This document shows, piece after piece, positions 1 through 64,000 of a DNA stretch of 64,000 nt. The stretch's first letter is position 1; every line of letters starts with the position of its first letter. The position numbers and the translations under genes were made by a program. The DNA comes from Daphnia carinata (lineage: Eukaryota; Arthropoda; Branchiopoda; Diplostraca; Daphniidae): contig NW_026712480.1 in the NCBI RefSeq assembly GCF_022539665.2, forward strand, positions 62,001 through 126,000. Reading direction: 5' to 3'. The notes below the pieces were generated by a model. The model was given only the letters and a program-made list of their open reading frames with translations, did not search any database and was not told the DNA's origin.

Positions 1-83
1 AAAACAAAACAAAACAAAAATGAGACACACACGCCACCGTTCAATGGACCAGTTAAAAAGACACTCATCAAACAACGGTGGGC

Positions 84-142
84 ACGCACACACACACACA
101 CACACTAATAAACATGCAATTTGTGTGTGTGTGTGTGTGTAC
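84..142. repeat. Inverted CA/TG microsatellite (potential hairpin)
   Basis: An (AC)n tract of about 22 bases (84-105) is followed after a 16-base spacer by a (TG)n tract (122-140). As the tracts are reverse complements, the region can fold into a long hairpin. Further GT/CA tracts occur at about 1217-1233, 1436-1455 and 3465-3490. The tract lies about 130 bp upstream of the innexin TATA box. Confidence 0.85.
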
Positions 143-270
143 GTCAGAATGCACCTCCATGTTCTTTTTGTGCGTGTGTGTGAACGTGGTGCAAGTGGAA
201 GAAAGAGATTTTCAAGAGAGGAAACTCTGTTTTTGGGTCTCGGTGGTTGGTGTGTGTCCAGGGGGTCGGC

Positions 271-307
271 TATATAACAAGGCTGGCTGACGGGACTGGC
301 TCTCACT
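271..307 (+). promoter_or_regulatory. Core promoter of the innexin gene (TATA box plus Inr-like start)
   Basis: TATATAA lies at 271-277. About 30 bp downstream, at 302-307, is a TCACTA-type initiator-like sequence, the expected arthropod spacing. The first exon would be 5'UTR and could end at the GTAACA donor near 491, since no innexin-like coding sequence appears before 1654. The transcription start is inferred from spacing only. Confidence 0.5.
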
Positions 308-1625
308 ACGAGTCGAGAGCTCCAAACTGACCACAGGTGTTTGTGTTGTGTGCGTTTTGTTCTCGAGTGAATTGCAGTTTGTTTTGTTTTTCCGTTGTTG
401 ACTTGCAGTGTGTCTCATCAACCAGTGTGCACAACTCGACTGGCCAAAGAAACTCTTCGTTATTTCTCTCGGATCATCTACATTTTTTAGGTAACACACA
501 AAAAGAATGCTCAAAGAAAAAAACTAGCTGAAAGTCAAAACAGAAAAAGAAAAGAAAAAAGTACACAAACAAATTGGTCAGTGTGCTATAGGGATAGTTT
601 TGTTTTCCTTTCAGCTCGTAAAGACCACACCTGGTGTCTTTTGTTAGTCGTATCTTTTTCACGGCAGGTGATCTCTTCCCTTCCAAGTCGTTATGACCAA
701 CTGGCAATAACTCCCCAACGTGTTCTCTATGGGCGCGTAACCCAATGATCAAGTCATTCATCCTCCCAATCTTTTTTTTTTCTTTTCTTTTCTTTCATTC
801 TTTTGCTTTGTTAAACAGGACGAAAAATAACAAAAGCTTTTTTTTTCCTGTCGATTTTTTTTTGTGTGGTAAAGAACAGCTGAATCAACGTCGATGTTAC
901 ATTTTTCGATAACAAGCTGCAATTGATCTGCGACTACTGAAGTAGCTTTTTGTGCATTACAAAAAAAAAAAAATATCCTTCAGGCTATTGGGAAAACATT
1001 TGAGATATTTGGGAGAAATCGAAGGATGGCGATTGGTAAAAACCAAATAAAAAGCCAAACATGGCAGAGGGAGAAAACCATTCCAAAAAAAAAAAAAAAA
1101 AAAAAACCTCGTGCAACTGCGAATGCCGATCACGTCCCGACTCTTTTCTTTCTGTCGTTCAACACGACGACCGATTTTCAGTGTTTTCTCGATAGCCGAA
1201 TAGGCCACGAGTCGTGTCACACACACACACACTTACGCATTTAAAAGTTTTTTTTCCCGATCGGCTAACGCTATAAAACCTTTTTAAGCGAAAATAAATA
1301 AATAAATAAAATAAAGAGTAAGTTTTTAACACAAGAGAGGCTCAAGAAGACATGCCCGGACAGGTATGCAGCTTAGCCTGCAGCCACGTTACACAAAAGG
1401 CAAACCGGCTATGCCGCATTCTTGGCCTCCAGTGTGTCTGTGTGTGTGTGTGTGCACTTGCAGATGATGCCTTCAACAACAATAACAAAAAGAAAACAAA
1501 AGAGATTGCTAGTGTGTGTCTCGCTGTTGTTGCACATGCCCACCCGTGTCGAAATCGTTAACTAGTGAGTTGATTGTGTTTCACCCTTTGTTAATGGCTT
1601 GTTTTTTTTCTTCTTTGGATTGCAG

Positions 1626-2881
1626 GGCTGGGATCGAGTGCAACAGGACGACCATGTCGCTCATCGGATTATTGGGCAGCTTTGCCGGATTCGTGTGCGA
1701 TACCTGCACGACAAGGCCGACATCGACAACGCCATCTTCCGTCTTCACTATCGTTTCACTAGCACTTCTTCTTCGCCGCTTGCGTCATCACGGCGTTTGA
1801 CCTGATCGGCAATCCGATCGACTGCATCACAGACGACGCCATTTCGCGGCCCGAGGTCATCAACACGTACTGCTGGATTCAGCACACGTTCACGCTGCCC
1901 GGCTCGTCGAAGCTGCCCGGTGGAAAGTGGTCGAATATCCGCAGGCCTTTCAGGGCGTCGGACCGGCCTACGAGGGCCAGGGCGAACGTCGCATCCACAG
2001 CTACTACCAGTGGGTGCCGTTCGTCCTCTTCTTGCAGGGCATTCTGTTCTACCTGCCGCACTGGGTTTGGAAGCAGTGCGAAGACGGCCAAGTGCGAAAC
2101 ATGACGGACGGCAGCCGCGGCCTGTTGCTGGGCTGGGTGGCCGAGGACCGCAAGATGCGCTCTTCGGCCCTGTCTCACTACCTGCAAGAGACGCTGCACA
2201 CGCGCGGCCGTTTGGCCTCTCGTCTACATCGGCTGCGAGGTGCTCAACTTCGTCAACGTCATTGGCAACATCTTCTTTATCGATCGGTTCCTCAACGGCG
2301 CATTCCTCGACTACGGCACTCGCGTCATCAGTACTCGAACATGGACCAAGAGGATCGCGACGACGTGCTCATCGAGTCTTTCCGCGCATGACCAAGTGCA
2401 CGTTCCAGCGCTACGGACCGTCTGGCTCCATCAGACTCACGACGCCCTCTGCGTCCTGGCCTGGAACATCTTCAACGAGAAGATCTACATCTTCCTGTGG
2501 TTCTGGCTCATCCTGCTCTCCGTCCTGTCGGCCCTGGCGCTCGCCTATCGGCTGGTCATCGTCGTCTCGCCCATCGCGCGCCTCTTCGTCATGCGGCGCG
2601 TCTCTTCGCCGTCGATGGACTCGGCCGAAACGGTCATCCGACGCGTCCCGTTCGGCGACTACTTCCTCATCCACATGCTCGGCAAGAATTTGGAAGGTTT
2701 CCTCTTCAACGGTCTCATCGACGATCTGGCTCATCGCTTCACGGCCGGCAACGATCCCAACAAAATCAATTCGTCCGCCGGCCTGGAATCAACGCCCATT
2801 CTAAGCGCCCTGTACGAGCCCTGGCGAACGATGATTTTGTCGTTTTCTTCTTTTTTTTTTTTCTTTTTTAAAAAGAGATAG
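1626..2881 (+). CDS. Innexin (gap-junction channel protein), reading frame broken by about seven indels
   Basis: Innexins are four-pass membrane proteins that form invertebrate gap junctions. An acceptor (TTGGATTGCAG) ends at 1625 and the probable start ATG is at 1654 (MSLIGLLGSFAGF). Family blocks follow in order: DKADIDNAIFRLHYRF, then GNPIDC, then NTYCWIQHTF, then the innexin signature YYQWVPF (about 2000-2020), then VLNFVNVIGNIFFIDRFLNG, then a last hydrophobic segment (IFLWFWLILLSVLSALALAY, about 2490-2550). These blocks lie in three different frames, with switches near 1695, 1768, 1922, 2213, 2322, 2386 and 2437. Most switches equal a one-base loss. The stop used by the last frame is at 2879-2881. 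The protein blocks between the breaks are well conserved and free of stops, so the gene is either very recently dead or the sequence carries base-deletion errors. Two conserved extracellular cysteine regions remain visible. The family call is firm; gene integrity is uncertain. Confidence 0.85.
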
Positions 2882-4248
2882 ACCCCACATCATTTTCTTT
2901 TTTGTGTGTGTATGTGTGTGTGTTGTGAATGTGTGGGAAGGGGCATGGGGGCTCTCGTTTTATGAAAGATTTTTTTTTTTTTTTCGTTTTGGTTTGATTT
3001 ACATGAGCCAGCCAGATTCACTGTGATGTGCGCGCCACCGAGTTGTGTCAAAAAAATGTGTGTGTAGCCTTTTTTTTTCTTTGTTTTGTTTCTATTTTTA
3101 ATCACTTTCTATTTTGTACTTTTTGTTTTTTTTTCTTTAACACTTAACTTTTGGTACTTTTTTTTTGTTACTTTCATTCGATGTAATTCCTTTTTTTCCT
3201 CCCAAGTGTACTTGAACGGCCAGTGCCACCAAGACACACCTCATAAAAATTTCTTTTATTTCTTTGCAAAATTCGCTACCCAACGGGAAAGGTATTGGTT
3301 GTTTTCTCAAAAAAAAAAAGAAAAAAGAAAATGGATGGATGTAAATAACGAGATGAACAAATTCAAAAAAGAAAAAGTAATAAAAAAAATTGAATTTAGC
3401 TGTTGAAAAATTTCCTTTTAAAAAGTCGACCGCAAAAGGATTAGAAAAATCCAAGTGACTTCCAGTGTGTGTGTGTGTGTGTGTGTGTGTGTCTGTGTGT
3501 TGCTGCTTCAGTACGAGCTGATCGTAAATGGAAAGGTGTCAACCTTTTCGACACGGTTACCAAGGGGTTTCTTTTTTTATTTTATTTTGCCTTGTTCAAA
3601 GCTTCAGGATGATGACCTTTTTAGTTTTTTTCTAAACCCTGAAATGCCAGTTTCGTCAGTTCGGTTCATCCAAAAAAAAAAAAAAAACTTTCAGAGGGGG
3701 GGGGGGGGTTGAAAACGAGACCGGTTTTCTTGTCTTTCATCGCAAGAGCCCAAGCGAAACCCACATACATAGCCAGTTTTGGGGGAGGGGAATTTAGACG
3801 TTGGACAAATGACCCAACGTTTGATGGCCATTACAAGTGATGGCCGAAGCATGAAACCGGGTCCTTGTTGCATCACTATGTACGCACACGACGAGCAAAC
3901 CCAAATCACATTTGATATATATACAAGTAGATAGAATGTGGGTACCAGCAAAAAAAAAAAAAAAAAGCCCATGGCTGGCAATCATTTTTTTTTTTGAGGC
4001 TTCTTTAAAAAATATCAAATATGTAGACGGGCTTTCAAAAGAAAACTGCCAAGATAATTGACAGCCCAAGCGGTCCCTTAACTGGGTCTAACGTCTGAAC
4101 GCGCACACGCCCATAAGGAACTCTTCAATTCGAAGAAAGAAAAACCCACACAGTTTCATCAATGTCTCCGACATCTTCCTTGTCGTTGAAAAAAAAAAAA
4201 AATCCACGAGCAAAAAGCAAAGAAATAAAAAATGTGAAGTGGACGTAC
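2882..4248. other. Non-coding, homopolymer-rich interval between innexin and DOCK exon
   Basis: Contains long T runs, a (GT)n tract (about 3465-3490), an A run with an adjacent run of about 12 G (3671-3709) and T/A runs near 3955-3995. I see no exon on either strand. If the DOCK-like exon at 4249-4397 continues leftwards, this interval is part of its intron. Confidence 0.5.
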
Positions 4249-7200
4249 CTGTTGCCCCAGTCGATATGGGATGTGATGCGTAGCCGCAAATCTCTGAGAT
4301 GATCCAGCGTGAAGGTGCCGGTCATAAGCTGCCGACGCCAGTCCATCAGGTCCAGAATGGCCGATCGGAGCATCGTGCATTGCTCTCTCTGACGTCTCTG
4401 CATAACAGTCAAATAATATCGCCGTTAGGATGTAGAAAAGAAAAAAGAGAGACTCACACGAGATCATTATGCAAATGAAAACGAGAGAGGAAAAAAGAAA
4501 AGAAACATGGGAGCGCCTTTCATCTCTTTCTCTTTAAAAAAAATATATATATATAAGAAAAATCAAAGGAGATATAGGAAAAGAAGAGGCTGTCTATCTC
4601 TACACACAGCTAGGGCTTCTTCCCGTTTTTTTTTTTTATTTTTATTTTCCCACGCCCTCGCCCGACACCGACGGGGCCGGCGTGTTTCTCCCACCTCCCC
4701 ATTTCCATTCCGAAACATCCGAGATGAACGCCGATATCAAACGGAAAAGAATTATTTATAATAACGAGCGTCGTTCATCTTCAGCCAAGGAATTTCCTCA
4801 AAAGCCCCCCTGGTTTGGACAATACGGACGGGATCGATCAACGCGGAATCAATCAATGACCGAAGAAAAAACATTTTATCAGACGATTCCATCCATCACG
4901 TGTAAATCTCGAGAGGGAAAAAAGGAAACAAGAAAAAACAGAATTTAAAAAAAAACCTTTTTTCCCGGATTGCAGCATCAATTGAATTGTGTGATGCAAA
5001 AAACGCTACTATATTTGATTCTGGTTGAGTCTTTCAAACATATCGTCCCGGATGCCCCGTGAACTATTTGTTATTTTCATGTTTGGTTTTTTTTTTTTCT
5101 TTTTCACTTTCCCCCATTTTGAAATCAATCAAATAGAACAGCAACTAATCCATCAACAGGTATTTTCGTGGGCGTGGTGGCCTGCTTATGCTATGCCGTA
5201 ACTACTATAGGAAACATGTGTTAGCGTAGCGATGAAAACGCCCAATCGAAAGCGTTTCGAAACCGACTCGCAAACGACATCCATCTCTACCACCAAAAGT
5301 ATTGACTCGCATAACTTTGAGCAACAAACCTCCGGATGTTGGACAAGAATAAAGAAAAGATCAACCCCCCCCCCCCCACCTCCGCCATATCCTGCCCGAA
5401 AATAAGGGGAAGAAGAAGAAAAAAACAAAACAAAACAAACTTAATAGAAGGTAAAAAGAATAAAATAAAAAAGAATATATTCTTTTCTAAATCGTTGAGG
5501 GGGGATGACGTTGCACATGTCGTCCAAACAGAGGGGAAATAAAAGAGCCTATAGCGTTATGATATAGTCCAAGTCCTTGACCTAGTGGGCGGCGGCGGCA
5601 TATAGCAGAGACTGTCTGTGTTACCTGTGTGTGTGTGTGACTCCGTTGTTCGCGGGGGGAAGTGGAAAAAAGGGTTCTAAACATCCCCCCCCCCTCATCT
5701 CAGTCTCTCTCTCATTTTTTCTCTTCATTTTCCAGCTCTATTTCTATTTGGCTTGAGGTCTCAAAAAAAAAAAAAAAAAAAAAAGTTTGTTGTGAAACAA
5801 ATACGACAAAGACTACGGGAATACAGGTTTTCTTTCTTTCTTTCTTTCTTTTCAGGTTGTAAATCAACTACGTGATCGATAACGTCCGCACTAGCAGAAG
5901 CTCCTGATGCTGGGGCCAGCCGGCCCGAAAAGGCCTCTCGCTGGACCCCTCCACCAACTGGTCAGCAGGAGCAAAGCATAAGAGAGCGGATAATGGCCAA
6001 CCGGGGGCTGATTGTGTCGGAAGCATCCTGCTGTGAAACATCAGTCCGAAAGGAGGGCTGTCAGTAGACCTTCTTCTCTTTTTTTTTTTTTTTTTCTTTT
6101 TCTCTCCCTAGGTATATATATATATAAATAAAAACACACACACCAGCAAGCCTATCACCCATTTGGCTTCTTGATTTTTTTTTTTCTTCTCTCTCTCTTT
6201 GCCCGGAAATAAGGAAAAAGAAAACAATTTTCAGGTATTTTGGGAAATAATGGGGGAGACCCGTGCGCGCGAGCCGCTGCTTTTTTACAGTGGCCTTCAC
6301 GCACGCAAGCAATCACCACACACACAAGATATACGATCTGCTACTTGTTGTTGTTGTTGTGGCTGCTGCTTCGAAACGAAAGATGATGCGTTCGTGCGTC
6401 CCCCCACATTGTGTAATGAAAACGACGGCGAAAATTTCCGCCCTCCCGAAAATCAAAACACGGACTGAGGAAAGCTCTCCCCTCAAAAAAAAAAAAATTC
6501 AAATAAAATCAAGAAAAAATTAAAAAAATAAATGAAATTAATGTGAAACCATCGGGGCACAAACGGTCACAAGGGCACAGACGCGATGACCCGATTTGGT
6601 CATTCCTCTTGGTCCTCGATCGTTTTCCAACATCTCTTTGGCCCTTTCAGTCGCAAGAGCAGCAGCTCATTGGCTCCCATCAAAGAGATTCCAATCGCCC
6701 TTTTTTTTCTCTTTTTTTTTCTCCTTCTTTTACCATTTTCTTTGTAAGAAAGTTAAACCCGTCGCCTCGTTAAGTGAGGGGAGAAAGAAAGAAGAAAAAA
6801 AAAGAGCCGAATCTTGTGGCATGACAAGCACCTCCAGAAACGGGCGCGGATTCGATCTGCGTGTCACGCCGAGATTCTCTCTCTCTTTTTTTCTCTCCCC
6901 GTATTCATTCTTATTTTATTTTAATTTTTATAAATGTGTTATTTTTTTAATTTAAAAAAAAAAAAAACAACGTCACGAGGGAAGACGGCGCCGGCATAAG
7001 AACCGGCTTTTTCAAGTCCGCTTAGTTTGTTGTCTCGTAAGGTAAGGCGAGAAAAAGAAGCGGATGGCTCATTAGGACGCACACTCAAAATGAGATCATT
7101 ATCGACGGAATGATACAATACAATTGACTTACTATCAGATGGGATATAAAAAGAAAGACGTTTTGAGTACAAAAAAATAATAATACTAATAAAGAAAGGA

Positions 7201-9237
7201 GAGTTTGAGTTGGCATGCGTCTTGCGCTAACGGAACTAGCAACGATGGCACAATAAACGACTACCCGTATCGCACCGGGCGGGCCTCGTTTCTTTCTTCT
7301 TCATTGTCTGAAAGAGACAGATTTTTTTTTCTTTTTTTTTTCTTTTCGTGGTCTCTCTTTTTTTTTTTTGGTTTTTTTTGAATGATGCAAGGTGAATTAC
7401 CCCTCAACAAAACGAGGAGGAATTGGAATGTCATTTTCTCCTTAAAGCTGGCGGCTTTTTTGTTTAACAATTCTTCTTCGCTCTATGCAGAAGCGGGTAC
7501 ACGTATAAGTTTCGAGCAGTCAGGAGAGAAATAAAAAACGAAACAACACAACAAAAACCAAAATCTAAAAACAAAACAAAACAAAACAAAAAAATCAAAA
7601 TGACTAGTTTTGTTTTGTTTCCAGAGAGTAACTCTGGCGCTAGCCTGTTAAATGACCCTGTTTGCCCGATTCCAAATAACTTTTGATTCGAAGAAAATAA
7701 CAAAGGAGAAGAAAAAAAAACAAAACAAAAACATACAAGAAATATAAAGAGGATAGAAGAAAATGGGGATCGGACGACACGAAAAACATTCCAGAACTAG
7801 TAGGGAAGAGAGCATTATTTCGCTCCGGGCCGTAAAGCTTTCGCTCCGATATCTGCCACTCGTTGACACAAGTCATTTGTCTCATCCGGTCCGGGCTCTA
7901 GCCATCAGGTGGCTTCACTTTGTCTCCTTCGGTTCTGTCTACTTCGCCCTCCTCTACCTTCTCTCTCGCTCTTTCTTTTTTTTTGTCTGGAACAGTTACA
8001 CAACGTAGCAACAACCACCGTCTGAAGACGCTACAAAACATTTCATGTTTTAACTTTAATTTTTTTCGGGGCAAACTTTCGAATTCCCATCAATAAATAT
8101 GCACAAACGAGTGGTTCAATTAGACTTTGACAATTCATTCCGCCATGGAGAGGCTAAAGTAATCATAAAAATAAAATCCAAATAAGAAAACAAAACAAAA
8201 AAACTGAATTGTGCGGGAATTCACCGTTTTCAACGGGGCTTTATCGACATTACAACTTGTTTTCCGTCCTAACGCGCGCAGTCAAAAGCCATCTAACGGT
8301 AGAAAATAAAACTAAATGACACTTACCACGAACGATCGGTTCCAGATAACGCCCCATTCTCGCAACACGTTAGTGGCTTCTTCGACTACTGGATCGTCGT
8401 AATGCCAACACCTGAACGGAGAAAAGCATTAAGTAAGAATTTTTGGGGAGAAAACAAACAACAACACAGCACTCTTCCCCCTCCTCAAAAATAAAAAAAA
8501 ACGTAATCCCATGAAGCCAATCAAATTTTAAAAAACACAAAAAATAAACTCATGATTAAAAAGAGAAAACCCGCAAAGGGTGACGGTAGACTTGGTAACA
8601 ACAGCTGCGTACCTTTCCTGATCAGATGTAGGTCGCACTTGAACGTAGGAGCATGGGAAAATTCCCTGTAAACGAACGACAGAAACAAGATCATAAACGA
8701 AATCCGTGTTGGCGGCAAAAAGCGTATGGGAAATACTGTTTACCTGCACGCTAGGTGTGCGTAGATTCACGCCCAGATACCAATCTAGCAGGAAGAAGAA
8801 GCAAAAGCGTTCAAACAGGAAACATGTTTATCAAAGAAATCAATGAACTTTTTAGATAAGAGGAATCTCTTCGCAGCTGTTATCTTTAGGGGGCAACAAC
8901 ACATGTCGATGTAGCCATGACCGACATTCCCACGACCACTTACAGGGTGGGTGTTTGTGCGTGCTTTTCTGCGCACAGGCGATGATGGTGTGTGAGGAAA
9001 GAGTTTATCTCTTTCCGTTTTACGACCTTTTTTTTTTCTTTCTATTTATTTATTTTTTAATTTTTCTTTCTTATCGATTCCATCAATACTATATAATTGT
9101 GTAAAGAAAAAGACTTGCGACAATTCGATAAGTTGAGAATTCATTCTTACCTTCGCATATCTGAGTGATTTCCACTAGATCGCCCAGTTGCAAGGTCAAT
9201 CCATGAGGTATAGAAGCTCCGTCTAAGTGGCTGATAG
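4249..9237 (-). CDS. DOCK-family guanine nucleotide exchange factor (DOCK3/4-like), N-terminal exons only
   Basis: Five minus-strand exons join in phase: 9237-9151, 8784-8744, 8665-8613, 8411-8327 and 4397-4249, each with AG acceptor and GT donor. The product begins in an SH3 domain (IPHGLTLQLGDLVEITQICE, then WYLGVN, then GIFPCSYVQVR). A helical segment follows (LREWGVIWNR; LDLMDWRRQLMTGT; ITSHIDWGN). This order is that of DOCK proteins, Rac/Rap exchange factors that act with ELMO at the membrane. The IDWGN ending resembles DOCK3/4 (Drosophila sponge) more than DOCK1/2, which have IDYGN. The first coding exon must end with a lone G in phase 1 and was not found between 9238 and 12374. The C2 (DHR1) and catalytic DHR2 parts are also absent, although the last exon ends in a good donor (GTACGT, 4248-4243). 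The gene therefore either continues beyond the left edge, with the innexin inside an intron on the opposite strand, or the assembly joins unrelated pieces. Confidence 0.72.
4398..8326. other. Long intron of the DOCK-like gene
   Basis: Low-complexity sequence with many A and T runs, a C run near 5361-5376, and a structured GC-rich block at 5901-5971. No convincing exon was found on either strand. The ORFs here are low-complexity artefacts. Confidence 0.5.
5901..5971. other. GC-rich stem-loop inside the DOCK intron
   Basis: Nested complementary arms: CTCCTG (5901-5906) with CAGGAG (5966-5971); GGGGCCAGC (5912-5920) with GCTGGACCCC (5940-5949, one bulge); and GGCC (5922-5925) with GGCC (5932-5935) closing a CGAAAA loop. 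It contrasts with the AT-rich homopolymer intron around it. Function unknown. Confidence 0.5.
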
Positions 9238-12200
9238 CTGTTGGAATAAAGAAACAAAAAACATATTTTAAACAAAGTTTTCATTCATAAAATTCAAGTT
9301 CAAGAGTTTTCGGGGAGAGATGATGCCTTTGTTATCGCAGTCCCACGTCCCACCCAACAGGAAGTCCCCTCTCTGCCTTCGCTTTCCCTCTCTCCGCGTC
9401 TGAATGAATGGAGGGTGCGTTTCACCCAGTACGAGATGTGACCAACGGCTGGGGTCCAGTCTACGCTGTTGTACACAACGGGGGGAGGAAAAACGAATGG
9501 GCCACCAACATCAACCGTCAAATGCCACAAACTAAAACTAAGCCAAACAACTACTTCCTTATTGCCACAATGAATGGGGACGATCTTTTTTCTCTTTCTC
9601 TTCTTCTTAAGTCAGCGGGAAAGGGAGAAATCGATTGTGCGAATATTGATCTGTGTTGTAGCGTAAAAAGAAAAAAGAAATAGAAACTAAAACAAAATAG
9701 AATGGCAGATCTTTTTTTTTCTTCCTCGGTTCATCTGCTAGCGTAGGAAAAGGAAGGCGGAATGGAACGTGAGTTTGACGGGATTATAAGACACGTTTGC
9801 CATCGACACCCTTATGCCTACCTATTTCAAACCTTTTTGAATACACGCTGCATGTGTACATGACAGCCTAAGGTTATTAAGCGGATAAAAAAGACGAGGG
9901 GAAAACGGGGGATTACAACGTTGTAGGAAATTGAAGGGGGTAGGGTAGGTAGGGAGATGGTGCGTCAGAGGCGTCCTCCAAGCTTCCGCGCGTGTAATAT
10001 GCTATGCTTTGAGGTCAACAGCACTGGCTGGCGAAACTTTCCAATCAAACTTTCAACTTCTGTTGTTCTCATTTTCTCTGGTTGTGAAAATTCTCGAATG
10101 GGAAACAGCAGGCAATGCTGTGGCACACAATTCAGGTTTGACGGATGGCAAGCTTAAGGAAAAGGAATCCCTGTGCCACGGAGCAGTTGTTCATTTTTTT
10201 CCTGATGAAGCAGTCAGACTGACAGCTTGTTAATTAGGCACTAGAGAAATAGCTTTTCGCCGAGGTATACCATTTTTCACTTTAAACCCATGTTGATGCA
10301 ACAACTAGGTAAAAAAGCACTGGCAAAATAAATATTAAACACAACATATCTTACCCACTCAGATAGTTTTCTCAGACACGTAATTCCACATGGTGGGACA
10401 TCACCCGCAGTGAATAAAAACTAAGTGCTATGGTGAACTATAACACGCACAAATACGAAAGGTTTGCCAGTTTCATTATAACGAATGTTTTCAGGAGACT
10501 GTCACCAACACCAACAGAACAAACACAACACACACAAACAGCTGCCTCCTTTTCCAAGCAGTCGAAACAAATGCGAGAAGTTTACAAAGCCTATACTCAC
10601 TAGCGGGAGTGCAGAGCTACAGGCCAGGCCAGCCTAGTTTTTATTTGAAGGTAAACTAAATTTTCTACGTTTTAAATATCAAAGCTATAAAAAGAAACAA
10701 AAATTTAAAAATTTAAAATAAAAGCCTGGATAATTTTTATTGTATAAGTAAATTTGGAATTTTTTAGAGTCACGGTAAAACAGAAATGAACAAAGGTGGC
10801 CCTGCTGGCATCAAGCATAATCTGGGGTTGCAGCTGCCATCTAGTAACGGGTACCAGTAGCTGCTTTCAGTATAATCTTGATTCGAATAGAGGAGCTCCA
10901 AAGCAGAAAGATCCTAAGGAGAAAAACTGGTAGGTTAAGCAAGTATTCAAGTATTTATTTGTTTTGATTCTAGAGCTTGCTTAAACTCATAATTTACAAA
11001 TTTTAGGATTTTGAAACCAATTCCTTAATTGATTTAAAATAAATATCAGAACACTTTTCTTGTAAGACGTTTGAGATCTGGGAAGTTTGAGATTTCGGAA
11101 AGCAGGAGTTCATAGAGCATTTGTTCTACACAAAAAAATTATAATAATAAAACATTGTGATCACATTAAAAAATAAAACATGAGGAGAAAACCTGAACAA
11201 AGAGCCCATTATTTTTGATTTTTCATTAAGATGTATGCTGTTCGCATGCGTTAGTAATATGCATGCATACTGTGTGTGCCTTGGTGCTATCCGTATTTCT
11301 AATAGCTGCTGTGGATTTCGATTCGCGCGAATTTTTCTACCATACTCGGTTGCATATTGTCACAATTCAAATAATGTTCACTCTTTCATTTAGTTAGAAG
11401 ACAACGTGAAAATATCGAGTATTTAAATGGCTTCAACTTGCTCCCATCTGAAAAATAACGAATACAATAACAGCAGCAGTTCGATAACTTACACATTTAC
11501 TGTAATAAATTGTACATGTCCCTAGCAGTTAAATGCGGAAAATTAATATAGAAAAAAATAATACGAATATAGTTCTGGATCAGGGATTGGCCCTGATTGG
11601 CTTTGAGAAGAGTACCCGACCCAACCCGCGCATCTGATTCAACTCAAAATTTAGAATCAGTAGGTCAACCACTGTTTATAAGTTGTTCAAAAATATAATT
11701 TTTATTTAGCCAAAGGCTTCGGCGTTAAGTCCCTGGTTAAACGGCAAATCCCGTGAATATCCTACGGTCGTTTCTTCGTCCCAACGCGATGTAGTACAAA
11801 AAAAAAACGTAGTATTGGAAACGGCCTTGAAACATCCATAACTAGTCCAGTTGGAGCCAAACTGTTCTAATTGAAAGGAGCTAATACGACAACTATTGGA
11901 CATAAATCTGGAAATGAGTTTAGACGGGAAAGCTATACCCCGAAAATGCGATAAGCCCTCTGAGCTTTCTAATTATCGCTCTAAAGTGAGCGAAAATCCG
12001 AACGATCTAAAGAAAATGTATGGAGCACGCTCTCGCTCATCTGTCGCTCCCGACTTTTTTACATGAAAAAATATCCTTTGCAATCTATATGTGTTTTGCT
12101 CGTCTATAGCAAACAATTTCATAGTAGGCCTAGTTATTTATATATGTTGAGATGTTCAAATCTAGTTCTTGATTTTATTCAATGCAGACAAAATACAGCG

Positions 12201-12374
12201 AATGGTGGCAACTTAAATTGATGTTTTGTAGTGCTAAGCAGTACCTAGTGGTGACAGAGCAGTATTTTGTAATTATTGGACAATTCAACCAGGTGCTCGA
12301 AGCCACCCTTTTTGCCTAAAAAAGAGAAGCTTTTCAAGGTATTGATTCTATTTTCCCAGTTTAAAGCAGATCTA
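9238..12374. other. Intergenic / upstream region with no recognised gene
   Basis: AT-rich, without a recognisable exon. The missing first exon(s) of the DOCK-like gene should lie here or further right. A GTGAGT donor-like sequence on the minus strand near 10600 could end a 5'UTR exon but has nothing else to support it. Confidence 0.4.
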
Positions 12375-12455
12375 CGATAATTTATACATTTATATATTCA
12401 CCGTCTAAGCTACAGACAAATTTTGTAGTAAAATAAAATGTAAAGTAGCCATTGC

Positions 12456-15400
12456 CTAGTGGATTTGATCGTCAGCTTCTTCACTAGTTTTCATTGGCAT
12501 ATTTTTAAGCTCAATTAACGCGTTGACAATCTTGTACTGGTCCGTTTCGCCAAGTTTGTCTCGTACTCGCCTTTGGTGAAAGCCGTTCATGTGGAGTCGG
12601 ACAGCAGGTCTGTAGCTTCGGCCATCAGATTTGTTTGATTTTAATAGCTTCCAGAGAGACTTCCCCTCTTCTACTAAATTCATTTTTCCTGTTGCACTTC
12701 GTATTCTCTGATGGACATAGCCAGAGATGCCGATTTGGTGGTTGGATAACGAGCACGACAATACGTAGATAATGTCAGAGAGACCGCCCATCAAAAGCAA
12801 ATCTTTTGCGACATTGAACGGCAAAATTTTCCTGAAGATGGTTAAGACAGCCCCAGCACTTATTGAAACAGCTCCGCCAATGATAATGAATGGTACAAAT
12901 AGGGATGTCAAGACCATCTGTTTTCTAGATGTTTGGTGATTCTTCATGTACATTACATGATCAAATCCCATCAAACGAAAAAGATCCAACTCGCGTTCGA
13001 CAGTGTTGGCTTTTACCTTGCGGATATCACTGTCGATGAAGTCAAGCGCAGTGTCTTGTTTTACCAACCACGTAGCTTCATAAATTGCTTGCCGGCTTTT
13101 CAAAAAATCCAAAATGCAGTCACGTTCAACGTCGATGTTAGTGATTTCGTCCACTTTTTTCTTGAGGACACGTTCGTCCATTTCCTTTAGTCGGACACCA
13201 GAAATGACGTAGGCAGCAATCAAGTCATCCAGCATATCTCGATAAGGTGTCAAAGGCAACAAGTTGATTACTTCGAGACGATTCGCATTGTCTTCACTCT
13301 TCAGCCAATGTCGTCTAACTATTTCGGCACGCAACTTGGTCGCCACTAAACGCATCACAGCGTCTTCGTACGCAGGACAGTTTGGATATTTAAAACTTTG
13401 ACCATCGTAATTAGGTGAGAGATTGCCAGCGTCGTCGATAATATTTTGATTTTTCAGTTCGCCCATAATTGCTTTGCGTTCCGCTTGACTAATATCGGCC
13501 TTACGTAAATCGTCGTCTTTTAACTGGCCAAACAGCTTCAAGTTGACTGATTTGAGTTTCGCGACATCAACTTTGGCCATCTTGTTGAATCTAAATTTAT
13601 CTCCGCTACGATTGTACTCTTGATTGCCATAAAGATTGTCTTCGACGTAATTTTGCGAAAAAATGATTCCCTTTTTTTCCCCAATTTTGTTGCAATCAAT
13701 AGGATCATACAGGATGTAATCCTTGCCTAAAAAGTCTAATTCTTTGGCCTCGTCGCGATCTAGATTGAACCTGTCGACGATGCAGTCTTCCACGACGATG
13801 AAATTTTCGTTATCGAACAACGCGCCAATTTTGATCAGTTCCGCCCAGAACAATTCCCTCGTACAGGGAATCAAATTGTCTTCTTCAAATTTCCTTTTCA
13901 ACTGGTTTTCGAATTCTTTTTCAATATCCTCTTTGCTCAGTTCCTTTTTCACCGCCTGTTTGATAGCTTTTTCTAAGGTCGCCGCGCAGACACCGTAAGC
14001 GTTTGCTACCCGAACAATGGCCGTTTTCCAATTGGATTCTGCAATTTGCTCGTCGGAAGAGTTCCATCTCGGTATGGTGCTGGCATTGTTCAGCTGGTGG
14101 CCAATGCACTTGGACTCGCCATCCAATAACAGATCGAAATATTCCGCCACCTTTTCGATCGAAATAGTAGAATTCTTCAGCTCCTCATTTTTATCGTCTT
14201 TTTTCTGAAAAACTTTCGAGCTTTTATGAATTTCCCGTTCAATCCACTTTTCAAAGTTACTAAGATTTTTTTCAAAAAAATCCTTAACTTTTTCGGGCAG
14301 ACGTCCTGCTGCTTCAAAATCTTCTATGGAACAATCGGTGCCCAAAAAGGATCGAACTGAGCCAAGGAAATATTGAAGCAGATTAACAATGTTATCTTTT
14401 TGCTGCGTATAGCCATCAACAGCGCAAAAAGAATCAGGCTGATCAGTTTTCCTTTCTGTCTCACGGACGACCGAAAAATTCGATATTTGCATATTGATTT
14501 GCTCACTTAGTACATTTTCGCACGTACGCATTATTTTGATAAGTTCATCTTGGTTTCTTTCGAGTCCTTCCTTCAGAAAAATGAATGCGCGGTAGTAGTA
14601 AGCAGCGGCATAAAATTGGTTGTCTTTTGATTGGATGAGTCGTTCCAAAATATTGGCTGCAGTCGAAAGCTTCGATTTCGTATTACTCATCGCCAAATAT
14701 TTGGCAACGACAACTAAACGTGGTGGTGTCATCCAATCAATTTGACTGTAATCGGTAGAATTGTGCTCGGGAATTTTGAATTTTGGAATGAATTTCGTTG
14801 AGTATGAATACTTTTTCACGTCGAACGAGGAATCATCCATTTCATCCAGCCACAAAGCCCATTGGTCCAATACACTTCCACAGATGGCACTTACTTCCTG
14901 ATCCCTGTATTTTTTCTCACATAGTTGTTTTTTTAGGGTAGTATAATAATCTGAGAAATTATCAAATAATTTCACTTGATCTATCGTGTCTTCAAAATCT
15001 TTTTCCAACCGAGCAATGCGTTGTTTCTCTTGGACATTGCGTGTTTTCTCCATGCCAGACATTGATACCCAGTCCTGTGTGTCACTTTCATCAGGCGTCT
15101 TCCGTTCGCGTGAAATTGATTTGCATACAATAAGAATTCCACTTCCGGGTGCCCCATTGCGAGCTGCCCGACCCATCACTTGTTCCTCAATTCGTTCATT
15201 ATCAGGAAAAAGTTAGGCACACATGCAGTCCTCCATTTTTGCGCAATTGTTCGCCGATTTTCATATCCGTTCCTCGTCCAGCCAAGTTGGTGGCGACGAT
15301 AACATGCCCAATGTTCAGCTCGCTACTTTCAAATGCGAATTTCTCGTAATCGCGTGTGTACCGATGGAGACGACGGGTTTTACTCAACTCAGGATTGGAG

Positions 15401-18400
15401 CTCTTTATGCGTTGATGGACGACATTGGCAACTTTGATGGACTTGCAAAAAATGATGGAAGAACGTTCTGCCTCGATAATAGCATTACTGTCCGTGACAA
15501 TGGCATCTAGCCATTCTTCTTCTGTTGACAGGATCTGGGGATCTCTTTTCTGAAATAGTTTAGGAAAAGCGCTAGGAAAGTGGCGTAAATCGCACTTAAA
15601 TGTATTCTGTAGAAAAATCTGTTCTTGTTTGGACCCTAGCGTCCCTGATACACCCAATAGCCCATGGTATTTCAACAAATATTCGGCGTTTGAAATGTAA
15701 ACAGCTTTGAGACTTTGTAGCGTCAATTTACACCCTTCCTTAAGTTGAAGAAACTGATGTAAGGCTCCTTCCCATTGCGACAGGGTTTGATCCGTTCCGG
15801 TGTCGGGATCAATTATAATCACTTGTGGATTGAGATCTGGACAAGTGTCTGTTCGGTCTTGGTCAATGACGTAGTCCTCGTCACGCCTTAATTCCAAGGC
15901 TTGAAAGGCGCTGTTCAGCCAAGTGTCAAGGTTTCGATCAACAAAGGTGAGCAGATGAGAAGGTATTCGGATGCGACGCAGGCGATTAGCTATTTTGCGG
16001 AAATAGAAAACCAATTTCGCGTTAAGATCCTTCCCTTCGAGTTCTGTTGGGATATAGTTAACCTTCTCTTTTGTAATTTGGCTGGCGTCAGTTATGAGTA
16101 GGTGTCCTTGTGAATCAATCATTTTTTTCTCAATTAGATGATTCCACAGTGCATCTCTCTCCGATTCGTCCAATGGCGCGTGGACATACTTCAGATCTTC
16201 TTTAGTTGTAACACCGTACAAATCGAACAAGACATCAGATTTAATTGATTTTTTTACTTGCTCTTTCGAATTGTTTTTGTAAACAGATTGGTTGCGCACT
16301 TTTTCCCAAATGAAAACGTACAAAGATTCTAAAGTTTCCATGCCGGGTATCTCGTGTGACAAATAGAGGGTGTTGTTTCCTTGGTCCAACAACAGGCTAT
16401 CCACCTCGTCAATAATGGCGTATAACAATTCTTCGCTGTTACAAATATTACGGCTGTAGAATTTGGTCAATAAATAATCCCGTTGAAAATGGGCCAACTG
16501 TCCGTAAACCACTTTGGCAGTATAACTTGCTGTACGTTCATCTTCCGATTGGCTGCAGTTGTTTGCCACCGATACACCGAAATACTTATAGAGATCTCGC
16601 AATCCTCCATCAGCTACTGAGAGATTTGAATCGCGAAGTGCTAATAAATCGTTCCTGGTAATGATGTCGATTTTTTGCGTTGCCTTCTTACCGACGAACC
16701 AACTCCGAACAACAGCAATCGCCACTGCGGCCACAATTAACGACTTGCCTTCGCCGGTAGCTACCTGAGCTAATTTTCTCTCAGCGGTTTCCTCACTATT
16801 AGGGAGCAACATCAGTATGGCCAGAATCTGGGTGTCACGGAGGCGGAAGTTTTTGTCTATTGGCTTACGAAGTTGCTGTACGGCGCACTCAAAGTCGTAC
16901 AAAAATACGGCCAAAGATTTGAGATCACCGTCTTTGGTTGCGTCGACTTTTAAATTTTTTTTCCATTTCGTTGTTATATTTACTTTTTTTCCTAATGTCC
17001 TTTGATCATTGATGTAACTCAAGATGAATATTATTCGATCTTCGAGCACTTTGATTTCTTTTTGGGATTTTGTTGTCATTGCCTCTGACATCTGTTTCCA
17101 GGTGTCTGGAATGAATTTGTTTGAATTGTCCTTGAGGAAATTTTCAAATTTTTGTCGATTATCTATAGTGGCTTTGTTAAGTGTTCGATCTTTGCTAGAT
17201 TCTTCCTGAGATACGCCAGAATCACCGGCAGGGCTGCCTTTGATGCCAGGCGCTGGCTTTGTGCACCCTATCTTCACTTCACCCAATTGCTGGTGGACTA
17301 GATCACTGAATTGCGCTTCATTATTTTGAATTTCCTCCACCAGTGCATCGACATTTGGCAATTCATTTTCTTCTAACGCAATATCGGACAAAAACATTTT
17401 CCAGAGCGATTCTTGCATTTGTTTCCACTCGTTTACTTTTGAAAAATGACGGTTGAGGCTATGACGAATAACGCCATATTTCTTCATGGCTTTGGCCGAT
17501 GGGTTACTATACCGCTCAAATGTCGATACAATTGTCGCATAACGTTGATTCCGCGAGCCATCACTAACCTCAACGTATGAAGCAACTTCATCTTTTTGTA
17601 ATTCTTCGAGCTTGGAGTAGTATTTGATTTCTAGTTTTTGGTCATTTTCAAATCCTATGTAATTTCCTTGCTGGTCCTTGTCTCCATTGTGGATGAAACC
17701 TACATCGCCATTCGCTTGTCCCGTTTTGCCGTCTGAAACAGACGCCTTATAAACAACACCACCAGTGCCCATTGCTTGATAAACTTCCATGCCAACAGGA
17801 GGGAGGCCCCGATCTTTATCCAGCAATTCCAAGATTATGTCACCGTCATAGCCACCTTGTCCGAATTTCCGACCTGTATGGAATCAAAATGACATGCGCG
17901 TAAAAACATCTTAAACTGAAATCTGATTCTGAAATATTTTTTCATGGATACAGGATGTGTACCTTGACAGAGTATGAGTGTGTGTCTTTTTTTTTTTTTA
18001 TTTTCATACAACGAAAAATGGATTTCGCTACCGTCTCCAAGCGCGCCTGACCTTGCCAGAGGTTCCTGTAGCCCCGTGATCCCCGGGGCCACAAGGCCAT
18101 CATACTTTTCAGATATTGTATACTCTAGTTTCTTGTAGAGTTGTTTTATTGAGGGTGACTTGTAACCTCGCTTTTCTTCTTCCTTTCTTTTTTCATTCCC
18201 ATCAATTGGAAAAATGGGACTAAACACTCGTTGAAGTTCTTCCGCTGACCACTTGAGACCAGAACTTCCGTTCCCTCCATTCGAAGTGATCGTCCATTGC
18301 TCAGCTCCGATAACTTGGTTGCACTTAATATGAACATTACCACCGCTTTCGCCCGCGTTCAGTAATCTTCCTAAGTTGAAAAACATGTCAATTGGGTAAC

Positions 18401-19595
18401 ATACTATGGTTTTAACAATATATAAGTGTTATGATAGCTTACGTCTTGATTTGGCGGTAGCATGTTCTCCGGATACATCCCATACTATTTTCTGGTTCTC
18501 ATTGGCGGAAACGATAAGTTTATCAGTAACGAGACCTATATTGATTCCATGCCAGATGTCATTGTCCAAATCGCAATCGATGTGAACGGAAGAATATCCG
18601 GCAATTTGTATTTCCTGTACGTCCTTATTACTGGCTTTTAATTCCCTCATTTTCCCCATAAGTTTACTAACAAAAATAGAAACGCCATTAATGGAAATAA
18701 TTTTCCTTCCGTGTTCTGTTCTCATTTTGATTGTGGTTTCTGGCAGCAAGAGTTTTTTGTGTATCTCTCTGATAACTAAATTCAATTTTGATGTCCACTC
18801 TTTTCTTGGCGGCGCAGTAAACTCGAAACGCTGTATCCATTCGGGGATTGCACTTGATTCGTTATCGCTTTCTGCTGGTGGGAATGTTTTCAAGATTTTT
18901 TCAACCAGGATGTTTATCCATTGCTGCCAATCTGTCTCTCGGCTATTCGTATTTACATTGCTTTCCAGAATATGAGCTTCCAGAACGTCTTGTAATTTCT
19001 TGTCTTCATTTGCTTTTGCCAAAAAGTCAGTCAGATCCGAAATGAATTTTATAAATAAAGCACCATCAACGTCGTTGAGGATGTCTTTCCTGCACCGGAA
19101 AAAGATCTTATCGATAAAACAACTCTTCAGTTTATGGAAATTTTGGTTCAAGAGAAGGGCGAAACGGGGCGTGTTTTTGAACAGCTCTTCCTGTTGGACA
19201 ATCAATTGAAAATATTGACAGCCTCCACCAAACCAAGTCCAAAGCTGTGATTCCTTTGCAATTAGTTTGGTACTAATATCTTCGAACGAATCGATGGAAT
19301 CCAGCTCATCCAAGACAGTCGACATAGCTGTGCTCATGTCGGAAGTTTCATTATTCAAGTGGCTAAACGCCGTTTCTAAACTGCTCCGCATCCACATCTT
19401 CAAGAGGGCTTTGACGTATTGCAATTCCACGCAAGTTCTCTCCAATGGTTTAAGTGTCCATCCCACCTCTGATTCAATGTGACTGACGGCATTTTCAACC
19501 AGTTTTTTCGAGTCGGGATTTTTGTCTTGAATCCAGCACAGGATCTTCTCGAAAACATCTTTCGGTCTCTCGTAGTGCCAATTTCTTACAGCCAT
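12456..19595 (-). CDS. SecA-like motor ATPase with unknown N- and C-terminal regions, copy 1
   Basis: Three exons: 19595-18443, 18370-17963 and 17873-12456, all GT-AG and in phase (both junctions phase 1). About 2,326 residues. Exon 1 (about 384 residues) matches no family I know. Exon 2 is glycine-rich (AGESGGN, SNGGNGSSG), and exon 3 opens with FGQGGYDGD. The SecA motor follows: Walker A ATGEGKS (Lys about 897), DEVDS (about 1009), a stretch like the end of the SecA preprotein cross-linking domain (DEDYVIDQD, VIIIDPDTGT, GALHQFLQLKEG), then VSGTLGS, NLAGRGTD (about 1383-1390), GGLHVCLT and GRAARNGAPGSG. The C-terminal 900 residues are helical, with a hydrophobic hairpin at about 2170-2225 (SLFVPFIIIGGAVSISAGAV; LLLMGGLSDIIYVL). 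In bacteria SecA drives export through SecYEG; no such channel is known in animal membranes, so the role is unknown. One frameshift: an A/T run at about 15205-15211 is two bases shorter than in copy 2, giving a stop just before GRAARNG. A likely 5'UTR acceptor (TTTTTTACTTAG) ends about 25 bp before the ATG. Confidence 0.88.
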
Positions 19596-20276
19596 TATGA
19601 AATACCATTCAAAATTTCTAAGTAAAAAAAAAGTTTTGTTACAAGCGACGTTTACTCAAGAACCATAATGTTATTAAACTTGTTTTAAATTTTCATGCAA
19701 AAAAAATGCTTTTTCTTCTTATACTACTCACTTTTCCTATTCCCTTTTCTATCCACTCTTTAATACAACAAAAAGAATAGCATAAATCTAGTGGAATGTT
19801 CCTAGTTCTATTTTAATTTGCAGAAAACTGTCGCGGCGCTCAGACCGCAATAGCCGTTGGTCGAACAATCATGCAGTCCGATATAACGCACAACGTGTTG
19901 CAGAAAAGTCCAGATGAACCAAAAATTCACTTACTCGTTATCGAGATGCTATTATTTACGCAGAGATTGATGAAAACTCCTGGTGTTGGGGTTCAATTAT
20001 TTAACGCACAACTTGTTCTGTTAAAAAACGTTCTGCCTTTTCATATGGGCATGTCTAGGTGAATCAATCTGGTCTCTACAATTCTGCTGAGTAACACTGA
20101 AATAAAAACAAACGGGTTCGTCGGTAAAGGCTGGTCTCGCTGATTTCGAAGACTTTAACACTAACAAATGTTGTTATGACTTCTATTTTTGGAGGCAGCT
20201 GAACCGTAATAAAAAGAGTTCTTGTGGACAGACCGATTTTCCCCAGTCATAACTCTGACGAGTGGATCTCCTCAGG

Positions 20277-20452
20277 CAACTGAAGTTAGTTGGACGTGGA
20301 CTTTTAGAAATTACGAATCAAAGCCGCGTCCTTTACGCTTGACGACACGCTTTAGTTATCGTAGCACCGGAGGTCGGACGGACGCGTAGTATTTCACGAA
20401 CAGCCAGTCACATCCTACCACGGTTTGCACAATCATCAAGGGCGAGGTCGTC
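20277..20452. promoter_or_regulatory. Highly conserved upstream block, unit 1
   Basis: About 175 bp that differs from 33619-33793 at only about eight positions by eye, although the surrounding upstream flanks show many substitutions and indels. It lies about 700 bp upstream of the SecA-like start codon. No ORF is conserved in it. It could be an enhancer, an upstream exon or an ncRNA; none can be chosen from the sequence. Confidence 0.35.
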
Positions 20453-22178
20453 GGTTAAACAGAGAGATGAAGTGTTGGGTTGTAAAACCAAGCCTGCCTA
20501 CGCTCGTATACCTGTACTATGTTATATTTGCCGAAGACGATAAATACACGGTGTGAGCGAACCTTACAGCAAAAACGATTTACCTGAAATGAAGAGAAAA
20601 GAAAATTTGACAATAGAACAACTACTAATGCAAAAGAGGATAACTTCATTCGGAAATGGGGTATTACAGGCGCCCCAATAAATACCGATCCCCCCAACGT
20701 GGCGCGAATTTTTTTTTTATGCCTCTGCGATTTTTGTAGAGGAATTTTTTCTACCCCACCTCACTCTCCCGTACAAAAAATATATCTATATTGCTGAGCC
20801 GTCCAGCGGCAGTTTTCTTTCATGCTACTATAATAATTTCAACTGGAACAAAAAATTTTTGGAGCTGTCCTAAAAATTGTCTGCCAGCTCTAGGAGCCGA
20901 TGTTGATGGAGATGGTTCCACATGAACTGGTGTTTTTCTACATTTATGAAAGCATGATTTAGACAAATCTGCGCGTAGGCGGTGCTCGTATTCTCGCTGT
21001 TTATTTTAATGCACCATATAGTTTTCTAATATCTGATAATAATAACGACCGCAAGAGAATAGGCAAAGACATAAGACCCTGGTTAATTCTCTCGTATAGG
21101 AAGGTCTCCTGTTGCCTTTTCCTTCCCAAAAATGGTCTTTAACTTCCGTACATCCAGCGCCAATTCAAAGCAGCGAGTGTGATGTGAACAGGTTTAGAGA
21201 ACCGCAATGCATGTTTTTCCGCTTTCCTTATCACATAGATTTGACGAACGCTGTGTAATAACACTCGTATACAAACAAAAATTTTAAAAAATCATCTTAT
21301 TTTCAAATATCTTCGAACATCGTAGGTCTATTAAAAAACTAGACGGCATACAGCAATCCTAAGCTATATCGATACTTAGATAATCGATCAGCGAATTCGC
21401 TTCTTTTTCAGGGACCAACCGAATCGAAACTTAATTACAGTATAATATTTGTCTTTGATACATAAACATCCTCCATGTTTCGAATAACTAAATCAGGAAA
21501 AATTTGATAACCAACATATATCAGACAAAGTCAAGGGAAGTTAATTTTGGTTAAAATTCCCTGTTTATTCTATTTAACGCCATCTCTATAAAAATTCATC
21601 GGAACAAATGTTTTTTTTGTTAGAACCGAAACCGCACCCTTCCATTCTGAACGGATCGGTTCTGCAACTTTTTTTTCGGTTCACGGTTCGGAAAAGTCTC
21701 GGTTCGTCAGATCCGTTGACACCCTTACCTGAGCGGATCCGTTTCTCTCAGAGTAAGCAACCATGCTTCTATTCTATGACTCTGTCAAGAATCAAGATCA
21801 AAGAAGGGGTTTTTCCCAATTCAATCAGTGTGTTTTTTTTTTGCGAATCGGGAAGGCATTTCATTGCTTCGGGGTGGGTCTTTCGGTATCTAGGGTGTTC
21901 AATACGTCGCCGCTCTGAGCCCAATCGGGTTTCAATTGGGGCCCGTAATCGGGGAACCAACACTGGTTGTAACCAACCGAGTTATGCAATGACATAATCG
22001 AGTGCGTGTCATCTGTTATGACGATGTTGCCGATGACCGTTTTTTAGATTCTTACCAGTTGTTACAAAACAATTCCCAGTTGCTTATGCAATTGCTGCTC
22101 ACGACTGATTCCTCCAAGATTGTGGGTACAACTAGAAAATAATAACGCAGCTTGAAGGAAACTGATGACTCGGTTGAT

Positions 22179-24187
22179 GCTGCTAATAACCTCTGAGAAA
22201 ATTTAAAATGCACAATTTTTGAAAAAATTTCTTTACAATAAAAAAAAGCAAAAATTTTCTAGAACTTCCACTTAAGAATACATAAATTATTATTTTTTAT
22301 TGTTTCAAGAGAACTATATTTATTTGCAGTATTTTCTCAGGAATTTGTGAACATCGATGTGTCATTTTACTACCATGATTTTGAAATAGAGGAAAAAAGC
22401 CAGTATGGCAAGTTACCAAATGCGAAGTTTTTTCTGGTTTGTAATATTGGAATAAGACTAGCATTTAATGGGACAGACTTGTACTTAATCTGTAGAACTT
22501 AACTTGCTCTACTGTTTGATATAATTATTTAATGGGTTTCTTCAATTTTACCTTAGAAATTTCATGTGCTGTCCAGGTGTCAGCTAACAAATCGTACGCT
22601 GTTTAGGTTTTTCGCCCGCAAGCAAAACGCACAGATTTCAATTACCGTTTTCTCGAATATTGTTATGTTTTAAATTTTGCCCTTTTGATAAATTGCGTAA
22701 CCCCCCTTTTAGTTTATAATTCGCCTTTAAGATGTCCCAATAGAACCCCTATCAGTATACCATTCGTGATGCGACGAAATGTATGTTTTTTGTCCCAAAT
22801 TAGCAGGAACCGGGCCTGTGTCCCAATTCGCTCTTTTACCCTAGATGTATTTTCCATAGAAAGAGGGTAGTGACACAAACCGTCATCACTGCAATATGCA
22901 AGGAACGGCAAAGGTAATACCCGTAAAGATAATACGCATATAGTCACTCCAAAGTAAGAGTGCATTAGAGGGGCAACAATCATCATCCAAATCAGAAATG
23001 ATAGTTCCTGGTAGAGGGTTAAAAGAGATAGTCAAATCTCGACGCATCGTTCAAATCGTTTAATCGCGACTTCCATTCAAGGCCCGATTTCAGTAACCTA
23101 TTTTGGTTTGGATTAGTTGTATCAAATTTCATCCATCTTTAGAGCCGACTGGTAACTTTACATCGATTAGGCGCTGGAATAGGAAGTTCTGTTCCTATTA
23201 TCTGTAGTACTTTGCTATTCTACCACTGAACAATTGTTAAACGTATTACCCTAGAATTCCACGCGCTTTAGTTTAGGAAACTACCATGACACGGGCTTTT
23301 AATCTTCGTCCCTGTTGCAAGGACAACGAGCACGATAACGAACAATCGATGTCCTCATCGTTACCTTAACGCTTGGCTGCTGTAAATAAGCTTGTACCGT
23401 GCACATCTACGGACGTAGCCATGTACAATATGTATGAAAACGTTTGCATGGTTGGCAGCAGCTTGTCAAGGTCCCCCGTACTTAACTTCTATTGAAAGCA
23501 TTTCGTAAAATGAATTTAGATTGCACCATTGTTCAAAAACTTTGCGTTAATATCTGTGCAAGTTACAGGGCAATACTATTTGATTTACGTTTCCAGTTTC
23601 ATGTTCTATAACTGAGTAGGCCTATTAATAACAATAATTTGTAGCGGTAAGTCTTGGCAACTGCGACACAGAAAAATACCAGAGGAACGCTGAATAAAAA
23701 TCAATTAAAGAAAGAAAGCGGAACAAACGGTGATGTGTGAGCCTATTGATTTCTGCATGTTAAGTTCACGAGTTTACGTGAATTGCAGTTAGAAACTTCC
23801 TTAAATTCACGTCCTAAAAACGAAAGATTGCGCTTTAGTGACGCGCTATGTTTAGTTTTGGCGTGACGGAAGTCACCACTTTATGATAAGTCAAAAGACT
23901 CTAGGTCGTTGAGTTTCATCGTCAAACGTGGCCATTCCCAAACGAAACCAGAGAACAAATTCGGATAGCCAGTTACGTATTCCTTCTACAAAGATACGTG
24001 TAGTAATAGGTAATGACTTTTTAAATCAAATGTCCTAAATAGAAATTTACTGTAGTTATAATGGGTGTATTCCTACATCGTTCCCGGAAGAAAACAAAAA
24101 CTAAATAATGTTAAGGAAATCCCAGGTGAAAACCACACAGCCTTTCGACATTCTTAAGCTAAGACGTATTGGTTCAATTTTTTCAAT
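22179..24187. other. Single-copy spacer between duplication units, no recognised gene
   Basis: AT-rich sequence not shared with the second unit. Short ORFs (for example 22714-22986 minus) have no recognisable family features. Confidence 0.45.
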
Positions 24188-24958
24188 TTATAGTAGACCT
24201 AGGCTAATGCTCAAACCAAGATCGAGGCACAAGTTCAGAAGCGATCCATCGCTAGAAACACTTGTTCTTGGGGACGTGCCCACAAATGGCGTCCGAGCTT
24301 CGGGGTGCGGGAACCGACCACTCACTACCCTTACCGGGGGCTTATGCAGCGTGCAGGTGCCTCCGCTCTTAAGAGGTTCGTGAGTGAAATGGGAATTACG
24401 AGCGCATATTGTGCTACAGGAAACGGGATGCAAAATGTTGATGATAATGACAAGTTTCAATTCAATGAAAATGCAGCTGTTGAGAGAAATTGCCGAAGTG
24501 TCTGCGGGCAAGCTAATGGCTGAACTTGCCTGTCGGACGCCAATAGTAGGACTCTTAATAAATAAATTGATTTTGTCAGGTTGCTCTTGCTAAATATTAA
24601 CCTGAATACCTGAACAGATGCCAATTCCGTTAGAAGAGTAGGTCCATCAATAATTGGCACACTGTTTGAAGTTGATGTTTCCTGTTTGACATCGGTAGAA
24701 GGAACTTGTCTGCGCATACGAGAATCGATACGGTAATTGGTTGAAGACTCTAGGGGAACCCAGTCGGCAAAGCGCTCGACGATGGTCGGATCCAAGTTGG
24801 CTGAAGTAACGGCTACCACCAGCAACATCAAGGTAACGATTTTTTTCTATTTTAACAAAATTTAAATTAAGCTACAAAAAATAGCAATGACTGGAATCAG
24901 AGGCGACGTCGCAGCAGTAAGAAATAAAAACATTTTTGATGTATTGTTTTACCTGCAT
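24188..24958 (-). CDS. Small secreted protein of unknown function
   Basis: Exon 1 holds only ATG-CAG (24958-24953) before a GTAAAA donor. Exon 2 is 24846-24610 and exon 3 begins at 24539, all in phase 0. The joined start reads MQKKIVTLMLLVVAVTSA, a typical signal peptide with predicted cleavage after TSA. The mature part begins NLDPTIVERFADW and has a basic RMRR site before Gln that could be cut by a furin-type protease. Exon 3 stays open to 24188 but its later part looks compositionally unlike coding DNA, so the true 3' end may be earlier. A TATA box at the right distance supports a real gene. I do not recognise the family; a neuropeptide-like precursor is one possibility. It is the only apparent gene between the two duplication units. 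Confidence 0.55.
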
Positions 24959-24999
24959 GTTGATAACTGGTTAGAAACCTGTGTCTGCTGCAAAGGTCG

Positions 25000-25041
25000 A
25001 CGATGAGTTTGAGTTTCGTAAAACTTGCGTTTACTTTTATA
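25000..25041 (-). promoter_or_regulatory. TATA-box promoter of the secreted-protein gene
   Basis: On the minus strand TATAAAA lies at 25041-25035. About 30 bp downstream (about 25005-25012) is the expected start in an ACTCAAACTC context, giving a 5'UTR of about 50 nt before the ATG at 24958. Confidence 0.55.
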
Positions 25042-25753
25042 CCATAGACAGCTGCATGACATTTGATCGACGCAATCGTTACACATACCCAATCGTCTGT
25101 TGCAAGATATGCTGGCATTGTCCAAACACTTGCGATTGGCAGCCTCCTCTCCAATGAGGTCACACACCAAATAGTATACAAATCTTGGTTTAGTTACGGT
25201 TACAATGCATTTCAAGCATTTTACAAACCCGTTTTGATTTTCATTAACAGATAACTGCAACTGAACATGTTTCCTTAAGCTATTGATCGTTATTGCCACA
25301 ACAGTACGAGGCCACATAAAAAAACCAGAAAGAAATTAAAAAATAATAATACAAAAATTATTTACTAAATTTTGTAAGCTTAATTTATTAATTTTTTCAT
25401 TTCCAGAGAGACATTATTATAGTCTTAGCGGAAGCCAATTGGTCGTAAAACAAATAGTTTCCAAAATGCTTTCTCCATGAACACAACATCAGATCTCTTC
25501 TGTAAACAAAATTGAAAGATATTGCAATAATTCACAAGAATAAAATATGTGTAATGCAGTTCATTTCAAAGACTATTACGGCACCACAGGCAAGACTTTT
25601 CCACACGTCGCAAACGACGGTTTGATACAGCGGTAAGTTGTACGTCTCCCAAACGAAGTTGCGATCTGTTAATAAAAATTTATTCATTTACATATTCACC
25701 GTCTAAGCTGCAGCCAAATTTTGTAGTAAAATAAAATATAAAGTAGCCCTTGC

Positions 25754-28700
25754 CTATTGGATTAGATCGTCAGCTTCTTCACAAGTTTTCATCGGCATAT
25801 TTTTAAGCTCAAATAACGCGTTGACAATCTTGTACTGTTCCGTTTCGCCAAGTTTGTCTCGTACTCGCCCTTGGTGAAAGCCGTCCATGTGGAATCGGAC
25901 AGCAGGTCTGTAGCTTTGGCTATCAGATTTGTTTGATTTTAATAGCTTCCAGAGAGACTTCCCCTCTTCTACGAAATTCATTTTTCCTGTTGCACTTTGA
26001 ATTCTCTGATGAACATAACCAGATATGCCGATTTGGTGCTTGGATAACGAGCACGACAATACGTAGATAATGTCAGAGAGACCGCCCATCAAAAGCAAAT
26101 CTTTTGCGACATTGAACGGCAAAATTTTACTGAAGATGGTTAAGACAGCCCCAGCACTAATTGAAACAGCTCCGCCAATGATAATGAATGGTACAAATAG
26201 GGATGTCAAGACCATCTGTTTTCTAGATGTTTGGTGATCCTTCATGTACATTACATGATCAAATCCCATCAAACGAAAAAGATCCAACTCGCGTTCGACA
26301 GTGTTGGCTTTTACCTTGCGGATATCACTGTCGATGAAGTCAAGCGCGGTGTCTTGTTTTACTAACCACGTAGCTTCGTAAATTGCTTGTCGGCTTTTCA
26401 AAAAATCCAAAATACATTGACGTTCATGGTCGTTATTGGTGATTTCATGCACTTTTCTTTCGAGGACACGTTCGTCCATTTCCTTTAGTCGGACCCCAGA
26501 AATGACATAGGCAGCAATCAAGTCATCCAGCATATCTCGATAAGGTGTCAAAGGCAACAAGTTGATTACTTCGAGACGATTCGCATTGTCTTCACTCTTC
26601 AGCCAATGTCGTCTAACTATTTCGGCACGCAACTTGGTCGCCACTAGACGCATCACAGTGTCTTCGTACGCAGGACAGTTTGGATATTTAAAACTTTGAC
26701 CATCGTAATTAGGTGAGAGATTGCCAGCGTCGTCGATAATATTTTGATTTTGCAGTTCGCCCATAATTGCTTTGCGTTCCGCTTGACTAATATCGGCCTT
26801 ACGTAAATCGTCGTCTTTTAACTGGCCAAACAGCTTCAAGTTGACTGATTTGAGTTTCGCAACATCAATTTTGGCCATCTTGTTGAATCTAAATTTATCT
26901 CCGCTACGGTTGTACTCTCGGTTGCCATAAAGCTTGTCTTCGACGTAATTCTGCGAAAAAATGATTCTCTTTTCTTCTCCAGGTTTGTTGTACTCAATAG
27001 GATCATACAGGATGTATTCCTTGGCTATTGAATCTAATTCTTTGGCCTCGTCGCGATCTAGATTGAACCTGTCGACGATGCTGTTTTCCACGGCGACGAA
27101 ATTTTCATTATCGAACAATGCTCCGCTTTTAATCAGCTCCGCCCAGAACGATTCTCTCGTACAGGGAATCAAATTCTCTTCTTCAAACTTTCTTTTTAAC
27201 TGGTTTTCAAATTCTTTTTCAATGTTCTCTTTACTTAGTTCCTTTTTCACCGCCTGCTTGATAGCTTTTTCTAAGGTCGACGCGCAGACACCGTAAGCGT
27301 TTGCTACCCGAACAATGGCCGTTTTCCAATTGGATTCTTCAATTTGCTCGACGGAAGAGTTCCATCTCGGTACGGTGCTGGCATTGTTCAGCTGATGGCC
27401 AATGCACATGGACTCGCCATCCAATAACAGATCGAAATATTCTGCCACCTTTTCGATCGGAATAGTAAAATTCTTCAGTTCCTCATTTTTATCGTCTTTT
27501 TTCTGGAAAAATTTCGAGCTTTTATGAATTTCCCGTTCAATCCACTTTTCAAAGTTATTGAGATTTTTTTCCAAAAGATTCTTAACTTTTTCGGGCAGAC
27601 GTCCTGCTGCTTCAAAGTCTTCAATGGAGCAATCGGTTCCCAACAAGGATCGAACTGAGCCAAGGAAATATTGAAACAGGTTAACAATGTTATCTTTTTG
27701 CTGCGTATAGCCATCAACAGCACAAAACGAATCAGGCCGATTAGTTTTCCTTTCTGTCGCACGGACGACCGAAAAATTCGATATTTGCATATTGATTTGC
27801 TCACTTAATACATTTTCACATGTACGCAATATTTTGATGAATTCATCTTTATTTGTTCCAAAATCTTCCTTTAGAAAAATGAATGCGCGGTAGTAGTAGG
27901 CAGCGGGATAAAATTGGTTGTCTTTTGATTGGATGAGGTGTTCCAAAATATTGGCTGCAGTCGAAAGCTTCGATTTCTTGTTACCAGTGGCCAAATGTTT
28001 GGCAACGACAACTAAACGAGCTGGTGTCATCCAATCAGCTTGACTGTTACAAGGAAAGTTGTGCTCAGGAATTTTTAATTTTGGAATCAATTTCGTTGAG
28101 TACAAGTATTTTTTCACGTCGAATGGGGAATCATCCATTTCGTCCAGCCACAAAGCCCATTGATCCAATACACTTCCACAGATGGCACGTACTTCCTGAT
28201 CACTGTATTTTTCCTCACATAGTTGTTTCCTTAGGGTAGTATAATATTTTGAGAAAATATCGAATAATTTCACTTGATCTCTTGTGGCTTCAAAATCTTT
28301 TTCCAACCGAGCAATGCGTTGTTTCTCTTGATCATCGCGTGTTTCCTCCATGGCGGAAATTGTTGCCCAATCTTGGGTATCGTTTTTGTCAGGCGTCTTC
28401 TGTTCGTGTGAAATTGGTTTACATATAACGAGAATTCCACTTCCGGGTGCCCCATTGCGAGCTGCCCGGCCCATCACTTGTTCCTCGATTCGTTCACTTT
28501 CAGGAAAAAAAGTTAGGCACACATGCAATCCTCCATTGTCGCACAGTTGTTGGCTGATTTTCACATCGGTTCCTCGCCCGGCCAAGTTGGTAGCTACGAT
28601 AACATGCCCAATGTTCAGCTCACTGCTTTCAAATGCGAATTTCTCGTAATCGCGTGTGTACCGATGGAGACGATGGTTTACACTTAGCCCAGGATTGGAA

Positions 28701-31700
28701 CTCTCTATACGTTGATGAACGACATTGGCAACTTTGATGGACTTGCAAAAAAGGATGATCGAACGTCCTGCCTCGATAATAGTCTTGGTCTCCATGACAA
28801 TGGCATTTAGCCATTCTACTTCTGTTGACAGGATTTGGGGATCTTTTTTCTGAAATAGCTTAGGGAAAGCCCTAGGAATGGGGCATAACTGACACTTAAA
28901 TGTATCCTGTAGAAAAATCTGTTCTTGTTCGGACCCTAGCGTCCCTGATACACCCAATACCCCATAGTATTTTAACAAATATACGGCATTTGAGATGTAA
29001 ACCGCTTTGAGACTTTGCAGCGTCAATTTACACCCTTCCTTAAGCTGAAGAAACTGATGAAGGGCTCCGTCCCATTGCGATAAAGTTTGATCAGTTCCAG
29101 TGTCGGGATCGATTATAATCACTTGCGGATTGAGATCCGGGCTACTGTCTGTGCGGTCTTGATCAATGACGTAGTGCTCGTCACGTCTTAGATCCAAAGC
29201 CTGAAAGGCGCTATTCAACCAAGTGTCAAGGTTTCGATCAACAAAGGTAAGTAGATGAGAAGGTATTCGGATACGACGCTGGCGATTAGCTACTTTGCGG
29301 AAATAGAAAACCAATTTCGCGTTTAAATCCTTCCCTTGGATTTGAATTGGGATGCAATTAACCTTCTCGTTTGTAATTTGGCTGGCGTCAGTTATGAGTA
29401 GATGTCCTTGTAAGTTAATCACTTCTTTCTTAATTAGATGATTCCATAGTGCATCTTTTTCCGATTCGTCCAATGGCGCGTGGACATACTTCAGATCTTC
29501 TTTAGTTGTAACACCGTACAAATCGAACAAGACATCAGATTTAATTAATTTCTTCACCTGTTCTTTCGATTTTTTTTTGTTAACAGATGGGTTGCGCACT
29601 TTTTCCCAAATAAAAACGTACAAAGATTCCAAAGTTTCCATGCCAGGAATCTCGTGCGACAAATAGAGGGTGTTGTTTCCTTGGTCAAGCAATAGACAAT
29701 CCACCTCGTCAATAATGGCGAATAACAATTGTTTGCTGTAATAAATATTACGGCTGTAGAATTTTGTCAATAAATAATCACGCTGGAAATGGGCTAACTG
29801 TCCGTACACTACGTTAGCAGTATAACTTGCTTTGCGTTCATCTTCCGATTCACTACAGTTGTTTGCCACTGGTACGCTGAAATATTCATAGAGATCCTTC
29901 AATCCTCCTTCAGCTACCGAAAGATTTGAATCTCGAAGTGCTAATAAATCGTTACTGGTAATGACGTCGATTCGTTGGTTCGATATCTTACCGCCGTAGT
30001 AATAACCGTGAACAAGAGCAATTGCCACTGCAGCCACAATGAACGACTTGCCCTCGCCGGTAAATACCTGAGCTAATCTTCTCTCAACATTTACCATAGA
30101 ATTAGGGAACAACATCAGTATGGCCAGAATCTGGGTGTTGCGAAGGCGGAAGTTATTGTCTATCGGTTTACGAAGTTGCTGCACGGCGCACTCAAAGTCG
30201 TACAAAAACACGGCCAACGATTTGAGATCATCTTCTTTGATTGCATCGACTTTAATTTTTTTTTTCCATTTCTTTCTTATATTTTCTTTTTCTCCTTCTT
30301 TCCTTTGATAATTGATGTAACTCAAGATGAATATTATTCGATCTTCGCGGCTTTCAATTTTTTTTCGGGATTTTGATTTCATTTCGTCTGACATCTGTTT
30401 CCAGGTGTCTGGAATGCATCGATTTGAATTGTCGTTCAGGAAACTTTCAAGCATTTGTCGGTTATCCTTATTGGCTTTGCTAAGTGTTCGATGTTTGCTA
30501 AATGCTTCCTGAGATACGCTTGAATCACCGGCTGAGATGCACTTGATGACAGGCGCTGGCTTAGTGCACCCTATCTTCTCTTGATTGAGTTGCTCGTAGA
30601 CTAAATCACTGAATTGTGCCTCATTATTTTGAATTTCCTCCATCAATTCGTCGACATTTTGCGATTCGTTGTCTTCCAACGCAGTACTGGACAAAAAAAA
30701 TTTCCAAAGCGATTCTTTCATTTGCTTCCATTCATTTACCTTTGAAAAATGACGGTTGAGGCTATGACGAATGACGCCATTTTTCTTCGTTGGTGTGACC
30801 AATGGGTGATATCCGCCTATATCAGTTATATCCATCTGCTTCTCAGATGGTGGTATAATTGTTGCATAACGTCGGTTTCCCAACTCATCACTAGTCTTTA
30901 CGTATAAAGCAACCTTATCTTTTGTAATTCTTCTTTCTTGGAGTAGTATTGGATTTCTAGTTTTTGGTCGTTTTCAAATCCTATGTAATTTCCTTGCTGA
31001 GCCTTGTCCCCATTGTAGATGAAACCTACATCGCCATTTGCTTGCCCCGTTTTGCCGTCTGAAACAGACGCCTTATAAACAACACCACCTGCGCCCATTG
31101 CTTGATACACTTCCATGCCAACAGAAGGGATGCCACGTCCTTTATCAGACAATTCCAAGATTATGTCCCCGCCATAGCCACCTTGTCCAAAATGGTTACC
31201 TGTAAGGAATCAAAATGACAAGCGCATAAAAGAAAATTTAAATATGATTCTGAAATATTTTTCGGGGTAGAATTTCTTGGGGTAGAATGTGTAGTTGTGT
31301 ACCTTGACAGAGTATGAGCGTGTGCCGTATTCCTGTTTTGCTTTCATACAACGAAAATTGGATTTCGCTGCCATCTCCAAGCGTGCCTGACCTTGCAGTA
31401 GGTTCGTTTGATCCGTCTCCTTTTATTTGTACGTGACTTGTGCGCATGTAGTCATAGTCTTCAAACAGTCTATCCTCTAGACTCTTACAGAGATCTTTTA
31501 TTGCCGGTGGCTTGAAAACTTGCTTACCCTCTATTTTTGTATTTTCATTCGCATCAAGTGGAAGTATGGGACTAAAAATTTCTTGAAGTTCTTCCACCGA
31601 CCACTTGAGACCAGAACTTCCGTTCCCTCCATTGGATGCGATCGTCCATTGCTCAGCTCCGATAACTTGGTTGCACTTAATAAGAACATTACCACCGCTT

Positions 31701-32945
31701 TCGCCTGAGTTTAATTCATTTTCTAAGTTGAAAAACAAGTAAATTGTGTAAGACAATATTGCTGTAACAATATAAAATGTTATATAGCTTACGTCTTGAT
31801 TTGGTGGTAGCATGTTTTCCTGATACATCCCATACTATTTTCTGGTCCTCATTGGCGCACACGATAAGTTTATCAGTAACGAGACCTATATTGATTCCAT
31901 GCCAGATGTCATTGTCCAAATCGCAATCGATGTGAACGGAAGAATATCCAGCAATTTGTATTTCCTGTACGTCTTCATTACTGGCTTTTAATTCCCTCAT
32001 TTTCCCCATAAGTTTACTAACAAAAATAGAAACGCCATTAATGGAAATAGTTTTCCTTCCGTGTTCTGTTCTCATTTTGATTGTGGTTTCTGGCAGCAAG
32101 AGTTTTTTGTGTATCTCTCTGATAAGTAAATTCAGTTTTGGTGTCCACTTGTTTATTGGCGACGCAGCCAACTTGAAACGCTGTATCCATTCGGGAACTG
32201 CACTTATCTCGTTATCGCTTTCTGCCGGCGGGAATGTTTTCAAGATTTTTCCAACCAGGATGTTAATCCATTGTTGCCAATCTGTCTCTCTGCTATTTAT
32301 CTTTATATTGCTTTCTAGTACATGAGCCTCCAGAACGTGTTGTAATTTTTCGTCTTCATTGGCTTTTGTCAAAAAGTCAGTCAGATGCGAAATGAATTTT
32401 ACAAGTACAGCACCATCAACGTCGTTGAGGATGTCATTCCTGCATCGAGAAAAGATCTTATCGATAAAACAACTCTTCAGTTTGTGGAAATTTTGGTTCA
32501 AGAGAAGGGCGAAACGGGGCGTGTTTTTGAACAGTTCTTCTTGTTGGAGAATCAACTGGAAATATCGACAGCGTCCACCAAACCAAGTCCGAAGCTGTGA
32601 TTCCTCTGCATTTAGTTTGGTACTAATATCTTCGAACGAATTGATGGAATCCAGTTCGTCCAAGACAGTCGACATAGTTGTGTTGATGTCGAACGTTTCA
32701 TTCTCCAAGTGGATAAACGCCTTTTCTGAACTGCTCCTTACCCACATCGTCAAGAGGGCGTTGACGTATTGCAATTCTACGCAAGTTCTCTCCAACGGTT
32801 TAAGTGCCCATCCCACCTCTGAATCGATGTGACTGACGGCATTTTCAACCAGTTTTTTCGAGTCAGGATTTTCGTCCTGAATCCAGCACAGGATCTTCTG
32901 GAAAACATCTTCTGGTGTTTCGTATTGCCGATCTCTTCCAGCCAT
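25754..32945 (-). CDS. SecA-like motor ATPase with unknown N- and C-terminal regions, copy 2
   Basis: Exons 32945-31793, 31722-31303 and 31199-25754, the same structure and phases as copy 1 (exon 1 is 1,153 nt in both). About 2,339 residues. It starts MAGRDRQYETPEDVFQKILC. The motor is complete: TGEGKS (near 30053-30070), DEVD (near 29698-29710), GALHQFLQLKEG, VSGTLGS, NLAGRGTD (near 28577-28600), GGLHVCLTFFPESERIEEQV and GRAARNGAPGSG, so the region broken in copy 1 is intact here. The C-terminal hydrophobic hairpin and GGLSDIIY motif are present. Copy 2 has its own frameshift near 30918-30930, where an A run is one base shorter than in copy 1 (ELQK-DEV in copy 1). From about 30900 to its end the frame is open for over 1,700 codons, which argues against long-standing decay. 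It diverges most from copy 1 just after that shift (KQMDITDIGGYHPLVTPTKK replaces an unrelated stretch). Confidence 0.88.
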
Positions 32946-33618
32946 TATGAAATACCATTCAAAATTATTAATTCTAAAAAAAAAAAGTTTTGTTACAAAC
33001 GTCGTTAATTCAAGAACCACAATGTTGTTAAACTTGTTTTGAATTTTCATGCAAAAAAAATTGCTTTTTGTCCTTATACTACTCACCTTTCCCATTCGCT
33101 TTTTTATCCACTCCCTAATACAACAAAAAAAATGCCATAAATCTCTTGAAATGTTCCCAACTCTATTTGAATTTACAGAAAAAAGTGTCACGGCGTTTAG
33201 ACTTCATTATCTGCAAACAATTATGCATTCAGATATAATACACAACGTGCCGCAGAAAAAATTCACTTACTAGTTATCGAGATGGTATTATTTACGTAGA
33301 GGATTGCTGGAAACTCCTGGTATTGGGGTTCAACAAGTTAATGCACAGCTTGTCCTATTCAAAAAACGTTCTGCCTTTCCACTTGGGCATGTCAAGGTGC
33401 TCAACGTGGTCTCTACTATTTTGCTGGGTAACACTGAACTAAAAACAACCGGCTTCTTCGGCTAGAGGTCTTGCCACATTGATATCGAAGGCTTTAACAC
33501 TAGCAAATGTTGTTATGACTTCTAATCTTGGAGGAAGCCGACCCGTAATAAAAAGAGTTCTTGAGGACAAACCGATTTTCCCCAATCACAACTCTGACGA
33601 ATAATGCGTCCCCTCAAG

Positions 33619-33793
33619 CAACTGAAGTTAGTTGGACGTGGACTTTTAGAAATTACGAATCAAAGCCGCGTCTTTTACGCTTGACGACACGCTTTAGTTA
33701 CCGTAGCACCGGAGATCGGACGGACGCGTAGTATTTCACGACCAGCCAGCCACATCCTACCACAGCTTGCACAATCATCAAGGACGAGGTCGT
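33619..33793. promoter_or_regulatory. Highly conserved upstream block, unit 2
   Basis: Partner of 20277-20452; about 95% identical by eye, about 675 bp upstream of the copy 2 start codon. Its conservation exceeds that of neighbouring non-coding sequence. Confidence 0.35.
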
Positions 33794-35356
33794 TGGTCAA
33801 ACAGAGAAATGAAGTGTTAGATTGCAAGAAGAAAGTTGTCTACGCTCGTGTCATACTCTGTTGTATTTGCCGAAGATGATAAATACGCGGTGTAGGCGAT
33901 ACTTACACCAAAAAAGAATTACTAAAAAAAAAAAAGGAAAGGAAAGAAGACAGATAACTTCATCAGGAAACGGGGTATTACAACCGCCTTAACAAATATC
34001 GATTCCCCCCAACATGGTGCGAATTTTTTTTTGTTGCGTCTGCTATTTTTGTAGAGGATTTTTTCTACCCCATCTCAATCTCCCTTACAAAAAATTGATG
34101 TATATTTTTCCTCCATGCTACTGCAATAATTTCAACTGAAAAAAAAACTTGACCTTTCCTAAAAGTTTTCTGTCAGCTCAAGGAGCCAATGTTATGGATA
34201 TGATTCCACATGAATTGCTATTTTTCTATACATATGAATGCAAGATGTAGTCAAATCTGTGCCTAGGCGGTGCGCGTATTGTCGCTGCTTATTTTGATGC
34301 ACCATATTTTCTATAATAACCGATAATAATAACACCCACAAGAGACTATACAGAGACATAAGATCCTGGTTACTTTACTCATAGAAGGTCTCCCATGGTC
34401 TTTTCCCTCCCAAAAATGGTCTTTTAACTTCCATACATCTAGCGCCAATCCAAAGTAGCGCGTGTGATGTGAACAAGTGTAGAGAACCGCAAAGCATGTT
34501 TGCCACGTTCCTTTTCACATACAATTGACGAACGAGTGTAATAACAAATCAAACGAAAAATATCGAAAAGTCATCTTGCTTCCAAATCTTTTCGAACATT
34601 GTTTTTCTATTAAAAAACTAGACGGCTAAGCTAAATCGATACTTAGATAATCGAGAGCGAATTCGCTCAATTTTCAGGGACGAACCGAAACCGAACCGAG
34701 ACTTTATTACAGTAAAATATTTTTCTTTGATGCATGAACGTTCTCCATATTTCGAAAAACTAATCAGGAAAGGTTCAAGGTTGATAACCAAACATAACAC
34801 ATAAAGTCGTGGAAAGTTAATTTTGATTAAAATTTCCTGTTTATACTATTTAACCCATCCCTATAACAATTCATCGGAACGGACGTTTTCATTTGTCAGG
34901 CTGGTCGCGAGGCAATATATACTTAGTACATAATCGCGCCTACAGTTTTCTATATGGAGAAAGTGTGCATTGTCGCCACTAGGGCCTTGATTTGGTTGCT
35001 TTAGTGGTCACTAAAGTTAAACCAGTTAAACAATAATGCGTGTAGCGCATGTCTATTAAATTTTTCGAAGCGAATAAAATGAATTCGGTTGATAAAATTT
35101 TTCCAATGAGTTAATATGTACAATATAAATACTAATATAAATGTTACAATTATATATGTACGATACTATTATATATATACAATACTATAATATACTGTAT
35201 ATAATAATATACTATAAATTATACATATATTCTGCTTATATAATGAATATGTATACAATTGGTGTGGCAATTGAAATAAAAGAATATAAAAGAAACAATT
35301 TTTTAATTATTTGTCAGTTAAATTAATTACAATAAATAGTTGATTAATTACAGTAA

Positions 35357-35377
35357 ATAGCCCTTGGTAAGGGCTAT
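35357..35377. repeat. Palindrome 1 (ATAGCCCTT-GGT-AAGGGCTAT)
   Basis: A perfect 9-bp stem with a GGT loop inside the inserted element. It pairs in sequence with the palindrome at 35554-35574. Confidence 0.7.
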
Positions 35378-35553
35378 CTATTTTTCGGTAATTGTTGTCA
35401 ACATTTTCAAAGAAAAAATCTTAAACGCAAAATGTGTTTTTGTTGTTTTTCGATCAAGATTCTAATGGACGCAACTGATAAAAACAAAAAAATATATGTT
35501 ACACTTAAACTTTTTCTTTTTCTGAAAATTTAACATAAATTTCATAGAATTAG

Positions 35554-35574
35554 ATAGCTCTTGATAAGAGCTAT
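35554..35574. repeat. Palindrome 2 (ATAGCTCTT-GAT-AAGAGCTAT)
   Basis: A perfect 9-bp stem differing from palindrome 1 by a compensated C:G to T:A pair and one loop base, about 195 bp away. Confidence 0.7.
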
Positions 35575-36783
35575 TGATTGATGCAAAATTTGTCAATTTT
35601 GACTGCTTATTTTCTTCATAAATAATTATTAAAGGATTTCATAATTTTAGAAAGGGGAGGGGTGTGTGAAAAAGACGAAACTTTGCATTGATTGTTTGAT
35701 GCTTAATCTTCGTCATAACAGGAAATCAGTATAATATTTTTGTTGCTGGTGATTCCAGGAACAAGTTATTCTAAACAATTACTTTTAAGATGCTATATTT
35801 AACCCCAAAAATTACGTTTGAAAAAGTGGCTTTTGATAAACCATTATGGCGGCCATTTTTTTACCGCGCCAAGTTCAAATTTTAAAAAGTGTAAAAAGTG
35901 TAAAAAATTTTAATTATATGTACATATTTACATTTTGTTTGTGTCTAAAAAATTTTAATATTCTGTCTTAGATATAAAATTTAAAAACTAATTAAGATAA
36001 ATTAAACTAATTTATTTAATTGAGTTCTCATTTAATTTACAATTTTAGGTGTCTTTTTCCACAATTCCGCGTGGAAAACTACGTTTTATCGCGACTTCCA
36101 CGTGGAAAAACTCCAAGCAGACAATATAAAAAAAAAACAATTGACTAACGCCCATGCCGCGTCTAATCATCTACCCCATAAGAAAAAGTGCATCTGCAAC
36201 TATGTACTACTTAGTACATATGTAGTGAGACATGTTGTCATTTGTTAGGAAATCGCACCCTTCCATTTTGAACGGAGCGGTTTCGGAACTGTTATTTTTT
36301 ATGTCCACGGTTCGGAAAAGTCTCGGTTCATCAGATCCCTTGACATCCTTACCTTAGCGAATCCGTCTCTCTCAGAGTAAAGCAATCAAGCTTTTATGAT
36401 TCTGCCAAGAATCAAGATCGAAGACGGGTCGATCCCAATCCAATCCACTTTTTTTGCGAATCGGGGGAGGCATTTCGGGCGGGGCTTTCGGGGTTCAGGT
36501 TGTTCAATAAGTCGCTGCTCTGAACTCAATCGGGTTTCAATTGGGGTCTTTAATCGAGGAACCAACACTGACTGCAACCCTTTGAATTACGCAATGACAT
36601 AATCGAATGCGTGTCACTTGTTACGATGACGTTGCCGATGACTTTTTTTGTAGATGATCACGAATTGTTATAAAACAATTTTCAGTTGCTTATGCAACTG
36701 CAGCTCACGAGTGATACTTCCGAGATTGTGGGCACAACTGTAAAAAATAACGCAGCTAGAAGGAAATTGATGCCTCAGTTAGG

Positions 36784-37664
36784 GAACTTATTTGTTTCTT
36801 TGAAATAAAAAAAATAAAAAAATTTCTACCGCCAAAATGGCATTTCATTAACGATACAAAATTAAGTTAAGGTTTGAACTGTGGAAGTGTAGGACGATAC
36901 GTTGTCTGCTTACCGAATTGAATACTGTGATACGTTAATTCCACTGCATTTCAAATTTCATTAACGTTGGAATAGGCAGACTTGCCGCGATCGCGATCAA
37001 AAATTGACGGTTAATATAAAATTGATGGAGAAAATGAATGGTTAATTTAAATACTGAAGGTGCGTAAGTGACGAAATTTTCGATTTACCGGTAGCGTTAT
37101 GTAAAAAAATCTGTCAGCATATTATTGAATGTGAAATTTCACCAAAAGAAAAGAAATTTGGCTGTGAAATGACGGCATTTTCTAGAGATTCATAAAAACA
37201 TATGATTGAAGGAAATAGCGTAATGATTCGAAAAGTAAAAGTTATTATTTTGCCTTTTATTATTTCACTTTTTAAAAGGTAAAATAATAGCTCAAAAACT
37301 TTTGGAATATATATATAATTTTATTATTTATATATTGAAAATACACGCTTCGAAAAAATAGTGTGACGTTGGGATTTCATCAAGCTATTGATGTACGCAT
37401 TAAAAATACCGTAAAGTAAATGTAATTATTTCGAAATTCGTGAATTATTGGCTGGGGGTGGAATGGACAAAGTAGCTTGAAAAAACTGAAATAGGAAAGG
37501 CTTGTTAAGTATCAACTATTTATTTACTATCGATTGCCATTGCCAGTAGAATATAGCAGACAACACTTCGAAACTCTCAGATTTGAGCCTTTGTTTACGA
37601 TTTTTCCTCGTAACTAAGCAACCTAGGCCCTGCCCCAGAAATATCGTTTGCTTCCGATTTCACC
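36784..37664. other. AT-rich intergenic region, no recognised gene
   Basis: Contains a TATA-type simple-sequence stretch near 37305-37345. No coding signal seen. Confidence 0.4.
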
Positions 37665-37773
37665 CCCAAAACCAGAGATAAGGCGATGGGACACTACCGT
37701 GTTAAAGCCGCCATAACACATTTTGGCACTACATCTAGCGGCTAATTCCCTCCCTTCCTCATTAGCAGACGAG
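37665..37773 (+). repeat. Left inverted repeat of the P-like element
   Basis: Matches the reverse complement of 41310-41419 with scattered mismatches and small indels. Confidence 0.8.
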
Positions 37774-38062
37774 TTGCTGCAGGTAAAGAGGCAGTTGATT
37801 CGAATTTGGCGAGGAGAGTCAGCTAATTCGCCAGATGACAACTGATAACGAAAGTTCCGTGATTCATAACGCGGAGGGGATGAAAATTCGAAGAATCAAA
37901 AGGGGTCGACTTTCAAAAATGGTTTTGCTTGGCATTAATTCCCAGGGTACCTGTAGCTTGTTATCGAATGTTAACCCTGTGAAATACACAACCTCAGTTA
38001 AGCAAGTGGTCTTAGTCCTTCTAGACGTGTTTTTCTTCTTCTCATTGTTCAAAATTGTTGAA

Positions 38063-41000
38063 ATGCCTCCAAACTGTAGTGCCGTCAAGTGTAATTCAAA
38101 GAGAAGTGAGCGATCAGTTTCATTTCATAAGTTTCCCACTGACGATCAGCGACTACTTATCTGGCTGAAACATTGTGCACCTGGATTTAAGCCTTCAAAA
38201 TCTTCCGTGTTGTGCTCTCTTCACTTTGATCCCACTTTGTTAACTTGGACTCCTCGCCGAAAATTAAATAGGTTGTCTAACAGCAAACTTAATCCTATTG
38301 ATTTAGACACACACTGAAACTGAGCGACCACAACACCAGCATGAAAACGAATCAGATATCGTTAATCTGAATAGACCTGCCAAGGTTAATACGCAGTGTA
38401 CCAGTGAATATGACATCGTTTCTGCTGACCTGAACTTCAGCGGTGAAAGCCACAACTCAACCATTATTTCTTTGCCTTTTGTTCGCAGACAACTCATCGC
38501 GGATTTTACCAGCCCCGTAAAAAGACTAAGGTTAGATCAAAACTATGAAGCTCCTACCAGCCCCTGTCTACCTGCAATTGACAAAGATCTAGAAAACGAT
38601 TTTAATGAGGATGGTGCGCGTTGCAATTCTGAGCTGGTTTCGTTTAATGACAATCGTAGCTCTTCATCACAAAAAAAGAATAATTCTTCATTTAAAAAAA
38701 GAATGCGAAAATCAGACTCGCCACCTTGAAAAAGAAAATCACCGGCTGCGCATTAAGTACAAGTGTGAAAATGATTACCTTAAAAGAGTAAATTGCCGTC
38801 AAAAACAAAAAATTATTGTGATGTCTCTTCGTGAGCGTCAGAATTTGAAGGACCTAAACATCAAAGTTTGCCAAATTTCAATTTTAAAGCAGCAGCTAAA
38901 AAAGTCCACAAAAGAATGCCCCGATCTAAAAGAATTTAGAAAAAACGCAATAAGAAAAACAGACATGTCCGAAACAGCTTACCAACTCTTTTTGAATGAA
39001 AAATGGAATTCCGGAAAAAGAACTGAAGGCCGTAGATACTCTTCATTCATCCGGGACCTGGCAATAAACCTAAGCTATTATTCGAACGCTGCGTATGAAA
39101 AACTTAGAAAGATCTTTACCTTGCCGTCCGTTCGAAGTCTTCGCCGCTACCATGCACCAGTCGGTTGCTCTTCCGGGATTTTAAAGAATGATTTAGCTCA
39201 GATAAAGACAGACATTTCAGAAGGAACACACGGCCAAGATGTAACCCTTAGTCTCGATGAAATGTCTATCAAGAAGGCGTTGTGCTACGACCCGCAACTT
39301 AAGAAATATATGGGATTTACCGATTTCCCAGATGACAAACCTTTCAGTCGGGAAACAGATCACCAAATTCTTGCTACGCAAGTCTTGGTGTTCTATGTTG
39401 TAGGATTAGATGGAAAATGGAGATCGCCTGTGGCTTATTATATTACGAACCATTTAACCGGGCTGGGCCAGTCGAAAGTGCTGAACGATGTCATTATTGC
39501 TTGTCATGAATTCAACGTAAATGTAAAAGTAGTTACTTTCGATGGGTTGGCGGCAAATCTAACGATGGTCAATGCCCTTGGAGCGAACATCAGGATTCCC
39601 CAAAAACCACCGAAATGTGTTCCTAGCCGTCGCACAAATAACACTCCAGAGCAAATGAAAATCCACCGTATAAAATACGCTGCGATGAAAACTTTTTTCC
39701 TTCATCCTAAGACCAAAGAAGACATTTACCTGATGTTAGATACGTGCCATATGTTAAAATTGGCTCGTAACCTAATAGCACAGACACCGAAAGGAATTGT
39801 TATACCTGGCTTTCCGAAACCGGCAAAATGGTCGTACATTACCGAGCTCTTCGAATACCAGAGCCGTCTAGGATTTCGTCTTGGTAACAAGCTGACTAAA
39901 AACCACGTCGACATTGGCACACACAAGATGAAAGTAGTTCTGGCTGCTCACGTTTTGAGTAATTCAACTGTGGATACTCTTCGCCATTTACGGGAGGATC
40001 TGAAACACTTAAACGTAAAGTTATATTTTCATTATGGTATAAAAATGATTTTACCTTTTTAATATGGTGTTTTTTGCAGTTTACGGGAAGTGAGGCCACT
40101 GAGGAATACTGCCGAAAGTTCAACAAGATTTTCGACATCCTGAACTCATGGAATCCAAAACAAACAGATGACAGAGCACCACTAACACTTTCCAACCTGT
40201 TGGAAAAAGAAAAAGAACTTAAAGGATTACAAAATTTTGTTAAATCTTTGACATTTACTTCCTGCAAGTTAGTAACTGCCAGTAAACGGAAGGCTGTGAT
40301 TATCGGCTTCACTGCCACCATAAAATCAACAATATCACTCGCATGGAATCTGCTCACACAAGAAAAGCCTTTGGATTATGTATGCACGAGACTCCCCAAC
40401 AGGATCCACTGGAGCATTTCTTTAGCATAGTCCGGTAAAGGGTGGGTTAAATAACAATCCCACAGCCATTCAAGTGAAGTATATCATGAGAAAACTTCTA
40501 GTTATAAAAAGTGGTGTTGTTACAGCTTCCTTGTGTTGTCTGTTCACCTCTTCCGTTTGCAATATTAAAGGACCTGAATTGTGAAAAAGAAAATGATGCT
40601 ATTGACACTGAGATGGAGGTAGAGATTGAGCTTTTCAGTAATGTAGTAGAGTTAAATGCGTCCAACATGAATGATACTTTTACAAACCAGTGTCTTGCCT
40701 ACATTGCTGGATATTGTGTTTTAAAAATTGAACGTCTCTCCAACTGTGTCATGTGTAGAAATGCCTATTTGACTCGATTGATGATCCATTGGAAGAAGCC
40801 ACAGCAAACATTTCAAATTTAAGAACGAGCAGATGGATATGCATTCCTTCAAACTCTGTGTACACAATTGCATTATCATGCGAATCTGTTTTTCAATCAA
40901 TGTTGGCCCAAGGATTAAAACTCCAGTGTGATATACTTGCCATGTTAACCCAGAAAGTCCTAAAGAAAAGTAATATTAACCAAATGTTTCCTACTCTTGC

Positions 41001-41166
41001 AGCTCACTCAGAAAATTGTGATGTTACTTACCTCATAGAAACTGTTGCTTATAGATTCTTAAAACTCAGATGTTTATCCTATGTCAAATTGTTCAATCAA
41101 AACATGTGTGAAGAAACTTCAAAACGTAATAAGTTAACTAAGCTCATATTATACAAAAATTTATAA
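38063..41166 (+). pseudogene. THAP-domain P-element-type transposase, broken
   Basis: P-type transposases cut and paste their own element. The ATG at 38063 opens an 84-residue THAP zinc finger: Cys5, Cys10, Cys51 and His54 ligands, with Pro25 and Trp34. It ends at a stop (38315-38317), and coding continues in a second frame (about 38330-38650) and then a third (38640 onwards). There a coiled coil (LEKENHRLR) precedes the catalytic region: LSLDEMSIKKA, then TFDGLAANL, then MLDTCHMLKLARN, the family's acidic-residue blocks. A 66-nt GT-AG intron (about 40014-40079) joins HLN to FTGSEATEEYCRKFNKIFD, typical of THAP9-like proteins. Further shifts occur near 40390 (EHFFSIV) and 40430 (GGLNNNPTAIQ). 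The C-terminal part runs to 41166 with a conserved YIAGYCVLK block. At least four frame breaks mean the copy cannot encode an intact transposase. Confidence 0.85.
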
Positions 41167-41309
41167 AAAATTTATTGGTGACTTACTTTATTTCCGAATA
41201 CCACATTTTAACTTTTAACACAAACTACAAAACACACAGATGCCTGCAGTAACCAAGTGACATTTTAAAAAACAAAACAATGTTGTCCACTATTGAAATA
41301 GAGAGGGAA

Positions 41310-41419
41310 TTCGTCTGCTAACGATAACGGGAGGGAATTAGCCGCTAGATGGTGGACCGAAATCTGTCATGGCGGCTTTCCCTATTCAGTGTCCCATCTC
41401 CTTATCTCTGCCCAAAACT
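41310..41419 (-). repeat. Right inverted repeat of the P-like element
   Basis: Reverse-complement partner of 37665-37773. Confidence 0.8.
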
Positions 41420-43137
41420 GTGTCCAATATCTCCTACCAAAAGGACATTTTTTAAAACGCTTATAAATCTTAAACTGCTTATCCTAAAATTTAAAACAAA
41501 CCAGGGAATTGAAAGGGGAAGAATTAGCTTTTTTTTATTATAAGCAAACCTATTTTTCATTTAGTGGTTTTCGTGCGACATGAAAAATTGTATAAGCCAA
41601 AAAGATGAAAAAATAGCTGTATTTTTAACTTTTGCGATAACTACACGAATAGTTTTTGTATATTTTTTAAAATTTAGCCCTAAGTGTGGAATCGAATTTC
41701 CAATCAAACAATACTTTTTAAATTTTATTTCTAAAATTTCCTCTCCTAGTTATTGCGATTGTCCAATCTGGTACGTGTCCAGTTTGGGTCCGCTTTCCCC
41801 AACATATCTCGTGCTATTTGGCTGGTTGATGCAAATACTCGGCTTCACCTAGCGTCCCATTTGGTTCCGTCGTATTCAGCCAGACATATTATCTCGGTGC
41901 ATTTCATACGTAATCAAGCGAAATTGCCGTCTACCGAACGTCTTGCAGGAGATACGGACAAGATGCCTCTCCTGCTAATAGGAATTATGTTTTGGTATGT
42001 TGGATTCCCTGTTGCTGCCGTTGGGGCACATCTTTGTTATCCAAATGCGTCTCTCTTCGCGCCCAAGGCTTCATTGATTTAGTTTTTAACTTGAGTTTAC
42101 ACTTAAAGGATTGCTATTTATAAGGCATTGCCCAAGGATTCCGTCGGCTTGCAACGTTCTCTGGATTGACTCTGGGTCTGCTTTGAGGAGGCGTCACCTC
42201 CATAGCATAGCCATAGCAGTAGTGAACGCTGATATTAGGAGTGAGGTCATGTTCTATCGAAATTTAATTCATAAATGAAATTTTCCTTTCCTTATTTATA
42301 GACGAACTTTTCTTTTTCTTTTAAGAAAATCCGGAATGAAGAACGAACAGCCATGAATGTAAGCAAGTGAGGGTAAAATCGATGTAATTGTCTTGCTGTA
42401 TTTTAAACTTACTGACTATTAATAACGAACTTATAAAGAAAGGCTTCCGTAGCCATTATGAAAACTCAAACACGTACAAGTATTTAGTTGTATTTCCAAA
42501 CAGCGTTATTTATCAATCCACCAATAAAACGTTTGAAAAAAGTTTGAATGATCTGTCTACGTATTCCGTTTTTTTTCAATAGCGCTGGATTTTTAATTTC
42601 ATTGATTTTCTTTCCAATTTAGTAATAGCTGCATAGAACATGCCTTTTCCTGAAATTTTATGATTGCTGTATGATACTGGCGCGCCAAAATTGCTCCCCG
42701 TTTTTCCGTTATATCAGAAATTTCTAATGTTATGAAAAATATAAAGTCAATTTTCAATTTCTACAGTTTAAAAATTTTTTAAATACAAAGAACACATATC
42801 ATGCGTGTCGCTTTAGTACCGTTCGGTAGTAAGCTGTATCGCAGGTATCCCCGAGGCTTAGCCCTATCAGGGATGCATTAAATAATATATTCTGTTTTTA
42901 CTTTTGAGAAAAGTTGTTCAAACATGTTTAAATAACATTTCTAAAAATTGGAAAGTAAATATCCCTGTTACTTTTGCAGCAAAAAATAATAAAGAATGAC
43001 AGAATAGATTTGACGTCGAAAACCTACTTGCCAGTGGACAAGATATTCACCCTATTGTATAAGAAAGATGAAGTTATAATGAAAATTTATAATGTGTCTT
43101 ATTTGCCTTTCAAAGAGTTCTGTTACAAGAATCCAAG
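41420..43137. other. Intergenic, no recognised gene
   Basis: AT-rich. The ORF at 41753-42082 shows no family features. Confidence 0.4.
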
Positions 43138-43488
43138 ATGGGCAAAACGAAAACCAATAGTCAAGTCTGTACATCTTCAAGAGTCACACGAACTGTAGTA
43201 ACTGAAGAGCAAGTTAAAAACGCACCAATAGTCCAACGCGTAACCGTACAGTCGATTTTACTCGAGCCCGAAGTAAGTACTGACGAAGTAAGTACGGATA
43301 TCATCTATATACCAGAAGCATTATTCTTTTGTCTAACACATTTCGTTATACCGGCAGTGCGCCAATTCTTGTGCAGAAAGGGATTGATTTCAGCTACGGC
43401 AACTAATTACGACTTCGCGGAATAATGAAGATCATAAATTCCTATAACAACATCAATAATAAGTTTCTTGCCACCCCTCTCCTGCCCC

Positions 43489-44307
43489 ATGGAAATCCGC
43501 AGCGCGATCTCTGCGAGGAACGAGATCTGCCATATCAATCTTGATGAAGTGAAAACAAACTTGTCCGACAACTTCTCAATTTGGATCAAGCTTTGTCGAA
43601 GCGTCGGTGATAGCCAGAATGCCACTGACGTACAGACTGTATACGAACGCCTCATGAAGGGTAAATATCAACGCTCAGTCGCCAAAAAACCCTTTGTTTA
43701 CATAATGGGCACCTACAATGAAAATGCTGCGTTCGGTCTCACCGTGCGTTTATACAGTTGTCTTGTAAGACATGTTGGTCCTTCTCTGCGGAACTTCTTG
43801 ATGCAAGTGAAACACCTACCTACGTCAACAGATTTTGGCGTCTTCAGAAACTTGAAATATATAATCGAAGAACAGAGAACGGACACCAATTATCTGGCAG
43901 TAGGTGCTTCTCGAAGGACTGATACAACAATGTTGAAGAATGCTATGGATGGTAGGAATAATACGTGTCACGGTAAGTTTTCAAAAGTTTATGGGCTTTG
44001 GAAAATATATCTGCAATCGTGGATAAATCTGCTGAACACTGTAAACGCAAAAGAAGCAGCAGGAGAAATTAAGGACGTCCTGAATGCCATCGATATCTCT
44101 CAGAGACACGCTAAACCGATTCACCCTAGAAAGATCCTTTCCCGAACCTATAAGATGAAATTTTTTCTTCTATCCAACAATGTAGTCTACCAATTAATAG
44201 TTGGCTACGTCTTTTTCATGATGATAGAGCCGTACCCATCGTTTTTCGGAATATGGAACGACTACCAGTGTCTGTACCGAAAAAAAGATTTCGAACGAGT
44301 AGTTTAA
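43489..44307 (+). CDS. Unrecognised protein with HEPN-like R-x4-H motif
   Basis: An open frame of about 272 residues from the ATG at 43489 to the TAA at 44305 (an upstream in-frame ATG at 43468 is also possible). It is soluble and predicted helical. A block reading VRLYSCLVRHVGPSLRNFL, then a later DGRNNTCHGKFSKVYGLW, followed by SWINLLNTV, resembles HEPN domains. In these, an R-x4-6-H motif (here Arg-Asn-Asn-Thr-Cys-His) sits at the start of the last helix pair. HEPN proteins are often RNases or nucleotide-binding partners; activity here is not shown. A preceding ORF in the same frame (43138-43425) is separated by a stop and could be an earlier exon. The last 40 codons fall in a locally duplicated sequence. 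The coding call is moderate and the domain call weak. Confidence 0.4.
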   Translation: MEIRSAISARNEICHINLDEVKTNLSDNFSIWIKLCRSVGDSQNATDVQTVYERLMKGKYQRSVAKKPFVYIMGTYNENAAFGLTVRLYSCLVRHVGPSLRNFLMQVKHLPTSTDFGVFRNLKYIIEEQRTDTNYLAVGASRRTDTTMLKNAMDGRNNTCHGKFSKVYGLWKIYLQSWINLLNTVNAKEAAGEIKDVLNAIDISQRHAKPIHPRKILSRTYKMKFFLLSNNVVYQLIVGYVFFMMIEPYPSFFGIWNDYQCLYRKKDFERVV

Positions 44308-44520
44308 CTTGAATGATCCTTTTCCCAACCTCAGTTGAAATTTTTTATTTCAGTTAAACAGCTCGACTAATCCACTTCGGTGCAACAACGTAGTCTACCA
44401 ATTAATAGTTGGCTACGCCTTTTTCCGGTTAACAAAGCGGTGCCCATTGCTTTTCCGGAATATGAAAAGATTACCCGGTGTCTGTTTTCGGAAAAACGAT
44501 TACGACGGAGTCGTTTAACA
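44175..44520 (+). repeat. Diverged tandem duplication (about 135 bp, period about 210)
   Basis: A block at about 44175-44310 recurs at about 44385-44520. Both contain GTAGTCTACCAATTAATAG and TTGGCTACG, then a CGGAATATG segment, then an AACGA/ACGATT-GTCGTTTAAC-like end. The first copy forms the 3' end of the HEPN-like ORF, so that end may be duplicated non-coding sequence. Confidence 0.75.
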
Positions 44521-44599
44521 CCCGTCCCGTTTGCATTTGCTGAACAGTATCGACAGGATATCATGAACGAACCGGGAGTAATGCATTAGAAGAAATTTC

Positions 44600-45156
44600 G
44601 AACGTTATACAGTGACCGTAGGTTTTGTTCAAAATTTTGTAAGACTCAAAACTCTATGTCGAAGAAAAAGGTTTTGGCCTTTATACATTTCTGTGTGCAA
44701 TGTTGTTTATTCAATCAATGCAGCGTAAATGCTTATGGTTCGTGTTTGTAAATGTCTACCGAATTCTAATATCCATCCTCCTCCGTTCCTCCTTTCGAGA
44801 CTACCACTACGTACACTAGCCTATTCTGCACAAAAAGGAGAACACCGATTTATTTTCAAAACGCCATCTTTGGGTAAAATATATCAATTTTTTACCTTTT
44901 TCGAATAGCGGTAGGGCTGTTTTGGCGCAAAACCCCTATAAGTTGGGTTGGGTAGTTTAAGTATAGACACCTTTTTCTAATGCCACTGGTGTTATAAAAA
45001 TGTCTGAAAAAGGTAGTTTGTACCTTTTTTTGTCAGACCCGTAAACCTCCTCCCCCAGGCTAAGATGAAGAATATCGCACCAAAAACATTGTCAACTTCT
45101 ACCCACCTCTTTGGGCAACATCGAAACCACAACACAGGAAATATTTAAGGCTTTTT
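44600..45156. other. Intergenic, no recognised gene
   Basis: No coding or RNA signal seen. Confidence 0.4.
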
Positions 45157-45216
45157 GTTGGGATTGAACCACTGTTATCCGTGTCTAATTCCGACCCTAT
45201 ACCACTGAGCTACAAC
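45157..45216 (-). repeat. tRNA-derived SINE-like head, copy 1
   Basis: On the minus strand, an A-box-like TAGCTCAGTGGTA is followed 25 bases later by a B box (GGTTCAATCCC). GTTG at the 5' end can pair with CAAC at the 3' end, but the rest of the acceptor and T stems do not pair and the length is only 60. This is a tRNA-related Pol III promoter relic, not a functional tRNA. Confidence 0.5.
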
Positions 45217-45510
45217 ATCTCAATACATTGTCTTATAGATATATACAATATAGTTTATTTCACGGAGGCTGAAGGGAAAATTATTTTTACTTTTTTTAAG
45301 TTATGTCATTTGCATACCATATTTGTGAACGACATGATATATAAAAGTAATCATCTATATGAATCCTTGAACACCGACCTCCCGCATCCAATACACATCG
45401 CTTACGCCCCATAATTACAACATAAATCGGCAGCATATACCACAGCTTTCTTTTGTATTCATCCTCCACATCTCCACATAAACGAAAGTATAGACAAACA
45501 TAAGCAAAAG

Positions 45511-45576
45511 TAATAGCCCGGTGGCATAAGATCGGATTCCGATGCGGGTTGCAGTGGTTCAATCCCGATCCCGTAC
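45511..45576 (+). repeat. tRNA-derived SINE-like head, copy 2
   Basis: Carries A-box-like TAGCCCGGTGGCATAAG and the same CAGTGGTTCAATCCC B-box context as copy 1, plus the shared GGTCGGA/GATCGGA segment. It is oriented opposite to copy 1 about 300 bp away. The two are diverged members of one family. Confidence 0.5.
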
Positions 45577-45599
45577 GAAACGGTAAGCTTGAGTTTTGG

Positions 45600-47332
45600 C
45601 GATGCCCAAATCCTATCTTCATCCAGCTTCCCCGTCGCTAGCTTGCAGATTTCAAGCTAGCAATACCATTAGGTATGCTTGAGTTTTGGGGGGTGACGTC
45701 AGCGCCTTAACATTAAACTTGCGCAAGCTATGAATTCACCAGCTTGCCCTTTAGTTTACGAAAATTAAGCTATTGGAGTAAGTGTAAGCTAGAAAAATGG
45801 AAGTTAGGAATATATATATTATTTAGCATAAGAAATGCTTATAAAACAAGTATTAGTTATGATAGGACTTTAATCGCAAATAATTCATTTTCTTAAAAAA
45901 AATAAGAAATCATACTTTATACTTTCATACTTTACGTTATTATGGCAAGTTACCTAGCGTAAAGTTTTAGTCAGCTGAAACTGGTGAAAGCAGACAATGA
46001 CGGTCAAGCATTCTCTTAGGTTATTACTATAACCATTTCTAATTACTTCAAATGTCTTCTATATCCCAATAAAACACTTGAGTAATTAGAAAAAGCAGTC
46101 AAGCTTAGCTTGCTGGCTAAAAGCATCTTATTACAGCATGGGCAGTTTCAAAATAAACTGGCCTAATGTATCTTAAGCGCTGTATGCTACAAGAGTTGTT
46201 ACATTTCTTTTTATTCTGGTTGTATCTAACTCAAAACCAACTGCTAATGTAAATGGAAGATTTCCACGTTATGGGAGAACGAGGAAAAGAAATTTTAAGT
46301 AAAAAAGAGCTATACGAATTGCACGAGTAATCGAGCAAGTAAAGGAAATTCACCGTTTGAGGTAAAGAAGGCAGGACGTATAGTCCAAGTGTACACATGC
46401 GCCTTCAGGTCGTCTCACGTGGGAAAGTGAAAGAGTAAGCGTTAGTTTGATTCCCAGGTTGGCCAACGACCGCAGTAAGATATGTCCATAGTTGTTATCA
46501 CAATCATCGTTCTCGTGTTAATAGGAATAGTTCGACAATTCTCAACGTCCGGATAAAAGATTTTAAAGTAAGTTCAAAATACATTAACCACAACAACGTA
46601 ATTGTCAGACGTATTTGTTAAGAATTAGGAATTAAGAATTGGAAGGGAAGTGTATTAATTTGTTGTTTTTAATGGGACGAATGGCCCAGTTTATGGCAGA
46701 TTTCAAGACCAACGAAAAGATAAAAATGAACGAGAAATACTCGATTTTCAGTTTAAGAGAGCGATAACTATGATATAAGAATTCAGAGGGATGGTTACAT
46801 TTTTAAATTATTTTTGTTATTTCAATCAATGGTTGTGTTAAGACTTGTCGTTAAGGAATATTTGTTTTAGTCTAAGGTAATGCATACTTGTTGCTGGCAA
46901 ATATCGTCCATCCGCCAAGGTCAAAATGCTAACGGAAGATAAAAAGTTTCGAATGCCACTCGAGCGCTAAACAAACCCCGAATTTTCCAGCGTATCCTAT
47001 TTACTACCATAACAAAAAAGACAGGAAAGGTTATGATAAACGCCAAGTGTAACGATCGTATCCAACACCGATTCACACCTTTCATACGTTTGTCTACATT
47101 CATTGTAAAGCCAGTAGCTGCATAAAATACAATCTGAAAAAGTGCATCGTAATAATGCCAACCAACTCGATAATAAAGTATAAAATGCAAAATTTTTGAA
47201 ATACGGGAAATTACTGCAATTAAGCAAGTCTCTTACTTAACCTATTACAAGTCAGCTTACCGAATTTTATGTTAATACAAGTAGATATTGTCATGCGCAT
47301 TACCTGTTTCTCCACCATTCTTCTCATCCTAC
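45600..47332. other. Intergenic / upstream region of the hydroxylase gene
   Basis: Contains a short inverted repeat around 45640-45660 (GCTAGCTTG / CAAGCTAGC). The signal-peptide exon of the hydroxylase should lie here but was not identified. Confidence 0.4.
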
Positions 47333-49639
47333 AGTACATCCAAATGTTATTACTGGTGAGATGTTTGCCTCCCTGGCAGACATGGAGAGCCTTATATCAA
47401 CTGAAATGGAGCTCGCAAGGCATCTTGAAAATTACATTCAAGAAGAAGAAATTAGACTTAAACAACTAAGAGGGTAAGAAGAAGCTTTTTCCTGCTTGTG
47501 TTTATGAAAATAATGTCATATGTTGTTGCATGCTTTTTGGTTGCCATAGATTCCTGGAAAAATATGAAACCATGTATCAAGAAGCAAGTGAAGACGTGTC
47601 TAAGTATTTGGCTAATCCAGTCAATGCTTACTTACTAGTCAAACGCCTCACCTCTGATTGGAGGCAGGTCGAAGGAGTTATGGTGCAGAATGTTGCCTCT
47701 GGTACGCGTTTCGTAATATTCTTCTTATTTCACGCTGTAACACAATTTTTTACCAGCCATCGTACAAAACATCACGCAAACATCGTAATGTGTTAAGCTT
47801 CCCTCTGATGAAGATTTAAACGGAACAGCTGTGGCATTAATGAGGCTGCAAGATACATATATGTTAGACACTCATTCTTTAGCTGAAGGGAAGCTCTTAG
47901 GGAAGAAGTATTCCCGTCAGCTTACTGGTAATTTAATATGCATACATTCACCACAGCGCCTCTGTTGATTGGTGTTTTCCTCAAGCTGGAGACTGCTGGG
48001 AACTTGGCCGCCAGTCCTACATGAATGGAGATCATTACCATACCGTTCTGTGGATGAGCGAAGCTTTAAACAAGTTCATAGTCGATTCCAATGAAGCAGT
48101 AAAACGTGAAGAAATTCTCGAGCATTTGGCATTTTCTACTTACAAACAAGGTACAGAGTAAGATATGAATTAAAATTTCACAGTTTAAAGTTTCGTTTAT
48201 ATTGTAGGTAATGTAAATGAGGCCTTACAACTAACTCAAGAACTGCTAAGAATTGTCCCGTACCACGAACGTGCGCTTACCAATGTGAAGTATTACGAAG
48301 ACATGCTTCATCAAGAAGAAGAGACGCAACCCCGCCAAGAACGCGACGAGTGTGTGATTAGCTAATTTTCCTTGGGTTTCGAAATATTGTTTCAATTTAA
48401 AGTGTTTGAATTTTGTTAGCAGGATTTAAAAAATGGAAAATTTTGATCCTACTATGTTAAAACTAAAGAAACACCCAGGTACCGCAGGAATACCCACCGA
48501 TCACTGGGAGAACTATGAAAAGCTTTGCAGGCAACATTTTCGTAGATGTTAACGTAGAAGTTTCTCAAGTGAATACGCGTGATTTTTGCAGAGGTGAGGA
48601 ACTAATCGATCACAAAATCGCAGCCCGTCTACGATGTCGTTTCGTTACCAATAACGTCCCGTTCTTCCTCATTCAACCCGTTAAGATGGAAGAGGCTTCG
48701 CTGAAACCATGGCTAGTTCTTTTTCACGATGTTATCACCGACGAGGAAATTGAAACTGTTAAAAAGCTGGCGCAACCCAGGGTAAGCATCATCATAACAA
48801 TAACTTAGCAAATCTCCTAATAAGTATTATACTCACAGCTACAACGAAGCACGGTGCAAAAAAGTTTGACAGGTGAAAGTGAACCAACTAAATACCGGAT
48901 CGCCAAAGCCGCCTTTTTGCAAAACAATGAACATGACCAGGTATACAAGGTAGGTTAAAACCGATTATTAGCGCACAAAGTTTCTCACCATTATGCTCTT
49001 CATGTTTTTAAGCAGATGAATCAACGTATTGGTGATATTACTGGACTTGACATGGCTATGGCTGAAGACCTCCAAGCTTGTAATTACGGCATTGGAGGGC
49101 ATTATGAGCCACACTACGATTTCGCAAGAGTACATAAGAAATTGCATTTAAAATTTACCTTATCCAATTCCTTTACTGATGGGTTTTCCTTTCTCGTCGA
49201 CAGAAAGGTGAGATTCAAAAAGATTTCGGCTGGGGTAATCGAATCGCTACATGGTTGTTTTGCGTAAGTTTACATGCACCCACGAGATTCCGATTGGATT
49301 ACTGATAAACGTTTTTAATTACCACAGATGAGTGACGTTGAGGCAGGAGGGGCGACAGTTTTCCCAAAAATCAATTTGGCTGTTTGGCCTCGAAGAGAAC
49401 GTGCAGCGTTCTGGTATAACCTTCACCCGAACGGTGATGGTGACGATTTGACCCAGCATGCTGCCTGTCCTGTTCTAATCGGATCTAAATGGGGTACAGT
49501 GATATTTAATTATGGAATAACAATTTAGCCTTAAGTTTTGGCTTACGTGAAACTCGTTTCACTATCAAACAAACGGATTCATGAACGCAATCAAGAATTC
49601 CGCCGACCTTGTGGTTTGCAGTTCGACAGCGGAATGTGA
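47333..49639 (+). CDS. Prolyl 4-hydroxylase alpha subunit (collagen P4HA family), disrupted
   Basis: P4HA acts in the ER with PDI as beta subunit, hydroxylating proline in collagen-like chains using Fe(II), 2-oxoglutarate and ascorbate. Exons by splice sites and homology: 47333-47473, 47550-47701, 47757-47927, 47986-48150, 48208-48353, 48423-48530, 48592-48781, 48839-48949, 49016-49129, 49204-49263, 49328-49493 and a last exon ending at the TGA 49637-49639. N-terminal dimerisation region: FASLADMESLISTEMELARH; peptide-binding region: DCWELGRQSYMNGDHYHTVL. Catalytic core: YGIGGHYEPHYDFAR with the His-x-Asp iron pair, DVEAGGATVFP, the distal His in QHAACPVL, and Lys in GSKW for 2-oxoglutarate. 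Disruptions: in-frame TAA at 47786-47788, one extra base in the A run at about 48437-48440, a GC rather than GT donor at 48531, and no acceptor giving the expected last junction. The first (signal) exon was not found. Either a young pseudogene or a gene with sequence errors. Confidence 0.85.
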
Positions 49640-50915
49640 TATACTTATAATTGCCAGGTGATTGGAAACTTCTCATCTCATTGGTGTCCTCTCAGAAGAT
49701 AAAAGGTGTTTTAAAATGGATTACGGTAGGCCATAACCCAAAACTCGTAGTCCTTTATTTGTTCAAAAGACTAGTTATTTTGGGTTTTCCGTTTGTTGAC
49801 GTCATCATAGTAAGCGGTACTAAAGTACTGTTGCTGCTATCTATCATGATACTATTTGTTATGTTTTCGTTTCGAGTCAAATGAGAATACCTGTTTTCCT
49901 TTATTTTCCACATTGTACATGTTGACGAGATCTTTTGTTTGGTTCCGATTGCCTCGCTCTTTGTATATTACCTTAATTTTTCTTCGAGAATAAAATCTAA
50001 AACCAGCAATTCTAGTCGGGATACAAAAAAAGATAGAAAACAAAATATGAATAAATCAACATGATGGGAAACAAAAACGATAAAATCGGAAAACAAAAAG
50101 GCACACGTCAGGGTTCTAAAACTTTCATCATCACCAAATTCCTACATTATTTTTTTCTTATCCGGAACTATTTGTAAAAATTTACAGACGTTATCGTTTA
50201 ACTCCAGAGCGCAGAGATTGCGGTGTTATTTTGACGTGAACTTCGAGTTCAACTTTTAAGTAATTTGTGTTTTTGCGTCAAATGTCCGTAGATGAGTAAA
50301 CTAGGTGACCATTTTGGTGGCAACTGCAAGGTGAAATTGAACTGGAAAGTTGAACTTTTTGTCGTAGAGACCAACAGTAATCCGTTTTGTGAACGGAACC
50401 GATGACGATTTTTATACCCATTTCGATGCCCTTCACACAGTGGGCACGCCTATTGTCTATGTGTCTTTACAGTCAAATAGGGCATTTTCCATTTTGGTAG
50501 CAACAGTAATCATAACCAGAAACTACAGGCCCTAGTTGCTAATAAGGGAAGAACATTAAAGCCTTGGCACGTAAAGCGTCTTAAATTATCTTTTTTAAAT
50601 AATGAGTTATTCCGTTCTTGGAGGAAAAATAAGACTTTTAGTTTGATAATCAATGACGGTAGGCTATAAACATCTCATGTCGCGTTTTAGTATTGTTTCT
50701 TTAACTCTAAAGATCTGAGGAGACGACGTTCAAACGTTGAAAAAATGAGAAACTTAATTGTTGCTATAAAATGGCCTATCTTGATTTATAAATAAGTAGC
50801 CAATGCGGAATACCTTTGCCATTGCTGTAAACAAAAAAATATGTTAGTAAACGTTTCGACAATATATCTCGGTTAGCGCTCGTTTGCGATTACCTGAAAC
50901 CCGAAAAACCGCATG
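49640..50915. other. Intergenic, no recognised gene
   Basis: No coding, RNA or repeat signal that I can support. Confidence 0.4.
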
Positions 50916-51861
50916 TACAGTATGTTCCAAAAAAATCCGACTACCCCCCTTAAAAAAAAATGCCCCCTATCAACACTTAGTTAAGTTACTTAGTACTTTA
51001 GGTGGGTTATGCTAGGATATGGGAAAACGCGGAAAAAACTATACTAGACGTTTCTATGGAAACCAGACATGAATCAGCTCGCGTCCTTACATCGCTAAGA
51101 GGTAAGATAAATTGCCGTTAGGCAAAGACAAAAATTTTTAAAAATCTACCACAAATTGTGTTTGTAGTAGGCTACGGGAGACAGACTTCGGGATGGGAAG
51201 TTTCGTCTCCATGGTAACTAATTTAATGAATCATGGCATACGCGCCTTTTTCAAAATCTTTGTTCTTATGCGTTAAATTAGTATAAAAACGGGGGTTGGA
51301 TTATAGAACTGCCACAGTTCATTAGTTATTCATCAGTTCATTAACTGTTGTAGAAAGAAGGGGTGTGGTATCGTTAGGCCTAGCCGGGTACTCACAACTA
51401 CGAATCAAATTTCCCGAAAATTAATTGTTTTGCGCTATTTTCGCGAAACAGTTATATGAACTGTATCAGTTTTATAATCGAACCCCCGTTTTTATGCTAA
51501 TTTAACGCATAAGAACAAATATTTAAAAAAAGGCGCGTAAGCCATGATTCGTTAAATTTGTTACCATGGAAACGAGACTTCCCATCCCAAAGTCTGTCTC
51601 CCGTAGCCTACTGCAAATACAATTTGTAGTAGATTTGTAAAAATTTTTGGCTTTGCCTGCCGGCAATTTGTCTCACCTCTTAGAGATTCAAGACACTAGC
51701 TAATTCATGTCTCGTTTCTATGGTAACGTCTACTGCATTTTTTTTCCGCATTTTCCCGTATCCTAACATAACCCCCCTAACTACTAAGTAACTTAGCTAT
51801 ACGTTGATAGGGGGCATTTTTTTTAAAGGGGGGTAGTCGGATTTTTTTGGAACATACTGTA
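50916..51861. mobile_element. TA-flanked fold-back element with arms of about 410 bp
   Basis: The ends are TA-CAGTATGTTCCAAAAAAAT and its reverse complement ATTTTTTTGGAACATACTG-TA, typical of Tc1/mariner-type termini and TA target duplication. The inverted arms run about 50918-51325 and 51455-51859 with interrupted but continuous similarity (for example GACAGACTT-GGGATGGGAAGT, and ATGCGTTAAATTAG-ATAAAAACGGGGGTT), around a loop of about 125 bp. There is no transposase. Confidence 0.85.
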
Positions 51862-53394
51862 CCTATGCGAAAAATTGCCAATCTGTTACTACCCGGTTAG
51901 GTTAAATACGTAAAATTTTATGAGTAAGAATCGGGGTAGTAATAGGATAACCGGGTAAGAAATAGCTGTAATCGGGGTATGTAAGCGGGTTTTTGAATAA
52001 ATTTATTTTGTTTTTTCATGTTGCCCCAGTTATGCCGGAAGCAACCTCAAATGCTCATGGGCAGGCATACCAAAATCCGAAAGAACCGCATTGAATCCCA
52101 AAACAACCTAATCGATCGGCCAAAAAGCTACCCGATTGACGTTGGGCCAAGTCCTATTCTCGGTAGGCAGTCGGCATATTTTTATCCATATGCTTGTCAC
52201 TTTTTGAAGGCTGGACTGGAATCCGATAACCCATATCGTATTTCCCTTAAAGTAAAAAACCCTTAATTTTATTTGCGGTTTAAAAGGGTTAAACAAAAAA
52301 AAGTATTGTCAGAGGCCTTATCTAATAATACAACAAGCCTTTAACCATACATATGATTGACTTTTTGATTTGCATTATTCATGGAAGAAAGAGGTGCATA
52401 GGAAATATATCAGTAATATACATTTAAAACGATAAACCTTTTTTTCTTCTTTAATTCGGAATAATCTAAATATTTCAACTTGCTTAATTTCAACTTTGTC
52501 AATAATCTGCACATTTTTTTTACATCAATGATTATTATAGTGCAAACAACACATACCAAACAAATATAGCATGCAAACGTCTGGCGTTGTCAGTTTTACG
52601 TATGCAAAAAAACCTCATTGTATACCGACGGGCCGTGAACGCGATCATTTTTCTGATCATTTTACCTTGCCATCTAGGAGCAAATATAGAAGCAATCAAA
52701 TAAAAATTCCTGTCCCCATTTTCCCACTAAATTTTACTGAAAATGTATTGGCATGGCCCTGTAGTCTGCAGCCCTCCACTGTAAAAAAATGATGAGGACA
52801 CTGCCAGGAGTGACAGAATGAAACTCCTCTTTAGCTTATGTTTTCGAAGAATAGCACGATTTTTATTAAAACGTACTAGTACTTTTAGTGCAGTAGTTTT
52901 TATCAAAAGTATTAATTGTTACTGCGTCTATTTTGTACAGTACATACTTGCTAGGTGCATAACACAAGGCAGTGGTGTGATACGTTGTATTAAAAATTTG
53001 GCGAATTTCGATTGATACTTTTCTGTACAGTTTATTCTAGAGGAAACCATACAAAAAATGTGATACACCTCAAGTTTATCTTAAAATATATCATTCAGTC
53101 AAAAAACAATTTCCATTTTTTATTTCAATTAATCGGAATTTTATTTCATTTTATAATAGTAAGAAATGCTTACACTTGGTTTTAGTACGGATAAATCAGT
53201 TCCCGCAAACCCACGAAAAAAATTCGGCTTCCATCCGGAATTCGGCTGTTTCCGTCTTCTAAGCTCACTGAAAGCTCTGGCTCGAAGGAAAAAATGTTTC
53301 AGAAACTCAAAAATGTTTTTTGAATTTCAGGTTCTCTTATAGGATAATCTGAATTTCGGTGACTGCTGACTCAAGTAAATGTATATTTTCTGGC
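51862..53394. other. Intergenic, no recognised gene
   Basis: AT-rich. Short ORFs at 52018-52266 and 52571-52792 have no family features. Confidence 0.4.
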
Positions 53395-53399
53395 TTAAC

Positions 53400-54426
53400 A
53401 CTTTGCTAAGTGGACGAACAGATGCAACGAATGCGAATAGAAGGCGACGGCGCTCGTTTGTCGCTCACTGAAATTTACGAGCGCTCTCCTGCCAAATCTG
53501 ATTGTTTTACAGTCGCTATTGGTGCGCGTTAAGAGATTGAAGCCTGACCAGTTATCCGGAGTCCAGAACCTGCCCTGAAACCAATTCCGCTCCATATATT
53601 CCATTAGTGCTGGAAGTTCGCTAGGTGCAGAGCTCTTAAAGGCGTCGAACGCTCCAGGAATTTTACCAGATAAACAAAATGAAAGTTCACAAATGTTACA
53701 TATGACCATTGAATTGAATAATTCTTTGCTATTTACCAAAAAGATATGCAAGGCATAGCAGGCAAAACACAGTAGAAGTCTCGAACTGGATTCGGTCCGT
53801 TGTTTTTGTAGAGGGTGGCAAGAAGAAGATCCTTGACGTTCTTATCAAAATGGCAGGGCACCAGTGAAAATTGCAGCCAAAGTGCTTGCCATCCACAAAG
53901 TGTTGGGGACAGCAATAAATATATCGCATTTGAAGTCGGTCACGATACGCTGAACTAGAAAGCGGGATAATATCCTATACAATTAAAAATTTAGTATTTT
54001 TACATAATATATTATTTGAAGATGAGATAGTGGTTATACCTTATTCTTCTGGAATACAGCAGGCTGCTCTTCTCCGCAAGAATACTTGTTTTATTTCATT
54101 CTTATGATTCTTGATTAACCCATTGACTGTGAAGAGCTATGTAGAGATCAATAGTTTATAGTTAAGTTTCATTACATTGCCAAAGTAATTAAATGCACCT
54201 ATCTGATGGGTTGATGCCCAAAATGGAAGGTTGCGTCCATAAACCATGTTTTGTAGTCTTCCAGTTGGCGATTTATGGTAGGCGTGAAGAATAAAAGGTG
54301 CAGGGCATGGTTTCCGGCCGTTCCAGCGAAAATGGCACCGTGAAACCAGTCCGTTGGGGAAAAATAAATCTCTACTACAGGAAAGAAAGGGTCATCGTTA
54401 CTGGGGTTGGCGGGAATAGCCTTCAC
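53400..54426 (-). pseudogene. MULE-type (Mutator-like) transposase relic
   Basis: In minus-strand order. A segment at 54426-54199 ends LEDYKTWFMDATFHFGHQP, matching the MULE block with the first catalytic Asp (WFxDGTF). A segment at 53929-53735 contains HFGCNFHWCPAILIR, matching the GCxFHxxQ block. A segment at 53640-53400 reads YMERNWFQGRFWTP and then LLTRTNSD, matching the C-terminal TRTNNxxEGWH block, though the Glu-Gly-Trp-His part is lost. Pieces are in different frames and separated by stops, so it is dead. No terminal repeats were located. Confidence 0.6.
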
Positions 54427-54949
54427 TCTTTTGAAGCTGGAATATGGACTTTAAAAATTAACCCTAATCCTAACATTTTACAAAAATATATTTTACCATA
54501 AACGACCTGAGTCCAAATCAGAATCCGGCATGTTTCTTCCTTCTATGGAATTCCGCTTTTTCAATTCAGCAAATAAAATCTCCCTGGGGTCCAGAAATCT
54601 TTGATCGGCATAGGTTTTCTTCGTTTCTCTGAAGATTTCAACCTATAAAGATGTGCGACACTCTAAGGGCATAGTGTGGCACAGAGAAGGATGATGGAGA
54701 TGAGGGTGATAGAAATGCAGATGAAACGATGATAGTTTGGGGACGTGACTAGGCTTTATTTCTTTGTGAAAATTTGACTGGAAACAAAAAGACTTGGGTG
54801 GACTTAGGAGAAAAATAACTAGCTTACAAAATGAACTGAATAGCTCTGTCGGCGACTGAAATGATACTGGAAACTACCTGCTCCCTGAACAAAAAGACTG
54901 TGTCACACAATACAAAAAACATTGCGATATAGATATGCAGGCCCCTGTC

Positions 54950-55782
54950 GACTACAGCCCTTCCCGCGAGGGCAGCACCGTAAGTGACAACAGGCCCAAA
55001 CAAATCAAAATTAAAGAGAAATAGAAAAAAACACGAAAACACAAACAAGATAAAGGAACTTCCAGTAGATCCAGTAGACGTAACCAGTGTCCAGGTAGCA
55101 CCCCTTTGTAGGCCTTCCGAGGCCCATAAAGAGTTTGATGGTGATCGCGAGAATTGCACATGCCGCAGTGGCGAGGGTGAGGGCAATCGGTGAGTCTAGT
55201 GTGACCCGCAACCGCCAGCATCACAAAAAAGCCAAAGCATCTGTGTTGAGCGAACAGAAGTTCCAGCCGATCCTGGTTGGTCATCAGCATGAATTCTTGG
55301 CAGTTCGCAATCCTTTTCTAACATAATGCCGCGCCTTCGATGTGGGACTTCAGGAAACAGATGACGACAGGGGCGTGCTTGGTACAATGCACTTGGGTCC
55401 GGTTGGTAGAGCGACCGATGTGGGTAACTAAGGGTAAGTCACCGTTTCCTGAGCTTTACGTAAGAGAGACTCAATGTACCAACTCATTAGGGTCTCTTGC
55501 TCGGGTCTCTCGCTGAGCGTCTACGTTGACGAGGTTCAGGGACGTTACAGGCCCGATCTCCTCGTCCATGCGTAGAATCGCACGTTGATAGGCGTACACC
55601 TGTCCAATAGCCTCCTTTTTGGCACTTAGGGCGTTTACTTTATTTTCCCGGATGTTAGCCACGCACTCCTCCTCATGCTCAGGACTTGTCTTCAGTCTTC
55701 CCTTCACGGATGCGGCGGATGGAGGCGGATTTTCAGCCATTGGACGAACGTAAACGTAGGAGAGTTCACGTAACGTTGTCAC
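54950..55782 (-). pseudogene. Retroelement gag-like remnant (BEL/Pao-like zinc knuckle), degraded
   Basis: An ORF at 55782-55471 reads MAENPPPSAASVKGRLK, then a charged helical stretch, like the N-terminus of some LTR-retrotransposon gags. Further along the minus strand (about 55230-55120), in shifted frames, a cysteine/histidine run (TDCPHPRHCGMCNSRDHHQT) resembles the paired zinc knuckles of BEL/Pao gags. No LTRs or pol were found. The family assignment is tentative. Confidence 0.35.
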
Positions 55783-55852
55783 AATTCACGAGTTCAGTCA
55801 ACTGATTGTCGTTGACGAACCTTAGTGGCTAAACGGCTTCCCTCATTTCGCA

Positions 55853-56890
55853 ATGTTTCATGTAACTGGTCAAAAAATGAATACTTGCGTTAACTCGATG
55901 GGTTGTTTTTCTGTTTTGGGATTTCTGGGGTTCTTCTTCAATTTCTTTGAAGGACATTATCAATTTCGTAACATACTTGGTTTCAGTATTCAAGGACTGC
56001 CCAGAAAACCAGAATTATTACCGATATATGTTTTCGAATATTTTCTCTTGAATTGTCGGATACCGGGTCCTTATTTTGCAATCACCGTTAAGGCATATGT
56101 AGGGAGTTTTCGTCTGTTTTGCCAGGTCCAACATGTTTAATCAAGGATTCCGGAAATCACAGGATATCTTTCTTGTCATCTGAAATGAATTGTTGTGTTA
56201 CGCAATGTACTTTAATATGTAAAGCATTGTCCCCGTGAGGAGAATGACTTTACTGATTTAAGACAAGATAGTATGCCAAAATAAAACGACGCAAACAAGC
56301 TTTCTATTTCTAAGTCCAACACATGAAAAGAATAGGGAAAAGAGAAATGGCGCTAGAAAGGAATGTGACATATGGGGGGGGGGGAAGAAAAAAAGCGGCT
56401 TGCTTGAAACAAGGGAAATATGTCCCAGAAGTGGGAGGTTTGGAAAAATAGGCGTATATTTTCCTAATGAAAGATCTGTAGGCTTATGGGGTATATTGTC
56501 TATTATATTATTTTACATGCACGAGGGACCAAAGAGAGGAAGAAAGGAGGGAAAAACTTTGTCAAAAAAAAGTATTTCAAAGGAAACTACGCAAAAGAAA
56601 TATTCAGGCGAAAAAGGGGGGAAAAAAGCTTAGAATGGGACTTTGTAGAATAGGGTGTATGGGCGGTTCACTATGGTATATATTTTCTATATCAGTATGT
56701 AGGGAGCTACATCCCTGTTTCTTATACACCTTTTTTCTTTTGTCTTATAATGGACCGTGGAATGGTTCATATATACATATATATATGCGCGAGAGCAGGA
56801 GTGATTATTGTTATCAAGCCTGGTTTATTGGCAGAAAACGATTACGTAACAGGCATGAGGAGAAAAATGGAACACAAATAAAATGGCATT
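55853..56890. other. Intergenic, purine-rich patches, no recognised gene
   Basis: Contains a G run near 56374-56384 and A/G-rich sequence (56520-56635). The ORFs here are low-complexity. Confidence 0.35.
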
Positions 56891-56897
56891 TAATTTG

Positions 56898-57408
56898 TTA
56901 GACGGGTGGAGGATGACGTTTTTCGGTGTCTAAGTCGAGAATCGACTTAAACATTTCTGTGGCCTTCTGCCACTCGTTCTGCTCAATGAATTGCACGAGC
57001 TCTTGCGTCCGGGTTCGGGTAAGGCGAGCCACCCTCCTGCGGTTCCGTATATGATTCTCGAAGTTCACAAGTTGTTCCCGGAATCGACGTCTGTTGTCGA
57101 TGGTACTTATGCCGTCCATCGTTGTGAAGATTGTTCTTGCGGACTTTAGTACTTCGTCCGTCTTTGAAGTGGAGCTGGTAGCTTCCTGTATTATAACGGT
57201 GTCAATGGTTCCGCGACTGCGGCAATTGCGCTAAGCGTTGGGCAAACACGGTATGCGTGAGTTGTTTTCGGCCATCTTGTATTGTTGTTGTGTTTCTTAT
57301 GATTGTCTGGGCAGCTTCTCTATAGTGCTGGCGCTCCGCAGCGTTAATAAGCTGTGAGTGTGGGATCGTCGTTCGGGACGCCTTGAATTGTATAGTCAAA
57401 CCTTCCAC
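56898..57408 (-). pseudogene. Broken ORF of unknown family, possibly retroelement gag
   Basis: Two minus-strand frames that appear to be one reading frame with a shift near 57215. The first (57408-57202) starts MEGLTIQFKASRTTIPHSQL. The second continues without a stop from about 57212 through MDGISTIDNRRRFREQ to the stop at 56898. It is strongly charged and helical with no catalytic motif. Its position amid element debris makes a gag-like origin plausible but unproven. Confidence 0.3.
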
Positions 57409-59119
57409 TTGTCATTTTCAACTTTTTTGAAAGTTCGAGTTCAACACAAGTCTTTCGAGGTGTCACTCGATTGTTTCAACAGGTGTCAGTTTTCGTTGAC
57501 GTTGTTTGGGAGGAGCTTGTAGGCTGCGCGCGGTTAACCAATTAAAAGACGCGTTCAATATGGTGTGATATTGATGACGTACCCTATGCGTGAATCAGCT
57601 TGCAGGTGTTCATCTAGGTCAGCCGAGTTGCGTACATGATGTTGTAATTTCCATGTCCAGACTTGCATTTACTACTGCAGCAAAGCGAAAGAAGTTAAAA
57701 GTATTGTATTCAGCTTTGTTACAAATAATAACTTATTAAATATTGTTGAAATATAATAGTATAACATAAACAAAGACGTGATTTAATTTGTCCTGGCTGA
57801 CAGACTGACGATGGCAACGATGATTTTGGAGCACCAAGGATACTATAGTTGCTTGCAATTGCCACCGATTCACAACGTGAGGGACTAGATTCATCTCCGT
57901 CCGCAACATATTCTGCAGACTCTAAAGGAGAACAATGTAAAACACAGTAAATTAAATGGTTTGACTAACTTGTCAGTATAAATGAAAAATACCCTACGTG
58001 CAGGCTAGGCAGACTTGATATTAATAATTTTACAAAATTATACATATCTAATGAAAAGAACATTGCGTTATTACCTGGTAGAACATCGATACACATAGCT
58101 GAGCAGCTGATTCTGGTAGTTAAATTTACGAACGTTGAACTGAGCCAGAAGCAAACAGAGGATCACGAAACAAATTCGGGCCTAGATATTTTATGGGCAA
58201 TAGTAATTTCTGCGGAAAACAATAGAATACACATTTCAAATTACTCTTTGCAGAGATGAAGCTTCGTTAAGATCGTTCATGGAAATTCCCAAAGCAACTT
58301 CCATATGTTCCTTTTAAATCAAAAGGAATATAAAATAAATAGAAATCGAACAAAAACGAAGTCAAGCTTGCAGCTCTGCATCAGACATAGGCACCATCTT
58401 GAAAACTGGACTATCCATTTCAGTACTATGTAGCTGCTATAAATTGGCTAAATTTTACTGCCATCTTAATTTTACACAGCAAGATTTGGCACCAACTCAG
58501 CATTAGATAAGGAAACTTTCTCTGTTAATAATTGTCCTGAGATGCCTTTACCTGCTGTAGATGTTACAGAAAGAATTATAAGAATTACCATTTATTCTTA
58601 TGATGTGTTTCGCGCAATTTCTCGATTATTACGCACATAATGCTTATCCCACCCTATTCCTTTCTTTCTGAAAACACTGTTCAACCCAAGGCCAGTTAAG
58701 GCATATAAATAGCGGTTGATAGCTTAAGATTAGTCAGCACTGAGGCACCACTGCCGTTACTAGTAACTCTCTACTTAAAGCGTAAATATACCCAGTATGA
58801 AACATTACTTTGTGAGTTCTTTTGTGTTTTTTGGAACGCATAAAAAATCGCATTCGCGCACAACAAGAATAGCTTCTTCTTCAACCAAATAAAGGGCCCC
58901 GCAGAATTAATTATGCATTTAAAGCTTAAATGCCAAGAGGATTTTGGATATACCAAAACCAGCCAAGGTAGCTTCCTGAACTACGTCTTGGTGGATACAG
59001 AAAGGGTGACTTCCCTAAACCCATGTTGCGCCCAAGATACCGAACGAAAGATACCGTTCAACGAAGCAAGATACCGAGTGAATCCGCAATCCGCGTATGA
59101 AAGAGCACGACCCGTCTAA
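57409..59119. other. Intergenic, no recognised gene
   Basis: AT-rich, nothing supportable apart from a possible isolated minus-strand exon near 57790-57920 (see rejected list). Confidence 0.35.
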
Positions 59120-59760
59120 CCCACGAAAATGATTCCATATGAAAAGGTTATGGCTGACATGACCGCACCAAAGTCACAACTGGGCCAAACAGGCTCTATC
59201 CCCCGAACATCCCGCCCCCTCAACCAAGTGAACACGGCTACCGCAAGCACATCAAAGGCGCGGTAGTAATGACCAACAGCCCTCCCCAGCACACGACCAA
59301 GGCTACAGTAGGGCTGCCCCAATACACCCCTCGGACGGCTACCTGGAAGATCTACTAGCTTCCCGAGGAGCATGACAAAAAGCGGATTGGAAGTTTAGAG
59401 ACGGAAGAGCGTGGAGAACTAATGGACACTACAGGGCCATCTACGGAACCATCACCCCGAATCGACGTACACAGGCTACAAACCCTGGCCACAGGATGAA
59501 GAGCAACGGGCATATGGAAAACTCCTGGCGGTAATAAACAACTTGCAGACCGCCATCATGAGAAACATTATTGACCTTAGCGACGGGCGCTCTCCCCCTG
59601 TTATGCCAAGGGGGCGTTCCTTCCAAACACCATCACCAAGACTACTGACCCAACAACTAGCATATAAACTAACGAGCATATTGCAACAATTGAAAGTTGC
59701 GTTTTGTTTATTGTTTAGGTTTATTCTTAAATTGGCACCAAGACATTACAAAAAATACAC
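59120..59760 (+). pseudogene. Degraded coding segment of unknown (probably retroelement) origin
   Basis: More GC-rich than its surroundings. Frames shift between MIPYEKVMADMTAPKSQLG (from 59130), SDGYLEDLLASRGA (about 59330-59370) and DEEQRAYGKLLAVINNLQTA continuing into RNIIDLSDGRSPPV (about 59497-59600). Composition and helix content resemble a gag-like structural protein, but no diagnostic motif is seen. Confidence 0.25.
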
Positions 59761-60095
59761 AACTAGTCTATGCGACGACTACGAGGGGACTCTCTTTTAG
59801 GAAGCTCGGGTGGGGGTTTTATAACGCGCCTTAGCTTGGGGACGCTAAGGTTAGCGTGGGCAATAAAACAGCGAAACAGTGTCAAAAGGGAGACGAGGTT
59901 AACAGATGAGCTTGGTGTCGTTGACATCTCGGTCAAGCGGAAGAAAGTAATAAAAGGAAGAATCGTAGAAATAAGGTCCAGTGGGGTGGGGAGATAGCAA
60001 GAGGCGATATGCAAGTCTTCCAAGTAACTTAATCTTAGCTTGAAGTCCTTACAATTTGATGGATTGCGTAATTAAATGCAGTAATGAGGTGATTG

Positions 60096-60110
60096 CAGCC
60101 TATATAAGGG
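60096..60110 (+). promoter_or_regulatory. Isolated TATA-box-like sequence
   Basis: CCTATATAAGGGAG at about 60098-60111 has the form of a strong TATA box, but no gene is recognised downstream. It could be a retroelement LTR promoter. Confidence 0.2.
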
Positions 60111-61021
60111 AGTTAGACATTGACCCGGAAAAAGGGCGAACTCAACATTTAGGCCCAGCTAACTGCGGAGAAGATGGCTACTGCGGAGGAAGTAAGGAAG
60201 TTGATAACAAGAACACGCGACCGTACGTTTCTAAAGGCAGATTAGACTAGCCAATATCGTTTTTCGCCCCCCGAACACCGGAACAAATCAAGAATTAATG
60301 ATCTCATGACTACTACAAAAGAAGCTGGCATCGACGGGCTCGAGACAACCAAAGGTGCCCCAGAGCAGTGCAACTGGATCACCACGAATAGCCACAACTA
60401 CCCGGACCCCCGAAGAAGAGCCAAAAAAGTAGGAGTCACAGCACGAGCAGATAGCAAAACAATCGCCACAGAGTGAGTTTCAGAGAGGAGGGTGACAGAG
60501 ACAGGAATATTTCCCCACATAGAGGTATGAGCAACTACGGTGGGGAACGCATAGACCTAAAAAAACTGAGAGCCCCAAGACCGGACAAGAGCAAACGACG
60601 ACGACAATTGCGCCAATGCGCTTGATAACGAATAACCAAACAATGCATGGAACAGAGAATTGAATACAGAAATTTTTTTTGATGGCGATCATTCAAGTCT
60701 GGCCTCCCGCTACTACTTCTGGTATGCAATTGGGAGCCAGAAGCCGAAGTAGTTTTAAGCCGCTTAGTAGATTTTTAAGTTATGGTGGGAGATATTACGA
60801 ATATTGTAAAGCCTGGTGGGTTGCCAAGCCAGTTATCAAATCGCATATTTAAGAAAATTCCGTTCGTGCCATGGGTTAATGTACCAAATTTTGGATAGAT
60901 ATAAGCGAAGTCTTTTAATATCAGATAAGATGCATTTCATCTTCGGTAACTACAATTTTGTTTGAACGGTTTGTTGGTTGTGTTTTTTAATATTTGTTTT
61001 TGTCAAACGTTTCTGGCTTAC

Positions 61022-61165
61022 CAGTTCAGAACACCTGGCGAAACGAGATGGAACTCGAAGTTCGATGCTGTAGATGATGTTCTTTCCAAGGATCAATCTC
61101 AATTAGATGAAACAATGTTAAAACTGCAATTGGAGGCGCTGGATGACGAGGACCGAATAGCCTAA
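61022..61165 (+). pseudogene. hAT-type transposase fragment
   Basis: After an acceptor-like TTCTGGCTTACCAG, the frame reads FRTPGETRWNSKFDAVDDVL and continues to a TAA at 61163. TRWNS(x)YD is a hallmark of the C-terminal half of hAT transposases. Nothing upstream or downstream continues the domain, so it is a short relic. Confidence 0.5.
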
Positions 61166-61169
61166 TACT

Positions 61170-62620
61170 ACAAAAATTTCTTGTTTTCCTGAAACCAATT
61201 GTAGTTTATCTTAACATATTGCAAGGAGAGAAGAACAACTTGCTTGATTGAGTTCTACCCTGTATTATAAAAATACAGGAGGAACTCAATAATAATTTAC
61301 GGATAATTTCTAGTCCCAAAATTCAACCGAATGGATTGTCTTCCATGTGCCGCGGAATGCTTACCCACATCGAAAACAGGCACCCTACAAATATATAAAA
61401 GTAAAATATTGCTTACGCAAGAGACAAAAAAATAGGTTTAAGGCTTTCTTTAGAGGTGAATAGTTCGTACTGCAACGTGCATTCTTCCAAAGTTTAAGCC
61501 ACTAAGTCTCACACCTCACGCCACACATCTCACTGGAAACTAATAGCTAGCAGGATTGCGTTAGTTAAGGAAAAAGAAAGAAAAAATGAGGTATCATCAT
61601 CATCAGTCCCTTTGCATTTCGTTTAAAAAAATTCTGCCACCCTTAACGAACATGAGCTATTTTTTATCGACAAAGAAACACATTGGCCGTGCGTGACAAA
61701 TATCCAAGAGTTAAAGATTTGTTCTTGGAATATAGCACAGCCTTACGTCGGTGCTTCAATCGAGATGCTCTTTAGTGAAGTTGGCATGTTCTGACCGCAC
61801 ATAATCACCTGGCCGAAAACATTTTTGAGACTTTACTATTGCTAAAGATTAATGCAAGTTAAGAAAACTAAGCTTTCGTGTCAACTTCTGTCATGATAAC
61901 TAGTCTATTGCCAGTATATTAGTTAGTCAAAGTTTAATATTGCTACAGTCTTACGCAGATAATACACTTGAACAGTTTATACCTTGGTACCCAAGAGCTC
62001 TCGATTCTGATTTTGGATTCTATTTTTGATATTTGATACTGATTATTTTATCCTTGTTCTGCTTCATTGGTTTCTGATCAAAAATTTTTAACTGTTCAGA
62101 TTTTTTATTCTTTGGATAACTGAAAGTAATTAGTCTATTCGGAATTGATTGATTTTCAGACCGCAAGAATGGTGGGAATACTCTTTATTTTGTATGATTT
62201 TGCAATGTTATGTAGCGTATAGTCCTTAATGCTGCAATTAATTACTGCTATGATCTGACGTGAGGGCATATATCGTCGCGTATAGAACGAACGGCACTTG
62301 TTTCGACGCAAACTATATGAAAATTAAAGGTGGGGTAGGAAGAAAAACAATGTCTGTTTGTTGGTGGTTTTCACTGAGTGGTATTGGGGATTTTGTCCGG
62401 ATTGAAAGAAAGTAGAAAAGCGAAAAATATTTGGAGACTCTTGGGAAAGTTCTGCTTTCTTCCATTCACGCAAGATTTCTCGGAAGCCGCAAACAAATGT
62501 CACGGTAGGATGCCAATTCATCAATTATGAATGATAAAACAGTGGTTTACGATCCTGATGCCGAAAATGAGCTACTTCTGTTCCCATCTTAAGGAGTCGA
62601 CATGAATCCAATTGAAAATG
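61170..62620. other. Intergenic, no recognised gene
   Basis: AT-rich sequence without supportable features. Confidence 0.35.
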
Positions 62621-62637
62621 TTTTAAGGTGCGTCTAC

Positions 62638-62780
62638 ACTGGTAGTTTTTACAGACAAGTTACAGGCATACGGGCATACAGACTCGATACAGACATACAG
62701 AAAGCTTATTCCTTCCAATCTACACTAGCAATTTTCCGTAGCCGTATGCCTGTATGCCCGTATGTCTGTAACGAAAAAAG
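62638..62780. repeat. Subterminal direct and inverted repeats of the Harbinger-like element
   Basis: Direct repeat TCTACACTGGTAG-TTTT / TCTACACTAGCA-ATTTT (about 62632 and 62719). Inverted repeat ACAGGCATACGGGCATACAG (about 62662-62681) against CTGTATGCCCGTATGTCTGT (about 62751-62770). Confidence 0.65.
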
Positions 62781-62986
62781 TTTGAAAAGTTTCAAACTTT
62801 TTCCGTAAGCGAGAGTTTCTGTAAGCTAAAAAATAAGGTTCAACCAATCAGAATGAAGTATATATTTTTAAATACTTTTTATTAGTACAACAACACATAA
62901 CTGCAACATTGTTTGTTGATGTTCGTATCCCACAGTTTTCGTGTGTATTTAAAAATTTAAATTTGAAAAATAAACGATATCAAAAA

Positions 62987-63880
62987 CATGGGCCTAAACT
63001 ATCTCCAAACAAGAAGAAATCTCCAAAGAAAATAACAGAAAGGTAAATAATTGAATTGTATTGGTTGCTTTTGCTCAGTTTTTGTAAAATTTTAATATTT
63101 TTTAGACTGAAACTAGAAACACAAGACATTGAGAGGTTCATTTTGTGTATAAAAAATCATCCTGTATTGTATGACACAGCATTGCATGATTACAAGAACG
63201 GACAAGTTCAAGCACAAGCCAGGGCAACAATTGCAGCCCAATTTTATTGCAGTAAAAGCACCATTACAATAATGCATATCAAACTTTAATCGTGGTCCTT
63301 TTTTGTTGCATTTACAGCCCCTGCTGAGGTGAAGGATACATGGCAATCGTTCAAAGATAGGTACACCAAAGAAAGAAAGATGTTGAACAAACAGCCACCA
63401 AGTGGATCACATGCAACCCCTTCGAGAACTCCTTCTTGGTTCTACAAACAAATGGACTTTCTGGACAAGCACATTAAACAGCGACAGTATTCTATGATGC
63501 TAAAATTTTGTTTAAAGAATTTGATTATTGACATTAATATTACCATTATATTCATCAGGCGACAATCAAACTGTGGCGATACCAGTGATGTATCAACAGC
63601 TGAATGTGCAAGTGTTGTACGGAAGGAAATGCCACATGAGGTGATTGAAATGAACATAGAAGACATTGAAACCGCACCTGAAGGTTTCCAGCCTGACGAA
63701 ATAGAAACGTTCTGCATTTCTGAAGAGTATGCGCAGAACTCAGCAGCGCCCGATGATGAAGGTTAATACAATTTCTCCTGACAACTATTGTGTTCATGCA
63801 GAGTGAATGAAAAGCTAATATTTTCATTTGAAACAGATGATGATTGGATGAACATGTCATTACATGTCCACTATCAATAG
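62987..63880 (+). CDS. MADF-domain DNA-binding protein (partial, transposon-associated)
   Basis: Exons inferred from splice sites: a basic exon ending near 63055 (SPNKKKSPKKITER), then about 63105-63251 (LETQDIERFILCIKNHPVLY, then HDYKNGQVQAQARATIAAQF), then about 63320 onward (AEVKDTWQSFKDRYTKERKM, then PSWFYKQMDFLDKHI), then about 63560-63763 (acidic: EMNIEDIETAPEGFQPDE), then 63838-63880. The order (Leu/Ile-rich helix, HPxLYD, Y+, a W-containing helix, WxxFKDRY, WxYxxxxxFL) is that of MADF domains, Myb-like DNA-binding modules. Junction phases agree where checked (tgc-a joined to cc-cct). The usual Trp of the second helix is replaced (ARATIAAQF). The first exon lacks an obvious ATG. In this setting it is most likely the DNA-binding partner protein of the PIF/Harbinger element. 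Confidence 0.6.
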
Positions 63881-64000
63881 TACAACAGGTGATACCAATT
63901 CCACGGCGTCCGCTAGCAATGTTGCAGATTTTGATCGCGATGTCTTCAAGACGCCATCTCCAGCTTGTAATAAGAATTCGACATCATCAGGAAATGGTAG

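What the first reader, a model, noticed from the sequence alone, without database searches (positions are those of the whole stretch)
12456..32945. Tandem pair of intron-containing SecA-like motor genes in an animal genome
SecA is the bacterial/plastid preprotein-export ATPase. Here two genes of about 2,330 codons carry the full ordered motif set: Walker A (T-G-E-G-K-S), DEVD, the DYVID / DPDTGT / GALHQ-LKEG run that in SecA joins the cross-linking domain to motor half 2, VSGTLG, NLAGRGTD, and G-R-A-A-R-N-G. Each has two spliceosomal introns in identical phases, and they lie among innexin, DOCK and P4HA genes, so they are not bacterial contamination. Flanking regions of about 520 residues (N) and about 900 residues (C) match no SecA part that I recognise. 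Seen: motifs, introns, duplication. Known: SecA works with SecYEG, which animals lack. Inferred: ancient horizontal gain or a eukaryotic SecA-derived family with a new role.
Basis: partly seen in the sequence, partly recalled or inferred. Interest (0 to 1): 0.9.

Follow-up and report, generated by a model that had tools for sequence, protein, structure and literature searches.

The report
SecA-like motor genes in water fleas
Two neighbouring water-flea genes encode giant proteins built around the motor of the bacterial protein-export machine SecA; they belong to a little-studied family found in animals, fungi and bacteria that live inside cells, some members of which end in toxin-like parts.

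Summary
Real. Two tandem, intron-bearing genes of about 2,330 codons with a SecA-type motor lie in a Daphnia carinata contig. The motor matches SecA far better than helicases by sequence and predicted fold, including a helix in the place of SecA's scaffold helix. They are not canonical SecA: below NCBI's SecA cut-offs (162 against 862 bits) and outside canonical SecA in a tree (100/100). The window contig is an alternative haplotype of a 7.9-Mb contig; each window copy has a small frame-shifting indel that the other haplotype lacks. The family is in print (Duplouy 2013 shows a large Daphnia secA clade). Wider sampling here finds named bacterial kin mostly in Rickettsiales, Parachlamydiales and Amoebophilaceae, and rejects a single animal clade (AU p 1e-9). 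Toxin- or effector-type domains occur in 14 of 234 fetched relatives (11 unnamed) and in one other D. carinata gene, but in only 1 of 24 named-bacterial tails. The window genes have none; they have an N-terminal domain seen only in Daphnia, which holds the introns. Best reading: a host-kept SecA motor from a family traded with intracellular bacteria, under purifying selection. Its cellular role is inferred, not shown.

The parts
31793..32945 (-). Gene 1 exon 1 (Daphnia-specific N-terminal domain, first part)
   Evidence: tblastn of P0002, 83.6%; splice fit
31723..31792 (-). Gene 1 intron 1, phase 1
   Evidence: GT..AG fit that keeps the frame (a second acceptor at 31705 also fits)
31303..31722 (-). 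Gene 1 exon 2
31200..31302 (-). Gene 1 intron 2, phase 1, at ILCQ^G, the place found in 6 of 6 D. carinata models tested
   Evidence: a second donor six bases away also fits
25757..31199 (-). Gene 1 exon 3: end of the N-terminal domain, SecA motor, tail; one small frame-shifting indel near 30920 that the C2 allele lacks
   Evidence: ORF 25754-30973; tblastn frames; allele comparison
28919..30151 (-). Gene 1 SecA_DEAD (NBD1 with Walker A TGEGKS and DEVD; cross-linking-domain place with a weak PP_bind match)
   Evidence: Pfam 82.7 bits
28553..28843 (-). Gene 1 P-loop_SecA (NBD2, NLAGRGTD)
   Evidence: Pfam 47.1 bits, cut-off 27
28214..28378 (-). Gene 1 predicted 55-residue helix (model 327-381) lying where SecA has its scaffold helix
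26039..26221 (-). Gene 1 hydrophobic hairpin shared with symbiont and other animal members
   Evidence: Kyte-Doolittle scan (weak by itself); profile match to Rickettsiales tails, prob 92.4, E 5e-7
18443..19595 (-). Gene 2 exon 1
18371..18442 (-). Gene 2 intron 1, phase 1
   Evidence: same intron in P0002
17963..18370 (-). Gene 2 exon 2
17874..17962 (-). Gene 2 intron 2, phase 1
   Evidence: same intron in P0002
12456..17873 (-). Gene 2 exon 3, in two frames (15202-17883 and 12456-15212) because of a small indel near 15208; open on the C2 allele (LOC130687829)
15622..16851 (-). Gene 2 SecA_DEAD
   Evidence: Pfam 97.2 bits

Best explanation
The genes are host-encoded members of a SecA-derived motor family that animals, some fungi and intracellular bacteria share and have traded repeatedly. 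The common plan is: a variable N-terminus, a SecA motor, a helical tail, a hydrophobic hairpin, and in some members a toxin- or effector-type domain at the C-terminal end. I infer that the motor clamps and threads an unfolded chain as SecA does, and that where an effector is attached the motor handles it, with the hairpin as membrane anchor. In the window genes a motor-plus-tail block without introns sits behind an intron-bearing domain seen only in Daphnia. No effector domain is recognised, and the genes have multiplied. They are most likely a protein-unfolding or translocating ATPase that the host keeps for dealing with intracellular microbes or for a reproductive-stage task. Shown: SecA-type motor, family, scattered distribution across animals and intracellular bacteria, low dN/dS. 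Inferred: chain threading, membrane insertion, direction of transfer, cellular role.
For: SecA beats helicases by sequence (24 of 25 PDB sequences are SecA) and by fold. Own clade of 81 rows apart from 6 canonical rows, 100/100. A scan of 84,980 species genomes gave 29 relatives (loci, some from one genome): 10 with Rickettsiales names (Bandiella and Arcanobacter placed from recall), 4 Parachlamydiales, 4 Amoebophilaceae, 3 Alphaproteobacteria MAGs, 8 others. The eukaryote label needs at least 11 changes on starred branches; one animal clade rejected, p 1e-9. By precomputed Pfam, 14 of the 234 fetched relatives carry toxin- or effector-type domains; of the 12 whose place I saw, 10 are at or near the C-terminal end. 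D. carinata L024 ends in Endonuclea_NS_2, 44.8 bits. Hairpin homology Daphnia to Rickettsiales E 5e-7. dN/dS 0.37 for the tandem pair, 0.24 and 0.22 against the C3 paralog, lowest in the motor. Intron 2 at one place and phase in 6 of 6 D. carinata models tested. A SecA DEAD-like unigene is among the top 30 up-regulated in sexual females of D. similoides (PMC5037449, Table 1 passage).
Against: Of 24 tails of named bacterial members only 1 has a recognised toxin domain (Colicin D); some tails are cut by contig ends. 11 of the 14 relatives with such domains are unnamed metagenome proteins. In P0182 the OTU domain lies inside the motor region, and in P0191 RickCE lies mid-tail, so not all effector-type domains are C-terminal. 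No effector domain in the window genes. Both window copies are frame-broken. A simple hydrophobicity cut-off does not set the tails apart: 149 of 156 tails pass 1.5, but so do about 120 of 156 shuffled ones (at 1.9, 121 against 41). The Daphnia hairpin matches vertebrate tails poorly (prob 19.7). Earlier authors inferred transfer from eukaryotes to bacteria (PMC3639933, PMC9680635). The D. similoides unigene was not matched to this gene.
Confidence: 0.5

Rival explanations
1. An old eukaryotic SecA-like family, inherited vertically, from which bacteria picked up copies (the direction favoured by Duplouy 2013 and the wAlbB paper).
For: Members in arthropods, nematodes, molluscs, rotifers, a tardigrade, fish, amphibians and fungi. 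A Rickettsiales MAG row (P0199) nests among insects. Published trees. Few named bacterial tails show a toxin domain.
Against: Animals as one clade rejected, p 1e-9. The eukaryote label changes at least 11 times on starred branches. The C-terminal domains found in kin are of types known from bacterial conflict systems (that general link is from PMC3482391 passages and recall).
Confidence: 0.28
2. Recently gained or decaying selfish genes without host function.
For: Both window copies are broken by indels; the D. sinensis model P0045 lacks the Walker A stretch; a P-element-like transposase lies about 5.6 kb from gene 1.
Against: C2 alleles are open over 1,806 and 1,814 codons. dN/dS 0.19-0.27 in the motor for three pairs. 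The Daphnia clade spans six species. Homopolymer indels would also fit an unpolished haplotig.
Confidence: 0.15
3. A nucleic-acid helicase used as an immune sensor, only loosely SecA-like.
For: Helicase_C scores near its cut-off (21.7 against 23.5).
Against: SecA is the best match in Pfam, PDB by sequence, PDB by fold and NCBIfam, and the run DPDTGT..GALHQ..LKEG is there.
Confidence: 0.05

Closest known systems
Eukaryotic secA-like genes and their Wolbachia homologues wBol1_1091/1092 (PMC3639933, section 9 read; PMC9680635, section 5 read; phage WO EAM SecA, PMC5062602, passages)
   Same: Very long secA-domain genes shared by arthropods and symbionts; a large Daphnia clade is in their tree.
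   Different: They saw little evidence of true introns near the Wolbachia genes and inferred eukaryote-to-bacterium transfer. Here Daphnia introns are conserved, and more bacterial members break up the eukaryotic clade.
Canonical SecA / SecA2
   Same: NBD1, NBD2, and a predicted helix in the scaffold position.
   Different: Below all NCBI SecA cut-offs listed; weak cross-linking domain; no SecA_SW match; different N- and C-termini; separate clade.
Polymorphic toxins and intracellular-symbiont effectors (PMC3482391, passages; one mentions SecA-like domains in Amoebophilus effectors)
   Same: Some relatives carry C-terminal domains of these kinds (Ntox17, Ntox46, CDI toxin, AHH, WHH, Colicin D and others).
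   Different: The window genes and most relatives examined carry no recognised effector domain; no immunity gene was looked for.

Membership tests
Canonical SecA | SecA_DEAD (NBD1) above Pfam cut-off | tested here: met
   82.7 and 97.2 bits against 24.6
Canonical SecA | SecA P-loop domain (NBD2) above Pfam cut-off | tested here: met
   Gene 1 47.1 bits, gene 2 allele P0002 38.6, cut-off 27; the broken gene 2 piece alone 25.5
Canonical SecA | Preprotein cross-linking domain SecA_PP_bind above cut-off | tested here: not met
   15.2, 18.2 and 15.6 bits against 23.5
Canonical SecA | SecA wing and scaffold domain (SecA_SW) | tested here: not met
   No Pfam match at E up to 1; a helix in the scaffold position is predicted and aligned
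Canonical SecA | NCBI SecA/SecA2 model cut-offs | tested here: not met
   Best 162.4 bits (window gene 1) and 167.8 (P0002) against 862
Canonical SecA | Falls among canonical SecA in a tree | tested here: not met
   81 SecA-like rows and 6 canonical rows separated 100/100
Canonical SecA | Drives export through SecYEG | not testable with these tools
   Needs biochemistry
Eukaryotic secA-like family (Duplouy 2013) | Long eukaryotic gene with a secA domain closer to animal/symbiont kin than to bacterial SecA | tested here: met
   Identity to non-Daphnia animals up to 43%, to the 6 canonical SecA at most 26%; tree
Polymorphic toxin / effector | C-terminal toxin or effector domain | tested here: not met
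   None in the window genes; present in D. carinata L024, in 1 of 24 named-bacterial tails and in some other kin
Polymorphic toxin / effector | Adjacent immunity gene | not tested
   Not examined
DEAD/DEAH helicase | Helicase family scores better than SecA | tested here: not met

The most novel reading that the evidence does not exclude
Animals of several phyla have each taken over the delivery motor of symbiont toxins and use it as their own ATP-driven protein unfoldase or membrane translocase, in Daphnia as an expanded, effector-free gene family that acts against intracellular microbes or during sexual reproduction.
Probability: 0.2. Interest if true: 0.85.

Novelty: new member of a known kind. 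Interest (0 to 1): 0.5.

Why it matters
SecA is regarded as a bacterial and plastid machine. An animal family with the motor, apparently kept under selection and shared with intracellular bacteria, some members of which carry toxin domains, makes the question of host use of symbiont machinery testable in a laboratory animal. It also warns that 'SecA' annotations in animals need be neither contamination nor export ATPases.

Full report
What is there. The window is G000:C28:62001-126000 of a 108-Mb assembly. Two minus-strand genes of three exons each encode SecA-type motors. Exons 2 and 3 are joined at ILCQ^G, phase 1, in both.

Haplotype. The pair on C28 and its flanks align with C2:55-105 kb in pieces of 97.2, 94.1, 98.3 and 97.2% identity. 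C2 carries the same tandem pair, with open exon 3 in both copies; one is LOC130687829 (P0002, 2,326 aa). Each window copy has a small indel in a homopolymer. Whether these are assembly errors or real broken alleles cannot be told here. Window gene 2 is also mixed: the first half of exon 3 is 99.9% identical to its C2 allele, the second half 93.1%, and its last stretch of about 745 columns is nearer to gene 1 (94-96%) than to its own allele (88-92%), as if sequence had passed between the tandem copies. The genome has 17 SecA_DEAD matches, a lower bound; the two on C28 are alleles of two on C2, which leaves about 15 places, nine of them on contig C9.

Kin. A protein search with the motor found 288 relatives, 120 listed. 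One with a Rickettsia-endosymbiont member found 4,632 among 7,994 scored candidates, 120 listed; ordinary SecA may be among the unlisted. The named ones come from Daphnia, insects, nematodes, rotifers, Mytilus, an amphipod, an ostracod, a tardigrade, fish, amphibians, Gigaspora-type fungi, Rickettsia, Tisiphia, Orientia and Rickettsiales MAGs; many listed proteins are unnamed. In species genomes 59 stretches matched two peptide patterns and 29 encode a relative: 10 with Rickettsiales names, 4 Parachlamydiales, 4 Amoebophilaceae, 3 Alphaproteobacteria MAGs, 4 other Bacteroidetes/Cytophagales MAGs, and one each of Flavobacteriaceae, Neisseriaceae, Myxococcales and Paceibacterota (the last groups with canonical SecA). 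These are loci, some from the same genome, and the scan depends on two patterns, so it is not a census. Six of seven of these bacteria examined have their own canonical SecA at 359-437 bits, against 101-129 for the SecA-like ones (three further matches lie under the cut-off).

Tree. On 87 rows and 563 columns, 81 SecA-like rows are separated from 6 canonical rows (100/100). The ten Daphnia rows of the window's kind form one clade (100/100), inside a clade of 27 rows with Mytilus, insects, nematodes, one Adineta protein, one Rickettsiales MAG and two unnamed ones. Its sister holds a Rickettsia (L076), a Parachlamydiales MAG (L046) and another D. carinata gene (L024). Holding all 11 Daphnia rows together is rejected (p 0.00125), and so is holding all 52 animal rows together (p 1e-9). 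These groups were tested after a first tree had been seen, and an odd letter make-up was flagged for L024. The tree does not tell direction.

N-terminus and introns. The search with P0048 290-700 gave 17 proteins from 4,686 candidates limited in length, 15 from Daphnia and 2 unnamed. Intron 2 has one place and phase in 6 of 6 models tested (P0027 was not tested), and the introns near 384-411 are phase 1 in the 5 models that reach them, two of them in P0046. In the window genes most of the motor and tail is in one exon; P0048 has two further annotated introns there. This fits an intron-free block joined to an animal front part; it is an inference.

Selection and expression. NG86 dN/dS of exon 3 is 0.37 for the tandem pair (motor 0.27) and 0.24 and 0.22 for the two genes against the C3 paralog; no significance test was made. 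In D. similoides one SecA DEAD-like unigene is among the top 30 up-regulated in sexual females, q 0 (PMC5037449, Table 1 passage); it was not matched to these genes.

What was known. Duplouy et al. 2013 (author name recalled; PMC3639933, section 9 read) describe secA-domain genes in Daphnia, insects and other eukaryotes and their Wolbachia homologues. PMC5062602 and PMC9203015 (passages) and PMC9680635 (section 5) follow. PMC3482391 (passages) notes SecA-like domains in Amoebophilus effectors; PMC4256840 (passage) lists a Legionella SecA DEAD-like protein in a table of a section on proteins transferred from eukaryotes. So the genes are new members of a known, little-studied kind. What I add is the break-up of the eukaryotic clade by intracellular bacteria, effector-type domains in some kin including one in this genome, the SecA-like structure after NBD2, and the conserved Daphnia introns.

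Mechanism. The motor parts that grip and push a chain in SecA are present or predicted, so an ATP-driven unfoldase or translocase is the most economical reading. What it pushes, and through which membrane, is not known. The host role (handling intracellular microbes, or a sexual-stage role) is a guess from the kin and one expression table.

Noticed in passing
L024:3-9041 (G000:C7, about 953502-962540): A second kind of D. carinata SecA-like gene: a frame of at least 3,013 codons without a stop, ending in a nuclease domain (Endonuclea_NS_2), grouped with Rickettsia and Parachlamydiales members; looks like a separate gain.
   Followed up: partly
window 12459-15200 (gene 2, second half of exon 3): This half is 93.1% identical to its C2 allele while the first half is 99.9%; towards its end it is nearer to gene 1, as if sequence had passed between the tandem copies.
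   Followed up: partly
L023:2168-5470 (G000:C10): Another divergent SecA-like frame (SecA_DEAD 87.4 bits), 29-38% identical to the window type.
   Followed up: no
window 37799-40059 +: THAP domain ORF followed by a P-element-like transposase ORF (TNP-like RNase H, GTP-binding insertion).
   Followed up: no
P0234 (D. sinensis) 794-1018 and the matching part of P0046 (D. carinata): OTU-like fold in front of the motor of the longer Daphnia paralogs, apparently without the catalytic cysteine.
   Followed up: partly
P0009-P0012 (D. magna), P0045 (D. sinensis): Walker A variant STGGGKS in a D. magna subgroup; the P0045 model lacks the Walker A stretch.
   Followed up: no
P0133-P0138, P0148: Gigaspora-type fungi hold members; the two in the tree (P0135, P0136) stand next to an Orientia protein. 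Fungal gene or bacterial endosymbiont DNA was not checked.
   Followed up: no
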